Notes under the pieces: generated by a model | The model's input: only the letters and a program-made list of their open reading frames with translations | The model's database searches: none | Told to the model about the DNA's origin: nothing | From: Candidatus Zymogenaceae bacterium | Lineage (GTDB): Bacteria > Desulfobacterota > Zymogenia > Zymogenales > Zymogenaceae | DNA length: 64,000 nt | Reading direction: 5' to 3' | Assembly (NCBI GenBank): GCA_016933535.1 | Contig: JAFGAS010000086.1 | Coordinates: 124,001-188,000, forward strand | Position numbers and translations under genes: made by a program | In this document: positions 1 to 64,000 of the stretch, in pieces | Numbering within the stretch: position 1 is the stretch's first letter | Layout: each line of letters starts with the position of its first letter

Positions 1-435
1 GCGTACCCAGAGGTGAACGGTATTATAGAGCACGAGAAATATCACGGGCGAAAGCACGCTACCCCAAACGGCCGCTATAATGGCCGTAATCGAGAAAAGG
101 GGCTTGAATGTCGACCAGAAAAGGGAGTCTCCGAGGGCCGCAAACGGATTGGAGAGCGTATCCTTTATCTCCCTGATCTCATTTCCGGCCTCCGCGCCCC
201 GCTGCAGCTGGGCGGATGCCGCCGCCCCGATAATTGCCGACGCAAAATAGGGATGGCTGTTGAAGTAGGTGAGATGATCGGTCAGAAGTCCTATACGCTC
301 CTTCTTGGTGCGGCTCACCGCTTCTATAACGGGTGCCATCCCAAAGGCAAATCCGATGTTCTGCATTCCTTCAAAATTCCAGCAGCCCTGGATGAGAAAG
401 CTTCTCATAAAGACCCTGGCAAGAAGTGATCTCAT
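1..435 (-). CDS. PTS mannose/fructose/sorbose family EIID component (3' end outside window)
   Basis: Reverse-strand reading from an ATG at 435 gives MRSLLARVFMRSFLIQGCWN, then FEGMQNIGFAFGMAPVIEAV and later LTDHLTYFNSHPYFASAI. These are hallmarks of the EIID membrane subunit, which forms the inner-membrane sugar channel together with EIIC. About 144 codons are visible of a usual 270 or so; the gene runs off the left edge, so its C-terminal membrane helices are missing here. The start overlaps the EIIC stop by four bases (ATGA), indicating translational coupling. It follows EIIA, EIIB and EIIC in the order typical for this family. The substrate cannot be read from sequence, and a regulatory role is possible because the cluster begins with rpoN, ptsN, hprK and rapZ. 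Confidence 0.9.
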   Translation of the reverse strand, partial: MRSLLARVFMRSFLIQGCWNFEGMQNIGFAFGMAPVIEAVSRTKKERIGLLTDHLTYFNSHPYFASAIIGAAASAQLQRGAEAGNEIREIKDTLSNPFAALGDSLFWSTFKPLFSITAIIAAVWGSVLSPVIFLVLYNTVHLWVR

Positions 436-1142
436 CGGATTCCTCCCGATAAAGAGATCATCAGGACAAAGGTCAAGAGATAGGTAATTCCGAATGTGAG
501 AAAACCTTTTTGTCTGCCGAGCACCGCCCCACATCCGAAAAACGGCAGCGACCAGAAGATCCAGATAAGGGCGGTCAGGACGGTTCGGGGCAGGCGCGGA
601 TACAATAGGTACGTCGCGGCAAGGGCACAGAGGACGCCGATGCCGGTAAACAGCGTAAAGAGTATAAAGAAAGACGCGAGTCCGGCTGAATTTTGCCGCT
701 GGACTCCCCGGATTTCTCCATTCTTTGCGGCCGCTTTTGCCCGGGTCAGAAAGATGCCGTTTATCTTCCTGGCTCCCGAGTCGAGCACCCTGCCAACCTC
801 CGACAGTGGAAGTGAGACGAGTACCGCCAGTCCCAGCAGCGAGGCGTCCATCGTCCCCAGGAGCCTTCCGGTTATAATGCCTGCCGCCGGTGCCGCAACG
901 GCCACGATCGTATCGTCGGGGGGCAGCGCCGTACCCAGCGGCTGAGTCCCGAGCCACAGGAGTTCCAACACCATTCCGATTATGAGGCCGGTTTTCACAT
1001 CGCCCAGTATCAAACCCGTTACGGTAGATGAGATAAGCGGCCGCGAAACGAGAAACTGGAGGGCGGCGGTTCTGTCGAGGTGCAGCAGCCCACCGACGAC
1101 CGATAGTATCACCACCGTCCAGGCAAGGTTTCCCATATCCAT
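432..1142 (-). CDS. PTS mannose/fructose/sorbose family EIIC component
   Basis: A 236-residue, strongly hydrophobic protein with about six or seven membrane segments. Family signatures are visible near residues 40-90: SSTVTGLILGDVKTGLIIG, then LELLWLGTQPLGTALPPD and GIITGRLLG. EIIC is the sugar-translocating membrane subunit that works with EIID and receives phosphate by way of EIIA and EIIB. The start overlaps the EIIB stop codon (TAATG) and the stop overlaps the EIID start, so the three are translationally coupled. Its length is slightly below the usual 250-265 residues. No substrate can be assigned. Confidence 0.92.
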   Translation of the reverse strand: MDMGNLAWTVVILSVVGGLLHLDRTAALQFLVSRPLISSTVTGLILGDVKTGLIIGMVLELLWLGTQPLGTALPPDDTIVAVAAPAAGIITGRLLGTMDASLLGLAVLVSLPLSEVGRVLDSGARKINGIFLTRAKAAAKNGEIRGVQRQNSAGLASFFILFTLFTGIGVLCALAATYLLYPRLPRTVLTALIWIFWSLPFFGCGAVLGRQKGFLTFGITYLLTFVLMISLSGGIR

Positions 1143-1633
1143 TATCCGTACCGCACCTTCTTGAAGATGTTCTTCAGCTCTAATCTTCGCTCCCCGGGTA
1201 CTGAGCGGGTATCGATGGATACTCCTTTATTTGAAAGCTCTTCAATCTCCGTGGTATCGTCAAGGCCCACACAGAGATTCGAGCTTACCTGGACCTTTCC
1301 CTCGCAAAAGTGCATATTACCGAGATTGAGAGAATCGTATCTAAAACCGTTATCAAAAGCGCTCTTGGCATCCCGGATCGAGGAAAACAGAACGATAAGT
1401 CTCTTTGTTGGGAACCCTCCGTTCTTGTATTTTATGGCGGCTTCCTTTATAGAACTGAAGTCGATCTCGATACTGCTCGGGACGGCCATTTCCATCACGG
1501 ATCGCTTGAGGAGATTCTTCTGGACCTCGTTGTCAACCACCATCAGGGCCTCGGCTTTGGTATAGGGGATCCATGCCTCGAGGATCTGACCATGGACGAG
1601 GCGGCTGTCAACCCGGACGAGGACGATGCACAT
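1142..1633 (-). CDS. PTS mannose/fructose/sorbose family EIIB component
   Basis: A 163-residue cytoplasmic subunit. The N-terminal segment LVRVDSRLVHGQ holds the phosphorylated histidine (His14) in the family's conserved context. Further family features are VVDNEVQKNLLKRSVMEMA and the C-terminal RSVPGERRLELK. EIIB takes phosphate from EIIA and passes it to the incoming sugar at EIIC/EIID. A GGGG ribosome binding site lies a few bases before the ATG. Only 2 bases separate it from EIIA upstream, and its stop overlaps the EIIC start. Confidence 0.93.
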   Translation of the reverse strand: MCIVLVRVDSRLVHGQILEAWIPYTKAEALMVVDNEVQKNLLKRSVMEMAVPSSIEIDFSSIKEAAIKYKNGGFPTKRLIVLFSSIRDAKSAFDNGFRYDSLNLGNMHFCEGKVQVSSNLCVGLDDTTEIEELSNKGVSIDTRSVPGERRLELKNIFKKVRYG

Positions 1634-1635
1634 GA

Positions 1636-2037
1636 TTACCCCTTTTTACTGAGAAACTCGGTGGCGACATTTATATTATTCCTTCCGGACTCCTTGGCCT
1701 TGATCGCCAGTTCCTTGAGGGGCGTCTCGCCCCGTTGCGCCGTTACCTTGATGAGCATCGGAAGATTCGCCCCTGATACCACTTCTACCTGCGGACTCAG
1801 GAATGTCAGCGCAAGGTTCGAGGGAGTGCCTCCAAACATATCGGTTAGAATAATGACACCGTTACCGCTGTTGACCTCCTTCACGGCGCTCTGGATCTCT
1901 TTTCGGAGGATCTCCACGTCTTTTTTCGGATCCAGCGAAAGCGCTCGGGACGCCGGAATCTTTCCGACAATGAGCTCGGCGGTTTTGAGGAGCTCGGAGG
2001 CAAGGTTCAAATGAGACACAATGACTATCCCCACCAT
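1636..2037 (-). CDS. PTS mannose family EIIA component
   Basis: A 133-residue EIIA domain protein. His9 in VGIVIVSHLNLASELL is the phospho-acceptor, and ILTDMFGGTPSNLAL is the conserved loop of this fold. It receives phosphate from HPr and hands it to EIIB. Here it is a free-standing protein rather than fused to EIIB as in E. coli ManX. An AAGGTG ribosome binding site precedes the ATG, and 17 bases separate it from the rapZ stop. In related bacteria HPr and enzyme I genes often follow this cluster; they are not visible in this window. Confidence 0.93.
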   Translation of the reverse strand: MVGIVIVSHLNLASELLKTAELIVGKIPASRALSLDPKKDVEILRKEIQSAVKEVNSGNGVIILTDMFGGTPSNLALTFLSPQVEVVSGANLPMLIKVTAQRGETPLKELAIKAKESGRNNINVATEFLSKKG

Positions 2038-2054
2038 CTATTTGTCACCTTCAA

Positions 2055-2912
2055 TCATGATTTTGTAATATCCCGATGATTTATCTTGATGTTATACACA
2101 CCGTCCTCGGCAACGCTCCGGGCCAATTGTTCGGCGATCACCACCGAGCGATGCATTCCGCCCGTACATCCTATCGCCACCGTTAAATATGATTTGCCCT
2201 CTTTGACATAGTTTGGCAGCAGGAAATGCATCAATTGCACAAATCGTGAAAGAAACTCCTTTGTCTCTTCCTTTTCGAGGACGAACTCCTTGATCTTTGG
2301 ATCGAGGCCGGAAAGGGATTTCAGGTCCTCAACAAAATAGGGATTTGGCAGAAACCTGACATCCATCACAATATCGGCGTCCGACGGCGCGCCGTAGCGG
2401 TATCCGAACGAAACGATCGTCAGGTTGAGCCTCTTTTCCGGTAGCGACCCCCTGAAGTAGTCAAAAATGACCTCCCGTAACTGATGGGGATTGAGATTGG
2501 AGGTGTCAATGACTCGATGTGCCGTGTTCTTGAGCTCACCGAGGAGCCCCCGCTCCGCCTCGATCCCCGCATCGAGGTCTTCACCCCCGATGGGATGGAG
2601 CCTGCGGGTTTCCTTATACCTCCTGATCAGCGCCCCGTCATCGGCATCCAGGAATATAATCCGATAATCTTCTCCCCGTCGTTTAAGTTTTTTCAATACG
2701 GCGGGAAGCTCGGAGAAGAACATCTTTTCCCGCATATCCATCACCACGGCCACTTTGTTGATATCCCATCTCGACTGTGAAGTAAGCTCCAGCACCTTGG
2801 GCAGGAGTACCACCGGGAGGTTATCGATACAGAAATATCCGATATCCTCAAGGGCCTTAATTGCCGTGCTCTTGCCCGAACCGGATAGTCCGGTAATGAT
2901 AACAAGTCTGAT
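2055..2912 (-). CDS. rapZ: RNase adapter / nucleotide-binding protein RapZ, apparent AUC start
   Basis: The protein (285 residues if started at 2912) has the P-loop ITGLSGSGKSTAI at its very N-terminus and the family motifs SFGYRYGAP and GCTGGMHRSV. In E. coli RapZ binds GlmZ sRNA and directs RNase E; in other bacteria it is an uncharacterised P-loop protein linked to PTS and cell-wall control. The P-loop lies upstream of every in-frame ATG, GTG or TTG: the codons before it read GTA, GTA, AGG, AGA, GAG, ACC, ATC, AGA. The ATC at 2912-2910 sits 7 bases after a strong AAGGAG and aligns with the usual initiator Met of the family. The first conventional start (2813) would delete the P-loop. Either AUC is used as start or one base was misread. 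Confidence 0.9.
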   Translation of the reverse strand: MRLVIITGLSGSGKSTAIKALEDIGYFCIDNLPVVLLPKVLELTSQSRWDINKVAVVMDMREKMFFSELPAVLKKLKRRGEDYRIIFLDADDGALIRRYKETRRLHPIGGEDLDAGIEAERGLLGELKNTAHRVIDTSNLNPHQLREVIFDYFRGSLPEKRLNLTIVSFGYRYGAPSDADIVMDVRFLPNPYFVEDLKSLSGLDPKIKEFVLEKEETKEFLSRFVQLMHFLLPNYVKEGKSYLTVAIGCTGGMHRSVVIAEQLARSVAEDGVYNIKINHRDITKS

Positions 2913-2917
2913 GGTCT

Positions 2918-2925
2918 CTCTCCTT
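2918..2925 (-). promoter_or_regulatory. Shine-Dalgarno site that fixes the rapZ start
   Basis: AAGGAGAG on the minus strand, lying just after the hprK stop codon (2929-2927). Its spacing to the ATC at 2912 is ideal for initiation and there is no ATG, GTG or TTG at any suitable distance. It is the main evidence that rapZ starts at an AUC codon. Confidence 0.7.
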
Positions 2926-2926
2926 A

Positions 2927-3424
2927 CTACCGGGGGATACCGATAAGTTTTGCGATTCTCCCGCTTGTCCTGGACCCCCCGAGTATAACGTCGCTCACGA
3001 CACAGAGCAGGCCGCGAGCATCAATGTCACTTCCGATTCGGATCTCCGGTATTTCCCGGCCCAACAGAGCAATGACGCTGACGGCAGGAGTATCGGCCCT
3101 CCGAATCTTGCCCTGACGTCTCACCAGGCTCACTACCAGGTCAATAGTGACCTCATCGAGCACAAATGGCCGGCCGAGCGCCGCAGACACATCGATGATT
3201 CCCACGCCCCTGATCTCGATGAGTCCCTTGAGGCGATTGGGCGCACGTCCCCGCAAGCCGTCAGGTCCGACAAAGATCTCCACCACGTCATCGGCGACGA
3301 GTTGAGCGCCCTCATATAAAAGAGAAAGGGCGAGGCGGCTCTTGCCCGATCCGCTCTCCCCCATCAATACTATTCCCCTGGTCATCATTTTCACCAGGGT
3401 GGCGTGAATCGTTTTTTGTTTCAC
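2927..3424 (-). CDS. hprK: HPr kinase/phosphorylase, C-terminal kinase domain only
   Basis: A 165-residue protein matching only the kinase domain of HprK, which in full-length form is about 310 residues. It has the P-loop GESGSGKS (residues 22-29), the VADDVVEI catalytic segment (44-51) and the signature GLIEIRGVGIID. HprK phosphorylates HPr on serine and reverses the reaction, tuning PTS activity. The N-terminal domain is absent: the frame is open only back to the ptsN stop, adding 11 codons (EYPEDIISEYF). The GTG at 3424 has no good ribosome binding site, whereas AGGAG overlaps the ptsN stop and is followed in frame by two ATT codons, so the true start is uncertain. Short HprK forms are known from alphaproteobacteria. 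Confidence 0.88.
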   Translation of the reverse strand: MKQKTIHATLVKMMTRGIVLMGESGSGKSRLALSLLYEGAQLVADDVVEIFVGPDGLRGRAPNRLKGLIEIRGVGIIDVSAALGRPFVLDEVTIDLVVSLVRRQGKIRRADTPAVSVIALLGREIPEIRIGSDIDARGLLCVVSDVILGGSRTSGRIAKLIGIPR

Positions 3425-3457
3425 GAAATATTCGGAAATAATGTCTTCAGGATACTC

Positions 3458-3916
3458 CTAGAACTTCTCATCCTCCTCCTGAAGCACCTTATAGACTTCC
3501 TGGGTAGTCCTGGATTCCAGGAGTCTCTCCCTGAATTCGGTATCTTTGAGGAGACGTGAAATCCTTGCCAGCGCCTTGAGGTGCATCCCCGCAGTATTTT
3601 CTGGCGCCATCAACAGAAAAAAGAGGTGGGCGGGCTTACCGTCGATCGAATCGAAGTTAACCCCCTTGGCCGATCTTCCAAACGAAGCCACCAGTTTTTT
3701 CAGTCCACGCAGTTTACCGTGGGGAATCGCGATGCCGTCGCCGATGCCGGTGCTCCCGAGTTTTTCGCGTTCTTCGAGCACCGGTACGAGCACGTTGACA
3801 TCCAATCCCTCTTTCTTCGCAACCATATCGGCCAATTCCCCGAGAACTTCCCGCTTATCGTGGCCATTCAGGTCCGCATTAATGAGATCGATATCTATAA
3901 TATCCATGATCTTCAT
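3458..3916 (-). CDS. ptsN: PTS IIA-like nitrogen-regulatory protein PtsN
   Basis: A 152-residue EIIA-Ntr domain. His66 in GDGIAIPHGKLRGL is the phosphorylation site, preceded by EEREKLGSTGIG as in the family. PtsN is the output protein of the nitrogen-related PTS and controls potassium transport, sigma-54-linked genes and other targets in proteobacteria. A GGGGG ribosome binding site lies before the ATG. It stands between hpf and hprK in the classic rpoN neighbourhood; 33 bases separate its stop from the annotated hprK start, all open in the hprK frame. Confidence 0.95.
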   Translation of the reverse strand: MKIMDIIDIDLINADLNGHDKREVLGELADMVAKKEGLDVNVLVPVLEEREKLGSTGIGDGIAIPHGKLRGLKKLVASFGRSAKGVNFDSIDGKPAHLFFLLMAPENTAGMHLKALARISRLLKDTEFRERLLESRTTQEVYKVLQEEDEKF

Positions 3917-3938
3917 GGATTACCCCCGCCCTGAAGCA

Positions 3939-4496
3939 TCAGATGCTTGTATTTTTGGGAATTATATGGCCGAAGTTATTGTCTTTTCTTCGATAGATCA
4001 CATTCATTTCTCCGGTATCGGCATTGATAAAGACTATAAATTCGGATTTCGACATATCAAGCTGCATGGCCGCCTCATCTACGGTCATCGGCTTGGAATC
4101 CAGAGTCTTGGTGATGATCGAGGATTCCTCACCTTCCTGACTATAAGTATCTTCGCGTTTAATCGGGATCGGTTCGGTGATTTCCGCGGGAATCCTGATA
4201 TTGTCGGCCTTATGGCTTACCAGACGCTCCTTATGCTTCTTGATCTGCTTTTCGATCTTTTCCATGACCATATCAATGGCCGAATACATATTTTCAGTCG
4301 ACTCCCTACCCTTGATGGTCGTCTTTTCGGCATTTATGACGACTTCGGCAATCTGGCGATGCTTTTCAACCGAAAGCACGACCGATGCATCAACGGGGTT
4401 GTACACGTATTTATTGAGTCTGCCGATTTTATCCTCGGCATACTTCTTGAGCGCGTCGGAATTATCCATATGTCTGAACGTAACGGACACCCGCAT
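3939..4496 (-). CDS. hpf: Ribosome hibernation-promoting factor, long form
   Basis: A 185-residue protein beginning MRVSVTFRHMDNSDALKKYA. The N-terminal S30AE domain (residues 1-100) contains KHRQIAEVVINAEKTT, and a C-terminal dimerisation domain contains SKPMTVDEAAMQLDMSKSEF and INADTGEMNVIYRRKDNNFG. Long HPF binds the small subunit and alone pairs 70S ribosomes into inactive 100S particles. The ATG at 4496 follows a near-perfect AGGAGGTG; an in-frame extension to 4583 would overlap rpoN and lacks a ribosome binding site, so it is rejected. It sits 28 bases after rpoN. Confidence 0.95.
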   Translation of the reverse strand: MRVSVTFRHMDNSDALKKYAEDKIGRLNKYVYNPVDASVVLSVEKHRQIAEVVINAEKTTIKGRESTENMYSAIDMVMEKIEKQIKKHKERLVSHKADNIRIPAEITEPIPIKREDTYSQEGEESSIITKTLDSKPMTVDEAAMQLDMSKSEFIVFINADTGEMNVIYRRKDNNFGHIIPKNTSI

Positions 4497-4524
4497 GTAA
4501 ACACCTCCTGTAATGTTATATCCG

Positions 4525-5904
4525 TTATATCCTCTTGCGTGAGCTTGATGAGAGAATACCCAGCATTTCCCGATACTTAGCAACGGTCCTTCTGGCTACC
4601 GTTATACCCTCCCGCCCGAGGGCCTGCGTAATCTTCTGGTCACTAACCGGCTTTTTTTCATCTTCATGAGCGATGATTTCCCTGATTCTCTCTTTAACGC
4701 TCTCCACCGATTTATCTTCCCCGTTTGCAAAGTATATCCTGCCCGTGAAAAAATACTTGAGCTCGAAGACACCCCGGGGTGTATGAATGTATTTTCCGTT
4801 TGTAACCCTGCTCACCGTTGATTCGTGTACTCCCACATCCTCGGCAACCTCTCTCAAAACCATCGGCTTCAGGAAACCGACTCCCTTGTCGAGGAAACCC
4901 TTCTGGTGCTCCACGATGCTGCACGCAACTCGATAGAGAGTCCTTTGACGCTGTTGAATGCTCTTAATGAGCCACGTCGCCGATTTTATTCGGTCTTTAA
5001 TGAAATCCTTCGTTGCGACAGGGACGTTTCGCGTCCCGGTGAGTATGCTCCGATAGAAAGAGCTGACCCTCAGGCGCGGCAGACCGTTGTCATTGAGCGT
5101 GATCACGTACTCATTGCCGACTTTATGGACGTAGACGTCGGGAATAATATACTGTGGCTCGTAATCCACATACAGCCGTCCCGGTTTCGGGTCAAAGCCG
5201 GTGATAATCTCGACAGCCTTGGTGACTTCCGCAACGGATACCCCGATCTTCTTGGCAATTGCTGAGTAGTTCCTTTTTTCCAGATCTCGCAGGTGATCCT
5301 CAATTATCGAATGCACCGTCGGTGTATCCAGATCATAGTGCCGGGCCTGTATGAGAAGACACTCCGAAAGGCTTCGAGACGCCACTCCAACCGGGTCAAA
5401 AAGCTGTATCTTCTCAAGCACTCCCTCGACTGCCGCGGTAGCGCATCCCATCTTCTCGGCTATCTCTTTCACAGATACCATCAGGTATCCGTCGTCACCG
5501 AGGTTTCCGGCAATAATCGCTCCGATTTCCGCATCGGATTCGCACATACTGCTCATCTTGACCTGCCAGATGACGTGATCCATCAGAGACGTCTTTTCGA
5601 GGCATACATTTTCGATGAAGTGCTGTTTTTCGTCCGAATCCTTAAATCCACTAACAGAGTAGGCTCCGTCATATCCCGACGAATAGGGGTCATCCCCGAT
5701 AATTCGATCCAGAACGGCATCACTCGCTTCAGGCTCGCTATCTTCCCCCGCCTCTTCGAGCATCGGGTTTTCCATCAATTCCTGGTTGATGTGCTCCACC
5801 AGTTCGAGCCGGGTCAACTGCAGGAGCTTAATGGCCTGCTGTAACTGAGGCGTCAGCACCAGCTTCTGGGTTAGCTTGAGCTCCTGTTTGAGTTCCTGAA
5901 TCAT
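4525..5904 (-). CDS. rpoN: RNA polymerase sigma-54 factor RpoN
   Basis: A 459-residue sigma-54. Region I is glutamine and leucine rich (LTQKLVLTPQLQQAIKLLQL) and contacts the activator, followed by an acidic region II, the core-binding region, a helix-turn-helix (REVAEDVGVHESTVSRVTNG) and the C-terminal RpoN box ARRTVAKYRE that reads the -24 element. It directs transcription from -24/-12 promoters with AAA+ activators. No obvious Shine-Dalgarno lies before the ATG. A sigma-70-like promoter occurs about 230 bases upstream. In many proteobacteria lptB precedes rpoN; here it does not. Confidence 0.97.
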   Translation of the reverse strand: MIQELKQELKLTQKLVLTPQLQQAIKLLQLTRLELVEHINQELMENPMLEEAGEDSEPEASDAVLDRIIGDDPYSSGYDGAYSVSGFKDSDEKQHFIENVCLEKTSLMDHVIWQVKMSSMCESDAEIGAIIAGNLGDDGYLMVSVKEIAEKMGCATAAVEGVLEKIQLFDPVGVASRSLSECLLIQARHYDLDTPTVHSIIEDHLRDLEKRNYSAIAKKIGVSVAEVTKAVEIITGFDPKPGRLYVDYEPQYIIPDVYVHKVGNEYVITLNDNGLPRLRVSSFYRSILTGTRNVPVATKDFIKDRIKSATWLIKSIQQRQRTLYRVACSIVEHQKGFLDKGVGFLKPMVLREVAEDVGVHESTVSRVTNGKYIHTPRGVFELKYFFTGRIYFANGEDKSVESVKERIREIIAHEDEKKPVSDQKITQALGREGITVARRTVAKYREMLGILSSSSRKRI

Positions 5905-6134
5905 GGTGCGCCGCTATTCTCGAGACTTTCCGGTCTGAAGCGGCCGTTCTGTTACCGCCCCATCCCATCATTGTCCTATCGGCCTTTTCTCCCCTTTCCG
6001 TGTTCTTTCGTATCGATGATAACCACCCGATCTTCTTGCATCCCCGATCGGCTCTGCTCATCCCCCATCCTCATTACCGTAGCGTTTTCGGATGTCTTAT
6101 TGCTCCATTTTTATGTCTTTATATGTACCTTATT

Positions 6135-6163
6135 ATTTAAGCACTTTGAGGGACTGGTGTCAA
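6135..6163 (-). promoter_or_regulatory. Sigma-70-type promoter for the rpoN cluster
   Basis: Minus-strand TTGACA (6163-6158) and TTAAAT (6140-6135) separated by 17 bases, located inside the 255-base gap before rpoN, with the -35 box touching the 3' end of the upstream methyltransferase gene. The leader would be about 220 bases. Confidence 0.55.
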
Positions 6164-6903
6164 TAGCTATTTGGTCGTAACGGCCCCACCATACTACTGA
6201 CCTCATCGGTATATGTTCCCTGACCCTTCCATATATAGAGCGGCGGAAGTACGGTAAGCTGCGTGCCTCCTCTGAGCCGGGCCTCAACCATTACCAATTG
6301 TGCCCCCTCTCCCTGTCGCGCGTGAATAAACCGTACACGCTTGGCCTCAAAATCACCGGCGCGCAACGACATCATGATATCGGCCGTCCGCCACGCGGGG
6401 TAAATCAGGAAGAGCTTACCCCCCGGCTTGAGGGCGGACCCGGCCGCATGTACGACATCCGAAAGGCCCGCCATCGTCTCATGCCGGGCGACGGTTCGCT
6501 CGTCATCGAGATTTAACCGGCCTGTTCCAACAGGTCGGTATGGTGGATTGGACACCGCCGTGTCAAAGGACATTGTTTCCGGGAAATATTCTATTCGCCG
6601 GAAATCACCGAGGATGTTCTTTATCCTGTCTCCCAGCTCGTTTTCCCGGCAGTTCTCCTGGGCAAACCGAAACAGACGTTCCTGTATTTCTATACCCCAC
6701 ACGGCGCAATCGGGATATCGCGCGCAGAGCAACAGGCCGATGATCCCGACCCCGGAACCAAGATCAATGACCTTCTCGCGTTTTTTAAGGATTACAAAAG
6801 ACGACAACAGGAACGAATCGATGCTGTAGCGGTATCCTTTCCGGGGCTGGTGAATAACAAGGGAACGGGGATAGAGATCACCCGATGTATCGACCTCAAA
6901 CAT
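6160..6903 (-). CDS. TrmN6-like SAM-dependent methyltransferase (tRNA1(Val) adenine-N6 type)
   Basis: A 247-residue class I methyltransferase. Residues 15-40 carry the family lead QPRKGYRYSIDSFLLSSF. Motif I is VIDLGSGVGIIGLLLC, the acidic end of strand 2 is WGIEIQ, and the catalytic motif is SNPPYRP, typical of enzymes that methylate exocyclic amines in nucleic acids. TrmN6 modifies A37 of tRNA-Val in E. coli; the substrate here is inferred from family only. It lies 7 bases after the DUF1015 gene and no clear ribosome binding site is seen, so the pair may be coupled. Confidence 0.85.
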   Translation of the reverse strand: MFEVDTSGDLYPRSLVIHQPRKGYRYSIDSFLLSSFVILKKREKVIDLGSGVGIIGLLLCARYPDCAVWGIEIQERLFRFAQENCRENELGDRIKNILGDFRRIEYFPETMSFDTAVSNPPYRPVGTGRLNLDDERTVARHETMAGLSDVVHAAGSALKPGGKLFLIYPAWRTADIMMSLRAGDFEAKRVRFIHARQGEGAQLVMVEARLRGGTQLTVLPPLYIWKGQGTYTDEVSSMVGPLRPNSY

Positions 6904-6910
6904 TGTATTA

Positions 6911-8197
6911 TCAGGTGATCAGTCGATAAAAAACAAGTCCCGAGGCCGGCTTGGGGTAGAAATAGGTGCTCTTCTGGGGCATTCGCTCGCCTGCCAGGGA
7001 GGCGGCCTTTACCTCCTCAATCTTCGTCGCATTTACCAGAAACGCTATCGACGTTCCCCCGACTACCCGACCCAGCGCCTCCCGGGCGTCCTGAGAGTAG
7101 CCGATCTTCGGATCCACTATCGAGAGGAGACCCCGAATCAGGACGTCGTGGAGGACCGACACGTCCAGCTGCCTGATCTCGTCCTTCATGCCGGCGGGAA
7201 AGAATCGCGCGGTCTTATCACGGTTCGCGTCCGACAGCAGGAAATAGCGATCACCTCCCGGAAAGAATCCGAAGCTCCCCTTCCCTTTCTCTTCGAGCGC
7301 ACGGATGAGGCGGCGCGCGCCTTCCTTATCATTTCCGAACGCCTGCACGGAAAATACCTCCGACAGTATCGGCAGCACCGCTTTAGGCTCGATCGGCCGC
7401 TCGGTCTGGATTATCCGGTGACATGGAAGGATCGTTATCGCCTCTCCCTCCATGAGCGTGAAATAAACGGCCATGTACCGGTGGTCGTCACCGGGGACTC
7501 CCTCTCTTTCGAGTTCGTCCCGGTAGGCCAGCATCGTCTCATAACGATGGTGTCCGTCGGCAACAAAGACCTTTTTGTCGCGCATGGCCGCGATAAGGCC
7601 CTCGTTGACTGCAGCATCGCCGCACCGGGTCAGGATGTGCTCCACTCCATCCCGGTCTTTATACCGTGTCACCTCCGGCGACGAAATGACGCTCTGGACA
7701 ATCCGGCTCGTTTCGCCCTTTGGATCGGAGTAGAGAGAAAATATGGTGCTGAACTGACATCCCGTGGCGCGCACGAGGTTGAGACGATCGGCCTTCGGCC
7801 CCGCGTAGGTATGTTCATGGGGGAAAACGTTCTTCTTTCCCCACTCCTCGAGTTCCAGCAGCGCCAGGAACCCGTCCCTCCTCTTTGTCTTGCCATCGGG
7901 GCCGCGATATACCTCTGAGTAGCCATAGATCGACGGCGAGTCGTCGGGTACCAGCACCCCGTCCCGCGTCCAGTTTTCCAGGAAATCCCGTGCGCGAGTA
8001 TAGCGGTTGTTTTCGTTCGTATCATCGGGGAATTGTTTTCCGAGCAGGAGTCGTATGACGTTAAACGGGTTCTGATCGTAATAGGACTCCTGGTCCTCCG
8101 GCGAAATGACGTCGTACGGAGGCGTCATAAGGTTTTCCGCGTAAGCCAGGAGCCGCTCGTTATAGCGAACGGAACAAAAGGCCTTGATAACCGCCAC
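6911..8197 (-). CDS. DUF1015 family protein
   Basis: A 428-residue protein of the widespread DUF1015 family. It opens with AVIKAFCSVRYNERLLAYAE and ENLMTPPYDVISPEDQESYY, and contains FPHEHTYAGPKADRLNLV, the hallmark VADGHHRYETML and TILPCHRII. The family's molecular role is not established; the His-rich ADGHHRYET segment suggests a metal or phosphate site. No signal peptide or membrane segments are seen. The start is a GTG with GGGG upstream. It is probably cotranscribed with the following methyltransferase. A TTGACT at 8256-8251 may be part of its promoter, but no convincing -10 box accompanies it. Confidence 0.85.
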   Translation of the reverse strand: MAVIKAFCSVRYNERLLAYAENLMTPPYDVISPEDQESYYDQNPFNVIRLLLGKQFPDDTNENNRYTRARDFLENWTRDGVLVPDDSPSIYGYSEVYRGPDGKTKRRDGFLALLELEEWGKKNVFPHEHTYAGPKADRLNLVRATGCQFSTIFSLYSDPKGETSRIVQSVISSPEVTRYKDRDGVEHILTRCGDAAVNEGLIAAMRDKKVFVADGHHRYETMLAYRDELEREGVPGDDHRYMAVYFTLMEGEAITILPCHRIIQTERPIEPKAVLPILSEVFSVQAFGNDKEGARRLIRALEEKGKGSFGFFPGGDRYFLLSDANRDKTARFFPAGMKDEIRQLDVSVLHDVLIRGLLSIVDPKIGYSQDAREALGRVVGGTSIAFLVNATKIEEVKAASLAGERMPQKSTYFYPKPASGLVFYRLIT

Positions 8198-8292
8198 GGC
8201 GTTTACCCCAAAATAGGCAAAGAGAAAAAGCTATAGATAATTCCCCGAAAAGTCAAGTAAAAACGCGGCCCGGTGTCCGGTTCGCCCGCGCC

Positions 8293-9255
8293 TTATGAGC
8301 CGGCCAGGTCCCCAACCGCCGGGTATCCCGCGACCGACGTTGCGCTCAAGACGGCGTCCAGCACTGCTTCCTCCACGGCCAGCGCCGCCAGCGCCCCGCA
8401 CACGCTTACGTCGACGAACTCCTTCCCCCCCGCCGATACGGCAAAAAGCGAATCGCCGTCCAGCATCGAGTGGGAAGGGATAATCGTGCGGGCCAGGCCG
8501 TCGTGCGCCATCCGGGCGATCCTTCCCAGATCCACTTTCGAATAATTTCCCGATACCGCCACCACCCCCACCACGGTAGCCGACCCCGGCGGCATAAACG
8601 GATAGGTTATCTCCCGAATGATTTTCCTCGGGCCGACGAATGATTTTTTGCTCTTATCCAGCGTCCCGGCGACGACATCTCCCGTTTTCGGATCAATCAC
8701 GTCCCCCAGGGCGTTAACGACGATAAGCGCCCCGACAGAGATGCCTCCCGCACCCGTTACCAGGGCGGAACCGATCCCGGATTTTACCGAGTATTCCATG
8801 CCGTAGAGCTTGCCCACCGTCGCACCCGTCCCCGCACCAACGCACCCCCGCTGGGTATTTCTATCCGCCGAGGCGCACGCCTCGTAGCCGTCGTCAGCAC
8901 TCGGTGTCACCTCGCCCTTGCTCAACGGCAGGTCGAAGATGACCGCCGCCGGAACGATCGGCACATTCAGGTATCCGGTCGGCACTCCCCGGCCCATCTC
9001 GCGCATCCTCTTCATCACGCCCGTGGCGGCGTCAAGCCCGAAGGCGCTGCCGCCCGAAAGCACGATGGCGTCGGCCGTCTCCACAAGATTGAGCGGATTA
9101 AAGACGTCCGTTTCCCGCGTCCCCGGCGCACCCCCTCGCACGTCCACGCCGCAGCGCATCGCTTGGGAAAAGACGAGCACCGTCACCCCGGTGAGATCTT
9201 TCGCGTGGGTAACGTGGCCGACGGAAATTCCCGGAATATCGACGATGTGGCCCAT
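8293..9255 (-). CDS. P1 family (DmpA/NylC-like) peptidase
   Basis: A 320-residue Ntn-type hydrolase of peptidase family S58/P1. It opens with DIPGISVGHVTHAKDLTGVT, followed by GAPGTRETDVFNPLNLVE, LSGGSAFGLDAATGVM and GCVGAGTGATVGKLYG, which are strong family signatures. These proteins mature by self-cleavage into two chains and act as aminopeptidases or amidases; NylC hydrolyses nylon oligomers. The C-terminal LDGDSLFAVSAG region corresponds to the family's conserved DGDT-like segment, with Ser for Thr. The ATG follows GGGGGAG. It lies 151 bases after the paaK gene on the same strand; substrate unknown. Confidence 0.9.
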   Translation of the reverse strand: MGHIVDIPGISVGHVTHAKDLTGVTVLVFSQAMRCGVDVRGGAPGTRETDVFNPLNLVETADAIVLSGGSAFGLDAATGVMKRMREMGRGVPTGYLNVPIVPAAVIFDLPLSKGEVTPSADDGYEACASADRNTQRGCVGAGTGATVGKLYGMEYSVKSGIGSALVTGAGGISVGALIVVNALGDVIDPKTGDVVAGTLDKSKKSFVGPRKIIREITYPFMPPGSATVVGVVAVSGNYSKVDLGRIARMAHDGLARTIIPSHSMLDGDSLFAVSAGGKEFVDVSVCGALAALAVEEAVLDAVLSATSVAGYPAVGDLAGS

Positions 9256-9406
9256 ATGACTCCCCCAGGTAATGGTTTAATTGACTTCGTCCCGACCGCA
9301 AATCCCCGCACGCACGACACAGCCGGACTCGCAATGGGCGCGTTCTCAACCCAACTCTGACCCGTTCATACCCATCCCAAGCGTTATCGGCACCCGCGGG
9401 CGCTGT

Positions 9407-10711
9407 TTATTGTTTAGGCCGGCTGTCGACAACCCTCACCGCCTTGCCTTCTCCGGCCGGTAGTGTGCCCGCGGGGACCACAGTGACCCGCGGCGTGATC
9501 AGCAGCTCCGACTTGAGATCCGCGACGATCCTCTTTTCGAGCGCGCGGGCCGCGCCGCCGTCGGCGGCAAAGAGGGCGGAGTCCCCCTCGACCCGGACCG
9601 TCATCCGGTCAATATGGTCCACCGTGTCCAGATCTATGAGAAAATTGTTCCCTACGCCGTCTGTCCGCATCAGCACCCGCTCCACCTGAACGGGAAAGAT
9701 ATTGACCCCCTTGATAATAAGCATGTCGTCGGTCCTGCCGGTTATTCGGCTGATGCGACGGTGTGTCCGCCCGCAGGGGCACGGGTCGGCCAGGAGCCTC
9801 ACCCGGTCACGTGTCCGGTAGCGGATAATCGGCATGGCCTGACGGTCCAGCGTCGTCAGCACAAGCTCGCCCTCGACCCCCGGCTCGACGGCCGTGAGGG
9901 TTTTGGGGTCGATCACCTCGACGAGATAGCGGTCCTCCCAGATATGCATCCCGTTTTTCTCGGGACATTCAAACGCCACTCCCGGGCCGCACATCTCGGA
10001 AAGCCCATAGGAATTGAACGCGTCTACACCGTAAAACTCCTCGATCTTTTTTCGGGACTCCTCCGAATGGGGCTCGGCGCCGACGTATGCGCGGGCAAGC
10101 TTTGTGTCCCGCCGTGGGTCCACCCCCTCCTCGGCAAATATCGAGGCCAGGTGCAGCGCGTAGCTTGGGATAATGTGGACCGCCGTGGTGCTGTATTGTT
10201 TCATCAGCATGATCTGGCGTTTTGAGTTGCCCGCGCCCGCGGGAATAACGAGCGCCCCCACCCGCTCGGCGCCGTAATGAAACCCGAGGCCGCCGGTAAA
10301 GAGGCCGTAGCCCATCATGTTCTGAAATACGTCGGTATCCCGAAAGCCGGTCATGAACAGGCATCGGGCCAAGAGGTCGGTCCATTGGTCGATATCATAT
10401 TTCGTGTGAAAGACCACGACCGGCCTTCCCGTGGTGCCCGATGAAGAGTGCATGCGCACGACCTGCTTCATCGGCACCGAGAGGAAGTCGGCCGGCTCGT
10501 GTTTCCTCAGGTCATCCTTGTCGATAAACGGGAATTTATCGATATCCGTGGGCCGCGTGACCGACGCCTCCGACAGCCCCGAATCACCCAATAACTTCCG
10601 ATAAAAAGGAGCGCGCAGGGCGCGCCCGACGGTGGCCTTGAGATGCGTTACCGTGTGCGATTCGAGCCGGCCGGACCCGATCGTTTCCATGTCCTTGTTC
10701 CAGAATTCCAC
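9407..10711 (-). CDS. paaK: Phenylacetate-CoA ligase family protein
   Basis: An adenylate-forming enzyme of about 434 residues that activates an aryl or related carboxylate to its CoA thioester using ATP. The motifs are HSSSGTTGRPVVVFHT (phosphate loop), NSYGLSEMCGPGVAFEC, YRTRDRVRLL and the hinge/lysine segment GRTDDMLIIKGVNIFP. The GTG at 10711 follows AGGAGG by 6 bases and gives the usual N-terminus VEFWNKDMETI; an ATG at 10732 is in frame but less well placed. PaaK begins phenylacetate catabolism, yet no other phenylacetate genes are seen nearby, so the true substrate is open. A promoter lies just upstream. Confidence 0.92.
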   Translation of the reverse strand: MEFWNKDMETIGSGRLESHTVTHLKATVGRALRAPFYRKLLGDSGLSEASVTRPTDIDKFPFIDKDDLRKHEPADFLSVPMKQVVRMHSSSGTTGRPVVVFHTKYDIDQWTDLLARCLFMTGFRDTDVFQNMMGYGLFTGGLGFHYGAERVGALVIPAGAGNSKRQIMLMKQYSTTAVHIIPSYALHLASIFAEEGVDPRRDTKLARAYVGAEPHSEESRKKIEEFYGVDAFNSYGLSEMCGPGVAFECPEKNGMHIWEDRYLVEVIDPKTLTAVEPGVEGELVLTTLDRQAMPIIRYRTRDRVRLLADPCPCGRTHRRISRITGRTDDMLIIKGVNIFPVQVERVLMRTDGVGNNFLIDLDTVDHIDRMTVRVEGDSALFAADGGAARALEKRIVADLKSELLITPRVTVVPAGTLPAGEGKAVRVVDSRPKQ

Positions 10712-10746
10712 AGGCGTCCTCCTGCCGTCCATACCTTAAGATATTT

Positions 10747-10775
10747 TATTTATCACATCCCGGCATCCAAGTCAA
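10747..10775 (-). promoter_or_regulatory. Sigma-70-type promoter for the paaK-like gene
   Basis: Minus-strand TTGACT (10775-10770) and TAAATA (10752-10747) with a 17-base spacer, ending 36 bases before the chosen GTG start. Confidence 0.55.
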
Positions 10776-10946
10776 AGAGATAAGAGCCGGTCGATTGGTA
10801 AAGGGAACAAAGACCGTATCCCCTAATAGACCATTGGGTATGGGTATAGATGCAAGAAGAAAAAGGGGGTAACCCATGAGGAGGCGCCGCGTCAGGGGAA
10901 ACCGATCAAGAATAATTTTAAGATACTACCCCACTATCGCTTGGCC

Positions 10947-10975
10947 TTGACATCCCTGCGAGCCTGACATATAAG
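10947..10975 (+). promoter_or_regulatory. Sigma-70-type promoter for the YhhN-like gene
   Basis: TTGACA (10947-10952) and TATAAG (10970-10975) with a 17-base spacer, about 38 bases before the ATG at 11013. This is among the best promoter matches in the window. Confidence 0.7.
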
Positions 10976-11012
10976 TGTATATCATTATTGTGTAATTACT
11001 GGGAGGTGGGCC

Positions 11013-11717
11013 ATGTTGAAATCCTTGTTCTTTGTGTTCGTCGCATTCGCCCTCACGAGCGTCTATATTCAAACCGCGGACCTGGAGATAAAGCAGATCT
11101 CGTCGCCTTTAATGGCCGGGCTCGTGGCGATTTGCGCCGTCGTCGGGCTCGTCAAAGGACGGATCAAGGCCGGGGAAGGCATTGTATTTATTACGGCATG
11201 GGCACTGGCGGCCTGCGGGGACGCGTTTTTCGAGATGTCGCGGCTTTCGGCAACACCGGAGGATGCAGGCAAATTCTTTGTGACGGCGGTCGCCATCTTT
11301 CTGATGGCCTACCTTATCTTTGGCGTCAGTTTCAATATTTACGCCGCGAAGACCGGACCGAGAACGTGGATGGTGGTAACGGCAGTTGCAGTATCCGTTA
11401 TAATGGGCGTCCTCGCCTATAAGTCGCTACTGGTTCCACCCGGACAGGGCGCCCTGATCGTTGTCTATTCAACACAAGCGATAATACTGTTATGCGGCGG
11501 ACTTCTCTGCCTCATGTCGGGGAGATTTCATTTCGGCTGCATAGGCATTCTCCTTTTCTTTTCCGACTGGCTCGTGGGTCTGAGGGCCTTCGGAAACCCC
11601 GATATTGTGCCCCTTTTCGTGACGGAACACGTGCTCATACTCATCCTTGTTACCTACTACATCCCCATGATGGCGAGCATCGATTACTCTTTCAAGTTAG
11701 GCAGTTCAGAGAAATAG
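11013..11717 (+). CDS. Probable YhhN/TMEM86 family membrane protein
   Basis: A 234-residue protein with about eight hydrophobic segments throughout. The pattern, including ALAACGDAFFEMSRL near the middle and GILLFFSDWLVGLRAFGNP toward the C-terminus, resembles the two acidic membrane motifs (GD and SD) of YhhN/TMEM86 proteins, some of which are lysoplasmalogenases that cleave vinyl-ether lysolipids. The family assignment is by motif only. It has a strong dedicated promoter and a GGGAGG ribosome binding site. It stands alone, with 388 noncoding bases after it. Confidence 0.55.
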   Translation: MLKSLFFVFVAFALTSVYIQTADLEIKQISSPLMAGLVAICAVVGLVKGRIKAGEGIVFITAWALAACGDAFFEMSRLSATPEDAGKFFVTAVAIFLMAYLIFGVSFNIYAAKTGPRTWMVVTAVAVSVIMGVLAYKSLLVPPGQGALIVVYSTQAIILLCGGLLCLMSGRFHFGCIGILLFFSDWLVGLRAFGNPDIVPLFVTEHVLILILVTYYIPMMASIDYSFKLGSSEK

Positions 11718-12105
11718 AGATCACATCTTCAAACTTGAATAACTTACAAAGGGGGTCACCCATTACGAGACACCGGAATAGAATACCTCGGCGCATGGTT
11801 TCATGTCATCAATCCTGGGAGGAGGCGGGAAGACGTCTTTACCGATCGGCCGGATAAAGACTTATCCTTATTGATATCCCGATAACTCCTGTTCCTGATC
11901 TGCGTTTTTGAGATCACTTCCATGAGCCAATACGCCTTCAAGGAGCTCCAATCGCCCGACTGCGCCCCTTGAGGCAAATACGGTTCTACACGCACTAAAT
12001 TTATTGAAAAAAGGATCTGTAATCCATAAAAACCCCCGAATATTATTGACAAAATCAATATTTCGCCTATAATAAGTAAATTTAAGTGATCCATTAGAGG
12101 AAACC
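11718..12105 (+). other. Intergenic region between the YhhN-like gene and yqeY
   Basis: No credible gene is seen; short reverse-strand frames here have no recognisable protein. The region contains a hairpin at 11835-11861 (GTCTTTA/TAAAGAC with CCG/CGG and a bulge) that could end the upstream transcript but lacks a T-run, and the strong promoter at 12046-12073. Confidence 0.6.
12046..12073 (+). promoter_or_regulatory. Consensus sigma-70 promoter of the yqeY-mutS2-dnaG-rpoD operon
   Basis: Perfect TTGACA (12046-12051) and perfect TATAAT (12068-12073), 16-base spacer, 32 bases before the yqeY start. This is the best promoter match found in the window and fits the need for constant expression of primase and the main sigma factor. 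Confidence 0.8.
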
Positions 12106-12561
12106 ATGCCTTCTCTCAAGGACAGACTGGATACCGACCTCAAGGAGGCCCAAAAGGCCAGAGATACGATCCGCGTCAGCGTCATACGAATGCTCAAGAC
12201 CGCTATAAAAAACCGAGAGGTTGAGAAGATCGGGGAGCTGACAGAACAGGAACTCCTTCAGGCCGTCAACTCACAAATCAAGGCCCGCCTGGAGGCCGTC
12301 GAGGGGTTTAGGAAAGGGGGCCGTGAGGAGGCCGCGAAAAAAGAAGAGGCCGAAATGGTGATCCTGAAGGCCTATCTTCCCGAGCAGCTTACTAAAGAGG
12401 AAATCGAGTCCCTTATCGATAAGGCAATAGCCGAGACCGGCGCCGCCGGCCCCAGAGACATGGGCAAGGTCATGAAGGCGCTTATGTCCGATGTTACCGG
12501 AAAGGCCGACGGAAAGCTCGTCAGCGAGTTGGTAAAAGAGAAACTATCCTCAGTGTCATAA
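12106..12561 (+). CDS. GatB/YqeY domain protein
   Basis: A 151-residue protein that is a stand-alone version of the YqeY domain found at the C-terminus of the tRNA amidotransferase subunit GatB. Features include SLKDRLDTDLKEAQKARDTI, RVSVIRMLKTAIKNREVE and the C-terminal DMGKVMKALMSDVTGKADGK. In GatB this domain contacts tRNA; the free protein's role is not established. The ATG follows GAGGAA. In many bacteria rpsU-yqeY-dnaG-rpoD form the macromolecular synthesis operon; rpsU is not seen here and mutS2 is inserted. Confidence 0.92.
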   Translation: MPSLKDRLDTDLKEAQKARDTIRVSVIRMLKTAIKNREVEKIGELTEQELLQAVNSQIKARLEAVEGFRKGGREEAAKKEEAEMVILKAYLPEQLTKEEIESLIDKAIAETGAAGPRDMGKVMKALMSDVTGKADGKLVSELVKEKLSSVS

Positions 12562-12670
12562 AGTTGTGACATATATTTTCTCAGAACTTCTCGACAACAA
12601 AGGGGCGTAACCGTCGCCGGACAAATACAAAGGGGGGCATTTCCCGCCGCCCATTCCCAAGAAAGTGCAG

Positions 12671-15010
12671 ATGGACAAGCGCACGCTTGAGGTTCTGGAA
12701 TATCCGAAAATCCTAAAGATCCTCGCGGACTTTGCATCGACCATTCCGGGAAGCGAGGACTGCCTCGATCTTTTTCCGGAAACAAATTCCGCGGGTGTCT
12801 CCAGAATCCAGACGATCGTTAAAGAGATCAGGGAGATTAGCGCCGTCGAGGGGAAACTCCCGTTCGGCGGGATCTGCGCGATCGACCACCTCCTCTCCCA
12901 GCTCGCGGTGCAGGGCGCGCATCTTTCCTCCCACGAAATTCTCGATATCGCCGGAAACCTGTCCGGCCAGCGGATACTGAAATCATTGCTGGCCACCTTG
13001 TCCGAACGATACCCGAATGCCGCCGGCCTCGTCTCTTCTATCGTGTCCATGAAGGGGCTCGAGTCCCAGATAGAATCGGCTGTAGGCCCCCAGGGAGAGA
13101 TCCTCGACGGCGCCAGCGACCACCTCAGAGAGATTAGAAAGCGCGTTAGAAGCGCCCGTGACGAGCTCAACAGGACGCTCCTTACCGTTATGGGATCGTC
13201 GTCGACCAAGGAGGCCCTACAGGAACCTATCGTAACCCAGAGAAACGGACGTTATGTCCTGCCGATCAAGGCGGAATATAAGGGGAAGATCCAGGGGATT
13301 GTCCACGATCGTTCCCAATCGAGCCAGACCCTGTTCATCGAGCCGATCTCCGTTATGGAGAAAAACAACGAGCTCTCATCCTTTACGAAAGAAGAAAAGG
13401 ATGAAGAGCTCAGGGTCCTGAAGCGGATCTCGGCAGAGATCGCGCTGGAGAGAGATACCATCGCTCAGAACCACCGCGCCGTCATCGAGATCGATACCCT
13501 GGCGGCACGCGCTTTGTTCGGCGAGGCCCTAAACGGGGTCTCGGCCGAGATCGACGATTCCGGGAAGGTCTCGTTTATCGAGGCCCGGCACCCGCTGTTG
13601 CTCCACAGCGGTTACAAAAACGGCTCACACGAATTTTCCAGCCACGCCATCCCGATCGATATTGCCATCGGCGGAGACAAGAAGCTGGTCGTCCTATCCG
13701 GTGCCAATACCGGCGGCAAGACCGCCGCCCTCAAAACCCTCGGCCTGCTCTCCCTGATGTTCATGACGGGCATCCCGATTCCGGTGGCCGAGGGAAGCAG
13801 GGCGGTCGTTTTCTCGGATCTTTTTGCCGATATCGGCGACGAGCAGGACATAGAGGGCAAGCTTTCCACCTTCTCGGCCAAGGTGGAACGGCTCAAATAT
13901 ATCCTCTCGCAGGCAGGTCCCGGCTCTCTGGTCCTCATTGACGAGATCATGTCGGCCACCGACCCCGACCAGGGGAGTGCTTTGGCCATGGCGTCGATGG
14001 ATTATTTATTGAGTAAAAATGCAACTATTCTCATCACGACGCATCTAAACACTTTGAAGACATATGCCCTGAATCGAGCTGACTCGGTTAACGTGTCGGT
14101 TACCTTTGACGAGATGAGCCGTACCCCTCTTTACATCCTTCATTACGGAACGCCGGGGGGAAGCAATGCAATTGCCGTCGCACAGTCTCTCTCTCTTCCT
14201 CCCGAGGTTATCTCCCGCGCGAAGGAAAACCTCTCTGACGAATCGAGAAAACTCACGAGCCTTATCACCAAGCTCGAACGTGATCGAAGAATCGTTCAGA
14301 CCCAGCGGAGGGCCGTCGAAACCCTCAGGAAGGATCATCAATCCCTTACCAAAGAGCTAGCCGGATTGGTTGAGACAATCAATGCGAAGCGAAACGAGAT
14401 TATCGATTCTTTCAGACGTGAGGTAAAAGAGATTGCCTCCCGCTACGAACAGCGCTTCAAAGAGCTTTTCGGCCGGATGGAGAACGCCGCCGTCAGACGC
14501 GGGGAAATCCACAAGGAATTCTACGACACTAAGCGTGCCCTCATCGATTCGATACCTCAACCGGCCCTCGATACACAATCACCCGACGAGTTCCACGTGG
14601 GTGACGCCGTGGCCTTAAGGGGGAGCGCCGTGATCGGCAGTCTTCTCACCCTTTCCGGAGACCGGGCCGAAGTCGAATTCGGCGGCAGGAAGGTTTCCGT
14701 GGATATCTCCGAGCTAAAAAAAGAAAAGGCCCCGTCACCGCCCAGGGGCGGCGCCTATCACGAACAGTATTCCGACCCAAAGACCGAGATCAATATCATC
14801 GGTCTGACCGTTGAGGATGCCATCCCCGTGGTCGACAAGGCGATAGACAATGCGATACTCGTGGGCCTGGCCGAGTTAGAGATCATCCACGGCAAGGGAA
14901 CCGGCAGGCTCAAACGGGGGATCAGGACCTACCTGACGGGCCATTCCCACGTGAAGGGGCTCAAGCACGGGGGACTTAACGACGGGACGACGACCGTGGA
15001 GCTTTCGTGA
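12671..15010 (+). CDS. mutS2: Endonuclease MutS2 with altered Smr active-site motif
   Basis: A 779-residue MutS2. It has the MutS core (LEPI-type segment QTLFIEPISVMEKNNEL), Walker A GANTGGKT near residues 344-351, the ABC signature region, LVLIDEIMSATDP as Walker B, and a long coiled coil. The C-terminal Smr domain keeps IIHGKGTGRLKRGIR, but the first catalytic motif, normally LDLRG, reads INIIG (14789-14803), lacking both the Asp and Arg tied to nuclease activity. MutS2 acts in suppressing recombination and in rescue of collided ribosomes. The ATG at 12671 is preferred over a GTG six bases earlier; neither has a strong ribosome binding site. It is cotranscribed with yqeY and dnaG. Confidence 0.95.
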   Translation: MDKRTLEVLEYPKILKILADFASTIPGSEDCLDLFPETNSAGVSRIQTIVKEIREISAVEGKLPFGGICAIDHLLSQLAVQGAHLSSHEILDIAGNLSGQRILKSLLATLSERYPNAAGLVSSIVSMKGLESQIESAVGPQGEILDGASDHLREIRKRVRSARDELNRTLLTVMGSSSTKEALQEPIVTQRNGRYVLPIKAEYKGKIQGIVHDRSQSSQTLFIEPISVMEKNNELSSFTKEEKDEELRVLKRISAEIALERDTIAQNHRAVIEIDTLAARALFGEALNGVSAEIDDSGKVSFIEARHPLLLHSGYKNGSHEFSSHAIPIDIAIGGDKKLVVLSGANTGGKTAALKTLGLLSLMFMTGIPIPVAEGSRAVVFSDLFADIGDEQDIEGKLSTFSAKVERLKYILSQAGPGSLVLIDEIMSATDPDQGSALAMASMDYLLSKNATILITTHLNTLKTYALNRADSVNVSVTFDEMSRTPLYILHYGTPGGSNAIAVAQSLSLPPEVISRAKENLSDESRKLTSLITKLERDRRIVQTQRRAVETLRKDHQSLTKELAGLVETINAKRNEIIDSFRREVKEIASRYEQRFKELFGRMENAAVRRGEIHKEFYDTKRALIDSIPQPALDTQSPDEFHVGDAVALRGSAVIGSLLTLSGDRAEVEFGGRKVSVDISELKKEKAPSPPRGGAYHEQYSDPKTEINIIGLTVEDAIPVVDKAIDNAILVGLAELEIIHGKGTGRLKRGIRTYLTGHSHVKGLKHGGLNDGTTTVELS

Positions 15011-15177
15011 CCCTAATCGGGCGCGCTTGCCGGCTTTCGTCACTATGATCGGGCATTTGCCCCGTACCCGACGGAAAACGGGAATCGGCCGAAGAGTCGA
15101 AGATGAGAGACCTCGGATAATTCTGTGTGGAGAAAAAGCGGTTATCGGACGAATAGTATAGAAAGGAAGGCACAGGC

Positions 15178-16950
15178 GTGGCGGGAAAGATCCCCGAACG
15201 GACTATTGACGAGATAAGGGATCGTACTGATATCCTGAGTCTCATCGGCAAGTATGTCCCCCTGAAAAAGGCCGGACGCAACTTCGTGGGGCTCTGTCCG
15301 TTTCACGCCGAGAAAACCCCGTCCTTTTCCGTCAACCCCGAAAAGGGGATATACAAATGCTTCGGCTGCGGCAAGGGCGGAAGCGCCATTAACTTCCTCA
15401 TGGAAATTGAGGGGATGTCGTTTGTCGAGGCCGTGCGCGATCTGGGCAACCGCTGCGGCGTCAGGATCCAGCCGGATTCTCGAACGAAGGAGAGAACGGA
15501 CGACCGAGCTGCGGTGCTCTATACCGTCAATGAGGATGCCCGCGCTTATTTCGCGGAGAATCTCAAGGCCCCCGAGGCCAAGGGCGCGGTCGCATACCTC
15601 AAGAAACGGGGACTCGACGGAGAGACCGCCCGCCTCTTCCAGATCGGGTATGCCCCTGCCGGGTGGGACGGCCTGATCTCCTATTTTCGCCACTCGGCGC
15701 GCGGCGAGAAAGTGCTCGTGTCTGCAGGATTGGCCGTTGAGGGGGACCGGGGGGTTTATGACCGGTTCCGCGATAGGATTATCTTTCCTATCCGCGATCA
15801 CCGGGAACGTTGTGTCGGCTTCGGCGGCAGGATCGTCGGACCGGGAGAGCCTAAATATCTGAATTCGCCCGAGACGCCGGTCTATCATAAGGGTGAGGTC
15901 CTCTACGGGCTGGACATTACCCGGGAAGAGATCAGGAAAGCGGGCTACGCCGTGGTCGTTGAGGGATATCTTGACCTGATCGCCCTGTTTCAGGCGGGTG
16001 TCAGGAATGTTGTCGCGACCCTCGGCACGGCGTTGACCAAAGAACACCTCAAACGGTTGAAGAACTATACGCGGGAGGTGGTGCTGCTTTTTGATCCCGA
16101 CGAGGCAGGAATGAAGGCGGCCGAACGGACGCTTCCGTTGTTTGGCGAAGGCACTATTTATGCCAAGGCGGCCGTTCTTCCCGAGAATCTCGACCCGGAC
16201 GATTTCGTCAGGAAAAACGGGGCCGCCGCCTTCTACGAGATCGTCACAGCGGCGCGAGACCTATTCGACTTTGCCGTGGAACGGGTGTTTACGCGACATA
16301 ATCTGAAAACGGCCGGCGGCATCTCGCTTGCTCTTGATGAGTCGGCCTCTATCGTAGGACTGATACACAAAAAGGCCGATCAGGATATATGTATCGCTAA
16401 AGTGACGGAACGTTTGGGCGTTCGGGAAGAATCGGTCAGGGAAGCCGTTTTACGTACCGTCAGGAAAGAAGGCTCCCGTCAGCGGAAAGACTCGGATGCG
16501 CGAGACCCCTCGCCACCATTCCACCCGCCCGCGGTGGAGGCACGGCTGTTCAAGATCGCCGCCAATTTCCCGCAGGTCCTCCCTCGTGCCGGCCTGGCCC
16601 AACGGCACCTCGATCTTTTTGAGGATGAGGTTCTCAGGGAACTGGTGGGAACGATGCTCGAGACGATCCCCAACGGGGATATCCCTCCCCTCGTCTCGCT
16701 CATCGACTCGGTTACGGATGCAGCAATCCGCGATCAACTCATCGGGCTTTCGTTCGTCGATTTCGATGAAATCGAAGACGAGGCTGGCGCGTTGGATATC
16801 GTACGAGGATGTATCTCGCACCTTGAGGAAAAGGAGCGCAGAAATAAGCTCAAAGCGATCACTCGGCAAATCAAGGCAGGAGCTTCCAAAGACGCGGTTA
16901 ATGAACTACTGAAACAAAAGATGGATTATACCAAAAATTTAAAGAGGTGA
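15178..16950 (+). CDS. dnaG: DNA primase DnaG
   Basis: A 590-residue bacterial primase. The N-terminal zinc-binding domain has CPFHAEKTPSFSV and YKCFGCGKGG (Cys40, His43, Cys61, Cys64). The TOPRIM core follows with VVVEGYLDLIALFQAG and LLFDPDEAGMKAAE, and a C-terminal region that should bind the DnaB helicase. It makes the RNA primers for replication. The GTG start follows GAAAGGAAGG. Its stop is 3 bases from the rpoD start, so the two are tightly coupled. Confidence 0.97.
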   Translation: MAGKIPERTIDEIRDRTDILSLIGKYVPLKKAGRNFVGLCPFHAEKTPSFSVNPEKGIYKCFGCGKGGSAINFLMEIEGMSFVEAVRDLGNRCGVRIQPDSRTKERTDDRAAVLYTVNEDARAYFAENLKAPEAKGAVAYLKKRGLDGETARLFQIGYAPAGWDGLISYFRHSARGEKVLVSAGLAVEGDRGVYDRFRDRIIFPIRDHRERCVGFGGRIVGPGEPKYLNSPETPVYHKGEVLYGLDITREEIRKAGYAVVVEGYLDLIALFQAGVRNVVATLGTALTKEHLKRLKNYTREVVLLFDPDEAGMKAAERTLPLFGEGTIYAKAAVLPENLDPDDFVRKNGAAAFYEIVTAARDLFDFAVERVFTRHNLKTAGGISLALDESASIVGLIHKKADQDICIAKVTERLGVREESVREAVLRTVRKEGSRQRKDSDARDPSPPFHPPAVEARLFKIAANFPQVLPRAGLAQRHLDLFEDEVLRELVGTMLETIPNGDIPPLVSLIDSVTDAAIRDQLIGLSFVDFDEIEDEAGALDIVRGCISHLEEKERRNKLKAITRQIKAGASKDAVNELLKQKMDYTKNLKR

Positions 16951-16953
16951 TTC

Positions 16954-18714
16954 ATGGCGAAGAATTCCGGTATTGATGAGGTCAAGCAGCTCATTAATCT
17001 GGGAAAGGAAAAGGGGTTTCTCACCTACGATGAGGTTAACGACCTCCTTCCCCCCGACCTCTACCCCGATCAGTTGGACGACATCATGAACATGTTCGGG
17101 GAAATGGATATCGACATTGTCGACTCCGCCAAGAAGTTGAAGATACCCAACGGATCGGCCGAGACCCTCATGGAAGATGAGGAGTCTGAGGAATCCGAGC
17201 AGGAGGAGATCGAGTACCTCCCCGGTAGTCTCGGCAAGACCAATGACCCCGTCAGGATGTACCTTCGGGAGATGGGCTCCATCGCCCTTTTAACCAGGGA
17301 AGGTGAAGTTGAAATAGCCAAGAGAATCGAGCAAGGCTCACTTATCAGCCGTGAGATGATCTTGAGCACTCCCGTTGCGTTGCGGGAAATCTCCATCCTG
17401 TACGAAAAGGTTTCGAAAGACAAGGTAAAGATAAAGGATATTCTCAAGGGGCTCAACGACGAGTACTCCCTCTCGAAGAAAGATGAGAAGGACCGCAGAG
17501 ACATCTTTATCTCGATTGTCTGCCGCATCAAGGAACTCGACGAGATCGTCAAGAACGAACGAAAGGCCCTGACCGTCTCCGAGGACAAGGAACGGATAAA
17601 GAATTCAATTGCCGAATATCAGGAAGAGATGTCCCGGCTTATATTGGAGCTTGACCTTGACAAGAAACAGATTCATAAGATCTCCACAAAGCTCAAGTCT
17701 TTCCGGGAAAGGGTGAAAAAGGGAGAACAGGAGATCAAGGATCTTGAGACGAAGACCAAACTTCCCGTAAAAGAGCTGAAAAAGCACTTTAAGAAGGCCG
17801 AGCGTGGAGACGCGGATCTGCGAAGTGTCGCCAAATCTCTGCGCCTTTCTCAGGATGACCTCAGGGAAATGAACCGTATTCTGAAGAACTCCGCCAGGAA
17901 GGTTAAGCGGGCCGAGCAAGAGGCCGAGATGACCGCCCGCCATATCAAGGAGACCGTCAAGAAGATCGGCGAAGGCGAGCGCGTCGAGTCCGAGGCCAAG
18001 AACGAGCTGGTAAAGGCAAACCTGAGGCTTGTCGTATCCATCGCAAAGAAGTACACAAACCGCGGCCTCCAGTTCCTAGACCTCATCCAGGAGGGCAACG
18101 TCGGTTTAATGAAGGCGGTGGACAAATTCGAATACCAGCGGGGATACAAGTTTTCCACATATGCCACATGGTGGATTCGTCAGGCAATTACCCGTGCGAT
18201 CGCCGATCAGGCCCGCACCATCCGAATCCCCGTTCATATGATCGAGACCATCAACAAGCTCATTCGCACGTCGCGCTACCTCGTTCAGGAAAAGGGACGC
18301 GAACCGACGCCGGAAGAGATTGCCGAGAAGATGGAATTACCGCTGGACAAGGTGCGTAAGGTCCTGAAAATCGCTAAGGAGCCGATTTCGCTGGAGACAC
18401 CCATCGGTGAAGAGGAAGACAGCCATCTCGGCGACTTCATCGAAGACAAAAAAATCCTCTCTCCCTCGGAGGCGATTATCAACGTAAATCTCTCCGAGCA
18501 AACCCGAAAGGTTCTTTCCACCCTTACTCCCCGGGAAGAGAAGGTGCTGAGAAAACGATTCGGGATCGGCGAGAAGTCCGATCATACCCTGGAGGAAGTC
18601 GGGCAGGATTTCGATGTTACCCGGGAACGGATCAGGCAGATCGAGGCCAAGGCCCTGCGCAAGCTCAGGCACCCTTCGCGCAGCAAGAAGCTCAAGAGCT
18701 TTATCGAGGGGTGA
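16954..18714 (+). CDS. rpoD: Primary RNA polymerase sigma factor RpoD
   Basis: A 586-residue sigma-70. An N-terminal region 1.1 is present, followed by [20 protein letters not shown] (region 1.2), a long charged nonconserved region, region 2 ([40 protein letters not shown]), region 3, and region 4 with a helix-turn-helix ending [20 protein letters not shown]. These features define the housekeeping sigma factor, and good TTGACA/TATAAT promoters across the window match its expected specificity. It ends the yqeY-mutS2-dnaG-rpoD operon. Confidence 0.98.
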
Positions 18715-18888
18715 GATAGGCGGTCTACCGACGGGCTCGACACGGGCTCATACGTAGAGTATCCGAGAGCATAGGGGATGATAGATATGGGCGGCCAATC
18801 CCGCGGCCTATTATCCCCGGAACGGACGGCTTAGAAAGTGCCGTGGGCAAACCAAGTGTGTATCGGTTTTGCCCGGGCCCGCAATAGA

Positions 18889-18907
18889 TCCGAGACATCG
18901 GAAGTTT
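18889..18907 (+). terminator. Weak intrinsic terminator candidate after rpoD
   Basis: Stem TCCGA/TCGGA with a GACA loop followed by AG and five T residues. The stem is only 5 base pairs, so the call is tentative. A larger hairpin without a T-run lies just before it (18845-18853 with 18865-18874). Confidence 0.4.
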
Positions 18908-18911
18908 TTCC

Positions 18912-18940
18912 TTGACTATTTTGTCTATTCTAAGTAACAT
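18912..18940 (+). promoter_or_regulatory. Promoter of the tRNA-Met gene
   Basis: TTGACT (18912-18917) and TAACAT (18935-18940) with a 17-base spacer, 20 bases before the tRNA 5' end. Confidence 0.65.
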
Positions 18941-18960
18941 ATTAAATTAAGTATTTTCTT

Positions 18961-19036
18961 GGGCCCATAGCTCAGTTGGCAGAGCCACCGGCTCATAACC
19001 GGACGGTCCCAGGTTCGAATCCTGGTGGGCCCACCA
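18961..19036 (+). tRNA. tRNA-Met (CAT anticodon), CCA encoded
   Basis: A 76-base cloverleaf: a 7-bp acceptor stem GGGCCCA/TGGGCCC, D-arm GCTC/GAGC, anticodon CAT at 18994-18996 in the loop CTCATAA, T-arm with GGTTCGAATCC, and a genome-encoded CCA end. The anticodon stem has an A27-A43 mismatch at its base. It is not an initiator, because the acceptor stem is fully paired at its first position. Elongator Met is preferred, but Ile2 (CAT modified to lysidine) cannot be excluded from the gene alone. A promoter and a terminator flank it. Confidence 0.93.
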
Positions 19037-19130
19037 TACGAAAGGGACAACGGGCGGCGTTGGATACAAAGCAAATAAAGCAAGAAAGCTATTCTTCAGA
19101 AATGACGGTCCATATGACCGTTTAAGGAGA

Positions 19131-19155
19131 GGTGCCGAACAGGCACCTTTTTTTT
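19131..19155 (+). terminator. Intrinsic terminator after tRNA-Met, overlapping the nif3 leader
   Basis: Perfect 6-bp stem GGTGCC/GGCACC with a GAACA loop followed by eight T residues, ending 4 bases before the nif3 ATG. A second 6-bp hairpin, ACGGTC/GACCGT, precedes it at 19105-19121. The hairpin lies between an AAGGAG (19124-19129) and the nif3 start codon. Confidence 0.85.
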
Positions 19156-19159
19156 GACC

Positions 19160-19996
19160 ATGGCCCCTTCGGTTACCGATATCATCGAGATTATTGAGAT
19201 CATTGCTCCCATACATCGGGCCGAACCGTGGGATAACTGCGGACTCCAGGTTGGCAATCCCGATGCACCCGTCACGAAAATCGCCCTTGCCCTGGAGCCC
19301 GATGAACAGACGATCCATACGGCTCATGATTGGGGAGGCGATCTCCTCATTACCCACCACCCGCTTATCTTTCCGAATATTTCTTCAATCGACATTCGAT
19401 GCGCGGTGGGAAAGGCGGTGGCCGCCGCCCTCGACGCGGGCATGTCGGTCTACTCGGCCCACACAAATCTCGACCATGCCCCCGAGGGGACGAGCTTTGC
19501 CCTGGCCCGAAAACTCTCCCTTGTCGATCCTACCCCCCTGCCCTCGTCGGCCTCGGTTTTTCATCCTCAAACCACTCCCGCCGACCAACCCACTACCCCG
19601 GACGGCATCGTCTGTATCGGTGACCTCTCTTCAAAGATGAAACTCATTGACCTTGCCCGGTTCGTGAAGGAATCCCTCGGTGCCGCGACGATCCGCCTTG
19701 TTGGCGATCCGCAGTGTTCGGTCTCACGAGCGGCCGTTTGCGCCGGGAGTGGAGGAGATTTCATCACAACGGCACACTCGTTGGGTGCCGATGTCTTCAT
19801 CACCGGAGAAATCAGGTACCACACGGCCTTATCGGCGGCCGGCTCGGGCTTTTGCGTGATTGAAGCGGGACATTTTTGGTCAGAGCTTCCCATTATATCC
19901 GAGACAGCCCGTATTCTTGGAGAAGAATCACGAATCAGGGGATGGTTGGTTGATATTATGGTTATCCGGGGAAAGGACCCGTTTTCATATGTATAA
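19160..19996 (+). CDS. Nif3-like dinuclear metal center family protein
   Basis: A 278-residue protein of the Nif3/YqfO family, which has a two-metal site and is often annotated as a GTP cyclohydrolase I type 2 homolog; its biological role is unsettled. The features are SVTDIIEIIEIIAPIHRAEP, WDNCGLQVGNPDAPVTKIAL, the metal-binding LLITHHPLIF, YSAHTNLDHAPEGTSFAL and the C-terminal DVFITGEIRYHTAL with CVIEAGHFWSE. The ATG at 19160 gives the usual N-terminus; a TTG six bases earlier is less likely. The nearest Shine-Dalgarno is 30 bases upstream on the far side of a terminator hairpin. The neighbouring zinc-ribbon and RNase H genes often accompany nif3. Confidence 0.9.
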   Translation: MAPSVTDIIEIIEIIAPIHRAEPWDNCGLQVGNPDAPVTKIALALEPDEQTIHTAHDWGGDLLITHHPLIFPNISSIDIRCAVGKAVAAALDAGMSVYSAHTNLDHAPEGTSFALARKLSLVDPTPLPSSASVFHPQTTPADQPTTPDGIVCIGDLSSKMKLIDLARFVKESLGAATIRLVGDPQCSVSRAAVCAGSGGDFITTAHSLGADVFITGEIRYHTALSAAGSGFCVIEAGHFWSELPIISETARILGEESRIRGWLVDIMVIRGKDPFSYV

Positions 19997-20091
19997 CGTA
20001 CCCGTTGTCAATAATAACTATTTCCGAACCATGTATGGCGGTATAACATGCTCATCTCTAACAAGGGTTATTTCCAAACCATAGTATGGCG
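19991..20091 (+). repeat. Diverged tandem duplication of a 50-bp unit upstream of the zinc-ribbon gene
   Basis: Two adjacent copies, 19991-20040 and 20041-20091, both start GTATAAC and end TATGGCG. They share the core TATTTCC-R-AACCAT-(A)-GTATGGCG, at 20019-20041 and 20069-20092. By eye about 36 of 51 positions match. The second copy contains the perfect dyad CCATA-G-TATGG, and the first the shorter CCAT-GT-ATGG. The first copy includes the nif3 stop codon. This may be a duplicated operator or simply a relic of slippage. Confidence 0.7.
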
Positions 20092-20118
20092 GAATGTATC
20101 GAGAAATGGAGGACTGGT

Positions 20119-20862
20119 GTGAAGGAAGAGGTAACCCTCATGATTCACCTTCAGGAACTGGATACCGAGATCGTTGCCCTCAAGCGGGAAAAGATCGAGA
20201 TACCCATACGTATTGCCGAGCTTAACGACGAGTTTTCACGTCTTACGGAATCTCTGGCTCATGAGCAGGAACGCGCCGGAATTCTCGAAAAGGAAAAGCG
20301 AAGCAAGGAAACCGGGCTTAAAGAAGAGGAGGATCGCCTGCTCAACTCCGAAAAAAAGCTCTCCGAGGTCAAGACCAATAAGGAGTACCAGGCCGCCCAG
20401 AAGGAAATTGAAGAACATAGGATTCAGAATTCCCTCCTGGAAGAACAAATACTCCTGGTTATGGATCAGCTTGATGCCCTCAAGACGGATATTGTGCAAA
20501 AAGAAGAAGAGCTTACGCGCACCACCGGTGTAATTAAGGCCGACATTGACACGTACACGGCCAGGGCGCTCGTGATCGAGGATCAGGTCACTCAAAAGGA
20601 AGGCGTACGGGCCAAGCTCGTAAAGGGTTTGGGGACTTCCTACCTCTCCACGTACGAACGGCTCACGAGAACCTTCCACGATGAGCCGGTGCTCGTTAAG
20701 GTGAGGAAAGGCGTCTGTATGGGATGCTTCATTAATCTACCACCCCAGTTTTTTAACGAATTGCTGAGGGATCGGGATATCAAGACGTGCCCGAACTGCG
20801 CCCGGCTCATCTTTCTGGACGAGGAACCCGAGAAGGATTCGATAAATGGGGTCCCTGCATGA
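20119..20862 (+). CDS. Coiled-coil C4-type zinc-ribbon protein (DUF164 / CdsZ-like family)
   Basis: About 247 residues. Most of the length is a long alpha-helical coiled coil (IHLQELDTEIVALKREKIEI and onward), ending in a zinc ribbon with Cys pairs in GVCMGCFINLPPQFFNELL and IKTCPNCARLIFL. Homologs are found in many bacteria next to nif3 and RNase H genes; they are thought to be nucleic-acid or protein-binding adaptors, but the role is not established. The GTG at 20119 follows GGAGG by 6 bases and is preferred over an ATG at 20086, which has no ribosome binding site. The stop overlaps the RNase H start (ATGA). Confidence 0.88.
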   Translation: MKEEVTLMIHLQELDTEIVALKREKIEIPIRIAELNDEFSRLTESLAHEQERAGILEKEKRSKETGLKEEEDRLLNSEKKLSEVKTNKEYQAAQKEIEEHRIQNSLLEEQILLVMDQLDALKTDIVQKEEELTRTTGVIKADIDTYTARALVIEDQVTQKEGVRAKLVKGLGTSYLSTYERLTRTFHDEPVLVKVRKGVCMGCFINLPPQFFNELLRDRDIKTCPNCARLIFLDEEPEKDSINGVPA

Positions 20863-21431
20863 GCCGACAGCACAAGGGGGAGGCCGCCGCGCTACTCCTT
20901 CGACGCCTTGCCGAAGACCCGCTTTTAGGCCTTATTTGCGAACTAATACCCGACATGGAGAAACGGAACGTCGGCGATCTACTCGGCTTTGCCGCCGATA
21001 CCCTCGGGCATTCATCTCATTTTTCAACCGATGAAGTAATCATACACGTGGATGGTGCCTCCCTCGGCAACCCCGGCCCCGCCGGCGCGGGGGCTGTCAT
21101 CGTCGATTGTCATAACAAAAAGGTCGCAGAGGTCTGTGAACCCCTCGGAGTGACGACCAATAACGTTGCGGAATATCGCGCGCTCATCCTCGGCCTTCGG
21201 AAGGCCAGGGAACTCGGCGTGCGCCGTGTGCACGTGAGGGCAGATTCCGAATTGATGGTCAAACAGATGTCCGGTGATTACCGAATAAAGGACGAAAAGC
21301 TGCTGGCACTTTCTCGCGAAGCGAAGGACATTATCGATTCCTTTGACTTTTTTGATATTCAGCACATTGACAGGAGCGAGAATCGAGCCGCCGATCGTCT
21401 TTCCAAACGGGCGGCCGATGTATCGGGCTAA
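20859..21431 (+). CDS. Ribonuclease HI family protein
   Basis: A 190-residue protein. A short helical N-terminal region (residues 1-50) is followed by a complete RNase H fold: VIIHVDGASLGNPGPAGAGA (first Asp), NNVAEYRALILGLRKA (Glu), VHVRADSELMVKQMSG (second Asp) and HIDRSENRAADRLSKRA (last Asp). RNase HI cuts the RNA strand of RNA-DNA hybrids. Its position next to nif3, the zinc-ribbon gene and rnpB suggests an RNA-related locus, though this linkage is inference. The ATGA overlap with the upstream gene implies coupled translation. Confidence 0.92.
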   Translation: MSRQHKGEAAALLLRRLAEDPLLGLICELIPDMEKRNVGDLLGFAADTLGHSSHFSTDEVIIHVDGASLGNPGPAGAGAVIVDCHNKKVAEVCEPLGVTTNNVAEYRALILGLRKARELGVRRVHVRADSELMVKQMSGDYRIKDEKLLALSREAKDIIDSFDFFDIQHIDRSENRAADRLSKRAADVSG

Positions 21432-21593
21432 GCGCCACACGGCCGACACCAATAGAGATCTATGAGTCGGCGGGCCGGCGTCTACAGGTCTGGATGTCAG
21501 GGAGTGGGTGGCGCAGATTGGAGGGAGCTTCGTGCCGGTATTCCGGGTGTGGGTTTTCGCTTTTGATCGTAAAATAATATAGAGGACGATACT

Positions 21594-21971
21594 ATGTCAG
21601 CTCAACAGGGAAGCGCGGGCGGACGGGGACCTGGCGGCAAACCGAAGGGGGGGCCGCAGAGCGGCTCAACCGGCCGATCATCTTCAACCACGGGACCTGC
21701 TGCCGGCGGCCCGTCAACCGGAAGGCCCTCAGCGGGACAGGGCGCTGCGAAGGGTCCGGGCGTATCGGGGCCGTCTCCGACCTACACGGAGACTACCGGT
21801 GGGCAGCAGTCCGCTCGTGGCGGGGCGTCATTCGGTTCGGACGCTCCCTATTCCACCGTTGAGACGACCGATGGCCCCATCGCGTCGAAAAAAGGATGCG
21901 GCTGTTGCGCAGGAGTAATGACGGCTATAATTTTCGCTTCCGTCGTGTCGTTTCTCTACTTTCTCCTGTAA
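21594..21971 (+). CDS. Small low-complexity tail-anchored protein of unknown function
   Basis: 125 residues. Positions 1-95 are almost entirely Gly, Ser, Pro, Thr, Ala and Gln with few hydrophobic residues, so probably disordered. Then SKKGCGCCAG gives three cysteines, followed by a single C-terminal membrane segment (MTAIIFASVVSFLYFLL) ending at the stop. With no signal peptide, this layout suggests a C-tail-anchored membrane protein whose disordered part faces the cytoplasm. A GAGG ribosome binding site lies upstream. I do not recognise the family. The CGCC cluster just before the membrane could bind metal or be lipid-modified; that is speculation. Confidence 0.6.
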   Translation: MSAQQGSAGGRGPGGKPKGGPQSGSTGRSSSTTGPAAGGPSTGRPSAGQGAAKGPGVSGPSPTYTETTGGQQSARGGASFGSDAPYSTVETTDGPIASKKGCGCCAGVMTAIIFASVVSFLYFLL

Positions 21972-21990
21972 ACGGAAAATGCCGTTTTAC
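21971..21990 (+). terminator. Short terminator-like hairpin at the end of the tail-anchored gene
   Basis: Stem AAACGG/CCGTTT with a 6-base loop, overlapping the stop codon and followed by TTA. The T-run is short, so this is tentative. Confidence 0.35.
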
Positions 21991-22352
21991 CCGGTTATGT
22001 ATCGTCCCAAAACGACGGATGACAACCGGAGATATCTTCCGGCGGACGATTTCTCCCCTCGGAAGTGACTATTCAAACATCTGGTCCTAATGTGTGAAGA
22101 GTAATTAATTACTATATTTTTTTTATTTTCTTGCTATACTGAGTTAATGCAGAAAATGTGGTCGCCTTCCTTTTCGGCAACGAACGGGTACGTGACCGAA
22201 GGGCCGTTTCCGTTAGAATTTTCCGGTTCCTTTCACGTGTTTTTAACGGTGCGGGCCTACATTCCTGATACATGCTCGAGAGATCTATTTCTCAAGAGCC
22301 ATCGCATGGCGGGAAGATATCGCTATAGTTGACGCCATCGATTGACAATAAG
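21972..22352 (+). other. Intergenic region before the RNase P RNA gene
   Basis: About 380 bases with no recognisable gene. A short frame at 22147-22332 has no family resemblance and no ribosome binding site. AT-rich sequence around 22105-22140 (including TATACT) may be a promoter for rnpB, but no convincing -35 box accompanies it. Confidence 0.5.
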
Positions 22353-22783
22353 ATCGAAGCAGGCAAGGCGGTCGCCGTCGGACGTTCTGCGTCCGGTGGA
22401 GGAAAGTCCGAGCTCCACAGGGCAGGGTGCTGGGTAACACCCAGTGGGGGTGACCCTAAGGAAAGTGCCACAGAAAATATACCGCCCGACCACCGGAAGA
22501 CGGCGTGGACGCCGTCAGGTATCCACCGTTTGTCTTCGGTGGCCTTCGGGTAAGGGTGAAATGGCGAGGTAAGAGCTCACCGCGGTTTCGGGCAACCGGA
22601 CCGGCACGGTAAACCCCACCCGGAGCAAGACCAAATAGGGAGGCGATATCCCACCGGGGATGAAAGGACTGCCCGTCCAAGCCTTCGGGTAGGTTGCATG
22701 AGCCCACGGGTAACCGCGGGCCCAGATGAATGATCGCCGCCCCATTCGTGGGGAACAGAACTCGGCTTATTGCCTGCTTCGAT
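22353..22783 (+). ncRNA. rnpB: RNase P RNA, bacterial class A
   Basis: About 430 bases. The 5' end (22353-22366) and 3' end (22770-22783) are exact reverse complements and form a 14-bp P1 helix. Conserved region I reads GAGGAAAGTCCGAGCTCCAC and the matching 3' part of P4 reads ACAGAACTCGGCTTAT. The catalytic core also shows AGGGTGAAATGGCG and GGTAAACCCCACCCGG. It is the catalytic RNA that matures tRNA 5' ends. No terminator is evident before the next gene, whose ribosome binding site begins 16 bases after the P1 helix, so read-through is likely. Confidence 0.97.
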
Positions 22784-22809
22784 AATTTATTTTTATTTAG
22801 GAGGGTGAA

Positions 22810-25800
22810 ATGGCACGAAGGAAGGCCCGCCGCTTTTTAGTATATCTAATTATCATCGCGCTCGCCTTCTTTTTTATCAAGGTATCGATAATTCCCAGGA
22901 TACCCATCATCGGAAAAACAACGACGAGCAAGGTTTATGTCGCTCTCGGTTTCCACACGAATCTCTATCATTCGTACCGCGGAGACGCGGACGATGACGC
23001 GGGATTCGGTAAAGATATCCGGACGATCAGAAAGATCATCGCGACCATGAACGAGCGTAATAAGAACGGGAGCAATGTAAAGGCGGTTTGGGATTTCGAT
23101 AACCTTTTTACCCTCGAGGAAATACTTCCGAATTATGCACCTGATATCATTGGTGATATTAAGCGTCGGGTCGATGAGGGAAAAGACGAAGTCATCCTGA
23201 TGTCCTATAATAACGGGCTGGCATCGGCCATGACCGAAGAGGAGCTGACCGAATCCATTACCAAGGCGATCACCAATCCGAACGGATCGGGAGTTATGGA
23301 TATATTCGGCGCATTCACCCCTATCGTTCGTCCCCAGGAGGGGATGACGTCCACCGGGTCGTTCGGCCTCTACAAGAATCTCGGTATCGAGGCGGTGGCC
23401 CTCTATTACAGCGCCATTCCTTTTGACAACCTGCGGGTATTCCTGCCTCCCCTCTCGATCGAGGAGGCCCTTAATCCACTCACCTATAAAAACAAGAAGA
23501 CCGGCGACGAGATGACGATCATCCCTGTCTACAACGTCGGTGATCTCATTGAAAACGTATCACTGACAAAATGGGCCCGCGATATCCACCGTCTTCAGCT
23601 CGAAGGAAAGGTGAAGGGAGACGTCTTGATATTCGTCAACTTCGACGCCGACGATTCATACTGGAACGGATATGACCTTCCGATCTACCTTAAATGGCTC
23701 CCCAACACCGGGGGGCTTGCGCAATTGATCGATGAGGCCGATTCCGCCGACTATATCCAGTTTACCACTCTCGACGACTATCTAAAAACCCATAAACCGA
23801 AAAAGGAGGTCTTCTTCGGCCAGGATACCGCCGACGGCACCTACAACGGTTATAACACATGGGCGGAAAAGACCACAAGCCATGATTACTGGACGAGCCT
23901 CATGGAGGACCGCCGCAACCACACGGCCGTGAAACTGTCCTATCGGGCGGTCGATTTAAAGGAATACAACGCCAAGAACGTTTCCCTGACGGAGGGAGAA
24001 GCACCCAACGAACGGGAAATTCCCCCGGGCGAGCAAGGCCTGTTGTCCCGCGCACTCGATTTGAGAATGCGGCTTTTATCCACGACCCATTTCGGCATGG
24101 CTACCCCCCTTCTCTGCGCAGAGCGTGAGTTTGCAGCCAACCGGATCATCGAAGAGATGCTGTACAATTCCCGCGCCGCCCGCGAATCCGCGCGCGCCGT
24201 GCTTGCACAGAAACTCTCCGAAATCAAGCCCCCTCACCCTCCCGTCGAGGGGATGAAATTCATCGACACATTCATGGCCCTTTCGGAAAATCCCGACGGG
24301 GCTCCCCCCGATTTTATCTTCGTCACCCTTGACCTGACCGGCCTTTCTATCCCCGACGAGGGATTCTACATCCTCGGCCCAAAGGGCAGGATTACGATAC
24401 CATACATCATTTCTTCTCACCTCTCTCCGGACGGTACGGTCGGGCCGGTTACGCTCTTCTTTTCGCCGTCTGCGGGATCGGGGCCCTATTTTCTCTTCCA
24501 CGGTCCCAAGGGAGTTTACCCCGTTGTGGGTTTCAAGACGACTGCCGCCGCCGGTGTCCTCACGAACGGCGCCATCCGAATTGAGGTATCAAAAGAAGGA
24601 ATTGTCAAAACCGTTGTCTACAACAAGAGGCGTTTTCTTAATGAAAGGAGTCTGCTTCCCAAGGTCACCTACCGCATCAAGAACGGTCAGAAAACCATCG
24701 ATCTTTCGCCAAAGGCCCTGAAGGTCGCCGTGGAAGAAGACGGGACCGAAGGAGTCGCCCGAATTCGGATTTTTGGTGATTTTGACGTCCCCGAGCTGAA
24801 GGGAGCCAAATCGGGATTCGTCGACTATAGGCTGACGCTTCTGGACGGCGTGCCCTACCTCTTTTTCGACGGCAAGATCACCTACCCGAGCACTCCCAAG
24901 AACGACCTGATGGGCGTCGGCAAGCCGGTCTCCCTGTTGAGAAAAATCGATCGTGGGTGGTATGAGACGGCCCCCGCCGAGCTCATTTTTTCGAATACAA
25001 CCGGAAGAAATACGCCCTTTGAGATTATCAAGCGAGACTATCTCGGCGCCGAATCGTCCTACACGCTGGATTATTTCAAACATTCCGACGATAATCTCAA
25101 CCTCTCGGACGTCAATAACCATATCACCGCAGAATACGCCGCCGTTTCTGGCGGACGCGGCGGAATAGCCGTGGCACTAGACAACTCCGTGCTCTCCAAT
25201 TTCGCATTCCTTCCGGCACGACTGATCTACGACGCCGAGATGATGAATTTCTCTCTGCGACTCAATCCTTTCGGCACCTATTCCGGCCCTCATTACTATC
25301 ATCCCACATGGGGTACGGGGCTTGGCTATAAGGCCGCCTTCTTAAGCGGGGAATCGTACGAGAGCTCCGCCCCCTCCTATAACGGCATGAAAGAGCACTT
25401 TGCCCTTATGCTGTCATTCTTTGACGGCGCTGTGCTTCCCGATGATATCAAGCATGATCTGATTGCCTACGCCAATCCGCCCATACTGGTCAGCGGCGGA
25501 AGGATGCGGGTGGTTGAGTCCCGGCGAACACCGGCCGATCCCGCCGACCCCGACGGTATCATTGCCGCCTTCGAGGACGGCAAGACCTATATCATCTGGA
25601 ATCAGCCCTCCGGGGGTCCCCAGAGCTACAAGGTCTACCTCGGCACGGAAAGTGGAAAATATACGAACGTCTACGAGACAAAGGATACAAAGCTCATCCT
25701 GACCGATCTGCTTCCGGATAAAACCTACTACGTATCGGTCGCGGCCCTGTTTGTCAGCGGCAAGGAGATGGGGCCGACGGAAGAGATAGCGTTTGTCGGA

Positions 25801-25893
25801 GGTGAGACGACCTTTGAACCCAGCGGCATCAAACTGCCGATGTCGCTGCAATTGAAGATACTCTGGCAGGGGCTGCTTGCCCTGATCAACTGA
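22810..25893 (+). CDS. Large membrane-anchored protein with GH57/GH38-like domain and fibronectin type III domain
   Basis: 1027 residues. One N-terminal hydrophobic helix (residues 8-25) acts as an anchor or uncleaved signal. Residues 40-340 resemble the (beta/alpha) barrel of GH57/GH38 enzymes: ALGFHTNLYHSYRGD matches the first His strand, IVRPQEGMTSTGSFGLYKNL resembles the GH57 nucleophile strand, and FVNFDADDS a later acidic strand. Long beta-rich regions follow, and residues about 915-1000 look like a fibronectin type III domain (SYKVYLGTESGKYTN, LLPDKTYYVSVAAL). It is probably a periplasmic or surface glycan-active enzyme; substrate and family are uncertain. AGGAGGGTGAA precedes the ATG. 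It stands 26 bases after rnpB. Confidence 0.6.
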   Translation: MARRKARRFLVYLIIIALAFFFIKVSIIPRIPIIGKTTTSKVYVALGFHTNLYHSYRGDADDDAGFGKDIRTIRKIIATMNERNKNGSNVKAVWDFDNLFTLEEILPNYAPDIIGDIKRRVDEGKDEVILMSYNNGLASAMTEEELTESITKAITNPNGSGVMDIFGAFTPIVRPQEGMTSTGSFGLYKNLGIEAVALYYSAIPFDNLRVFLPPLSIEEALNPLTYKNKKTGDEMTIIPVYNVGDLIENVSLTKWARDIHRLQLEGKVKGDVLIFVNFDADDSYWNGYDLPIYLKWLPNTGGLAQLIDEADSADYIQFTTLDDYLKTHKPKKEVFFGQDTADGTYNGYNTWAEKTTSHDYWTSLMEDRRNHTAVKLSYRAVDLKEYNAKNVSLTEGEAPNEREIPPGEQGLLSRALDLRMRLLSTTHFGMATPLLCAEREFAANRIIEEMLYNSRAARESARAVLAQKLSEIKPPHPPVEGMKFIDTFMALSENPDGAPPDFIFVTLDLTGLSIPDEGFYILGPKGRITIPYIISSHLSPDGTVGPVTLFFSPSAGSGPYFLFHGPKGVYPVVGFKTTAAAGVLTNGAIRIEVSKEGIVKTVVYNKRRFLNERSLLPKVTYRIKNGQKTIDLSPKALKVAVEEDGTEGVARIRIFGDFDVPELKGAKSGFVDYRLTLLDGVPYLFFDGKITYPSTPKNDLMGVGKPVSLLRKIDRGWYETAPAELIFSNTTGRNTPFEIIKRDYLGAESSYTLDYFKHSDDNLNLSDVNNHITAEYAAVSGGRGGIAVALDNSVLSNFAFLPARLIYDAEMMNFSLRLNPFGTYSGPHYYHPTWGTGLGYKAAFLSGESYESSAPSYNGMKEHFALMLSFFDGAVLPDDIKHDLIAYANPPILVSGGRMRVVESRRTPADPADPDGIIAAFEDGKTYIIWNQPSGGPQSYKVYLGTESGKYTNVYETKDTKLILTDLLPDKTYYVSVAALFVSGKEMGPTEEIAFVGGETTFEPSGIKLPMSLQLKILWQGLLALIN

Positions 25894-25928
25894 CCCTGCC
25901 CCGATTACTCGGGCCGAATGTATATCTA

Positions 25929-25962
25929 GAGAGGGTGCGCTATATATATGGCGCACCTTCTC
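25929..25962 (+). terminator. Hairpin between convergent genes, probable bidirectional terminator
   Basis: 12-bp stem GAGAGGGTGCGC/GCGCACCTTCTC (one G-T pair) with a 10-base TATA-rich loop, followed by TTTA. It lies between the GH57-like gene and the opposing amidohydrolase gene. Confidence 0.6.
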
Positions 25963-26006
25963 TTTATCGCCCGCGCCAGGGTCCCTTCCGTAACCGGGAC
26001 GTGTTC

Positions 26007-26873
26007 TTACCCAAACAGGAGCCGCTCGGCGTTCGTCCCCCTGATCTTCTCCTTGAACTCCGGCGATATATCGCAGCCGTCCAGTGCGTCGAGCGTTTCC
26101 TTGAATCCAACCAGCGGGTTATCCGTGGCAAAGAGAACCTTATTTTCGGCGTCATACTTCGTATACGCATCCCAGGGGAAGTATTTGTAGAGATCGGTAT
26201 AGGCCGAAATATCAACATATACGTTGGAATGCCTGACGGCAAGGGACCAGGCCTCCAGCGGCCAAGGAAATCCGCAGTGTCCCATGACGACCGTAAGCTC
26301 CGGATACCTGAGGGCCACCGGCTCGATGAGCATCGGGTGGCCGAGCAGCGCGTTGGAACCGGGGGTGGACATCTGATGGGCGGTATGGGTCCAGACTATG
26401 GATCGCAGTTCGATGGCCTTCTCCCAGAGGGGATAGAACCGGGTATCGGAAAATACGAAATGCTGCATCGGCGCAACGAGCTTCATGCCTCGGCAGCCCA
26501 GTTCTTCGACCGCCCGGGTAAAGTCGTCGACTGCCTTTCTGCCGAGGGACGGATCGATGCCGGCAAAGGGAATGAAACGGTCGGGATACCGGGAGGCGAG
26601 CCTTCCGACGTCCTCATTGGTAACCGCTATGACCCCCGAGGCCGTGGTGTAGTCGGCCCCGACGATGACCGCCTTATCGATCCCCGCCTCGTCCATCTCG
26701 GAGATGATGTCATCAGAGCTCTTCTGTGTAAACAGGTATTGAAGAGCGCCCGTGATATTTTTAAAGCGATCCCTATCGCGCATCGATCCGTAGAGGCGCT
26801 GCGCCGCTTCTTCGAGGCCCGGCAGCACCGTTGCCTCCTTGCAGAACGGGTGGATGTGCATATCGATGATCAT
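26007..26873 (-). CDS. Amidohydrolase family (Amidohydro_2 type) metal-dependent hydrolase
   Basis: A 288-residue TIM-barrel protein. MIIDMHIHPF carries the HxH metal motif on strand 1. Other features are DEAGIDKAVIVGADY, RFIPFAGIDPSLG, GCRGMKLVAPMQHF, TAHQMSTPGSNALLGHP, VVMGHCGFPWPLEAW (metal-binding His) and LFATDNPLVG (catalytic Asp). These mark the ACMSD/gamma-resorcylate-decarboxylase-like branch, which includes hydrolases and decarboxylases. The substrate is unknown. The ATG at 26873 follows AGAGGA; a longer reading to 26900 is less likely. It is a single gene facing the GH57-like gene. Confidence 0.88.
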   Translation of the reverse strand: MIIDMHIHPFCKEATVLPGLEEAAQRLYGSMRDRDRFKNITGALQYLFTQKSSDDIISEMDEAGIDKAVIVGADYTTASGVIAVTNEDVGRLASRYPDRFIPFAGIDPSLGRKAVDDFTRAVEELGCRGMKLVAPMQHFVFSDTRFYPLWEKAIELRSIVWTHTAHQMSTPGSNALLGHPMLIEPVALRYPELTVVMGHCGFPWPLEAWSLAVRHSNVYVDISAYTDLYKYFPWDAYTKYDAENKVLFATDNPLVGFKETLDALDGCDISPEFKEKIRGTNAERLLFG

Positions 26874-27069
26874 GGCATGTCCTCTTACATTTTGTTTCAC
26901 AATCCGCGACAGGTACCCCTCATGCCGGATATTTCAGGTTATTTCTGCTACGATCCATCCGAACTGTCGCTGTCCATATTTAACGCCTATCGGTCCTATT
27001 TGTCAAATAGTATGGGGTATTATTATGGCTTGTTTTGTCGCCTTGTCAACTTAAAGGAGCTATGCCGAA

Positions 27070-28351
27070 ATGTCGGATCAGAGACAAAAGATAGAACTTC
27101 TTGTCAAGTCCGCAGTGTGGAAGGCCGCCAAGAACAACGATGAGGGCGCCTTCAAAGACTACTGTGAAGCGATACGGGTCTTCCCCGCTTCCTCTCTGGC
27201 CCAGATGAAGGCGGGCGAATGCTGCGTGAGACTCGGCAAGACCGACGACGCCGTAGGATACCTGTCGGCGGCGGCGAACAAATACGCCGAGGAAGGCACC
27301 ATCCTCAAGGCGATTGCCGCCTATATAACTCCATCCTGAAAGTCGACCCAAACACCCCGGGGATAAGCGACAAGCTTGCCCGTCTGGGTGGAGAGAATCC
27401 ACGGCCCGAAACGATAAACCGGCCGAAACCGGGTATCGAGGTCTCCTCTCCCTCGACGGACGCCGCCAACCAGCCGGATATCCGTGATCTCCTGGAAAAG
27501 AGCGTTTCCCAGTCGTTGGAGTTCTCACTATCCCGAAAGACCGAGTCTACCCTGCCCAAAGATCGGATAATCGCCTGTAGGCAGAAGGTCGAGCTGTTTC
27601 ATGATCTGTCCTACGGCGACTTTCGGGCGCTCGTGGATCAGCTCACGCCCATTACCTTTTCGAAGGGCGATATAATCATAAAGGAAGGCGATACGGGAGA
27701 TTGATTCCCTGTATGGGATTGTAACGGGACGGCTGAGTATTTTCCGCAACGATGAATTTGGAAACGAGATATGGATTAGTAATCTTGAAGAGGGAAGTTT
27801 CTTCGGCGAGTTCGGCTTCTTTTCGAATGCCAGACGATTCGCCTCTGTCAAGGCCGACGTCAAGACAACCTTCTTTGAGTTGACGAAACGGGATGCAGAC
27901 ACGATCTGTCGTTCCCACCCCGGAATGAAAAATGTCTTTATTTCGTTCTACAAGAAGCGCGTGCTGGATACTCTATTGGCCGCGTCCCCCCTCTTCTCGC
28001 CCCTTGCTCCCTCCAGAATGGCCGCCATCCTGGAACACTTTACGCCCGCCCGGTTTGCCGCCGGGGACGTGGTCATTAAACAGGATACCCAAATCCATGT
28101 ATCTGATCCAATCAAGGACTGCCGCCGTCGTCTCTCGCGACACCGGCGGCCAAACGCTTATTTCCCGGCTCCTACCAAGTGATTTTTTCGGCGAGGTGGC
28201 CCTGTTGACGGGAATGCTAAGAACAGCCGACGTTGTTACCGAAACCGATTTGCGGATCATGGAAGTCGCACGCGACAATTTCAAGAATGCAGCACGTGAC
28301 TATCCGGAAATCGTCGAAACACTCAAGAAATACGTCAGGACGCACCTATAG
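27070..28351 (+). pseudogene. TPR plus double cyclic-nucleotide-binding domain protein, broken by three frameshifts
   Basis: Joining three reading frames gives one coherent protein of about 425 residues: N-terminal TPR-like helices (GAFKDYCEAIRVFPASSLAQ), a linker, a first cNMP-binding domain (TFSKGDIIIKEGDTGD joined to LYGIVTGRLSIF and GSFFGEFGFF) and a second (FAAGDVVIKQDT joined to MYLIQSRTAAVV and SDFFGEVALLTGM). The frame breaks at 27322-27327 (TATATA, one extra TA), 27699-27706 (GATTGATT, one extra GATT) and 28088-28090 (CCC, one extra C); removing these restores the frame each time. All three are short tandem duplications. The protein would be an effector-type regulator. It is probably a decaying gene. 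Confidence 0.8.
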
Positions 28352-28611
28352 GATGGGCCGCCGTCCGCCATCGGGAGTAAGGCCTGAAGTTACGTCAGGG
28401 AATTGAATGGAAACCGTAATATCGGCAGTTTATGCAGCACCCGATTAGGTCCAGGGCTGCAAGTGCGGCCGTATCCGCAATCTGGCAGTGATTTAGTTCG
28501 ACCCCCCTCTCAACGCCCTGCCCGCTTACCCAGTAAATCTATCGACCGCGTCCAAAAGACGCCTGCGGGGCAGCGGGTATTTCCGGTCAATATCTACGGT
28601 GTTCTATCTCC

Positions 28612-29379
28612 CTATCGAATGTATCTTCCGATGACCGTATCCCGCGCCTCCCGTTCCCATGACGCCTCTATCGGCTCGAGTACCGGCGCCCCCCCGTATT
28701 TTATCTCGAGGGCCCTTCTGATCAAGTAATCGGCAAGTTCGGGGTTCTTGGACAGGATCGGGCCGTGAAGGTAGGTACCGATGGTGTTCTTGTAGACCAC
28801 CCCCTCGGTCCGGTCCGTGCCGTTATTACCGTATCCATGGACGACATCGGCAAACGGCGCCAGTCCCTTTCCCAATTCGGTTCTCCCGCCGTGGTTTTCA
28901 AAACCGACGACAAAGAGCTCTTCTAATCCCTCTATTCGCGGCCTGATGATGATGTCTCCGATCAGGCGTTTGGCAAGCCGTCCCGGGGTCCTGGTCACCA
29001 GGTCGTAGATTCCCAGCCCCTCGATCTTCGTCCCGTCGGCCGCAATATAGTACGCACCGAGAAACTGATAGGCGCCGCAGACGAAGAGCCCCGGCGTTCC
29101 GTCTTCAATTGCCCGCCGCAGGAATCCCTCTTTGCCCCCGATAAGGTCCTTTTTGACTATCTCCTGCTGTCTGTCCTGGGCACCCCCCATAAATAGAAGA
29201 TCGACAGAATCGATCTCTGTGCTGTCGGTCCCCAGAGTTATGCCGGTAACCTCCACCATGATCTCCCGCCATTCGCAGCGTTTTCTCAGGATCATGACGT
29301 TGCCCCGATCACCGTAAGTGCTCATCAGATCGGGATAGAGCCAGCCGATCTTAAGGGAGTGTTTGCCTTTTTTCGTCAT
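28612..29379 (-). CDS. gatD: Lipid II isoglutaminyl synthase, glutaminase subunit GatD
   Basis: A 255-residue class I glutamine amidotransferase-like protein. It starts MTKKGKHSLKIGWLYPDLMS and has the catalytic Cys101 in GLFVCGAYQFLG and the catalytic His205 in TIGTYLHGPILSKNPELADY, the arrangement of GatD/CobQ-like enzymes. With MurT it converts D-glutamate to D-isoglutamine in lipid II. The ATG at 29379 overlaps the murT stop by four bases, so the two subunits are translationally coupled. The pair is best known from Gram-positive bacteria, which makes its presence beside LPS-transport genes notable. Confidence 0.93.
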   Translation of the reverse strand: MTKKGKHSLKIGWLYPDLMSTYGDRGNVMILRKRCEWREIMVEVTGITLGTDSTEIDSVDLLFMGGAQDRQQEIVKKDLIGGKEGFLRRAIEDGTPGLFVCGAYQFLGAYYIAADGTKIEGLGIYDLVTRTPGRLAKRLIGDIIIRPRIEGLEELFVVGFENHGGRTELGKGLAPFADVVHGYGNNGTDRTEGVVYKNTIGTYLHGPILSKNPELADYLIRRALEIKYGGAPVLEPIEASWEREARDTVIGRYIR

Positions 29380-30725
29380 GTCGTCTTTTGTTTGAATTCG
29401 TCCCCGGTCAGTATGTTCCTGACCTCCAGCATCGCCGAATAGGTAGGCAGGATAAACAGGAAGTCCCCCGGAGGAGTTAACTCGACGGCCCGTTCTATGG
29501 CCGCGGTAAGATCGGGGATGACGGTAACGCCGTCCAATTTGTCCTTTCCTTTGGACCTGCCGCGATTGTGCCCGGCATACCTCAGGCGGATGGCCATATC
29601 GTAGGCGCGGTCTCCGGAGACGACGATTCGATCGGCCAGGTCCCTGAGAAGCTCGAAGTCGACGTCCCATATCCATGAGACGTCTCTGCCGTCCGGGATA
29701 CGGTCGTTCAACAGGACAAGCACCCCTTTCTGTGCGTTGTCAAACTCCTCCAGGACTTCGACGGATTGATTGAAACCGGTCGGGTTCTTGGAGAGCTGGA
29801 TGACGATCTTCCGCCCCCGGTAAGCGATGATTTCCTGTCTGCCGAAGGCGGCCCCGAAATCGGCGATATCACGTTTTATCTTCTCCAGCCCAATACCGAA
29901 GACGATATGGAGCATGAGCGCCACGGCGTTTGTGTTATATCGGTTAAACAGGCCCAGGAGCGGGCTCTTTACCGTCTCGGAGTAGTCCACGATGCCCGAG
30001 GGTTGAAAGCCACAGCCGGCGCACAGGAAATCACCGATATGAGAATAGGCGATCGCACTATATGTGAGGCGCTCGGCACACTCGGGACAGTACAGGGAGT
30101 CCGCCTCGTGGGGTACGGCGCGCTTTTTCATCGCCTTTTTCTTAAGACCGAAAAAAGATACGGAGAGGTTCGGAAGCGATTTCCCGAGATAAAATATCTG
30201 GGGATCATTGCCGTTCATGATAAGGGCGGTCTTTTTCGTGAGTGTCGCCAGCGCCTCCTGCCATTTGAGGGCTATGGTGTTTACCTCGCCGTAACGATCC
30301 AGCTGATCTCGGAAGAGGTTGAGCACCATGATTGCGTTTGGGTGGAATTCGGAAAGCAGCAGCGGCAGGACGTTTTCATCCACCTCTAATATCGCCACAT
30401 CGGCGACAATCTTCCCGTACAGGTTCGCGTTGCCGATCAGACACGAGGCCACGCCGTTCATGAGATTGGCGCCGGTCTCGTTGCCGATGACCCGATACCC
30501 GTTTTTCGAGAGGATATGCCGAGTGATCTTTGCCGACGTGGTCTTGCCGTTGGTGCCGACGATGACGACGGTCAGAAGGCCCGGGTTCTTCTGGATCATC
30601 GTCCTGATAAAACTGCCGGAAAGCCTCAGGGCGATTTCTCCCGGCCATGTGAACCCGTGGCCGATGCGTCCGGCACGAATCAGAAAGGCAATAGTCTTGG
30701 TGAGCGCGAGGATCGGAACAATCAT
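29376..30725 (-). CDS. murT: Lipid II isoglutaminyl synthase, Mur ligase subunit MurT
   Basis: A Mur ligase-family protein of about 449 residues. The ATP loop is VVIVGTNGKTTSAKITRHIL, then NETGANLMNGVAS, NLFRDQLDRYGEV and a four-Cys zinc-ribbon insert (CPECAERL and FLCAGCGFQPSG) that is diagnostic of MurT over MurE/MurF. The C-terminal DUF1727-type domain contains FILPTYSAMLEVRNIL. MurT activates the D-Glu carboxylate in lipid II for amidation with ammonia from GatD. The ATG at 30725, with AGGA upstream, is preferred over a GTG at 30764. The stop overlaps the gatD start. Confidence 0.93.
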   Translation of the reverse strand: MIVPILALTKTIAFLIRAGRIGHGFTWPGEIALRLSGSFIRTMIQKNPGLLTVVIVGTNGKTTSAKITRHILSKNGYRVIGNETGANLMNGVASCLIGNANLYGKIVADVAILEVDENVLPLLLSEFHPNAIMVLNLFRDQLDRYGEVNTIALKWQEALATLTKKTALIMNGNDPQIFYLGKSLPNLSVSFFGLKKKAMKKRAVPHEADSLYCPECAERLTYSAIAYSHIGDFLCAGCGFQPSGIVDYSETVKSPLLGLFNRYNTNAVALMLHIVFGIGLEKIKRDIADFGAAFGRQEIIAYRGRKIVIQLSKNPTGFNQSVEVLEEFDNAQKGVLVLLNDRIPDGRDVSWIWDVDFELLRDLADRIVVSGDRAYDMAIRLRYAGHNRGRSKGKDKLDGVTVIPDLTAAIERAVELTPPGDFLFILPTYSAMLEVRNILTGDEFKQKTT

Positions 30726-31120
30726 CGATTCGTCCTGTGTTTCGGCAATAGTAGCATGTTTCACTCCGCGTTGCCATTATTTTCTGGAACAAACCATTTG
30801 TGGGTGAGAAACTTTGGGGTTCCGGAACGGACGCTATAGCGTATGTTTGGATGTTCGTGCGGGCATGAGCACCCCGGCCTTAATACTGTTACCGTATCGC
30901 ATGAACCGGCCCTCGTATCACTGTACCAACATACGGTGAGGACCTTTTTCCATATTCTGAGACACGAAACGCACGAACATCTTTTCCCGGGGCTTACTTC
31001 CCCGGCCCGGCCTGAGTATCAATTCTGATATCTGACATAAAATAACCCCCTCGTAGCGAGGAGGAGGTAAAGGGCCGGTGAGATAGATCGCGGCCCCCAT
31101 CACGTTGGGGGCCGCGATTA
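30726..31120. other. Noncoding region between murT and hsp20
   Basis: About 395 bases, with no convincing gene on either strand. It contains a hairpin at 30987-31005 (CCGGGG/CCCCGG with a 7-base loop), a small one near 31050 (CCTCG/CGAGG), and the 13-bp hairpin at 31087-31118 listed separately. murT's own promoter is not clear. Confidence 0.5.
31087..31118 (-). terminator. Strong hairpin downstream of hsp20
   Basis: Perfect 13-bp stem with a 6-base loop: ATCGCGGCCCCCA pairs with TGGGGGCCGCGAT. It lies 3 bases after the hsp20 stop. There is no T-run on the minus strand, so it may protect the mRNA 3' end or stop transcription with Rho rather than act as a classical intrinsic terminator. Confidence 0.55.
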
Positions 31121-31567
31121 TTAGTGTGTCTCTATCTTTATGGCCTTCTTATTCTTTACGTTGGCTTTAGGCATCACTACCTTCAGGACGCCCCCCTTAT
31201 AGTCGGCCTTAATTTTTTCTTCGTCTACTTCGCCGGGGAGCTCTACGGTCCGTCTGAAGTAACCGTAGCTCGTCTCCCGGCAAAACGAATTCATCTGCTC
31301 TTCTTCAGATTCGTTACGCTTTTCTCCGGAGATCGTCAGGTACCCGTTGTTGACGCTCAGGTCGATATCCTTCACGTCCAAGCCCGGAAGCTCGGCCTTG
31401 ACGACAATGTCCTTCTTGGTCTCGCTCATCTCGATTTTCGGCATCGGATTCGAAGCCGGCGAGTCACCGGTAAGATCGTTGAAAAAACTGTCATGGAGGT
31501 CTATCTCTCTTTTCAGGTCCTCACAGACCTGCGATTCAAAATAGTCTTTCATCGGTATTAGTCTCAT
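31121..31567 (-). CDS. Hsp20 / alpha-crystallin family small heat shock protein
   Basis: A 148-residue protein. The N-terminal arm is short; the alpha-crystallin domain spans residues about 45-140 with ETKKDIVVKAELPGLDVKDI, LTISGEKRNESEEEQ and YGYFRRTVELPGEVDEEKI, then the A-x-x-x-n-G-V-L signature as ADYKGGVLKVVMPK. It binds unfolded proteins as an ATP-independent holdase. The ATG follows GGAGGG and a promoter (TTGACA, TACATT) lies just upstream. No CIRCE element was seen. It is divergent from the acylase gene. Confidence 0.95.
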   Translation of the reverse strand: MRLIPMKDYFESQVCEDLKREIDLHDSFFNDLTGDSPASNPMPKIEMSETKKDIVVKAELPGLDVKDIDLSVNNGYLTISGEKRNESEEEQMNSFCRETSYGYFRRTVELPGEVDEEKIKADYKGGVLKVVMPKANVKNKKAIKIETH

Positions 31568-31598
31568 TTTTCGTCCCTCCTCTTTTGCTCTTTTAAAT

Positions 31599-31626
31599 AA
31601 TGTAATCATGTTTCTGCCTTTGTCAA
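31599..31626 (-). promoter_or_regulatory. Promoter of hsp20
   Basis: Minus-strand TTGACA (31626-31621) and TACATT (31604-31599), 16-base spacer, ending 31 bases before the hsp20 ATG. The -10 match is partial. Confidence 0.55.
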
Positions 31627-31700
31627 GACGGTCATTTCTTGGTTGAACTCGCCGAACAAAATCTGTTAGTATAGTACCGTCGTTATAAGAGGAGGACGTG

Positions 31701-34085
31701 GTGAGGATATTTAAGATACTCGTCATCGCCGTATCGGCCGTCATCGTGCTTGCCGCAGGCGGAATCTGGATTTATCTCAACGCGATCGTCCCGAAATATG
31801 AAGGCGAGCTCTCGCTTCCCGGCATCAGGGAGGGGGCCGTGGTTATCCGGGATGTTTACGGCGTTCCCCATATTTACGCCGACAACATCAACGACCTCTA
31901 CTTTGCCCTCGGATACTGCCAGGCACAGGATCGTCTCTTCCAGATGGATTTCTATCGGCGGGCCGCCCGGGGCAGATTATCCGAGGTCTTCGGAAAAGAC
32001 CTCCTGGACGCGGACCGATATCTCGTGACGATGGGATTTGCCCGCACCGCGAAAGAACAGATAGACAACCTCCCGCCCGCTCTCAGGGAGATGGTCGAGG
32101 CGTTTTCCGCAGGAATCAATGCGTCTATGGAACGCAATCCCCTTCCCGCTGAGTGTAAGATTCTCGGCTATCGGCCCGATCCGTGGACCGTCGAAGATTC
32201 TCAGGCCATCGGAAACCTCATCAGCTTTCAGCTTGCCGGATGGGCCTACAAGAACGAGATCCTCAACTGGCTCCTCCTGGATAAACTCGGGCCGGAGCGT
32301 GCCGCCCTATTCCTGCCCTTTCTTCCGAAGGAGACGGTCTTCATAACGGCCCGAACCGGGCCGGCATACGACGTCCCTGAGGTCTCCGATGAATCGAGGA
32401 GGTTCCTCTCATTTTTTATAAACCGGACGCTGGCCAGCAACAACTGGGTCGTCTCGGGTGAGAAATCAGTTACGGGAAACCCCATCCTCTGCGAGGATTC
32501 CCACGAATCGGGGCCGGAGATGCCCACGCAGTGGCACCTCTCGCATCTGGTCGGTCCGGATATCGACATCGCCGGGGCAATGTTCCCCGGTGCCCCGATC
32601 TTCGTTTTTGGTCATAACGACCATATTGCCTGGGGGGTGACTAACTTCACCCTCGATACCCAGGACCTCTACCTTGAAAAGATAAATCCCGAAAACGAGA
32701 ACCAGGTCATGTATGAGGGGAAATGGGTGGACATGGAGTTGATAACCGAGGCCATCCCCGTCAAAGGGGATAATGGAGTGACCCAAGAAAACATCACGGT
32801 GCGTATAACTCCCCACGGCCCGATCATCAACGACGTCGAATCGGGATTGGGTGAAACGCCGGTGAGCCTCCGCGCCCAGGGTTTCGAGCCCTGGCCGCTG
32901 CTGGAGGCCTTTTATCGAATCAACACCGCGCGCAACTGGGATGAATTCACCGCCGGCCTTTCCATTTACGCCGCCGGCCCCCAGCACTTCGTCTATGCCG
33001 ACAGCGCCGGCACCATCGGGTACGTCGGTGCGGGGAAATGCCCCATCAGGACCAACAGCACGGGGCTCCTGCCGAAACCGGGCTGGGACGGAAAGTCCGA
33101 ATGGCGGGGGTACTATCCCTTTGAATCGATGCCTATTATGAAAAATCCCGAGAAGGGATATATCGGGACGGCCAACAACCCTCCGATCTCGGGCGAATCG
33201 CCGATCTTTCTGTCCGATTACTGGGAATCGCCGTGGCGGGCGGCGAGAATCGACGAACTCCTGAGGGCAAAGGAACGCCTTAGTACGGCCGATATGAAAG
33301 AGATGCAGCTTGACGTGAAATCGGGGCTCGCGGCCCGCCTCGTACCGATTATCGTGGAGACGCTCAGAAGAGACGCAACCGACAAGCTCGCCCCGTATAT
33401 CGACGCCCTGGCCGCGTGGGACTACCGGTCACTGCCCGATTCGCCCGGCGCCGCGATATTTGAGGTAACCTTCAACGAACTGCTGATCGAGACCTTTTCC
33501 GACGAGTTGGGAGACGACCTCTTTTCGCTTTTCATGGACGATAAATCCGTTGCAACCAATACACTCTGCCGCCTCGTCACCGACGACCGAACGTCCGATC
33601 TCTTCGACAATACGGCCACCGAGAAGCGCGAGACGTTTGACGACACCCTCATGAAGGCCTTCGGAGAGGCGATCATCTATCTCTCCGATACCCTGGGAAA
33701 CGACCCGGCCGCCTGGCATTGGGGCGCGTTCCACACCGTCGAGTTTTCGCATGTCTTCGGTCAGGTAAAGATTCTGAGGCCCTTTTTCAACTACGGGCCT
33801 TTCCCGTTTGGCGGCAGTGACCTGTCGCTCAACCGCGGGGGCTACAATAAAAGCAAACCGTATGCCGTCGACATTACCGCTTCCATCCGTTACATCGTTG
33901 ATCTGGCCGATCTCAAAGATTCGCTTGTCGTCCTGTCGACCGGGCAATGCCAGAGCCTCACGAGCCCCCACCGTGAGGACATGACCGATCTCTTCCTCAC
34001 GGGGAACTACATACCCTGGTATTTCGACAAGAAAGATATTGAAGAGAACGCCGAGGGGATAATGAAGTTTCTGCCGGAAAAATAG
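31701..34085 (+). CDS. Penicillin acylase family Ntn-hydrolase
   Basis: About 794 residues. An N-terminal membrane segment (VIAVSAVIVLAAGGIWIYL) suggests export or anchoring. The alpha-chain part has VIRDVYGVPHIYADNINDLY and ALGYCQAQDRLFQMDFYRR. The self-cleavage site and nucleophile is Ser246 in TLASNNWVVSG, followed by the beta chain with HLVGPDIDIAG, GHNDHIAWGVTN and the C-terminal LSLNRGGYNKSKPY and STGQCQSLTSPH. The family cleaves amide bonds of acyl compounds such as beta-lactams or N-acyl-homoserine lactones; the substrate here is unknown. The GTG at 31701 follows GGAGG by 5 bases and is preferred over a GTG at 31698. Confidence 0.93.
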   Translation: MRIFKILVIAVSAVIVLAAGGIWIYLNAIVPKYEGELSLPGIREGAVVIRDVYGVPHIYADNINDLYFALGYCQAQDRLFQMDFYRRAARGRLSEVFGKDLLDADRYLVTMGFARTAKEQIDNLPPALREMVEAFSAGINASMERNPLPAECKILGYRPDPWTVEDSQAIGNLISFQLAGWAYKNEILNWLLLDKLGPERAALFLPFLPKETVFITARTGPAYDVPEVSDESRRFLSFFINRTLASNNWVVSGEKSVTGNPILCEDSHESGPEMPTQWHLSHLVGPDIDIAGAMFPGAPIFVFGHNDHIAWGVTNFTLDTQDLYLEKINPENENQVMYEGKWVDMELITEAIPVKGDNGVTQENITVRITPHGPIINDVESGLGETPVSLRAQGFEPWPLLEAFYRINTARNWDEFTAGLSIYAAGPQHFVYADSAGTIGYVGAGKCPIRTNSTGLLPKPGWDGKSEWRGYYPFESMPIMKNPEKGYIGTANNPPISGESPIFLSDYWESPWRAARIDELLRAKERLSTADMKEMQLDVKSGLAARLVPIIVETLRRDATDKLAPYIDALAAWDYRSLPDSPGAAIFEVTFNELLIETFSDELGDDLFSLFMDDKSVATNTLCRLVTDDRTSDLFDNTATEKRETFDDTLMKAFGEAIIYLSDTLGNDPAAWHWGAFHTVEFSHVFGQVKILRPFFNYGPFPFGGSDLSLNRGGYNKSKPYAVDITASIRYIVDLADLKDSLVVLSTGQCQSLTSPHREDMTDLFLTGNYIPWYFDKKDIEENAEGIMKFLPEK

Positions 34086-34163
34086 CGGAAAACGGGAGTA
34101 AAGCAGCCTATTGCTCACCCCGTGGCGATTGTTAAGGATTGCTGCCTGTTCGTGAGATAATCC

Positions 34164-34967
34164 CTATCCCCGGTAGTGCATAGTATCGACAACCGGGTGC
34201 GATACCGCCACCGATGAGGCGATCTCCTCTATCAGGCGGTGTTCCTTGATATTGTGGATAACGCCCTTGAGCAGCACCGATTTGCCGTCGAAAACAACCT
34301 CGAGCGTGGGCAGGTTGAGGCGCCTTTCGGTCTCAAGAGCCGCCTTGATCCGGGCCGCGTCGGCCCGACCCGCCAACAGGTCAGCCGACTCGGCGGTCTT
34401 ATGCTTTTCCCGTTCGCCCAGTGCGGCGACAATCACCCGGGCAATTTCCTCGTAGGTCTCCGTTGACGAGTTGAAGACCATGTCGTAGTTGGCGGTATCA
34501 TCCCAGTTCCTGCCGTAGTTCTTGTTGACATATTCGGCCCGGGTCTTGTCAATCCGGGCAATCTGCCGGCGGGCGGTCTTGTCATCGATACCGTCCTCCT
34601 CCATCATACGCCCGATGCGGATTTCCAGCGGCGCCACGAGCCTGATCCTGAGGACATGGGAGATATCCCTCAGAAGATAGTTGCCCCCCCTTCCGATAAT
34701 CACCACGTTATCCTTGACGGCATGTTCGTATATGATCGATTCGACCAGCGCGATGAGACCGCGATACTCCCAGTCGAAGCGTTCCCAGACGCTGGGCGAG
34801 TTTTCATCGAACTCCAGATCCGCCCCCGGCCACCGCTTACCGAATCTCTTGATATCGGCGATGATACGTTTTTTACTGACGAACCCATAGCCCAATGCCC
34901 GCGCCACGGCCTGGCCGATCTCATGGCTGCCGCTCTGGCACTCCCGTGAAATGGTTAGAATTGCCAT
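34164..34967 (-). CDS. Cytidylate kinase-like protein with C-terminal BON-like domain
   Basis: A 267-residue protein. It starts with AILTISRECQSGSHEIGQAV, the modified P-loop typical of cytidylate-kinase-like proteins, followed by ARALGYGFVSKKRI, NVVIIGRGGNYLLRD and RQIARIDKTRAEYVNKNYGR. Residues about 215-267 (LPTLEVVFDGKSVLLKGVI and onward) resemble a BON domain, often involved in membrane or ligand binding. The kinase substrate is not known for this family. It lies 2 bases after terC, so the two are probably cotranscribed. Confidence 0.85.
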   Translation of the reverse strand: MAILTISRECQSGSHEIGQAVARALGYGFVSKKRIIADIKRFGKRWPGADLEFDENSPSVWERFDWEYRGLIALVESIIYEHAVKDNVVIIGRGGNYLLRDISHVLRIRLVAPLEIRIGRMMEEDGIDDKTARRQIARIDKTRAEYVNKNYGRNWDDTANYDMVFNSSTETYEEIARVIVAALGEREKHKTAESADLLAGRADAARIKAALETERRLNLPTLEVVFDGKSVLLKGVIHNIKEHRLIEEIASSVAVSHPVVDTMHYRG

Positions 34968-34969
34968 GG

Positions 34970-35740
34970 TTACCCCCGACTATCCGTTTTTTTATCGTAA
35001 TCGTTGTGCGGGATGAGGTGTTCCATCTCCCGTTCCTCACGGGAGCGTTTCATCCTCATCCACAGCCTCCCGACGACGATGACCGCAACGATAAAGAAGG
35101 CCTGCACGCCGTACTCGATAGGCTTTGAATGGCCGATTTTGGAGACGATAAACGGGTCGGTAATCATCATTTCTCCCCCGACCCTGCCCAATACCGCGGT
35201 ACCGATATACAGGATGATGGGATACCGATCCATCAGCATGGAAAGGAGATTGCTGGTAAAGACAACAAACGGAATAGAAAGGCCCAACCCGAAGACGAGG
35301 AGAAACAGGTTTCCCTCGGAGGCACCCGCCACGGCCAGGACATTATCGACGGACATCGTGATATCGGCCACGATAATGAGCCACATTGCCTGGAGCAGGC
35401 CCGCCGCCTCCTTTCCCCCCTCCTCACCTTCTCCGCCGCTGATAAAGAGCTTCACGGCAATCCAGATGATCAGCGCCCCCCCGATGAATTTAATGAACAT
35501 GACCTGCAGGAGGCGGGAAGCGAAAAACGTGAGTACCACCCTGAGGATAACGGCGGCGCCCGCCCCCAGGATTATCCCTTTTTTCCGTTTATCCCTCGGG
35601 AGATTTCTGACGGCCATGGCAATGACTACGGCATTGTCCCCGGCGAGGATCAAGTCTATCAATACAATCGACAGCAGCCCGAACAGGAACTGCCAGGTAA
35701 ACTCGATGTGTCCTAATAAGCCAAAATCCACGTTGAGCAC
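34970..35740 (-). CDS. TerC family integral membrane protein (YjbE type)
   Basis: A 256-residue protein with about seven membrane segments. It has the TerC acidic motifs LILAGDNAVVIAMAVRNL and ADITMSVDNVLAVAGAS, and a charged C-terminal tail. Members export manganese or have been tied to tellurite resistance and metal loading of exported proteins. No yybP-ykoY manganese riboswitch is visible upstream, where a conventional promoter is found instead. Confidence 0.92.
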   Translation of the reverse strand: MLNVDFGLLGHIEFTWQFLFGLLSIVLIDLILAGDNAVVIAMAVRNLPRDKRKKGIILGAGAAVILRVVLTFFASRLLQVMFIKFIGGALIIWIAVKLFISGGEGEEGGKEAAGLLQAMWLIIVADITMSVDNVLAVAGASEGNLFLLVFGLGLSIPFVVFTSNLLSMLMDRYPIILYIGTAVLGRVGGEMMITDPFIVSKIGHSKPIEYGVQAFFIVAVIVVGRLWMRMKRSREEREMEHLIPHNDYDKKTDSRG

Positions 35741-35793
35741 CCCCGCATTAAACCAACCCTATAATTGAGCATCGTTATCATCGAAAGGATGTT

Positions 35794-35823
35794 TTTATAT
35801 CCCGAAAGATGATTGCTTGTCAA
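35794..35823 (-). promoter_or_regulatory. Promoter of the terC pair
   Basis: Minus-strand TTGACA (35823-35818) and TATAAA (35799-35794) with an 18-base spacer, 53 bases before the terC ATG. Confidence 0.65.
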
Positions 35824-35916
35824 GGATAATGGGCGGCCCGCCGCTTCCGACCGCCTCCCCTCGAAGCCGACCGACGGTCGGTTTCAGCCGCCTTATATCC
35901 GTTTAGTATTGAAAAA

Positions 35917-38697
35917 TTGACGCCGCCGGGCTATAATCATTACGAAGACGGGGCGCGTCGTCCCGGCCTCTCGATCCATCTTACCATATTTTATGAGCCG
36001 CCCGTGGAACGACCTGTCGAAAAACCGTGGGAGAGCCCTTCCGCATCAATCATGACCGACCTTGACGTGACACCCGATCTCGGCCTCAGCCCCGAGGAGG
36101 CCCGTTTGCGTCTGGATCGATTCGGCCCGAATCTCCTCATGGAAGAAAAAAAGAAGGGCGCCCTGATGATCTTCGTCCGGCAGTTCAAGAGCCTCATCAT
36201 GGTTCTCTTGGCGGCGGCCGCGGGGCTCTCGTTTGCCTTTGGTGATTTTCTGGAGGCCATCGCGATCATCGTCGTCATCCTTATCAACGCCCTCATCGGA
36301 TTTTTCACCGAGCTGCAGGCAATCCGCTCCATGGAGTCTCTCAAAAAGCTTACCAGCGTGACGACGCGCGTCAAACGCGCCGGCAGGGTGCTTGAGATCC
36401 ACGCCCGCGATCTTGTACCGGGGGACATCGTGCTGCTGGAGGGCGGGGACATCGTATCGGCCGACCTGCGCCTGATTACCTCCTCCCGCCTTCTGGCCGA
36501 CGAATCGGCGCTCACCGGGGAGTCCCTGCCCGTGGACAAGGCCCCCCCACCCGTTGCCGAAAAGGCCCCGCTGGCCGAGCGCCTCAACATGCTCTATGCC
36601 GGAACCGCCGTTACCCGCGGCTCCGCCGAGGCCGTCGTCGTTTCCACGGGGATGAACACGGAACTCGGTCATATCACGTCCCTGGTTTCCCAGGCCAAGC
36701 AGGAGGCCACCCCCCTCGAAAAACGGTTGGACGAGCTAGGCAGGACGCTCATCTGGGTAACGCTTGCCGTCGCCGTTGTGGTGGCGGTCTCCGGAATCCT
36801 GTCGGGCAAGCAGATCCTGATGATGATCGAGACGGGGATTGCGCTGGCCGTTGCCGCTATTCCCGAGGGACTTCCGATCGTTGCGACCATCGCCCTGGCC
36901 CGGGGGATGTTCCGCATGGCGCAAAAAAATGCGATCATCAACCGACTTTCCGCCGTGGAAACGCTCGGCGCCACCAACGTCATCTGCACCGACAAGACTG
37001 GAACTCTCACGGAAAATCGGATGACCGTGACGCGCATCGGGCTGAGCGACGGCGATGTCGATATCAGCGGAGAGGCGATCATCCCCGGCACGCCGCCCCA
37101 CGACAGCGAGGAGTCTCCCGATCCCCTGTCCAATCCGCTGCTCGTGGAGGCGCTGCGCATCTCGGTCCTCTGCAACAATGCTAACCTTAATTACGATAAT
37201 CCGGCCGGCAATGACGGCCACGTGGGCGATCCGTTGGAGATAGCCCTCCTCTCGGCCGGTTTCAAGGCCCAGATCTGGCGCCAGGACCTGATCGGCCGAA
37301 TGCCCCGGGTCGGCGAGGAGGCATTCGACTCCGACGTGAAGATGATGGCCACCTTCCACGAAATGCCCGGCGGGTATTATGTGGCGGTAAAAGGGGCCCC
37401 GGAGCCGATCGCCCAGGCCTCGTCATATTTCCTGACCCGCCAAGGCAAGACCCCCATGGGGAACGGCGAGCGCTCGCAATGGCTTGAACGATCGGCCGAA
37501 ATGGCGCGCGAAGGCCTGCGCGTAATCGCCCTTGCCATGAAGATGACTGATAGTCCCGATACCCTCCCCTATGATAATCTTGTCTTTGTGGGACTGGTGG
37601 GAATGCTGGATCCGCCGCGGGCCGACGTTCCCGGTGCGCTTGCCCGCTGCCGGGATGCGGGGATTCGGGTTATTATGGTAACCGGGGATCAGGCCGTTAC
37701 GGCAAAGAATATCGCCCTCGACATGGGGCTTGTCAGCGATCGGTCGGTGCCCGTTATCAACGGCGCGGACCTTAAGAATCCCGGGCACCTCACCGAACGG
37801 GAGAAGGCTTATTTACTGTCCGTATCGATCTTCGCCCGGGTGAGTCCCAAGCAGAAGCTGGACCTCATCGAGCTGCATCAGAAAAACGGGTCCGTGGTCG
37901 CCATGACCGGCGACGGTGTCAACGACGCCCCCGCCCTCAAAAAGGCCGATATCGGTATCGCCATGGGTCTCAGGGGAACCCAGGTGGCCCGGGAGGCGGC
38001 AGACATGGTCCTCAAGGACGACGCCTTTCCAACGATCGTGACCGCCGTCGAACAGGGCCGGGTGATCTACAACAACATCAGGACTTTCGTGCGTTACCTG
38101 TTTGCCTGCAACATGAGCGAGATACTTACGGTCTTCCTTGCGTCTCTCCTGACGGTCCCGCTGCCCATTCTCCCCCTTCAGATCCTTTTTCTCAACCTCG
38201 TCACCGACGTCTTTCCCGCCCTGGCACTCGGCGTGGGCAGGGGTGACCCCTCCATCATGGGCCGTCCGCCGCGCGACGGCGCGGAGCCGCTTTTGACAAA
38301 AAGGCATTGGATGGATGTTTTCGGGGCGGGTTTGGTCATCACCGCATCGGTGCTTACGGCCCTCATGATCTGCCTGTCGTTTTTGGGGTTCGATAATGAC
38401 CGGGCCGTCACGGTATCGTTTATGACCCTTGCCTTTTCCCAGCTCTGGCACGTCTTTAACATGGGCGACGACCGGGCGGGATTCTTCGTCAACGATATCA
38501 CGAAAAATCCCTATATATGGGGGGCGCTGGTCCTGTGCGGGGGGCTCCTGGTCGCCGGCGTCTATGTCCCGATCTTTTCCCGCGTTCTGAGGCTTTATGA
38601 CCCGGGCATGAACGGGTGGGCCGTAATCCTTGGGATGAGCCTGGTCGTTTTGATCACGGGCAGCGCCGCCAAGGCGGTAAGAAGGAGACGCGCCTAG
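35917..38697 (+). CDS. Cation-transporting P-type ATPase, Ca2+ (SERCA/PMR1) type
   Basis: Up to 926 residues. Signatures are LVPGDIVLLEGGDIVSADLR, DESALTGESLPVDK, the phosphorylation site ICTDKTGTLTENRM, KGAPEPI and VAMTGDGVNDAPALKKADIG. Membrane residues that bind Ca2+ in SERCA are kept: AIPEGLP (M4), CNMSE (M5, NxxE) and NLVTD (M6). It therefore likely pumps Ca2+ or a similar ion out of the cell using ATP. The start is unsure: TTG at 35917 and GTG at 36004 are both in frame and neither has a good ribosome binding site. Its stop codon shares the CTAG at 38694-38697 with the stop of the convergent DedA gene. Confidence 0.93.
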   Translation: MTPPGYNHYEDGARRPGLSIHLTIFYEPPVERPVEKPWESPSASIMTDLDVTPDLGLSPEEARLRLDRFGPNLLMEEKKKGALMIFVRQFKSLIMVLLAAAAGLSFAFGDFLEAIAIIVVILINALIGFFTELQAIRSMESLKKLTSVTTRVKRAGRVLEIHARDLVPGDIVLLEGGDIVSADLRLITSSRLLADESALTGESLPVDKAPPPVAEKAPLAERLNMLYAGTAVTRGSAEAVVVSTGMNTELGHITSLVSQAKQEATPLEKRLDELGRTLIWVTLAVAVVVAVSGILSGKQILMMIETGIALAVAAIPEGLPIVATIALARGMFRMAQKNAIINRLSAVETLGATNVICTDKTGTLTENRMTVTRIGLSDGDVDISGEAIIPGTPPHDSEESPDPLSNPLLVEALRISVLCNNANLNYDNPAGNDGHVGDPLEIALLSAGFKAQIWRQDLIGRMPRVGEEAFDSDVKMMATFHEMPGGYYVAVKGAPEPIAQASSYFLTRQGKTPMGNGERSQWLERSAEMAREGLRVIALAMKMTDSPDTLPYDNLVFVGLVGMLDPPRADVPGALARCRDAGIRVIMVTGDQAVTAKNIALDMGLVSDRSVPVINGADLKNPGHLTEREKAYLLSVSIFARVSPKQKLDLIELHQKNGSVVAMTGDGVNDAPALKKADIGIAMGLRGTQVAREAADMVLKDDAFPTIVTAVEQGRVIYNNIRTFVRYLFACNMSEILTVFLASLLTVPLPILPLQILFLNLVTDVFPALALGVGRGDPSIMGRPPRDGAEPLLTKRHWMDVFGAGLVITASVLTALMICLSFLGFDNDRAVTVSFMTLAFSQLWHVFNMGDDRAGFFVNDITKNPYIWGALVLCGGLLVAGVYVPIFSRVLRLYDPGMNGWAVILGMSLVVLITGSAAKAVRRRRA

Positions 38698-39263
38698 GAA
38701 GACCGTGGGATTTTCCGCTTCCGACAGACCTGTATAAACCGGACGCCCAGTCCGACGACGAGAATTGCGCCGAATATCTCTATCTCGTAGCGCTCGATGT
38801 CCTCAATCACGATTCCCATGACGCTGCCGAAGACGTACCCGAGCCACCCCACCAGGATCGCCCAGGCCAGGACGCCGGCCGTATCCAGGACGATGAAAGC
38901 GGCCGGCCGGATATCTCCCATCCCCAGGACGAACGGAGATACGGTCCTCAACCCGTAAACGAAACGAAAGCCGAGGACGAAAAGGGTCCTGAACCGGTCG
39001 ATATATCCTTCAACGGTCGATATCCGTTTTCGCCATTCGGGACGGCGGTCGAGAAACGCGCGGCTTTTATATTGACCGATGAAAAAGAAGAACTGGTCCC
39101 CGGCCAGCGCCCCACAGAATGCGCACAGGACCACCAACGGAAGGTCAAGGTATCCGCGGTGGGCGGCAAAACCGCCCAGGATGAGGACCATTTCACCCGC
39201 GAAGAACGTCCCCATCAGGATAACGGGATAGCCAAAGAGCGTTATGAGATTTAACAAGTCCAT
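38694..39263 (-). CDS. DedA family membrane protein
   Basis: A 189-residue protein with about five membrane segments. It has the DedA core GTFFAGEMVLILGGFAAHRG, CGALAGDQFFFFIGQYKSRA and the signature FRFVYGLRTVSPFVLGMGDI. DedA proteins are undecaprenyl phosphate or phospholipid flippases. The ATG at 39263 is chosen because it starts the conserved part (MDLLNLITLFGYPVI); the frame stays open upstream but without similarity. The gene is convergent with the P-type ATPase gene and their stop codons overlap. Confidence 0.92.
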   Translation of the reverse strand: MDLLNLITLFGYPVILMGTFFAGEMVLILGGFAAHRGYLDLPLVVLCAFCGALAGDQFFFFIGQYKSRAFLDRRPEWRKRISTVEGYIDRFRTLFVLGFRFVYGLRTVSPFVLGMGDIRPAAFIVLDTAGVLAWAILVGWLGYVFGSVMGIVIEDIERYEIEIFGAILVVGLGVRFIQVCRKRKIPRSS

Positions 39264-39545
39264 CTTGACCACCGTTTTTGTTATTACCGTAATGGATTTT
39301 TCCGCCGTCGCGTCCAAGGCCGGACACCCGTCCACTGTAGCACGGACCGCCCGATTTACAAAGCTCGTTTTGGGCATCGGGGAATCCCTTTTTCCGGTCT
39401 CGGGCACAGCCGCGGGGCGAACGCCCCGATGATATCGTATACTCCCAGCACATCCGCACGCGTCGTTTGCATCCGCATCGCCGGGCGCGGTTGCCGGATG
39501 GATACCCCTGGAGGCACCGTTAACAACCTTTATGGGAGGAGAGAT

Positions 39546-40145
39546 ATGGCCAAACAGGTAAGGATGGCCACCAACATGTCGATCCGGTCGGTCATCGACA
39601 GCATTACGGAGATTATGGGGCCGAATGGAACCAGGATTATCTTCAGGAACATCGGGCTGTCTCATCTTTTCGATAACCCTCCCGAGTATACCTGGGACCC
39701 CTGCATACCCACAACCGAGCAGGTGAAGATCTACTCAGAGCTGGAAACGATGGTCGGGATCAATGGCGCCGTGGGCATCTGGCGGAGGATCGGGTACATG
39801 AACATCCGGTCCGTGGTCGAGATAGGCCACGTCCTGGACGCGATCATCGACCTTCCCCCGAAAGAGAAATTCCACAAGTCACTCGAGTTCTTCACGGTCG
39901 GATCGGGAAAGGGAGCGGTCGTCGACAATCAGGAAACCGGGATCGCCGAGCTGGACTTGTCCGACTGCCTGTTGTGCGAAGGGCACACATCGTCCCGTCC
40001 CATCTGCTCCCTCTATGAGGGCGTGATGCAGTATATCTCTGACTGGTCCTTCGGCAAGGGCGTCTACGTCCCGCGGGAGACCGAGTGCATCGCCCGTGGA
40101 GACGGCCGCTGCTACTTCGTGCTCGTCAAAAAGGAAGGCCGCTGA
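39546..40145 (+). CDS. V4R (4-vinyl reductase) domain protein
   Basis: A 199-residue protein. The C-terminal half shows the V4R signature: CLLCEGHTSSRPICSLYEG, then YISDWSFGKGVYVPRETECI and ARGDGRCYFVLVKK. V4R domains are small-molecule sensors found alone, in bacteriochlorophyll enzymes and in sigma-54 activators such as DmpR/XylR-like proteins. The N-terminal half (SVIDSITEIMGPNGTRIIFR) also fits this fold. A GGGAGGAG ribosome binding site precedes the ATG. The Cys residues could bind a metal. Its partner is not apparent. Confidence 0.8.
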   Translation: MAKQVRMATNMSIRSVIDSITEIMGPNGTRIIFRNIGLSHLFDNPPEYTWDPCIPTTEQVKIYSELETMVGINGAVGIWRRIGYMNIRSVVEIGHVLDAIIDLPPKEKFHKSLEFFTVGSGKGAVVDNQETGIAELDLSDCLLCEGHTSSRPICSLYEGVMQYISDWSFGKGVYVPRETECIARGDGRCYFVLVKKEGR

Positions 40146-40288
40146 CACGTTCACCGGAAAAACGGGATCGAGCCCGTCACGTGGAAAAGACACCCCTGCG
40201 GGGCAAAAACGCGCGGGAGGCTTCATCGAGACGATTCGGTCACCCTCCCGTCCCGCGGTGCGCCGGTCCCTGTTTCCGGTTTCATATC

Positions 40289-40957
40289 CTAACCGATGAT
40301 GATGATATAGAGTTTTCCCGGTCCGTGGATTCCCCTGACTGCCGTCAGCGCGATATCGGCCGTCATCGAAGGGCCGGTCACCAGCGCCATCGCGGAAGGC
40401 GGGACGCGCCGCTCGGTTACCCGCGCGACCAGCGTCTCGGTATCCGGGAGGATGTCATCGGCCATAAGCAGCGCAATATGGCAAAACGGCGCGTGGGAAA
40501 CCAGCCGCGGGTTTCGCGAATCAAAGACCATGGCGAGGCTACCCGTCTCCGCGATCCCGTACGGTGCACCGGTAATACCGGCGTCCGCTGCAAAACAGGC
40601 TTCCTTATAGTCTGCCGGCTCCGATGAAATCGTGATTGCCCGCAACCCCGCTTTCTCCAGCGCCGCCTTGATGCCGGCCTTACCGATGATTTCCTCATCG
40701 CTTATTATCGCAGACGAAAGTCCGTCTTCCTTCATGAACGAGACGATCTGCCGGGTTGCTTCGGAGATCCCCCCCACCCTCTTTACAACGGCGGCCGCCC
40801 CCGTCGCCTTTGTCTCGAAGATATCCGTGAGGGCGGCCGGATCGCCTGCGTCACCCGTTCCTATCTTGGGACGGGAGGCGCTTTCGGCCTTCGGCCAGGA
40901 AACCGCCTCCCTCAGCTTATTGAGGATATTCTCCCGTGCCGTTGGGCGTGTGGTCAT
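40289..40957 (-). CDS. lutC: Lactate utilization protein C (LUD domain)
   Basis: A 222-residue LUD-domain protein beginning MTTRPTARENILNKLREAVS and containing YGIAETGSLAMV, HIALLMADDILPDTETLVAR and the C-terminal SMTADIALTAVRGIHGPGKL. It is the third subunit of the LutABC complex, which oxidises L-lactate to pyruvate. The ATG overlaps the lutB stop (ATGA) and follows GGGGGA. Confidence 0.92.
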   Translation of the reverse strand: MTTRPTARENILNKLREAVSWPKAESASRPKIGTGDAGDPAALTDIFETKATGAAAVVKRVGGISEATRQIVSFMKEDGLSSAIISDEEIIGKAGIKAALEKAGLRAITISSEPADYKEACFAADAGITGAPYGIAETGSLAMVFDSRNPRLVSHAPFCHIALLMADDILPDTETLVARVTERRVPPSAMALVTGPSMTADIALTAVRGIHGPGKLYIIIIG

Positions 40958-42390
40958 TTTGTCGTCCCCCTTTCGCCATCGGACCATCGCCGTCTGAAGG
41001 GTCTTTCCGCAGGCGCCGGCAGATCCCTGAATCTCGTCCACCCGCTTCCCATCGCCGGCAGTTTGCCGATTACTCCTCCCGTTACAAAGGGCTTGAGCAT
41101 CCACCGCAGGAGCTTTCCCGCCGTACGGTAGCGCCCCTCCCCGCTAATCCCCCAGGCCCACGCCGAAAAGGTAAGTCGTTCCGCCAGCGGCAACCGCCTC
41201 GCCCCCCAGGTCCTATCACCCGAGGCACGCTTTTCCCTGAGCTTCAAAAAGAGGCGCGGATGGTCTATTCCCGCCGGGCAGACCTCTCTACAGGCCCCGC
41301 AGAGCGTCGTGGCATGATAGAGGTCGTGGGCCCTTTCCAGACCCAAAAAAAGAGGATTCAGGATCGATCCGATGGGTCCGGAATATACCCACCCGTACGC
41401 GTACCCGCCGATCTTATTCCAGACCGGACAGACATTGAGACAGGCCCCACACTTGATACACCCCAGCACCTGCCGGAAGTCGGGGTCGGCGTAGATCTTC
41501 GTCCTGCCGCCGTCGACGATGACGATGAAGAGCTCATCAGGGCCGTCGGGCTCTCCTTTTTTCTTCGGCCCGTTGATGACATTGACGTACGACGAAACCG
41601 CCTGGCCGGTGCAGCTGCGCGTCAAGAGCCGCAGGACGTGCAGGGCATCGTCCATCGTGGGGACTATCTTCTCTATCCCCATGACGGCCACGTGCGTCTT
41701 CGGGCCTCCCGTACTGAAGCGTATATTTCCTTCGTTCTCTACGAGAATGATCGAGCCGGTGTCGGCTACCGCCATATTGACGCCGGTTATTCCCATTTCG
41801 GCTTGTTTGAATTTTTCCCGCAGGAAACCCCGGGCCTGCATGGTCAAGCCGCCCAGGTCCAGGGTTTTTTCGACACCCATGACGGATACGAAGAGATCGG
41901 CGATCTCCTCGACCGCCACATTGAGCGCCGGCCCGACAACATGGAAAGGGGTTCGATTCATCTGCTGCACGATAAATTCCCCAAGGTCGGTCTCGAAAAC
42001 ATCGATGCCGTTATCTCCCAGGGCGCGGTTGAGTTCCATCTCCTCGGTCAGCATCGATTTTCCTTTGGTAATCGTCTTGACCTTTTTTTTTCGTGCCAGG
42101 TCGATGATAATTTCCCGGGCCTCGCGGTAGTCCTCGGCCCAGACGATGTTCGCGCCATTTTCGACGGCCTTCTTCTCGAAAGCTTCAAGGTAGGCCGGAA
42201 GATTCGCTATCGATTCGCGCCGGATCGCCGCGCCTCTCTCCAGTGCCGCCTTTGGATCGGCCAGGGTCGAAAAGGAATAATCCCTCAGAGCTTTAAAGAT
42301 GACGGGGAGCCTTCCAAGGAGCTCCCGCTGATGGGCATTGTTAAGTCCCTCGTTGGCCTTCCTTTTAAATTCTTCTACTTCTATTTTCAT
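40954..42390 (-). CDS. lutB: Lactate utilization iron-sulfur protein LutB
   Basis: A 478-residue protein. The N-terminal LUD domain includes AEDYREAREIIIDLARKKK, TKGKSMLTEEMELNRAL and VADTGSIILVENEGNIRF. Two ferredoxin-like clusters follow near residues 310-370: CIKCGACLNVCPVW and CGACREVCPAGID. It moves electrons from lactate oxidation to an acceptor. Its gene lies between lutA and lutC in the usual order, 39 bases after lutA. Confidence 0.94.
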   Translation of the reverse strand: MKIEVEEFKRKANEGLNNAHQRELLGRLPVIFKALRDYSFSTLADPKAALERGAAIRRESIANLPAYLEAFEKKAVENGANIVWAEDYREAREIIIDLARKKKVKTITKGKSMLTEEMELNRALGDNGIDVFETDLGEFIVQQMNRTPFHVVGPALNVAVEEIADLFVSVMGVEKTLDLGGLTMQARGFLREKFKQAEMGITGVNMAVADTGSIILVENEGNIRFSTGGPKTHVAVMGIEKIVPTMDDALHVLRLLTRSCTGQAVSSYVNVINGPKKKGEPDGPDELFIVIVDGGRTKIYADPDFRQVLGCIKCGACLNVCPVWNKIGGYAYGWVYSGPIGSILNPLFLGLERAHDLYHATTLCGACREVCPAGIDHPRLFLKLREKRASGDRTWGARRLPLAERLTFSAWAWGISGEGRYRTAGKLLRWMLKPFVTGGVIGKLPAMGSGWTRFRDLPAPAERPFRRRWSDGERGTTK

Positions 42391-42429
42391 TACTAACCCC
42401 GATACGCTTCGGCGAAATCGCGTGGGCCG

Positions 42430-43179
42430 TTATAACGACTCCTGCGCCAGCAACTGCGCGAGGTGAATTACCTCAATCGGTAGATTATTGCGTTGGACGT
42501 ACCCGCGGATGTTAAGGATGCATCCGGGTTCCGAAAGGACGAGATATCGCGCGCCCGACGCCGTAACGGCGGCGACCTTGTCGTGAACCATGGCGGCTGA
42601 GATCTCCGGATAGGACAGCGAAAATTCCCCACCGAAACCGCAGCAGACGTCATCATTCACAAGGGGCACAACCTCGATACCCGCCACGTTGCCCAGCAGG
42701 ACCTTCGGCTCACGGAAGATTCCCAACCCGCGGATGATATGACACGAATGATGGTAGGTGACCTTGAGGGGCGGTCCCGTGCCGGCAGGAGGACCGAGGG
42801 GAGTCGTGGAATCGTCCGCCTTCATTACGTTCACCAGGAAGTCGGAAAGCTCGTACGTTCGTTCGGCCAGGCTCAATGCCCGCTGATAATCGGGCGTTCC
42901 GGAAAGAAGCTCCGGGTAGTGTTTTTTGACGGTATGAACACAGGAACCAGACGGGGCCACGACATATCGGCTATCTCCCATGATCTCGATGAAGCGCAGG
43001 GCCGACCGTTTCGCCTCCCGGGTCCTTCCGGCGTTGATAAGAGGCTGCCCACAGCAAGTCTGTCGGGAATCATAATCGACATCGGCCCCGAGCCGTTTGA
43101 GGAGCCGCGCCGTCGCTTGCCCGATATCGGGGAGAAATTGATCTACGAGGCAGGGAATAAAGAGCGAGACCTTCATCAT
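42430..43179 (-). CDS. lutA: Lactate utilization Fe-S oxidoreductase LutA
   Basis: A 249-residue protein with two cysteine-rich CCG domains: TCCGQPLINAGRTREAKR and, near the C-terminus, VCCGFGGEFSLSYPEISAAM. It starts MMKVSLFIPCLVDQFLPDIG, after GGGGA, at either of two adjacent ATGs. LutA carries the heterodisulfide-reductase-like iron-sulfur site of the LutABC lactate oxidase. No lactate permease or FadR-type regulator gene is visible beside it. Confidence 0.94.
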   Translation of the reverse strand: MMKVSLFIPCLVDQFLPDIGQATARLLKRLGADVDYDSRQTCCGQPLINAGRTREAKRSALRFIEIMGDSRYVVAPSGSCVHTVKKHYPELLSGTPDYQRALSLAERTYELSDFLVNVMKADDSTTPLGPPAGTGPPLKVTYHHSCHIIRGLGIFREPKVLLGNVAGIEVVPLVNDDVCCGFGGEFSLSYPEISAAMVHDKVAAVTASGARYLVLSEPGCILNIRGYVQRNNLPIEVIHLAQLLAQESL

Positions 43180-43267
43180 ATCGATCCCCATAAGAGTACG
43201 ATAATGAATGCCCGGGCCCATACCGTTGGCCACCGAGGGCACAAATATGCCCGTTTGAGCCTGTTTC

Positions 43268-43295
43268 ATTATAGAGTATTGTCGTAAAAAGGCAA
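43268..43295 (-). promoter_or_regulatory. Probable lutABC promoter
   Basis: Minus-strand TTGCCT (43295-43290) and a perfect TATAAT (43273-43268), 16-base spacer, giving a leader of about 80 bases before lutA. Confidence 0.5.
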
Positions 43296-43347
43296 AGAAA
43301 AATGGAGTCGATGTCAGTACATGATATTTTGATATTCCATTTTTTTG

Positions 43348-43353
43348 TATAAT
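43348..43353 (+). promoter_or_regulatory. -10 box for the membrane protein-sulfatase pair
   Basis: Perfect TATAAT 38 bases before the ATG at 43392. The nearest -35-like sequence (TTGATA at 43329-43334) is only 13 bases away, so activator-dependent or weak transcription is possible. Confidence 0.4.
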
Positions 43354-43391
43354 GGGGTATACATAAGAAAACGTCAAAGCGGAGGTAGTCC

Positions 43392-43964
43392 ATGGATAAG
43401 AAAGGTTTCCTCAAACGCTTCGTCGGCCCGGTCCTTCTCGTATTTATCGTCATGGCCCTTTCCTGGGCGGCCTATATCCTCTCACCGGGCATATCGAACT
43501 TCTTACTCTTCCAAATTGCCGCCATCCTATCCGGCGTCGCGCTTTTCATCAGCCTCAGTTTTGGGGCCCTATACGTCTACTCGGTCTCCTACCTCAGGGG
43601 GGCCGGCCCCGTAGAAAGGGTCATCGCCGCACTGGTCAATCCTATCATCTGGATGACCAAGGAGGTGGCCGTTGTCGGCTCAATTTACACCGTGCCCGAG
43701 GCCCTCTTCTATTACCTTAATCCGGTTCACCTGTTGCTCATTGGGGCGGTGGTCGCAGAAATGGGGGCGGCGGAGCTCCTTATCAGGCGCCGACTAAAAC
43801 GGGACGGCACCGTAAAGCGGGTCCTTGTGCCCGGGGCGGTGTCTGCCGTCGTGATTGGCCTGGGCTGGATTGCCTTCATGTTCATCTGGGACCTCGGTGT
43901 TCACCATTTCTATATTTTTCAGGAAGGGTTCAAGGCCCTCTTCGGTTTCGGGGGCGGACTGTAA
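43392..43964 (+). CDS. Multi-pass membrane protein of unknown function next to sulfatase
   Basis: A 190-residue protein, not recognised. It has about five membrane segments, at roughly residues 12-30, 37-65, 105-120 (near TVPEALFYYLNPVHLLLIGA), 140-165 and a final hydrophobic stretch, with basic loops (RRRLKRDGTVKR). There is no signal peptide cleavage site. A GGAGG ribosome binding site precedes the ATG, and 32 bases separate it from the sulfatase, so the pair is likely one operon. It could be a membrane partner of the sulfatase, but nothing in the sequence proves this. Confidence 0.7.
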   Translation: MDKKGFLKRFVGPVLLVFIVMALSWAAYILSPGISNFLLFQIAAILSGVALFISLSFGALYVYSVSYLRGAGPVERVIAALVNPIIWMTKEVAVVGSIYTVPEALFYYLNPVHLLLIGAVVAEMGAAELLIRRRLKRDGTVKRVLVPGAVSAVVIGLGWIAFMFIWDLGVHHFYIFQEGFKALFGFGGGL

Positions 43965-43996
43965 AAAAACCCGTTATTAATCTGAGAGGTACACCG

Positions 43997-45406
43997 ATGA
44001 GCAAAATAGACGATAGATTCTTTAATCGGTTCATAACGCGACGCGACGCCATTAAGGGCATCGGTATGGTGTCGGCCGCATCACTCGCGGGAATCGGGCT
44101 TTTAGATCCTGCTCGCGCCGTCTCCGCGACAGGAGGGCTCCCCAACATTATCTTTATCCTTTCCGACGACCACCGCTGGGACCATATGGGGTGTATGGGG
44201 CACCCCTTTATACAGACCCCCGCCATGGACAGGCTTGCCTCGGAGGGAATACTCTTCGAGAACGCTTTTGTCACCACGTCCCTGTGCAGCCCTTCCCGGG
44301 CTTCGTTTCTAACCGGGACATACGCCCACACCCACGGAGTAAAGAACAACATCACGCCCTGGGAGGGATCCAACATCACCTTTCTGGAGACGATGAAGGT
44401 CCGGGGCTATGACACCGCCTTTATCGGCAAATGGCACATGCCGGGCAATATCCCGACGATCTCGGCCATAGATGAATTCATCACCTTTACCGCTCAGGGC
44501 GGCCAGGGACAATACTTCAACTGCCCCATCATCGTTAACGGCAGACAGGAACCGTCCCGTAAGGCATATATCACCGAGGAATTGACCGATCGCGCCATCG
44601 AATTTATTGAATCCCGGGCGGCCAGGCCCTTCTGTCTCTACCTTTCCCACAAGGCGGTACACCACCAATTTTTGCCGCCCCCGGACCTCGCGGGGATCTA
44701 TGACGACGTCGACCTGAAATTGCCCGAGGAATTCGATCCGTGGATCACCGCCACCAGGGGAAATCTCCTCTACGGCGTCCTCGGACCATTGCCGACACAC
44801 TACCGAAATTACTGTGCGGCACTGACCGCCCTGGATCGAGAAATAGGCAGGCTCCTGGCTCGACTCGATGAACTTTCGATCGCCGACAATACCGTTGTGG
44901 TCTACGCCGGGGACAACGGCTACTTCTGGGGAGAGCACAACCTCGTGGACAAGCGCTGGGCCTACGAGGAATCGATGAGGATACCGTTTATCGTTCGCTG
45001 GCCGTCACTCATCTCCGATCCCGGCCGTCGGGCACAACAAATGGTCCTCAATGTGGATCTCGCCCCCACCCTCTCGGACCTGACGGGAAGCCCGATGTCC
45101 GACCGGTTCGAAGGATCCAGCATCCTGCCGGTGTTGAAATCGACGGCCGCTTCCGGGAGGGACGCGTGGTTCTACGAATATTTTGCCGATTACCCGTATC
45201 GGGTCCCGCCCCAGTACGCGGTGCGAACCCAAACGCACAAGTACATGGAATTCATGACCGGCAGGAAACCGGAGCTCTACGATATAGCCCATGATCCCGG
45301 AGAGCGGCAAAACCTTTACGGGACCGATCGGGGCCGCGAAATCCAGAAAGAGCTCAAGGATCAAATGGAATGGTTTAAGGAAAGGTACCGGTTAAGCGGC
45401 GTGTAG
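43997..45406 (+). CDS. Tat-exported type I sulfatase
   Basis: A 469-residue alkaline-phosphatase-superfamily sulfatase. The N-terminus has a twin-arginine motif (TRRDAIK) followed by a hydrophobic stretch, indicating Tat export. PNIIFILSDDHRWDHMG gives the first metal Asp pair, and Cys97 in SLCSPSRASFLTG is the CxPxR site that is converted to formylglycine. GDNGYFWGEHNLVDKRWAYE supplies further metal and substrate residues. It hydrolyses sulfate esters outside the cytoplasm. No formylglycine-generating enzyme gene is seen in the window. The substrate is unknown. Confidence 0.94.
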   Translation: MSKIDDRFFNRFITRRDAIKGIGMVSAASLAGIGLLDPARAVSATGGLPNIIFILSDDHRWDHMGCMGHPFIQTPAMDRLASEGILFENAFVTTSLCSPSRASFLTGTYAHTHGVKNNITPWEGSNITFLETMKVRGYDTAFIGKWHMPGNIPTISAIDEFITFTAQGGQGQYFNCPIIVNGRQEPSRKAYITEELTDRAIEFIESRAARPFCLYLSHKAVHHQFLPPPDLAGIYDDVDLKLPEEFDPWITATRGNLLYGVLGPLPTHYRNYCAALTALDREIGRLLARLDELSIADNTVVVYAGDNGYFWGEHNLVDKRWAYEESMRIPFIVRWPSLISDPGRRAQQMVLNVDLAPTLSDLTGSPMSDRFEGSSILPVLKSTAASGRDAWFYEYFADYPYRVPPQYAVRTQTHKYMEFMTGRKPELYDIAHDPGERQNLYGTDRGREIQKELKDQMEWFKERYRLSGV

Positions 45407-45626
45407 CGCCCATGATTTCGGTGTCTTCTCGAATCGCCCGTACCGGTTGTCTCGTGGTACATCACCGTATCATGCCGACGGAGAGTACCATTCTTCGCCG
45501 CTGACGGTATTTCCCCTAGAAGGTGATAGGTCCCGTACTTTTTGAACAGCATCTGTTACTTTTTTCGACGGAAAGGATCTCATTACGGTACAACGGTACA
45601 TGTCTATCTTGTGAGGCGGAATAAAA

Positions 45627-46541
45627 ATGCGCGCCAAGCCCCTGGACATCGTATTACTCTTCTTTTACGGCCTTTTTATAGACACCATCGGCTACCTGCC
45701 CTTGCGGGTCATACGGTTTGGATGCCGGCTTGTCTTTCTTCTCCTTTATCCGCTCGTCGGCCTCCTTTTCGGCCTTCGGCGTCGTATTGCCCGAAATATA
45801 ACCGCGGCCTACGGGAAGTCCCTGACGAGCCGGGAAACAAAGGCTATCGCCCGCAGCGTCATCTATAACCAGCTTCTCTTTTTCATCGAGCTCTTCTTCT
45901 ATTACCACAAAAAGAACCAAGAAGTATTGAGAGAATCGGTGTCGATCGAGGGAATTGAGAACCTGGCCGCCGCCAGGAAGGGTTCAAAAGGGGTGATCGG
46001 AGTGAGTGCCCACCTCGGTAACTTCCAGCTCATGATGCTCAGGCTCTCCATTGAGGACAGCCAATTCGCCACACTGATTAAGAACCCAAAATCCAAGGTC
46101 ATATCCGACGCATGGCATAGATACATGGATGACTTCGGCCTCAGGACCATTATGATGAAAAATCGTGTCTCGGCGACAAAAGAGATCATCAGGGAGTTGA
46201 GACGATCCGCCTTTATCATGTTTGTTGCCGACGAGTATACACGGCGGAGCCCGCACGTCGTTACCTTCTTCGGGAAAAATACTTCCATGGCTTCGGGGCC
46301 GGCACAGCTTTCCCTGAAGATGGGCATACCGTTGCTGCCGTGTTTCATCATCCGAGAAGATACGGGCCGCTACCGGATAATCATAGAAAGGGCGATCGAG
46401 ATAGCCGCTTCCGGAGACTATGAGGCCGATTGCCTGACCCTTACACAGAAGCGTATTGATATACTCGAGAAATATATCAGGCGCTACGCCGATCAGTGGT
46501 TATGGACGCAGTCTCGTTGGAAGAAGAACCGATTGAAATAA
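45627..46541 (+). CDS. LpxL/HtrB-like lysophospholipid acyltransferase with HX4Q motif
   Basis: A 304-residue protein of the lipid A lauroyl/myristoyl acyltransferase family. An N-terminal membrane helix (IVLLFFYGLFIDTIGYLPL) is followed by RRRIARNITAAYG, the catalytic-region GVIGVSAHLGNFQLMMLRLS, FIMFVADEYTRR and MASGPAQLSLKMGIPLLPCF. The usual catalytic pair is His-X4-Glu/Asp; here it reads His129-LGNF-Gln134, so the acid is replaced by an amide. It may be inactive, have changed chemistry, or be a related branch. It faces the same way as the next acyltransferase, which has its own promoter. Confidence 0.85.
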   Translation: MRAKPLDIVLLFFYGLFIDTIGYLPLRVIRFGCRLVFLLLYPLVGLLFGLRRRIARNITAAYGKSLTSRETKAIARSVIYNQLLFFIELFFYYHKKNQEVLRESVSIEGIENLAAARKGSKGVIGVSAHLGNFQLMMLRLSIEDSQFATLIKNPKSKVISDAWHRYMDDFGLRTIMMKNRVSATKEIIRELRRSAFIMFVADEYTRRSPHVVTFFGKNTSMASGPAQLSLKMGIPLLPCFIIREDTGRYRIIIERAIEIAASGDYEADCLTLTQKRIDILEKYIRRYADQWLWTQSRWKKNRLK

Positions 46542-46581
46542 TGATGAACAGAGGTAATGCGTTTTCTGACTACTTTATATA

Positions 46582-46610
46582 TTGACCTCTCATTACTTTT
46601 GATATATATT
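46582..46610 (+). promoter_or_regulatory. Promoter of the PlsC-like gene
   Basis: TTGACC (46582-46587) and TATATT (46605-46610), 17-base spacer, about 90 bases before the GTG start. Confidence 0.55.
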
Positions 46611-46699
46611 TATAGTTTCTGTTTCTTGCGGCCTTTGTTCAAACTGCTATCTCATTATATTCTCCGTGACATCGGCGACACGAGAGGAGGAACTATACT

Positions 46700-47671
46700 G
46701 TGATCAATAGCGAACATCTCGATAATATCAACCTGCGCAGCTACTCCTTTGTTCAGGTGCTGCTCGGCAGGCTGCTCCTCATCCCGAACTACCACATCTT
46801 TTCCCGGGTCAAAATCATTATAGAGAACTACGAAAATATACCGAAGGACGAAACGGTCATCTTCGCGCTCAACCATACGGACCGATACAATTACTGGCCC
46901 TTTCAGTACAAGATGTGGCGCCAGAGCAAGGGAAAACTTCCCTATACCACAACATGGGTAAAGGGAGAGTATTACGGTAATATCCTGATGCGCAAGTTTT
47001 TTGACTGGACCAATAACATTCCCGTCCCCTCCAGAGGATACCTGATCAGAGAGGATTTCAGAAGCATCCTCAATGAGAAGATATCCCAAATGGAATACCG
47101 TATTCTTCGGGATTACGCGAGCGGGCAGACCACGCTTAAAAAGATCGGCGAAGAAATGACCGATAATATTAGAAAGGTCATTAACTATCCCCGAAAAGTG
47201 CTATCCGGCATCGAGGTCCCCTATTCCGACTACATCGATTCCTATTATCGCCAGCTCATGGCACGGGTCGCGGAGATCAACTTCAGGGCACTTTTTGACA
47301 AGAACCTGAATGTCATCATCTTCCCCGAGGGAACCCGCTCCCTTACGCTCGGTACCGGCAAGACCGGCATCGCCCATCTCGCCCTCAAGTCAGGCAAAAA
47401 AGTTGTTCCGGTCGGATGCAACGGCTCTGACCGTGTTTATCGGGGAAACCTCCCCTGGGCCAAGAGCGGGACGATCGTCTATCGTGTTGGAACACCGATC
47501 GATCCCCGTGAGATCATTGGAGACATCGACCGGTCGTTTATCCCATTCTCGAACGAGGCAGAAGTCGAGCTTAAAGATGAATTCCGTGAATTCACCCAGT
47601 TTGTCATGGAGCGTATTAATGAGCTTCTCGACGACCACTATCGGTCCCTATCCCCGGTAACGGTGGTCTGA
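46700..47671 (+). CDS. PlsC-family acyltransferase with altered NHX4D motif
   Basis: A 323-residue protein with an acyltransferase fold. Motif I is FALNHTDRYNYWPFQYKMW: His59 is followed at the usual acid position by Asn64, while an Asp sits two residues after the His. Motif III FPEGTRS (208-214) and PVGCNGSDR are present. The spacing of about 150 residues between motifs I and III is longer than normal for 1-acylglycerol-3-phosphate acyltransferases. GGAGG precedes the GTG start. It likely acylates a lipid, but the altered motif makes the chemistry uncertain. Confidence 0.8.
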   Translation: MINSEHLDNINLRSYSFVQVLLGRLLLIPNYHIFSRVKIIIENYENIPKDETVIFALNHTDRYNYWPFQYKMWRQSKGKLPYTTTWVKGEYYGNILMRKFFDWTNNIPVPSRGYLIREDFRSILNEKISQMEYRILRDYASGQTTLKKIGEEMTDNIRKVINYPRKVLSGIEVPYSDYIDSYYRQLMARVAEINFRALFDKNLNVIIFPEGTRSLTLGTGKTGIAHLALKSGKKVVPVGCNGSDRVYRGNLPWAKSGTIVYRVGTPIDPREIIGDIDRSFIPFSNEAEVELKDEFREFTQFVMERINELLDDHYRSLSPVTVV

Positions 47672-47753
47672 TCGAACGATCGGCGGTATCTTCCAACGGT
47701 GCTGGGATCCCTAACGCCGATACGGCGCGATAAAATAGCGATAAATACCAAAA

Positions 47754-47786
47754 AGGGGAAGCGTACGCTTCCCCTCACTTTTTTTG
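47754..47786 (+). terminator. Bidirectional intrinsic terminator
   Basis: A perfect 22-base palindrome, with halves AGGGGAAGCGT and ACGCTTCCCCT, at 47754-47775. It is followed on the plus strand by CAC and seven T residues and preceded by AAAA, which reads as T on the minus strand. It separates the convergent PlsC-like and rlmB genes. Confidence 0.85.
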
Positions 47787-47798
47787 CAGACTGCCGTC

Positions 47799-48569
47799 TT
47801 ATCGGCTGCGAACGCTGGATTGCTGCCTTACCTTTTCATAAAGTACGATTCCCACCGATATTCCGACGTTGAGCGACGTAATCCGCCCGGCAAGCGGGAT
47901 AGACAGTACCCGGTCACACTTGTTGCGAATCGTCATCGAGAGCCCTTTATCCTCGCCGCCGAAAACAAAGGCCGCCGGTCCCGTCAGGTCGGCATTATAA
48001 TAGTCGATATCGCCCTGGGCCTCCACCCCGAATATCATTATGCCCTCCCGCCGCATCAGGGAAAGGGCGCTCGTTGGACTTTCGTGGATTATCGGGATAT
48101 ATTCTGAGGCTCCCATTGAGATGCGGGAGACCGCCGCCGACAGGGGTGCGCTGCGCCTCGAAGGGATAATCACCCCGTCAACCCCGGCCCCATCGGCGGT
48201 TCTCAGGATAGCACCCACGTTTTGCTCGTACATTACCTCTCCAAGCACCACGAGGAGAGGATCCTTCACACCGGGAAGCGATCCAAGGAGCTCCTTGAGG
48301 GTCACCCGGGGTCTTGCCGCCGCCATCGCAATGACTCCCTGGTGAGAGCCGGTCTCCGACATCCGATCCAGTTTCTCTCTCCTGACGGCCGACAGTGTAA
48401 TTCCCCGCGTACCGGCAAGGCGAATGATTTCGTCGATCTTCCCCTTTTCCTCCATCCCCTCGTCGATGTAGAGTACCCTGATTTCTCGACCCGCCCTGAG
48501 TGCCTCCAGAACGACGTTTCTCCCCTCAAGCGGGATATACTGCTTTTCGTGACCTGATCTGTTTCTCAT
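47799..48569 (-). CDS. rlmB: 23S rRNA (guanosine-2'-O)-methyltransferase RlmB / TrmH family
   Basis: A 256-residue SpoU-family methyltransferase. The N-terminal ribosome-binding domain has IPLEGRNVVLEALRAGREIR. The knotted catalytic domain has LGEVMYEQNVGAILRTADGA, FVFGGEDKGLS and SIPLAGRITSLNVGISVGIV, the three SpoU motifs. RlmB methylates G2251 in the peptidyl-transferase P loop. GGAAGG precedes the ATG. Other TrmH-family members cannot be fully ruled out. Confidence 0.9.
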   Translation of the reverse strand: MRNRSGHEKQYIPLEGRNVVLEALRAGREIRVLYIDEGMEEKGKIDEIIRLAGTRGITLSAVRREKLDRMSETGSHQGVIAMAAARPRVTLKELLGSLPGVKDPLLVVLGEVMYEQNVGAILRTADGAGVDGVIIPSRRSAPLSAAVSRISMGASEYIPIIHESPTSALSLMRREGIMIFGVEAQGDIDYYNADLTGPAAFVFGGEDKGLSMTIRNKCDRVLSIPLAGRITSLNVGISVGIVLYEKVRQQSSVRSR

Positions 48570-48715
48570 ATCCGCCTTCCGGCTCTACTACCGCCCGACC
48601 ATTGGTTATGCGAACTGTGTCTATCCCGAACGTCCCCGGGAATGGGCCAGCACCCGTGCGTATGCGATTACAGACAGACTGGCGGCGTCCGCCGTAGATC
48701 GCCGGTTCCGGCTAA

Positions 48716-49081
48716 TTACTCACTTTTTTTCGTCTTATTGCCGGATACGGATTTTTCAGCTATCCGTTTTTTGTCCCTTGTTCCTGTTGATCCGGATCGA
48801 CCCCTGATCCCGTCCAAAAAATCCCGATATGCGGTGATTTCATAAAGAAGGACGCCGATAATCGCGGCAAACGCTCCCAAATCATCGACCATTCCAACGA
48901 GGGGGAATATCCCGGGGATGAAGTCAAAGGGAATAATGATGTACACGACGAGAAGAAGATAGACCAGCTTTCGTGCGAATGGAATTGTATATCGTTTATC
49001 CTTCATCATCTGGATGAAGAAACGATAGTCCTTAACGACATTGAATAGATCCAGGAAATGCTTTGAGTTGTTTGATTCCAT
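48716..49081 (-). CDS. DUF1232 (YkvA) family membrane protein
   Basis: A 121-residue protein. The DUF1232 core is FARKLVYLLLVVYIIIPFDF followed by IPGIFPLVGMVDDLGAFAAI, with two membrane segments, and a basic C-terminal tail ending in NKTKKSE. The function of the family is unknown. A GGGA ribosome binding site precedes the ATG. It stands between rlmB and the Rrf2-type regulator on the same strand but with gaps of about 150 bases, so it may be transcribed alone. Confidence 0.88.
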   Translation of the reverse strand: MESNNSKHFLDLFNVVKDYRFFIQMMKDKRYTIPFARKLVYLLLVVYIIIPFDFIPGIFPLVGMVDDLGAFAAIIGVLLYEITAYRDFLDGIRGRSGSTGTRDKKRIAEKSVSGNKTKKSE

Positions 49082-49235
49082 GTATCTATCCCTTTCCTGC
49101 CCCGTCGGGAGCGTAAATATCCGGCGGGATTGGACCGTTCCTATTAATTACTCGCGCACAACCTGAAGCGGTTTCTGTATCTAACCCGACCGGCCGAGGC
49201 GGGGTCGCCCTATTATGGGACGATCCTTGCCGCCC

Positions 49236-49670
49236 TCATGATACGTCCAGGTTAATCCTCTTCTTCTTCGCGCTATCGATGAGGTCCTGAATAGTAATTT
49301 TCCCGAAATAATTTTCGAGTATCCCACCGGCTTCTTTCCATATATCCCGTGTAACGCACTTTATCGCCATCCCGCACCCTCCTATCCCTTCAAGGCAGTC
49401 CACGAGTTCTATCGGGCCCTCGACGGCCTGGATGATCATCAATAGGGTAATATCCTTTGGAGGGTAGGCCAGGGTGTAACCGCCGGAACGTCCCCGATGA
49501 CTAACGATCAGGCCCGCTCGTTTTAGTTTCAGAAATATCTGACCGATATAATTGAGAGATATCTGCTGACGCGCGGAAACCTGGGAAGCACGGACCATCT
49601 TACCTTCACCGCAATAGGCAATATCAAATAGTGCACGAACCCCATATCTTGAGAGTGTAGTCAGTTTCAT
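49236..49670 (-). CDS. Rrf2 family transcriptional regulator
   Basis: A 144-residue protein with the family N-terminus MKLTTLSRYGVRALFDIAYC. It has a winged helix (ISLNYIGQIFLKLKRAGLIV, SHRGRSGGYTLAYPP) and a cysteine cluster DCLEGIGGCGMAIKC (CX6CX5C) placed where IscR-type proteins bind an iron-sulfur cluster. It probably senses Fe-S status, redox or nitric oxide. No isc or suf genes are adjacent. A -10-like TATAAT on the minus strand (49715-49710) lies upstream, with a weak -35. Confidence 0.88.
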   Translation of the reverse strand: MKLTTLSRYGVRALFDIAYCGEGKMVRASQVSARQQISLNYIGQIFLKLKRAGLIVSHRGRSGGYTLAYPPKDITLLMIIQAVEGPIELVDCLEGIGGCGMAIKCVTRDIWKEAGGILENYFGKITIQDLIDSAKKKRINLDVS

Positions 49671-49765
49671 ATCTTCCCCCGGTATAATAACTAACGATTC
49701 TATACGTGGATTATACGCTAATGGATCATTTAAGACATGATATTCGCGTTTTCGACATGTTACTC

Positions 49766-49793
49766 TTGAACGATAGAAATAATATGCTATAAT
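49766..49793 (+). promoter_or_regulatory. Promoter of the exported DUF4410-like gene
   Basis: TTGAAC (49766-49771) and perfect TATAAT (49788-49793), 16-base spacer. It would give a leader of roughly 230 bases. Confidence 0.6.
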
Positions 49794-49900
49794 TATTTCC
49801 GGACACGGTATACGTTGTTATAGAAAGGTTTGTAGGTATCCTGATGACTGTACATTATGATAAATACTAATTCCCCTTTCCATAACGCGTAACCATACCA

Positions 49901-49923
49901 TACTGTAAATTGTTTTAACAGTA
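49901..49923 (+). promoter_or_regulatory. Operator-like dyad in the leader
   Basis: TACTGT-N11-ACAGTA, a perfect 6-base inverted repeat in an AT-rich stretch, about 110 bases after the promoter and 110 before the gene. The spacing (CTGT-N11-ACAG) does not fit E. coli LexA, which uses N8. Confidence 0.4.
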
Positions 49924-50031
49924 AAAATTCTTATATCTGACAAAATATTACAGCTTCTTTGATCAAAAATTTTTACTGCTACTTTAGAGATGCTTCAATA
50001 ACTTTTTTATTCGCCAACAAGGAGGGTTACA

Positions 50032-50619
50032 ATGTTAATACGATCGCAAAAAAAGGCGGTGCTGTCGACGGTTATCGTTTCTATTGCGCTTCTCTGGGCC
50101 GTTTCGGCTTTCTCCGCCGACGTTTTGACGAAGGACCGTGACTTTATGGATCCGGAGGCGGGCGTGTGGGGATTCATCCCCGACTATACAGATATGGTCG
50201 AAGGTGACCATGTCAATTGGATATGGACGAAACCAGGTGTCAGCCTCACCCAGTACAAGACCGTCGAGGTTCCCGAGTTTGAGAATCTCTGGAAGGAGAC
50301 GGATGTAACGGCACAGGATCTCCTTACCCGGAATATGAAAGACGGCCTTTCACGGCGCCTCGGGCTCACTGTTGTCGATAAGAAAGCCGACATAACCGTA
50401 AAGGGGGCGATGGTTGATTATTTCCTGGGAAACACCGCCGCCAGGATATGGGTTGGATTCGGCGCGGGCGAGCCTCTCGTTGAGGTAGAGGTGTACGTCG
50501 TCGATAATAAAACAAACGAGATCATTTCGAAGGTGAGACATCAGGCTATCGATTCCACGATAGAAAGCGTTATTGCCGAGACCGTATCGGATATTATCAG
50601 CGAATGGGCGAAACGCTGA
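50032..50619 (+). CDS. Exported DUF4410-like protein
   Basis: A 195-residue protein with a signal peptide (VLSTVIVSIALLWAVSAFSA). The mature part has KPGVSLTQYKTVEVPEFEN, DGLSRRLGLTVVDKKADITV and VEVEVYVVDNKTNEIISKVR, the pattern of small periplasmic DUF4410/DUF3313-type domains that resemble lipoprotein assembly or outer-membrane-related proteins. No lipobox Cys is seen. AAGGAGGG precedes the ATG. It is a single gene with its own promoter and terminator. Function unknown. Confidence 0.7.
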   Translation: MLIRSQKKAVLSTVIVSIALLWAVSAFSADVLTKDRDFMDPEAGVWGFIPDYTDMVEGDHVNWIWTKPGVSLTQYKTVEVPEFENLWKETDVTAQDLLTRNMKDGLSRRLGLTVVDKKADITVKGAMVDYFLGNTAARIWVGFGAGEPLVEVEVYVVDNKTNEIISKVRHQAIDSTIESVIAETVSDIISEWAKR

Positions 50620-50674
50620 CCGTAGCCAATCCGTAAAAAGACGGATAACTCGATTCGTGCCCGAATTTTCCGAT

Positions 50675-50711
50675 GGAGTCCTCGTGTTTTTCACGAGGAC
50701 TCCGTTTTTTT
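50675..50711 (+). terminator. Strong intrinsic terminator
   Basis: 12-bp stem GGAGTCCTCGTG/CACGAGGACTCC with a 5-base T loop, followed by G and seven T residues. It ends the exported-protein transcript. Confidence 0.9.
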
Positions 50712-50938
50712 CGGATTCGTCATAAAACATAATAGAGAACCGACGAATTTCTTGACGTATATCATTATCCTTCGTATCTTCGTGCCCTGGTTTTTGGAGC
50801 CCTTTTTCCCCAACAAAACGAATGTAGCCAGGTCGTCGCTACGAAGACTCAAAAGACGCCCATACGGCAGCCTGTTTTACACGACATCGCGGTATGAATA
50901 ACGATTGAGTGGTTTAGACTGTGGGGCCGATACATTCC

Positions 50939-52027
50939 TTACGAACGTATCGTTAAGAGCAGATAGCCACCGGCGGTGGCGAAAAGGACATTGGCAATCC
51001 AGGCGGCGACAATCGGCGGGAGCGTTCCCCCGTGGCCCAACGCAATGCAGAGCGAATGGATGACCCAATAAAGATAGCTTATCGCAAACGCGGCCACTAC
51101 CCCCGTCGCTAGTCCCCCTCGCCTTCCTACCATGAGTGCAAAGGGTGTGGCCACCAACGCCAGGATCAGACATGCAAGGGGATAGGTTATCTTACCCTGC
51201 AAGTCCACCCGGTATCGGGTCGTGTCATAGCCGTTTTTATCGAGATTATTTATGTACGTCGAGAGCTCCCGGTACGACATCTTTTCGGTGCCCTTTTCAA
51301 ACACGATCTTGAAGTCGTCCGGCGTCTCCTTGATGGATAGATATCGTATCGGATACTTCATGGTGGAAAAAGAACCCGTCCCGGCAAAATCGTTCTCGAT
51401 AACGTTATAAAACACCCAGCGGCTGCCCTTCCATATCGCCTTGGCGGCGACGATCCGCTCCTTCAACTGGAACCTGTCGTCAAACGTATAGATCGTTATG
51501 CCTTCGATTGTATTATCCTGTGGCATAAACCGATCGATATAGTAGATCGTATTTTCGTCCCGCACCCATATCTTGTCAAGCCGGTATTCCGCACCGGGAC
51601 TGACCTTCTTTTTTTCTATCTTTACTTTCCTAACGTATTCGTTATAACTGTTTGCCTGCGGTACGACGTATTCGTTCCCGAGATAGGACATGATGCTCAG
51701 AATCGCCGCCAGAATCAGGGCGGGCCTGATAATAAACATGTGGCTTACACCACTTGACATCATTGCGATTAATTCAAGGTTTCTGCCCATAAGACCGATC
51801 GAGACAAGGGTAGCCAGCATTACGGCCATTGGAAGTGTCAGGAACAGGACGTAGGGTATTTTAGTCACGAAGTAGACAACGATAATATCAAAGGACACGG
51901 GATTCTCGATGATAGTTCCTATGTTCTCGAATATATCTACAATCAAAAAGAGCATCACGAATGCCCCAATTGAAAGCAGCAAGTGCAGGAAAAATTGTCT
52001 TACAATATATTTCGTCAGTATTTTCAT
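50939..52027 (-). CDS. lptG: LPS export permease LptG
   Basis: A 362-residue YjgP/YjgQ permease with six membrane segments, three on each side of a periplasmic beta-jellyroll domain (residues about 130-270). It begins MKILTKYIVRQFFLHLLLSI and contains YVLFLTLPMAVMLATLVSIG and LELIAMMSSGVSHMFIIRPA. With LptF and LptB it extracts LPS from the inner membrane. The ATG at 52027 overlaps the lptF stop (ATGA). An upstream in-frame extension lies inside lptF and is rejected. Confidence 0.95.
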   Translation of the reverse strand: MKILTKYIVRQFFLHLLLSIGAFVMLFLIVDIFENIGTIIENPVSFDIIVVYFVTKIPYVLFLTLPMAVMLATLVSIGLMGRNLELIAMMSSGVSHMFIIRPALILAAILSIMSYLGNEYVVPQANSYNEYVRKVKIEKKKVSPGAEYRLDKIWVRDENTIYYIDRFMPQDNTIEGITIYTFDDRFQLKERIVAAKAIWKGSRWVFYNVIENDFAGTGSFSTMKYPIRYLSIKETPDDFKIVFEKGTEKMSYRELSTYINNLDKNGYDTTRYRVDLQGKITYPLACLILALVATPFALMVGRRGGLATGVVAAFAISYLYWVIHSLCIALGHGGTLPPIVAAWIANVLFATAGGYLLLTIRS

Positions 52028-53265
52028 TGGGACAGCCGTGCTATAATTCTCGTCATGTATTCGGATATAGTACTGTAGAGCGTCGTAATAAAGACCGGCT
52101 TTTCTCTCGCCGCCTTTATGAAGAGGTATAGCCCCGATCCACCAAGGACTACGTTTCCGAACCACAGGGAAAATAGGGGCGGAATCCAGCCGTTCTTTCC
52201 GAGAACCTCGCCCGCGGCCATGAAAACGTAGTAGGTAAAAATGACCAGGGTCACTAGGACGACATTTCCCGACTTTCCCTTCGGGTTGATCTGAACGCTC
52301 AGCGGAATACCGAGTATCATAAAGACGATGCAGGCAAACGGTATTGCGAATATCTTCGATATCTCAACCTGCTTGGCTCGTATATCCGACGCGACATTTT
52401 CCACGAGTAACCGGTTCTGCGACGACGGATGCCGTTCGTATTCCTCTTCCAACTCTGCGAGGTTTTGCCTCAGCCCGTAGACGGAAGTCCTCAATTCCTC
52501 GAGCGTCATCTCTCGATTTCTCTTGGTAACCTTTTTTCCCCCACCCTCGCCGAAAAGGTTGAGGTTCATGCTGTAATTGTTAAAAACAATGATTTGATCT
52601 GAATCGGTGTATTTATTGGAAAGGAGAATGGACCCGTTACTCAAGCTGATCGTGAGGTACTGGCTCGCCTCGTCGGAGGTGAGGTACCCTTCCTGCGCGA
52701 TGATAGTGATGGCCCGGTCTACATTAGTATCATCAAAGACCAGGATACCATAGAGGTGATTCGATCGTATCGGTATGCGGTCGACGTATATTATCCTTCC
52801 CGCCAGATCATTAAAGACCTTTTCCTCTATGCCGACGTTGATTTGCGTACGCAGGACTGTAACGATAAATTTCCTGAGATGGAAATTGCTGGTCGGCGTC
52901 ACAAAGATCGTGAGGTACGATGTCAAAACCCAGGCGAAGACCGAAAAGATAAGCACGGGACGCAAGAGCTGATAGAGACTTACCCCTGATGACTTGAGGG
53001 CGATTATCTCGTAATCGTAGGAAGCCCGACCGAACGTAAGTATAACGGCCAGCGCCAACGACATCGGGATGGTAAAGACCAGGAAGAAGGGAAGCATCAT
53101 CCCGAAAAGTTTAACAATAATATATATTGACATGCCCTTGTTGACGATCAGGTCGGCCAACTGGAAGGTTCTTCCGGTCAACAGGACGAAGCTGAAGATA
53201 ATTATACCGACGAAAAAATTTGTAATTATTTCAAACAGGAGATATTTGGAGATAGTGCTCTGCAT
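52024..53265 (-). CDS. lptF: LPS export permease LptF
   Basis: A 413-residue permease of the same family, starting MQSTISKYLLFEIITNFFVG. The coupling-helix region is ALAVILTFGRASYDYEIIAL followed by KSSGVSLYQLLRPV. There is a periplasmic jellyroll and a C-terminal helix trio (ILGIPLSVQINPKGKSGNVV). LptF and LptG form the transmembrane channel for LPS. Together they show that the organism builds an LPS-bearing outer membrane. A promoter lies immediately upstream. Confidence 0.95.
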   Translation of the reverse strand: MQSTISKYLLFEIITNFFVGIIIFSFVLLTGRTFQLADLIVNKGMSIYIIVKLFGMMLPFFLVFTIPMSLALAVILTFGRASYDYEIIALKSSGVSLYQLLRPVLIFSVFAWVLTSYLTIFVTPTSNFHLRKFIVTVLRTQINVGIEEKVFNDLAGRIIYVDRIPIRSNHLYGILVFDDTNVDRAITIIAQEGYLTSDEASQYLTISLSNGSILLSNKYTDSDQIIVFNNYSMNLNLFGEGGGKKVTKRNREMTLEELRTSVYGLRQNLAELEEEYERHPSSQNRLLVENVASDIRAKQVEISKIFAIPFACIVFMILGIPLSVQINPKGKSGNVVLVTLVIFTYYVFMAAGEVLGKNGWIPPLFSLWFGNVVLGGSGLYLFIKAAREKPVFITTLYSTISEYMTRIIARLSQ

Positions 53266-53273
53266 ATCAATTC

Positions 53274-53302
53274 ATTCTATCCGAATGCGGGATTGATGTA
53301 AA
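53274..53302 (-). promoter_or_regulatory. Promoter of lptFG
   Basis: Minus-strand TTTACA (53302-53297) and TAGAAT (53279-53274), 17-base spacer. Each box matches consensus at five of six positions. The -10 box ends only 8 bases before the lptF ATG, so the leader would be nearly absent. Confidence 0.55.
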
Positions 53303-53604
53303 TACAATTCTCCCTAACCCAACCAGATTCTTACTGCACGTATCCTGACCACGGGCGGTAAAAACACAAAAGATATATACAACCGATAAAGAAGACAACG
53401 GGCCGGAAGAGGTCACAGATATCACGTCCCGAACGGTGGCGGGGCAGCCTTTCCGGGCCCGTAAATCGTATATAGTATGCTTTTTAACTCGGTGGGGCCG
53501 CCGATTGCCGGGGGGATATAAATATCAGATAACCCCCGTTCCGAATGCGAGGGGCGGACTCGGTATCTCTCTTTGCGTTTTCTCCGCCGTTGCTTTGGCC
53601 CGCA
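53303..53604. other. Intergenic region between lptF and the ferredoxin gene
   Basis: About 300 bases with no recognisable gene or strong terminator. Short frames on both strands show no family resemblance. Confidence 0.5.
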
Positions 53605-54012
53605 CTACTCGATATGAACCTCCATGGCCCTGGGCGGACACGCCGGCACGCAGAGCTCACAACCGCTGCACATTTCGGAGAAAAATACAACTTCCATGGT
53701 TTCTCGTTTGATCGAAAGTGCACCGGTGGGACAGATCGCCGTACAGGCGCCGCAGTGCGTACATTTCTCTTCATCCCGCCTGATATTCTGCTCGATCGGC
53801 TCAATCGTTACTCCGCACTCCTTCAGATATTCAAAGCCCTTCCGGCAGTCGTTATCGGAACCCTCGATTTCGAGAACCATAAAGCTCTCGCGCCTGGGCA
53901 GTACGTTAGCCTTGAGGATATTGAGGATCAGGTTGAAGTCCTTTATGAGACGATAGATAATCGGTTTATCCCAAATTTCCCGCGAAAAATGGAGCACAAT
54001 CTTCCTTTTCAT
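53605..54012 (-). CDS. NIL domain plus 2[4Fe-4S] ferredoxin protein
   Basis: A 135-residue protein. The N-terminal NIL domain (about residues 1-75) starts MKRKIVLHFSREIWDKPIIY. It is followed by two 4Fe-4S clusters with CTHCGACTAICPTGAL and CSGCELCVPACPPRAME. NIL-ferredoxins of this kind occur in sulfate reducers and methanogens and are linked to sulfur amino acid or homocysteine synthesis. A GGAG ribosome binding site precedes the ATG at 54012. It has no clear operon partner. Confidence 0.9.
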   Translation of the reverse strand: MKRKIVLHFSREIWDKPIIYRLIKDFNLILNILKANVLPRRESFMVLEIEGSDNDCRKGFEYLKECGVTIEPIEQNIRRDEEKCTHCGACTAICPTGALSIKRETMEVVFFSEMCSGCELCVPACPPRAMEVHIE

Positions 54013-54123
54013 CTTACTCCCATACGAAACCAATTTTTAATTATAGTACAACACTGCCCCCACATCAAGGGATAAATCGACATGAGATAATTGGATAAAA
54101 AGATTTTCGATATTTGACAGATG

Positions 54124-54132
54124 TGTTATAAT
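54124..54132 (+). promoter_or_regulatory. Extended -10 promoter for the secreted protein gene
   Basis: TGTTATAAT, that is TG-N-TATAAT, 33 bases before the ATG at 54166. A TTGACA at 54114-54119 is too close (7 bases) to serve as its -35 box. Confidence 0.45.
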
Positions 54133-54165
54133 CAACGCCACGCAAATTCATTACCTGGTGAAAGA

Positions 54166-54621
54166 ATGAATCGGAGTATCGTTTCCTTTTTAATCGTATT
54201 GTTCCTGGCCTTTTTCATTAGCGGCACTGCCACCGCCGCGAGCATTACGCAGAAAGTTGTCACCGTTTCCATCCCAAATGACTACAGCTCGGCCGAAGCC
54301 TACAAGGTCGAATTCTCCATTCCCGACGGATCGACGGCCTTTAACTTCACGCTGTGGGGGACAAATAAGACCTGGGGAATTGCGGATATATCGGGAGGCG
54401 CGTATAAAGAAATCTATTCATCCGGGGACAACGGGTCAAATGGCGATACACCCATAATCGACGCGGAGTCTCCAGAACGGGTCGTCAGTCCCCCGACCGA
54501 AAACGAGGTGACCGATCCCCTGTCCCGGCTTACGCTCTACCCCGGCTCCTACATCATCTGGATGGAGGGGAAACCGGGGGCAAGCATGACGCTCCAGTAT
54601 AACCTCCGAATGGTTCGCTGA
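54166..54621 (+). CDS. Secreted protein of unknown function
   Basis: A 151-residue protein with a clear signal peptide (SIVSFLIVLFLAFFISGTAT, cleavage likely after ATAA). The mature part is predicted to be beta-rich, with Gly and Ser, and ends LYPGSYIIWMEGKPGASMTL then QYNLRMVR. I do not recognise the family; the size and layout are like small periplasmic domains. The ATG at 54166 is chosen because it starts the signal peptide. The stop directly abuts the stop of the convergent carbonic anhydrase gene, with no base between them. Confidence 0.7.
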   Translation: MNRSIVSFLIVLFLAFFISGTATAASITQKVVTVSIPNDYSSAEAYKVEFSIPDGSTAFNFTLWGTNKTWGIADISGGAYKEIYSSGDNGSNGDTPIIDAESPERVVSPPTENEVTDPLSRLTLYPGSYIIWMEGKPGASMTLQYNLRMVR

Positions 54622-55140
54622 TTACTGGTATTTTTTCATCGCCTCTATCACTTCGGAGAGGACAAATCGGTCTTTCCCCTCAAGGTATCGACGAGAAAGC
54701 TCGAAATAGACGAGGGCGGATTGCATGATCACGTTCTTATCCGCCTTCCCTTCCTTAATATGGGCCGGGACGCCCAGCACGAGCGATCCGTTCGGAATCT
54801 GCGTTCCCGGAGGCACGACGCACCCCCCCGCAATAATGCAGTTATCACCCACCCGCGCATCGTCAAGGACCGTGCTGTTCATACCGATGATGACGTTATC
54901 ACCGACAGTACAGCTGTGGAGAACCGCGCAGTGTCCAACCGTCACATAGTTGCCGACGGTCGTCTTTAACGCCGGCGTGGCATGAAGGACCACGTTGTCC
55001 TGTATGCTCGTATAGTCGCCGACGACAATCGCATTGAAATCTCCCCGAATAACCGCTCCCGGCCAGATGCTCGAGTTATTCCCGATCGTCACGTCTCCGA
55101 GTATCACCGCCGTTTCATGTATAAAGGTCGTGTCATTCAT
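54622..55140 (-). CDS. Gamma-class carbonic anhydrase-like protein
   Basis: A 172-residue left-handed beta-helix of hexapeptide repeats (VILGDVTIGNNSSIWPGAVI, TVGDNVIIGMNSTVLDDARV). The metal-ligand histidines are present in NVVLHATPALKTT and YVTVGHCAVLHSC (HX4H). It may hydrate CO2 or have another metal-dependent role. The ATG at 55140 follows AGGGTGAAT. It is the last gene of a six-gene coupled operon, 7 bases after pyrD. Confidence 0.9.
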   Translation of the reverse strand: MNDTTFIHETAVILGDVTIGNNSSIWPGAVIRGDFNAIVVGDYTSIQDNVVLHATPALKTTVGNYVTVGHCAVLHSCTVGDNVIIGMNSTVLDDARVGDNCIIAGGCVVPPGTQIPNGSLVLGVPAHIKEGKADKNVIMQSALVYFELSRRYLEGKDRFVLSEVIEAMKKYQ

Positions 55141-55147
55141 ATTCACC

Positions 55148-56059
55148 CTACTTGATAACACCTCGAATATCCGCAAGTCTCTCGATCCGGTTTTCCTCCA
55201 TGAACGTTTCTATTCCGCCGACCACAGCATTCATCGCCGCCGGATCGACGAAGTTTGCCGTCCCCACCTGGACGGCCCCGGCACCGGCCATGATGAACTC
55301 CACGGCGTCTTCCCCTGTCATTATCCCTCCGACGCCGATGACCGGGATATCGAGTTCCCGTGCTGCCTCCCAGACCAGCCGGAGCGCCACCGGCTTGATC
55401 GCGGGACCCGAGAGGCCCGCCTTTACCTTCCCAAAAAAAGGTCCTCGGGACCTGATATCAACTGCCATCCCCATAAGCGTATTGATGAGCGAAACGGCGT
55501 CCGCCCCGCCGTCCCGGGCCGCCCGCGCCAGCGGGCTGATGTCGGTGACATTGGGGGTAAGCTTTGCTATGATCGGCTTACCGGACGCCTCCTTAACCTC
55601 CCGCACGACGGTTTGCACCAACGTAGGATCGGTGCCGAAGGCCAATCCCCCTTTATCGACATTGGGGCACGAGAGGTTCACCTCGAGGGCGTCCACACCC
55701 TCCACACCGCAGAAGCACTCGGCGGCCTGCCGATATTCTTGGATCGATTCGCCGTAGATGTTTACGATGATCCGCGTATCGTATTTCTCGAGCCGGGGCA
55801 GGACCTCCGCTATGAATCGGGCCGCACCGATGTTTTGGACGCCGATAGAGTTGAGCAGCCCCGAGGCCGTCTCGAACAACCGAGGGGGGGCGTTACCCTG
55901 TCTCGGCTCGATGGAGATTCCCTTGGTTACCACGGCCCCGATCCGGCCCAGGTCGATATACGGGGCAAGCTCGATGCCGTACCCAACGGTGCCGGAGGCG
56001 CCCATGACCGGGTTTTTGAAGGTAAGGCCGAACATCTCTACCGAAAGGTCCGGTTTCAT
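55148..56059 (-). CDS. pyrD: Dihydroorotate dehydrogenase class 1B catalytic subunit
   Basis: A 303-residue FMN barrel enzyme that oxidises dihydroorotate to orotate in pyrimidine synthesis. It has KPDLSVEMFGLTFKNPVMGA, ASGLLNSIGVQNIG, the active-site cysteine in LEVNLSCPNVDKGG, PIIAKLTPNVTDI and IPVIGVGGIMTGEDAVEFIM. A Cys as the active-site base marks class 1B, which uses PyrK and NAD. The ATG at 56059 overlaps the pyrK stop (ATGA). Confidence 0.96.
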   Translation of the reverse strand: MKPDLSVEMFGLTFKNPVMGASGTVGYGIELAPYIDLGRIGAVVTKGISIEPRQGNAPPRLFETASGLLNSIGVQNIGAARFIAEVLPRLEKYDTRIIVNIYGESIQEYRQAAECFCGVEGVDALEVNLSCPNVDKGGLAFGTDPTLVQTVVREVKEASGKPIIAKLTPNVTDISPLARAARDGGADAVSLINTLMGMAVDIRSRGPFFGKVKAGLSGPAIKPVALRLVWEAARELDIPVIGVGGIMTGEDAVEFIMAGAGAVQVGTANFVDPAAMNAVVGGIETFMEENRIERLADIRGVIK

Positions 56060-56817
56060 AGTCTGTCCCAATCGATATCCGTTACGTTAAAGACCGGCCC
56101 GTCCTTGCAGACATGGACGTACGTGCCGTTTGCGTGGCGCACCGCGCACCCGAGGCAGACCCCGATCCCGCAGGCCATCCGTTCTTCAAAGGAAACATGG
56201 GCCTCAAATCCGATCTCCTCGGACAGGCGCGCTATTTCGGCCAGCATCCGGTTCGGCCCGCAGGCATAGACAAGATCATTTCCGCCGACGTGTCGGGCAA
56301 GCTCGGTAACCGCCGTTCCCTTTTGCCCATAGCTCCCATCTTCGGTTACATAGATCGTTTCTATATCGAGTTCTCGTATCTCGTCGGAAATAAAGACGAC
56401 GTCATTACGCGTTCTTCCACCGATGATCAAAAGCGGGCTTACGGCCATCGATCCCGCCAGCGCGATAAGCGGCGGGGCTCCGATTGCCCCCGCCGTCAGG
56501 AGAACCCTCCTTGATTCATCCGGCCTCGGAAAAGGGTTGCCGAGCGGACCGTTGATATCGACCGTTTGACCCGCCTTCATCTCTGAAAGTCGCCGGGTCC
56601 CTCTGCCCATGACCCGATAGACGATCCGGATTTGCCCATCTTCGTGAAGGAATCGGCAGATCGAAAGCGGCCTGGCGAGCAGCGGATCGGACCCCCAATC
56701 TCCCCGAATCATGACGAACTGCCCCGGTTCCCCCCGAAAGTCATCTCCCATCTCCGAGAGTGTCATCGTGAAATAGCGGGGGACAAGCTCCCTATTTTCC
56801 TTTATCGTCGCTTTCAT
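56056..56817 (-). CDS. pyrK: Dihydroorotate dehydrogenase electron transfer subunit PyrK
   Basis: A 253-residue ferredoxin-reductase-type protein. The FAD site includes LLARPLSICRFL, the NAD domain has LLTAGAIGAPPLIALAG and VYACGPNRMLAEIARL, and the C-terminal 2Fe-2S site is CGIGVCLGCAV with a later CKDGPVF. It passes electrons from PyrD to NAD. The ATG at 56817 is preferred because the longer open frame lies inside the upstream transglycosylase gene. It overlaps that gene's 3' end by 26 bases. Confidence 0.95.
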   Translation of the reverse strand: MKATIKENRELVPRYFTMTLSEMGDDFRGEPGQFVMIRGDWGSDPLLARPLSICRFLHEDGQIRIVYRVMGRGTRRLSEMKAGQTVDINGPLGNPFPRPDESRRVLLTAGAIGAPPLIALAGSMAVSPLLIIGGRTRNDVVFISDEIRELDIETIYVTEDGSYGQKGTAVTELARHVGGNDLVYACGPNRMLAEIARLSEEIGFEAHVSFEERMACGIGVCLGCAVRHANGTYVHVCKDGPVFNVTDIDWDRL

Positions 56818-59023
56818 AGACCGCCCGATAGATGCTTTCGGTATTAAGGATTCGTTTGACGTATGCCCTGGTTTCGGAAAAAGGAATGTCCTCGATGAAC
56901 TCGTCCATCTCCATTTCGGGGTCCCGGTTCTTGATCCACCTGTGGGCATTTCCCGGACCCGCGTTATAGCCGCACAGGGCATATACCTTCTCCCCTTCGA
57001 ACTCCGTCATGAGACCAGACAGGTAATATACCCCAAACCTGACGTTGGTTCGGTAGTCTCTCAGATCATCGACGGCAAAATCGTCAACGCCCAGCTGCGC
57101 GGCGATAGACTTCCCCGTTGCCGGCATGATCTGCATGAGCCCGACGGCCCCGGCCCACGAGACAACCCGCGGCTGGAAAAGGCTCTCTTCTCTGATTACG
57201 GCGTAGACAAAAGACGGCTCAACGCCGAACTCCTCTGCAAAACGCTCGACCTCTTTCTTATATCCTTCGGGGTATCGCATTTGCCAGTAGACGTCGTTTT
57301 TCCCCGGCTGATAAGTGGAAAAGAAATGCGAAAAGTGTCTGGCAGCCATGAGAATCGGCGTATAGTAATCCCCGGAATATCTCAACAGCCGCGCCACCTC
57401 GACGAGAAGATCGGGATCGCCCACGCATCGATCCACCACCAGCTCGATCTCTACGCCGGCCTCGGCGTCCATATTCATGGTCATAAGCTCCAGTGCCCTG
57501 GTAAGGTGGGAGGTTATTCTTGCATCCGAGGTAAAGGCGTCATATCGGCCGAAATCTCTCGTCCAGAAGCTCTCATCGAATGCTTCTTTTATGGCAATCC
57601 CTTCCACATCCACGCCCAGTGCCTTCAGGCGCCGCTCCGATTGATAGCTGTAATACGTGGTGATATAGTCTTTCCGGACGGCCTTAAAGACATCGACGGC
57701 CTCGGCGATCCTGCCCATCCTCTCTAACGCCCGGCCTTTCCAGTAGAGGTACTGTGGGTATTCCGATTTGCCCCGATAATTCTGCGCCATCCGCTCGAAG
57801 TACTCTTCGGCCTGGGCGTAGTCCTTCTTCACGTAATAGAGCCACCCGATATTCCAGAGGACGTTTCTGACTTCTTCGCCTCGTGAATACGTGTTCAGAT
57901 ATGTTTGATAATACCGTATCGCCTCATCGTAGCGCTTCATCTCCTCCAGCGTCCGCGCGGCAAGGAACAGCCCGTCATCGGCAAGAGAATCAGTCGGGTA
58001 CGCACGGAAGAGGGCAAGGTAGTAGTCCACGGCGGTTTCGTCTTTTCCAAGCCGATCATAGGTACGGGCGCGCCAGTATAACAGCTCGGCCCGTGGGAGG
58101 CCCCCCGGGTCGGCGATGAGGGCCTCGAATATCACCCGGGCATTTTCGTAGTGAAACGACCTGAAGTAGGCTTTTGCCTTGATATACTCGATCTCTTTGG
58201 CGACCTTCGCGGGAAGGGTCTTGATCTTCGTGTCCAGGAGAGCGGGCAATTGGGCCGCTGCCGTAACGACTCCCTCGTAGTCGCCGGCTGCATAAAGATT
58301 ATCGATACGCCTCTTCAATTCCGACAGGGTCAGGGTCTCCGCCGCGCCCAGGCGGCTGATCCCGATAAATGCGTCGGCGGCGGCCCTATTTGTCGGGTAG
58401 CCGATCCATACCTCCTTATAGACCGTCAGGGCCTCGTTGGGCTTACCCACCCCCTCCATGGCCCTGCCCTTAAGAAAGAGAATCCCGGGATATTTTTCGG
58501 ACTTCTTGTTTTCGGTCAAAAAGGCTTCGTAGACCGACAGGGCCTTGTCATAATCGCCCATTTTCGCGTAATAGTCCCCGATCATGACGCTTGCATCGGC
58601 AAACCAGACGCTATCGGGGTAGGTATCGATGAGACGCCGGGCCGCCGTATAGGCCGCCGGTGCGTCGCCACCCAGAAAATAGGCCCGCGACAGGTAATAA
58701 AGGACGTGGTCTTCGAGCTTTTTGTAATGATCCAGACAATATTCGAAATACTTGCGGGCGCTCTCATAGTCCTTAATATTCAAGGCGGCCCGTCCCGCCA
58801 TAAAGGCAATCTTATCGGCCTGATCGGAAGGCAGAGAAGACAGGTCCAGCAGTTCGACCTCTTTAACGAGGGCCGCGGAGTTCCCCGACGACATGAGCGA
58901 CACGCACGTCAGAAACTCATCGCCCGGCGTAAACCGCGGGATTATTCTCACGCAGGCAAACTGAAAGACGATAAAGAGGATGAGATAGCCGATGATAACC
59001 AGCAGGTAATGGATTTTTTTCAT
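56792..59023 (-). CDS. Soluble lytic murein transglycosylase with TPR-like repeats
   Basis: A 743-residue protein. The N-terminal membrane helix (LLVIIGYLILFIVFQFACV) is followed by many TPR-like units (for example ALSVYEAFLTENKKSEKYPG, YAQAEEYFERMAQNYRGKSE) and a C-terminal SLT domain: catalytic Glu in AVIREESLFQPRVVSWAGAV, GLMQIMPATGKSIA and ALCGYNAGPGNAHRWI. It cleaves peptidoglycan glycan strands to 1,6-anhydro products. The ATG at 59023 overlaps the endonuclease V stop (ATGA). Confidence 0.94.
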   Translation of the reverse strand: MKKIHYLLVIIGYLILFIVFQFACVRIIPRFTPGDEFLTCVSLMSSGNSAALVKEVELLDLSSLPSDQADKIAFMAGRAALNIKDYESARKYFEYCLDHYKKLEDHVLYYLSRAYFLGGDAPAAYTAARRLIDTYPDSVWFADASVMIGDYYAKMGDYDKALSVYEAFLTENKKSEKYPGILFLKGRAMEGVGKPNEALTVYKEVWIGYPTNRAAADAFIGISRLGAAETLTLSELKRRIDNLYAAGDYEGVVTAAAQLPALLDTKIKTLPAKVAKEIEYIKAKAYFRSFHYENARVIFEALIADPGGLPRAELLYWRARTYDRLGKDETAVDYYLALFRAYPTDSLADDGLFLAARTLEEMKRYDEAIRYYQTYLNTYSRGEEVRNVLWNIGWLYYVKKDYAQAEEYFERMAQNYRGKSEYPQYLYWKGRALERMGRIAEAVDVFKAVRKDYITTYYSYQSERRLKALGVDVEGIAIKEAFDESFWTRDFGRYDAFTSDARITSHLTRALELMTMNMDAEAGVEIELVVDRCVGDPDLLVEVARLLRYSGDYYTPILMAARHFSHFFSTYQPGKNDVYWQMRYPEGYKKEVERFAEEFGVEPSFVYAVIREESLFQPRVVSWAGAVGLMQIMPATGKSIAAQLGVDDFAVDDLRDYRTNVRFGVYYLSGLMTEFEGEKVYALCGYNAGPGNAHRWIKNRDPEMEMDEFIEDIPFSETRAYVKRILNTESIYRAVYESDDKGK

Positions 59024-59706
59024 CTGTCCTGATATGATTCCTTTCTGAGCCGATTGACAAGGATATGCGCCTGTCGGACCGGCTCCGGGATACGATATCG
59101 CGCCGTGCATGAGAGAACGAGCTTTACGGCGGCTTCCGGTGAAATCAAATGCCCGGGGGAGACAAAGATCGGCCTTGTGCCCTGTTTTGACCTGACCACG
59201 TATCCGATCCTGCGGCCGTTGTGCGTCAGCGGGGTGTCGCTGCCCCGCTTTTGCCCAACGTCCCCATGTTCGCCCACCAGTCGGGTCTTGGCCGAGCCCA
59301 CCGTCGGGATACCGAGCAAAAGCCCCATATGGGCGGCAAGCCCGAGCCCCCGGGGATGGGCGATCCCCTGACCGTCGAAGATAACCGCATCGGGTACGGT
59401 TTCAAGCTTCTCAAAAGCCGCCAGGACCGCCGGGCCCTCCCGAAACGATAGGAAACCCGGGACATAGGGAAAAGAGACCAGGGCAACGTGGTGCGCGTGT
59501 TCGATGATCTCAAACGTAACGGCGTCCATCACGACAACGCCCGCAAAAAGGGTCTCGCCCTGTTTTTCGCATGACACATCGACACCGGCGACGATCCGAA
59601 CACCCCGGGCGTCTCCCGAAAGCACTAGGTCTTCCCTCAGGCGCTCCTGAAGCCCCGCGGCCTCCTGATAGGAGACGTCCCATGAGTGGCGGTGATGCAC
59701 GATCAC
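59020..59706 (-). CDS. nfi: Endonuclease V
   Basis: A 228-residue DNA repair nuclease acting at deaminated bases such as inosine. Metal-binding Asp residues are visible in RIVAGVDVSCEKQGETLFAG and VIFDGQGIAHPRGLGLAAHM, with LGIPTVGSAKTRLVG after it. The GTG start overlaps the stop of the upstream SAM hydrolase-like gene (GTGA), and the stop overlaps the transglycosylase start. Confidence 0.94.
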   Translation of the reverse strand: MIVHHRHSWDVSYQEAAGLQERLREDLVLSGDARGVRIVAGVDVSCEKQGETLFAGVVVMDAVTFEIIEHAHHVALVSFPYVPGFLSFREGPAVLAAFEKLETVPDAVIFDGQGIAHPRGLGLAAHMGLLLGIPTVGSAKTRLVGEHGDVGQKRGSDTPLTHNGRRIGYVVRSKQGTRPIFVSPGHLISPEAAVKLVLSCTARYRIPEPVRQAHILVNRLRKESYQDR

Positions 59707-60482
59707 AGCAGCACCCTCACTTCCTCTCCCACCGGAACCCCCAACTCGTCGGCGGCGCTCCCAAGATTAACGGCAATCTCAATAAATTCCGTGCTTCCCA
59801 CCAGCGCGATGGCCTCTCCCCGCCCTCCCTCGCCATAGCTTGCCGAAAGACGGCAAATCGTTTTTGTTCCGATCACGACCTCCCGTACGCTGTCCGGGTT
59901 TTTCGGCCGGATATTTGTTATCAGGTTTCCGAACCGGTCTATGTAGAGAACCTCGCCCCGGATTTCACCGTCGCTTTCCCGGGCGCACGGAAAGGGGAGC
60001 ATAACGGGGTCATAAACGGCCGGACCCAGGTCTTCAACCGGTACGCCCGCCGACAGGTATGCGGCCGCCGGCGCAAATATATCCCTGCCGTGGAACGTGG
60101 CCGACACCGAACACCTGATATATTCAGGCCGCGTGATCTGCCTGATGATCGCCCGTTTCACGTCCCCAAAAGCCCAGGAAAGAACCCCGTTATCGGGGCC
60201 TACCAGGAGGCAGTCCTCGGCCTTTACCGCGATGGCCCGCCGCCGCCCTCCAACACCCGGATCGACCACTACCGTGTGAACGGTTCCTTTCGGAAAATAG
60301 GGCTTGCTGATCGAGAGGATGAACGCCCCTTCCCGGGTATTCTGAGGCTCCACGGCGTGGGTAAGATCGATGACGGTGGCATCGGGATTTATTCCGGTGA
60401 TTACCCCCTTCATGATACCCGCAAATGGATCCCTGATCCCAAAGTCCGTTGTCAGCGTGATAATCGACCGACGCCTCTTCAT
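59703..60482 (-). CDS. SAM hydrolase / SAM hydroxide adenosyltransferase (DUF62 family)
   Basis: A 259-residue protein starting MKRRRSIITLTTDFGIRDPF. It contains IMKGVITGINPDATVIDLTH, VVVDPGVGGRRRAI, LLVGPDNGVLSWA, SATFHGRDIFAPAAAYLS and LYIDRFGNLITNI, all typical of the fluorinase/chlorinase-like family that mostly hydrolyses S-adenosylmethionine to adenosine and methionine. The ATG at 60482 follows GGGGG; a GTG at 60503 is also in frame. It heads the six-gene operon running to the carbonic anhydrase. Confidence 0.93.
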   Translation of the reverse strand: MKRRRSIITLTTDFGIRDPFAGIMKGVITGINPDATVIDLTHAVEPQNTREGAFILSISKPYFPKGTVHTVVVDPGVGGRRRAIAVKAEDCLLVGPDNGVLSWAFGDVKRAIIRQITRPEYIRCSVSATFHGRDIFAPAAAYLSAGVPVEDLGPAVYDPVMLPFPCARESDGEIRGEVLYIDRFGNLITNIRPKNPDSVREVVIGTKTICRLSASYGEGGRGEAIALVGSTEFIEIAVNLGSAADELGVPVGEEVRVLL

Positions 60483-60557
60483 CGGGCGGCCCCCATTGAT
60501 CACTATAAAGGTACCATATCGGTCACGGCCGCGTCAAGGGGGCCCGAGAAGAAATAG

Positions 60558-62605
<2,048 letters not shown>

Positions 62606-62606
<1 letters not shown>

Positions 62607-62887
62607 TGGACGATACCGTACGGGCTCGCATCCGGGTCAGCGGAAGGGTTCAGGGGGTCTTCTTTCGACAGACGACGGCCGAAGAGGCCAACCGCCTTGG
62701 TGTCGGCGGCTGGGTCAGGAATCTTCCCGACGGGGATGTCGAGGCGGTTATCGAAGGACCTTCCCGGGACGTCGATCGGTTGATCGCCTGGTGTCACCAC
62801 GGTCCCCCGGCGGCGCGGGTTGATGACGTGTCTATTTCATGGGAGACGGCCACCGGGCAATTTGCCCGTTTTAACATCCAGTACTGA
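62606..62887 (+). CDS. Acylphosphatase
   Basis: A 93-residue protein with the active-site loop VSGRVQGVFFRQTTAEEANR (catalytic Arg) and GGWVRNLPDGDVEAVIEG (catalytic Asn). It hydrolyses acyl phosphates. The GTG start shares one base with the ligA stop (TAGTG), so translation is coupled. Its length is normal for the family. Confidence 0.95.
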
Positions 62888-63024
62888 TTGTCCGGCCTTT
62901 TGCCCTTGTACTCGGCAAGCAACAGGCGGGAGGAGTCCGGCGACCGATCCGGTTTTTTGAGAGCCGAGTAACGCAGTCCCTTCTTTCGGAAGGTATCTCG
63001 GAGAACCTGCTCAACGAAAAGGCT

Positions 63025-64000
63025 ATGAAAGAAGCACTTTTTTATGAAACACTCCCCGACGGCAGAGTCGCCTGCCATCTCTGCCCCCACGAGTGCCTGA
63101 TCGCCGGCGGTAAGCGCGGGATTTGCGGCGTCAGGGAGAACCGGAATGGTACGTTGATCGCCCTCACCTACCAGCACCCCGCCTCCATGCAGATGGACCC
63201 GATCGAAAAAAAGCCGCTCTATCACGTTTTCCCCGGCTCCCGGATCCTTTCGCTCGGTAGCGTCGGGTGTAATCTCTCCTGCGGCTTCTGCCAAAATTGG
63301 TCATTGGTCGAGAGTGCCGTCCCTCAATCGGTCCTTGCCCCCGGCGAGATACCCGACATCGCAAAGAAACACGGCTCTATCGGGGTGGCATGGACCTACA
63401 ACGAACCCTTTATCTGGTACGAATATATCATGGACGCGGGACGACACGTCAAGGACGCAGGGCTTGTCAACGTGCTGATCACCAACGGGTATGTAAATCC
63501 CGAACCCCTCAGACAGGTAAGCGGCCTCATCGACGCCATGAACATCGACCTCAAGGCGATCGACGATTCCTTCTATAGAAGAAACTGCAAGGGACGTATC
63601 GATCCCGTCCGGGAGACGATCCGCATTGCCGACGAATCGTGCCTCGTGGAGGTCACCAACCTGCTTATTCCCGGACAAAATGATTCGGCCGATGCCATAG
63701 GCCGTCTTGTCGATTTCATCGCCTCCGTCAATAAGGACATCCCGCTGCACTTCTCCCGATATTTCCCCCACCGGTCTTTCAGCGCACCGCCGACACCCGA
63801 ACGGACCCTCACCATGGCCTTCGAAATCGCCCGGGAACGTCTTTCGTACGTCTATCTCGGAAACATTACGCTCGAAACCGGCAACGACACACACTGTCCC
63901 CAATGCGGGGGCCTTCTGGTGTCACGGAGCGGATATCATACGCAGGTTGTCGGATTGACAGGTAACACCTGCGCCGACTGTAATTCAACACTAAATTTTA
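63025..64000 (+). CDS. amrS: AmmeMemoRadiSam system radical SAM enzyme AmrS (C-terminal end outside window)
   Basis: About 325 residues are visible from MKEALFYETLPDGRVACHLC. An N-terminal Cys set (CHLCPHECLIAGGKRGICGV) precedes the radical SAM cluster motif CNLSCGFCQNW. SIGVAWTYNEPFIWYEYIMD, LVNVLITNGYVNPEPLR and MNIDLKAIDDSFYRRNCKG are typical of this PFL-activase-like family. Near the window end Cys pairs (CPQCGG and CADC) suggest a small zinc ribbon. The family is linked to MEMO1 and AMMECR1 proteins, which are not in this window. An AAAAGG ribosome binding site precedes the ATG. Function is not established. Confidence 0.9.
   Translation, partial: MKEALFYETLPDGRVACHLCPHECLIAGGKRGICGVRENRNGTLIALTYQHPASMQMDPIEKKPLYHVFPGSRILSLGSVGCNLSCGFCQNWSLVESAVPQSVLAPGEIPDIAKKHGSIGVAWTYNEPFIWYEYIMDAGRHVKDAGLVNVLITNGYVNPEPLRQVSGLIDAMNIDLKAIDDSFYRRNCKGRIDPVRETIRIADESCLVEVTNLLIPGQNDSADAIGRLVDFIASVNKDIPLHFSRYFPHRSFSAPPTPERTLTMAFEIARERLSYVYLGNITLETGNDTHCPQCGGLLVSRSGYHTQVVGLTGNTCADCNSTLNF

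Follow-up and report, generated by a model that had tools for sequence, protein, structure and literature searches.

A candidate AUC start codon for rapZ in a Candidatus Zymogenaceae bacterium

Non-canonical start codons are rare in bacteria and are easily missed, since gene finders take only ATG, GTG and TTG. One experimentally studied case is pcnB of E. coli, which starts at AUU. The infC gene starts at ATT in E. coli and at ATC in Streptomyces, and such third-base near-cognate starts give a low yield but can be accompanied by a strong Shine-Dalgarno sequence (SD), as in the Streptomyces gene sigR (PMC5472188). Initiation factor IF3 requires the initiator tRNA to form Watson-Crick pairs at the first two bases and acts against a poor pair at the third; in a reconstituted system, the product from weak third-base pairs was low and fell further as IF3 was raised (PMC10158994). 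Re-initiation without an SD is also inhibited by excess IF3 (PMC2268962). A start of this type is also found in an E. coli rpoS variant in which ATG was changed to ATA: this near-cognate ATH start still yields protein, up to 5-fold less, although it is a point mutation from laboratory cultivation and not a fixed arrangement (PMC12864459).

Here we describe a rapZ gene for which an AUC start is the best-supported explanation. The gene lies in a 64,000-nt stretch of a Candidatus Zymogenaceae contig (hereafter the window), in a minus-strand cluster composed of an hpf-type gene, ptsN, hprK and rapZ, followed by genes for the IIA, IIB and IIC components of a mannose-type PTS. The first gene of the cluster was taken to be of hpf type by reading alone. 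The features around the 5′ end of rapZ are the following.

2055..2912, minus strand: coding sequence of rapZ with ATC as its first codon (285 codons and a stop)
2910..2912, minus strand: ATC, the proposed start codon, with no in-frame ATG, GTG or TTG up to the upstream stop and an SD 7 nt before it
2920..2926, minus strand: SD TAAGGAG, which pairs with the anti-SD over 7 nt without a mismatch, at a spacing of 7
2924..2929, minus strand: tandem stops TAG TAA at the end of hprK, with 14 nt (TAAGGAGAGAGACC) from TAG to ATC
2932..2936, minus strand: run of five C near the end of hprK, where a -1 slip would put hprK in the rapZ frame
2890..2932, minus strand: possible weak hairpin around the hprK stop, the SD and ATC (-9.6 kcal/mol, z = -1.28)
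2927..3424, minus strand: hprK, a short form with a GTG start that encodes the C-terminal kinase domain alone (Pfam Hpr_kinase_C, 2.6e-27)

Read on the minus strand, hprK ends with CCC CGG TAG (stop at 2929-2927), and is followed by TAAGGAGAGAGACC, by ATC at 2912-2910 and by AGA CTT GTT ATC ATT ACC GGA CTA TCC GGT TCG GGC AAG AGC. The N-terminus encoded from ATC is thus I-R-L-V-I-I-T-GLSGSGKS, and six codons separate ATC from the P-loop GLSGSGKS, as the original prediction had stated. That prediction had also held that no ATG, GTG or TTG lies upstream in frame before the hprK stop. This proved correct even beyond the hprK stop: counted from the P-loop, the rapZ frame runs 43 codons upstream before it meets an in-frame stop just above 3020, and none of the three codons occurs between that stop and the P-loop. 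The first canonical in-frame codon is GTG 2813, which lies past the P-loop; standard annotation would start rapZ there and thereby remove the P-loop. ATC occupies what we take to be the place of the initiator methionine of E. coli RapZ. A second odd start was suspected at hprK but was ruled out, as GTG 3424 aligns with the ATG of hprK in a family relative (G003). The hprK gene is itself short (165 aa), and those of the three family relatives (G001, G002 and G003) are apparently short forms too. The inverted repeat at 2890-2932 was likewise set aside, being no stronger than in shuffled sequence and absent in relatives.

The product of rapZ carries both domains expected of RapZ over its full length, namely an N-terminal P-loop domain (RapZ-like_N, PF03668, 2.9e-52, residues 1-155) and the C-terminal domain (PF22740, 4.4e-47). 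Differences from the G003 gene at codon positions 1, 2 and 3 were 0.31, 0.21 and 0.67, respectively, and Tajima counts gave 20 unique protein changes in the window's RapZ against 33-44 in the relatives, which corresponds to a slower rate. Judged from these comparisons, rapZ is intact and constrained, with no sign of decay.

The strong AAGGAG at good spacing that had been noted ahead of ATC was borne out, and extends to TAAGGAG: the core sits at 2925-2920, 7 nt ahead of ATC. A match of at least 7 nt to the anti-SD at a spacing of 4-11 was found at 42 of 13,120 random coding positions (0.32%) and at only 5 of the 86 homology-supported starts on the rapZ contig. The corresponding duplex energy of -9.2 kcal/mol is equalled or exceeded in 27% of these 86 starts and at 2.8% of random coding positions. 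These values assume the standard anti-SD sequence, the assembly being without a 16S gene. Ahead of the upstream alternatives (GTA, GTA, AGG, AGA and GAG) no SD better than -3.3 kcal/mol was found. The SD could in part be a chance product of the purine-rich gap, and its strength fits either compensation for a weak codon or a chance improvement.

To place this arrangement among other bacteria, rapZ loci were read in 29 stretches from whole genomes (58 other genomes searched) and in 80 from a second collection. There were 110 matching loci, from which the window's own gene and one locus whose 5′ end had diverged beyond alignment were left out. In each of the 108 other loci a canonical start is present at the codon equivalent to ATC or further upstream, the window being the sole exception. 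This start lies mostly 3-4 codons upstream of the equivalent codon; in 12 loci it is exactly there, and the residue at ATC is therefore acceptable as a RapZ N-terminus. Only three further genomes belong to the class, each of them from the same family, and their RapZ proteins are 56-60% identical to that of the window. G001, G002 and G003 have ATA, ATT and ATA, respectively, in the position of ATC, an internal isoleucine in each case, and their rapZ genes start 6-7 codons above it, at an ATG overlapping with the stop of hprK. For the original prediction this comparison cuts both ways: an upstream in-frame start is indeed present in relatives, which counts against it, but the 6-7 extra residues that this start adds are not conserved.

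The window, G002 and G003 agree in the number of HPrK residues that follow a GGS/CGS motif, while the distance from the hprK stop to the P-loop is 35 nt in the window against 31 nt in G002 and G003, that is 4 nt longer. Counted from the hprK stop, the ATG of the relatives matches an out-of-frame CCC in the window. Because the stop-to-P-loop distance differs and the position of the ATG is now an out-of-frame CCC, the overlapping upstream ATG has been lost in the window's lineage. We infer that ATC is an inherited isoleucine codon that now serves as a start.

Other near-cognate starts were sought in a survey of about 134 gene pairs between the window's contig and some 1.95 Mb of G001. Fifteen contig genes were flagged, mostly found on inspection to be cases of homology extending past a normal start; those left were rapZ, infC and a frameshifted gene at window 27070-28354. 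The infC gene (contig positions 301466-301987) begins ATA AAA GAG behind GGAGG, and the same ATA is found in all three family relatives. As an ATH start of infC has long been known, we regard this as a positive control and no discovery, one which shows that near-cognate ATH starts are used in the family. At a locus of the same phylum (L137), ATA also stands at the infC start position. A scan of the 368-kb contig for coding potential did not have the power to pick out even rapZ. The third gene left (plus strand), which encodes a TPR plus cyclic-nucleotide-binding-domain-like protein, is disrupted by about three frameshifts when compared with several neighbouring homologues of G001; it is probably a pseudogene, possibly an assembly error. 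A short gene upstream of the window (contig 110230-110602, minus strand) also appears split over two frames when compared with its homologue in G001.

With no canonical alternative, an exceptional SD, a constrained gene and a near-cognate ATA start of infC in the same family, we consider initiation at AUC (2912-2910) the best-supported explanation for rapZ, with a probability of roughly 0.7. After the loss of the ATG, the inherited isoleucine codon seven codons before the P-loop would have become the start. AUC would be decoded by the initiator fMet-tRNA to give a protein beginning (f)MRLVIITGLSGSGK, the weakness of the codon being compensated by the strong and well-placed SD, and ribosomes finishing hprK 14 nt upstream would probably help initiation through a presumed coupling. 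For rapZ, it is a prediction that ribosomes do initiate at AUC, and the same holds for the coupling to hprK, the low output and the response to IF3. Expression could be very low, because for the near-cognate ATA in E. coli a level of at most 1% of ATG is given (Hecht 2017, cited in PMC12864459).

An assembly base error, or a variant private to this strain in a population with a canonical start at the ATC codon or slightly upstream, is unlikely but is the most probable of the alternatives. The sequence comes from a single draft genome (metagenome-type, 2.94 Mb, 86 contigs, 89% complete), all 108 other loci are canonical, and one wrong base would remove the anomaly; several single-base changes in the gap would yield a canonical start. 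Against this, 169 sense gene alignments covering 171 kb of the contig were without an internal stop, a figure that bounds substitution error only loosely. The count was restricted to sense alignments, a six-frame count being swamped by shadow open reading frames, and the one stop reported among them sits upstream of a gene start. Only one or two genes on the contig are frameshifted. Isoleucine at this position in three of three family relatives also means that ATC is predicted by inheritance, a modest argument, whereas an error in an ATG would give an isoleucine codon in only three of nine cases. That rapZ is decaying, or that its sole product is a form without the P-loop translated from GTG 2813, is extremely improbable; this GTG is the first canonical in-frame codon, but no purine-rich SD precedes it, and the constraint over the full length, P-loop included, and the slow protein rate are at odds with both.

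Initiation at another non-canonical codon further up, such as GTA 2930-2928, appears very unlikely. The codon at -13 from the P-loop, which is GTA in the window, is ATG in G002 and G003, and the residues VVRRET loosely resemble GKKKD; there is, however, no SD ahead of it (-3.0 kcal/mol), and when distances are taken from the end of hprK, the counterpart of the old ATG is the out-of-frame CCC, so that the codon match is probably a coincidence. Equally hard to credit is an HPrK-RapZ fusion, made by -1 slippage on the CCCCC before the hprK stop or concealed by a misassembled length of the C run. Relative to hprK, rapZ lies in the -1 frame, which is open to 3020, and a -1 slip on the C run would re-pair perfectly, but the number of HPrK residues to its end is the same as in G002 and G003, and a fusion would leave the SD unexplained. 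Apparent natural HPrK-RapZ fusions, suggested by long upstream open frames at two loci (L018 and L027), were both examined and rejected as shadow frames of hprK.

How the AUC start of rapZ should be understood is a separate matter. In the original prediction it might be a deliberate low-level or IF3-regulated start. We find this unsupported: the three family relatives use ATG, and every one of the 108 other loci is canonical. If a near-cognate start served regulation, one would expect it to be conserved, as it is in infC and sigR, and the near-cognate codon of rapZ is not conserved in relatives. Co-option after the loss of the upstream ATG would explain ATC without design or selection to keep output low, because ATC is an ancestral-type isoleucine codon. 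That AUC is kept by selection, as an IF3-dependent valve that makes RapZ scarcer than HPrK, links its supply to how translation initiation stands and replaces the tight stop-start overlap by which the relatives couple the two genes, is in our view improbable. By analogy, some control of rapZ by IF3 would nevertheless be expected.

The AUC start of rapZ shares with the known near-cognate class the lack of a canonical codon in frame at the conserved N-terminus and the presence of an SD at normal spacing (TAAGGAG, spacing 7). The pcnB gene is comparable as an RNA-metabolism gene whose isoleucine-type start keeps its output low, although it is a different gene. Like rapZ, infC has an ATH near-cognate start (AUU, AUC or AUA) behind a strong SD, but its start is conserved across the family and is autoregulatory in E. 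coli, while the ATC of rapZ is found in one genome only. The IF3-repressed sigR of Streptomyces, with its GTC start, is like rapZ a regulatory operon gene with a third-base near-cognate start and an extensive SD; 32 of 34 species share the GTC, which has been experimentally shown (PMC5472188), whereas the ATC of rapZ is conserved in no relative and is a start predicted from sequence.

No earlier report of a non-canonical rapZ start was found in the literature at the level of titles and abstracts, and rapZ is a plausible candidate addition, of modest significance, to the known rare near-cognate starts. The locus also offers a readable route of origin for such a start, in which an overlapping upstream ATG would have been lost and an inherited isoleucine codon behind a strong ribosome-binding site used in its place. 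If confirmed by reads, rapZ would join infC, pcnB and sigR as a gene with a third-base near-cognate start.

Follow-up and report, generated by a model that had tools for sequence, protein, structure and literature searches.

The HX4D motif serves as the signature of a large acyltransferase superfamily. According to one report (PMC4792965), the histidine acts in GPAT-like enzymes as the general base and the HX4D aspartate as its relay partner; in PatA, the relay is instead formed by H126 and E200, the HX4D aspartate being merely structural, and HtrB and MsbB are suggested to use an acid of block 3 as well. LpxJ has no HX4D at all, and a H61/D132 dyad has been proposed for it (PMC6148475). By analogy, PatA and LpxJ may be taken as precedents for a displaced relay acid, and because the H+5 acid of PatA is only structural, conservation alone is no proof of catalysis.

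Here, we analyzed a stretch of 64,000 nucleotides from a Candidatus Zymogenaceae bacterium (hereafter the window), in which a gene at positions 46700–47671 of the plus strand, with a GTG start preceded by a ribosome-binding-like GAGGAGG, encodes a protein of 323 amino acids whose motif I reads N58-H59-T60-D61-R62-Y63-N64 (46871–46891, plus strand). The original prediction had noted an Asp at the second and an Asn at the fifth position after the histidine, which is correct, and we refer to this product as the NHTDR protein. Its likeness to PlsC (PF01553; 5kym, Thermotoga maritima) comprises the predicted fold over 194 residues, the place of the catalytic histidine, the FPEGTR motif and, in the window's protein, an arginine at the putative place of motif II, but it differs in its Asp at H+2, its Asn at H+5 and a distance from motif II to motif III that is longer by about 78 residues. 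With the GPATs (GPAT1, 8e4y; plant GPAT, 1k30/1iuq), it shares the fold at Z 16–17 over 229–241 residues, yet lacks the HX4D attributed to the GPAT family in PMC4792965. The resemblance to PatA, LpxL, and LpxM (PF03279) lies in an overall fold matched at lower Z (9–12) and in the position of the PatA relay acid E200 outside HX4D; however, the displaced acid belongs to block 3 in those enzymes, whereas it stands two residues from the histidine in the NHTDR protein. LpxJ (DUF374, PF04028), for its part, is comparable as an acyltransferase without HX4D and with a proposed His/Asp dyad (PMC6148475), although its acid is 71 residues away from the histidine. At E values up to 1, PF01553 was the only Pfam family matched by the NHTDR protein, and neither PF03279 nor PF04028 was among its matches. 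In the literature on NHTDR or HX4D/NHX4D, we found no description of an NHTDR-type acyltransferase, and precedents may have been missed.

Gene layout and predicted fold

The NHTDR protein passes the gathering cut-off of PF01553 (44 bits against 23; 2.4e-11), and its AlphaFold2 model, predicted from 63 aligned sequences, reaches a mean pLDDT of 95.3 and a pTM of 0.92. Foldseek returned six matches to this model at E ≤ 0.001, namely two PlsC chains and four GPAT entries, and with VIA-align the best solved match was PlsC 5kym (Z 18.3, rmsd 3.2 over the 194 residues), followed by human GPAT1 (Z 17.3), 7zkq_T (16.1), PatA (12), and LpxM (9); the predicted fold is that of the PlsC/GPAT enzymes. In the model, a strand formed by residues 54–57 stops ahead of N58-H59 and a helix starts at residue 65. 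The sequence alignment with 5kym sets H59, without gaps, on the histidine of an NHQS stretch, a piece that is weak when taken alone (6.5 bits), and the assignment of N64 to the place of the canonical Asp comes mainly from a gapless alignment with the HX4D-bearing sister branch described below.

Downstream of motif I, a W86-x-K88-G-x-Y91 stretch (46955–46972, plus strand) is conserved in relatives and is followed by the equivalent of motif II (IPVPSRGY), where R112 occupies the motif II place in an alignment made by eye. From there to FPEGTR, the secondary structure of the model and the spacing in relatives delimit a helix-rich segment covering residues 112–206 approximately (47033–47317, plus strand), and it is here, between the motif II equivalent and FPEGTR, that the extra residues, mostly helical in the model, are located. 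Motif III, FPEGTRS, lies at 47321–47341 on the plus strand. The interval singled out initially, 46860–47350, does enclose both motif I and FPEGTRS, and the roughly 150 residues that it was said to hold between the histidine and FPEGTRS are indeed unusually many: H59 and P209 of FPEGTR are 150 residues apart, against 72 or 73 in all 30 canonical PF01553-type loci readable by pattern. These 30 are the loci fitting an HX4D-plus-PEG pattern among 49 PF01553-type loci of the same phylum or family, the other 19 being two NHTDR proteins themselves and 17 loci without a usable pattern match.

A search of the window's genome, which is 89% complete, with the whole NHTDR protein gave a single match at E ≤ 0.001. 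The same genome (G000) has 11 PF01553 matches, and at least four of them (L111, L115, L119, and L127) combine HX4D with the 72-residue spacing.

Distribution, conservation, and the sister branch

Among the matches listed for the 395 genomes of the phylum, full-length or nearly full-length NHTDR-type relatives (E ≤ 3e-46) are patchily distributed over 11 genomes, the window's own included, and the next match listed (E 1e-11) covers the FPEGTR part only. A scan of 84,980 species genomes with peptide patterns (IFA[MLV]NHTD or S[RM]GY) led to 129 confirmed relatives, 80 of which were kept; judging by their titles, these relatives come mainly from Syntrophales and other 'Deltaproteobacteria', Myxococcota, and Desulfurellales, with a few Chloroflexota. 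In a profile search of 282 Myxococcota genomes, 92 gave matches at E ≤ 1e-20, and subtracting the nine with only sister-range matches leaves 83 NHTDR carriers, a class defined by score; His59 and Asp61 are present in 82 of the 82 carriers whose motif could be read, the 83rd (G618) being a fragment that lacks the motif. Plasmids yielded only one partial match to the NHTDR protein. At the level of sequence, the motif marks a subfamily present in Desulfobacterota, Myxococcota, Desulfurellales, and some Chloroflexota, within which identity falls to 32%. In the phylogeny, the window's family forms one clade (100/100), and the phylum labels are clustered without forming single clades; because the phylum is doubtful for many genomes titled 'Deltaproteobacteria', we draw no conclusion on the history of transfers.

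The alignment of the NHTDR branch holds 177 rows (161 distinct over residues 30–301, fragments included), 81 of which stem from the 80 pattern-found loci and are partly biased toward the motif, when the other 96 were retrieved without motif selection, by whole-protein search or by a profile that itself contains the motif. His59 and Asp61 are invariant in the 175 rows covering them, and position H+5, which is never acidic in these rows, is Asn in 173, Gly in one (L011), and His in one (L217), so that motif I of strict PlsC/AGPAT enzymes is absent. Since His59 and Asp61 also occur in every one of the 94 motif-unselected rows that cover the motif (H+5 being Asn in 92, Gly in one, and His in one), the alignment indicates that the NHTDR motif is not a chance variant. 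K88 and R213 are each found in 176/176 rows, and W86, K88, and Y91 were invariant in an earlier alignment of 125 rows.

With regard to the acids that could assist His59, Asp61 is the sole one to be identical throughout the branch. The Glu210 of EGTR is replaced by Gln in 76 of 176 rows (62 of 95 motif-unselected ones) and is therefore not usable as a relay throughout the family. Position 42, a Glu in the window's protein, is acidic in 169/173 rows. The stronger statement that Asp61 is the only conserved acid had to be dropped: all 170 rows that extend as far as position 311, near the C-terminus, carry an Asp or a Glu there, which makes this position a possible second candidate for the relay partner. 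As it is acidic in 17 of 18 sister rows too, it does not track the change between Asp61 and Asp64.

This change is best seen by comparison with a sister branch of 18 distant, nearly full-length matches obtained from the Myxococcota profile search (L175–L192). These proteins have the long insert in common with the NHTDR branch and keep K88 in 18/18, and their motif I can be written N-[H/S/A]-[T/S]-[H/Q]-x-x-D, with His (14) or Gln (4) but never an acid at position 61, and Asp64 in all 18. The histidine itself is kept in 11 of them, giving a standard HX4D, and is lost to Ser or Ala in the other seven; as the Arg of FPEGTR is moreover absent from all 18 rows, some sister-branch proteins look like pseudoenzymes. 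Across the 193 motif-covering rows of both branches, none has acids at both 61 and 64 and none has an acid at neither, which suggests that the two positions are equivalent in function and that the acid was relocated from one to the other. In this respect, the sister branch is the best evidence for a relocation of the acid between 64 and 61, and it indirectly supports the idea that Asp61 reaches the histidine. In the phylogeny, this swap amounts to one deep split rather than to many independent events, and it was followed by two later changes of Asn64, to residues without an acid.

Genomic neighborhood and lipopolysaccharide genes

In all four genomes of the window's family (the window's, L002, L003/L031, apparently one record, and L004), the NHTDR gene is preceded by one LpxL-like PF03279 gene, or by two, with an HLG[NS]FQ motif; in the window, this adjoining neighbor is located at 45627–46541 on the plus strand and reads HLGNFQ. 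Two lipid acyltransferase genes thus do adjoin, as had been supposed, in the window's family. The accompanying idea of a lipid pathway specific to this lineage found no support, since carriers of the NHTDR gene belong to several phyla and its LpxL-like neighbor is not linked to it outside the family: a tblastn search (E ≤ 1e-3) of flanks of 6 kb or less at 110 loci detected relatives of the neighbor near the NHTDR gene in the window's family only. As for the suggestion that both active sites are unusual, it remains valid for the NHTDR protein, which departs from HX4D, but much less so for its neighbor. The latter is an ordinary PF03279 protein according to Pfam, and position H+5 in the aligned PF03279 copies of the family (window 45627–46541 and loci L195–L197, L199–L201, and L141–L143) is Q, L, M, V, or E, so that its Gln appears to be part of a wider drift; given, in addition, the block 3 relay acid of PatA, HtrB, and MsbB reported in PMC4792965, this Gln is less odd than it seemed. 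An Asp is found at H+73 in 20 of 20 aligned PF03279 copies and may be the counterpart of the E200 of PatA, which stands at H+74. Genomes of the window's family have 4–8 PF03279 copies each, compared with one or two per genome among eight of Syntrophales type.

Two other features of the window can be mentioned here. A sulfatase gene (43997–45406; PF00884 with SGSH_C) with a twin-arginine-like N-terminus adjoins the acyltransferase pair, and a distant relative of it (27–28%) flanks the pair, with the opposite orientation, in L141 and L143, none having been found in L142. Further along, two LptF/LptG permease genes occupy 50939–53265 on the minus strand, their listed open reading frames overlapping around 52027–52165.

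In 30 of the 90 loci examined (among which L007 and L078 represent one and the same protein), the NHTDR gene is preceded on its own strand by a kdsB relative that ends 12–201 bp away, and hldD (28 loci), a KdnA-like aminotransferase gene (24), and an Fe-ADH gene (23) are found upstream as well. Runs of trmJ-like, Fe-ADH, KdnA-like, hldD, kdsB, and NHTDR acyltransferase genes are observed at L040:1057–6930 and at similar Syntrophales-type loci. At L040, KdsB and HldD pass their NCBIfam equivalog cut-offs, and the best solved match of the aminotransferase is the Kdo8N transaminase 5k8b (1.6e-105, the next best being 1e-56); this gene run suggests the presence of 8-amino-Kdo in those bacteria. 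The Fe-ADH of the cluster, whose best solved matches are methanol dehydrogenases and lactaldehyde reductases, is at most a candidate KdnB. Outside Syntrophales and the window's family, a conserved partner gene was sought and none emerged, the neighbors being isolated TetR, MBOAT, and HEAT-repeat genes.

Lipopolysaccharide is accordingly a frequent setting of the NHTDR gene, and one may ask whether the protein, in concert with the LPS inner-core genes, catalyzes a late acylation of lipid A or of the Kdo region, in the manner of LpxL, LpxM, or LpxJ, which belong to another branch of the fold. The kdsB-centered linkage speaks for such a role, as do the LpxL-like neighbor in the window, the two LptF/LptG genes 3–6 kb away, and four NHTDR-bearing genomes (G122, G150, G264, and G400) in which LpxC, LpxK, and DUF374 are present while a PF03279 match is missing, a gap that the NHTDR protein could fill. 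However, the ten kdsB-linked loci placed in the tree make up a supported clade of their own (96/91), and the linkage may reflect a single event of operon history; besides, the eight Syntrophales-type genomes searched already own a PF03279 gene (beside lpxK in six) and DUF374 genes. LpxC is undetectable in 55 of the 83 Myxococcota carriers, and two carriers, G401 (Lujinxingia vulgaris) and G399, have no match to LpxC, LpxK, PF03279, DUF374, or the Kdo transferase domain, hence the role cannot be that of lipid A alone. A general family role as lipid A late acyltransferase was rejected on these grounds, and we regard the narrower proposal as unlikely, though the most serious of the alternatives. 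The LpxC counts (28 carriers with and 55 without a detectable match, against 110 and 89 of the other 199 Myxococcota genomes; Fisher p 0.001, ignoring kinship and genome incompleteness) serve only to show that the NHTDR gene occurs without LpxC. The overall absence of an LpxC match from 144 of 282 Myxococcota genomes, whose completeness is not given, is well above expectation.

A proposed relay and its implications

On balance, we favor, with moderate confidence, the view that the NHTDR gene encodes a membrane-associated enzyme of the PlsC/GPAT fold that is active in O-acyl transfer, that its catalytic acid has moved from H+5 to H+2, and that it acts on the cell envelope. His59 would be the general base, as in canonical enzymes, and Asp61, at H+2, would orient and charge it in replacement of the acid at H+5, when Asn64, in the canonical place of the acid, would only hold the imidazole through a hydrogen bond. 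This His59/Asn64 pairing resembles the one formed by His and Asn in papain-like proteases. Between motifs II and III, the helical insert may contribute to the acceptor pocket or to a membrane face, and the reaction would attach a fatty acyl chain to a lipid or glycolipid of the cell envelope. Given the canonical HX4D paralogues, at least four in number, encoded by the same genome, the essential step from lysophosphatidic to phosphatidic acid is probably not the task of this protein.

The same paralogues weigh against considering the NHTDR protein an ordinary lysophosphatidic acid acyltransferase, that is, a PlsC isoenzyme in which the amide at H+5 works like the acid and Asp61 merely caps a helix. 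This interpretation draws on PlsC being the nearest solved structure, on the retention of FPEGTR, and on the motif II place, which, as assigned by eye, is Arg in the window and Arg or Lys in 91 of 95 motif-unselected rows. Over the whole branch, however, the latter residue is Arg or Lys in 124 of 176 rows and non-basic in 52, with Met or other residues in many Syntrophales-type rows; to call the motif II Arg unconserved is right for those rows and fails for the motif-unselected ones. Moreover, the score against the NCBIfam model of AGP acyltransferases (TIGR00530), 35.9 bits, is well under the curated cut-off of 102.95, and the sister branch has an Asp at H+5 exactly where residue 61 is non-acidic, all of which makes an ordinary isoenzyme rather improbable. 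Finally, a catalytically dead protein, or one turned to lipid binding or regulation, is in line with the missing H+5 acid and with a wider group that seems to hold pseudoenzymes (His59 being Ser or Ala in 7 of 18 sister sequences), but it is quite improbable in view of H59 and D61 (175/175) and K88 and R213 (176/176), which are fixed across several phyla, unlike a decaying site.

To return to the relocated acid, the NHTDR family is a real, well-conserved variant of the PlsC-fold acyltransferases in which the catalytic acid likely went from H+5 to H+2. A far more speculative extension, to which we give little credence for now, is that it embodies a further, undescribed charge relay, with a His-x-Asp dyad, an Asn in the old place of the acid, and a swap between H+2 and H+5, and that it acylates an outer-membrane glycolipid beside or instead of lipid A. 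In Syntrophales, this glycolipid could be the inner core of Kdo8N type; in those Myxococcota that lack lipid A genes, it could be a substitute for LPS.

If the acid did move, the textbook HX4D active-site motif would be less fixed than assumed, and annotation based on this motif could miss NHTDR proteins or label them as dead. An acid apparently shifted within the motif in the NHTDR branch, but left in place in its sister branch, would in this regard constitute a natural experiment on how much change the relay tolerates. As the NHTDR gene is also found in genomes without a detectable LpxC, it becomes a candidate for the making of lipids in LPS-free diderm bacteria.
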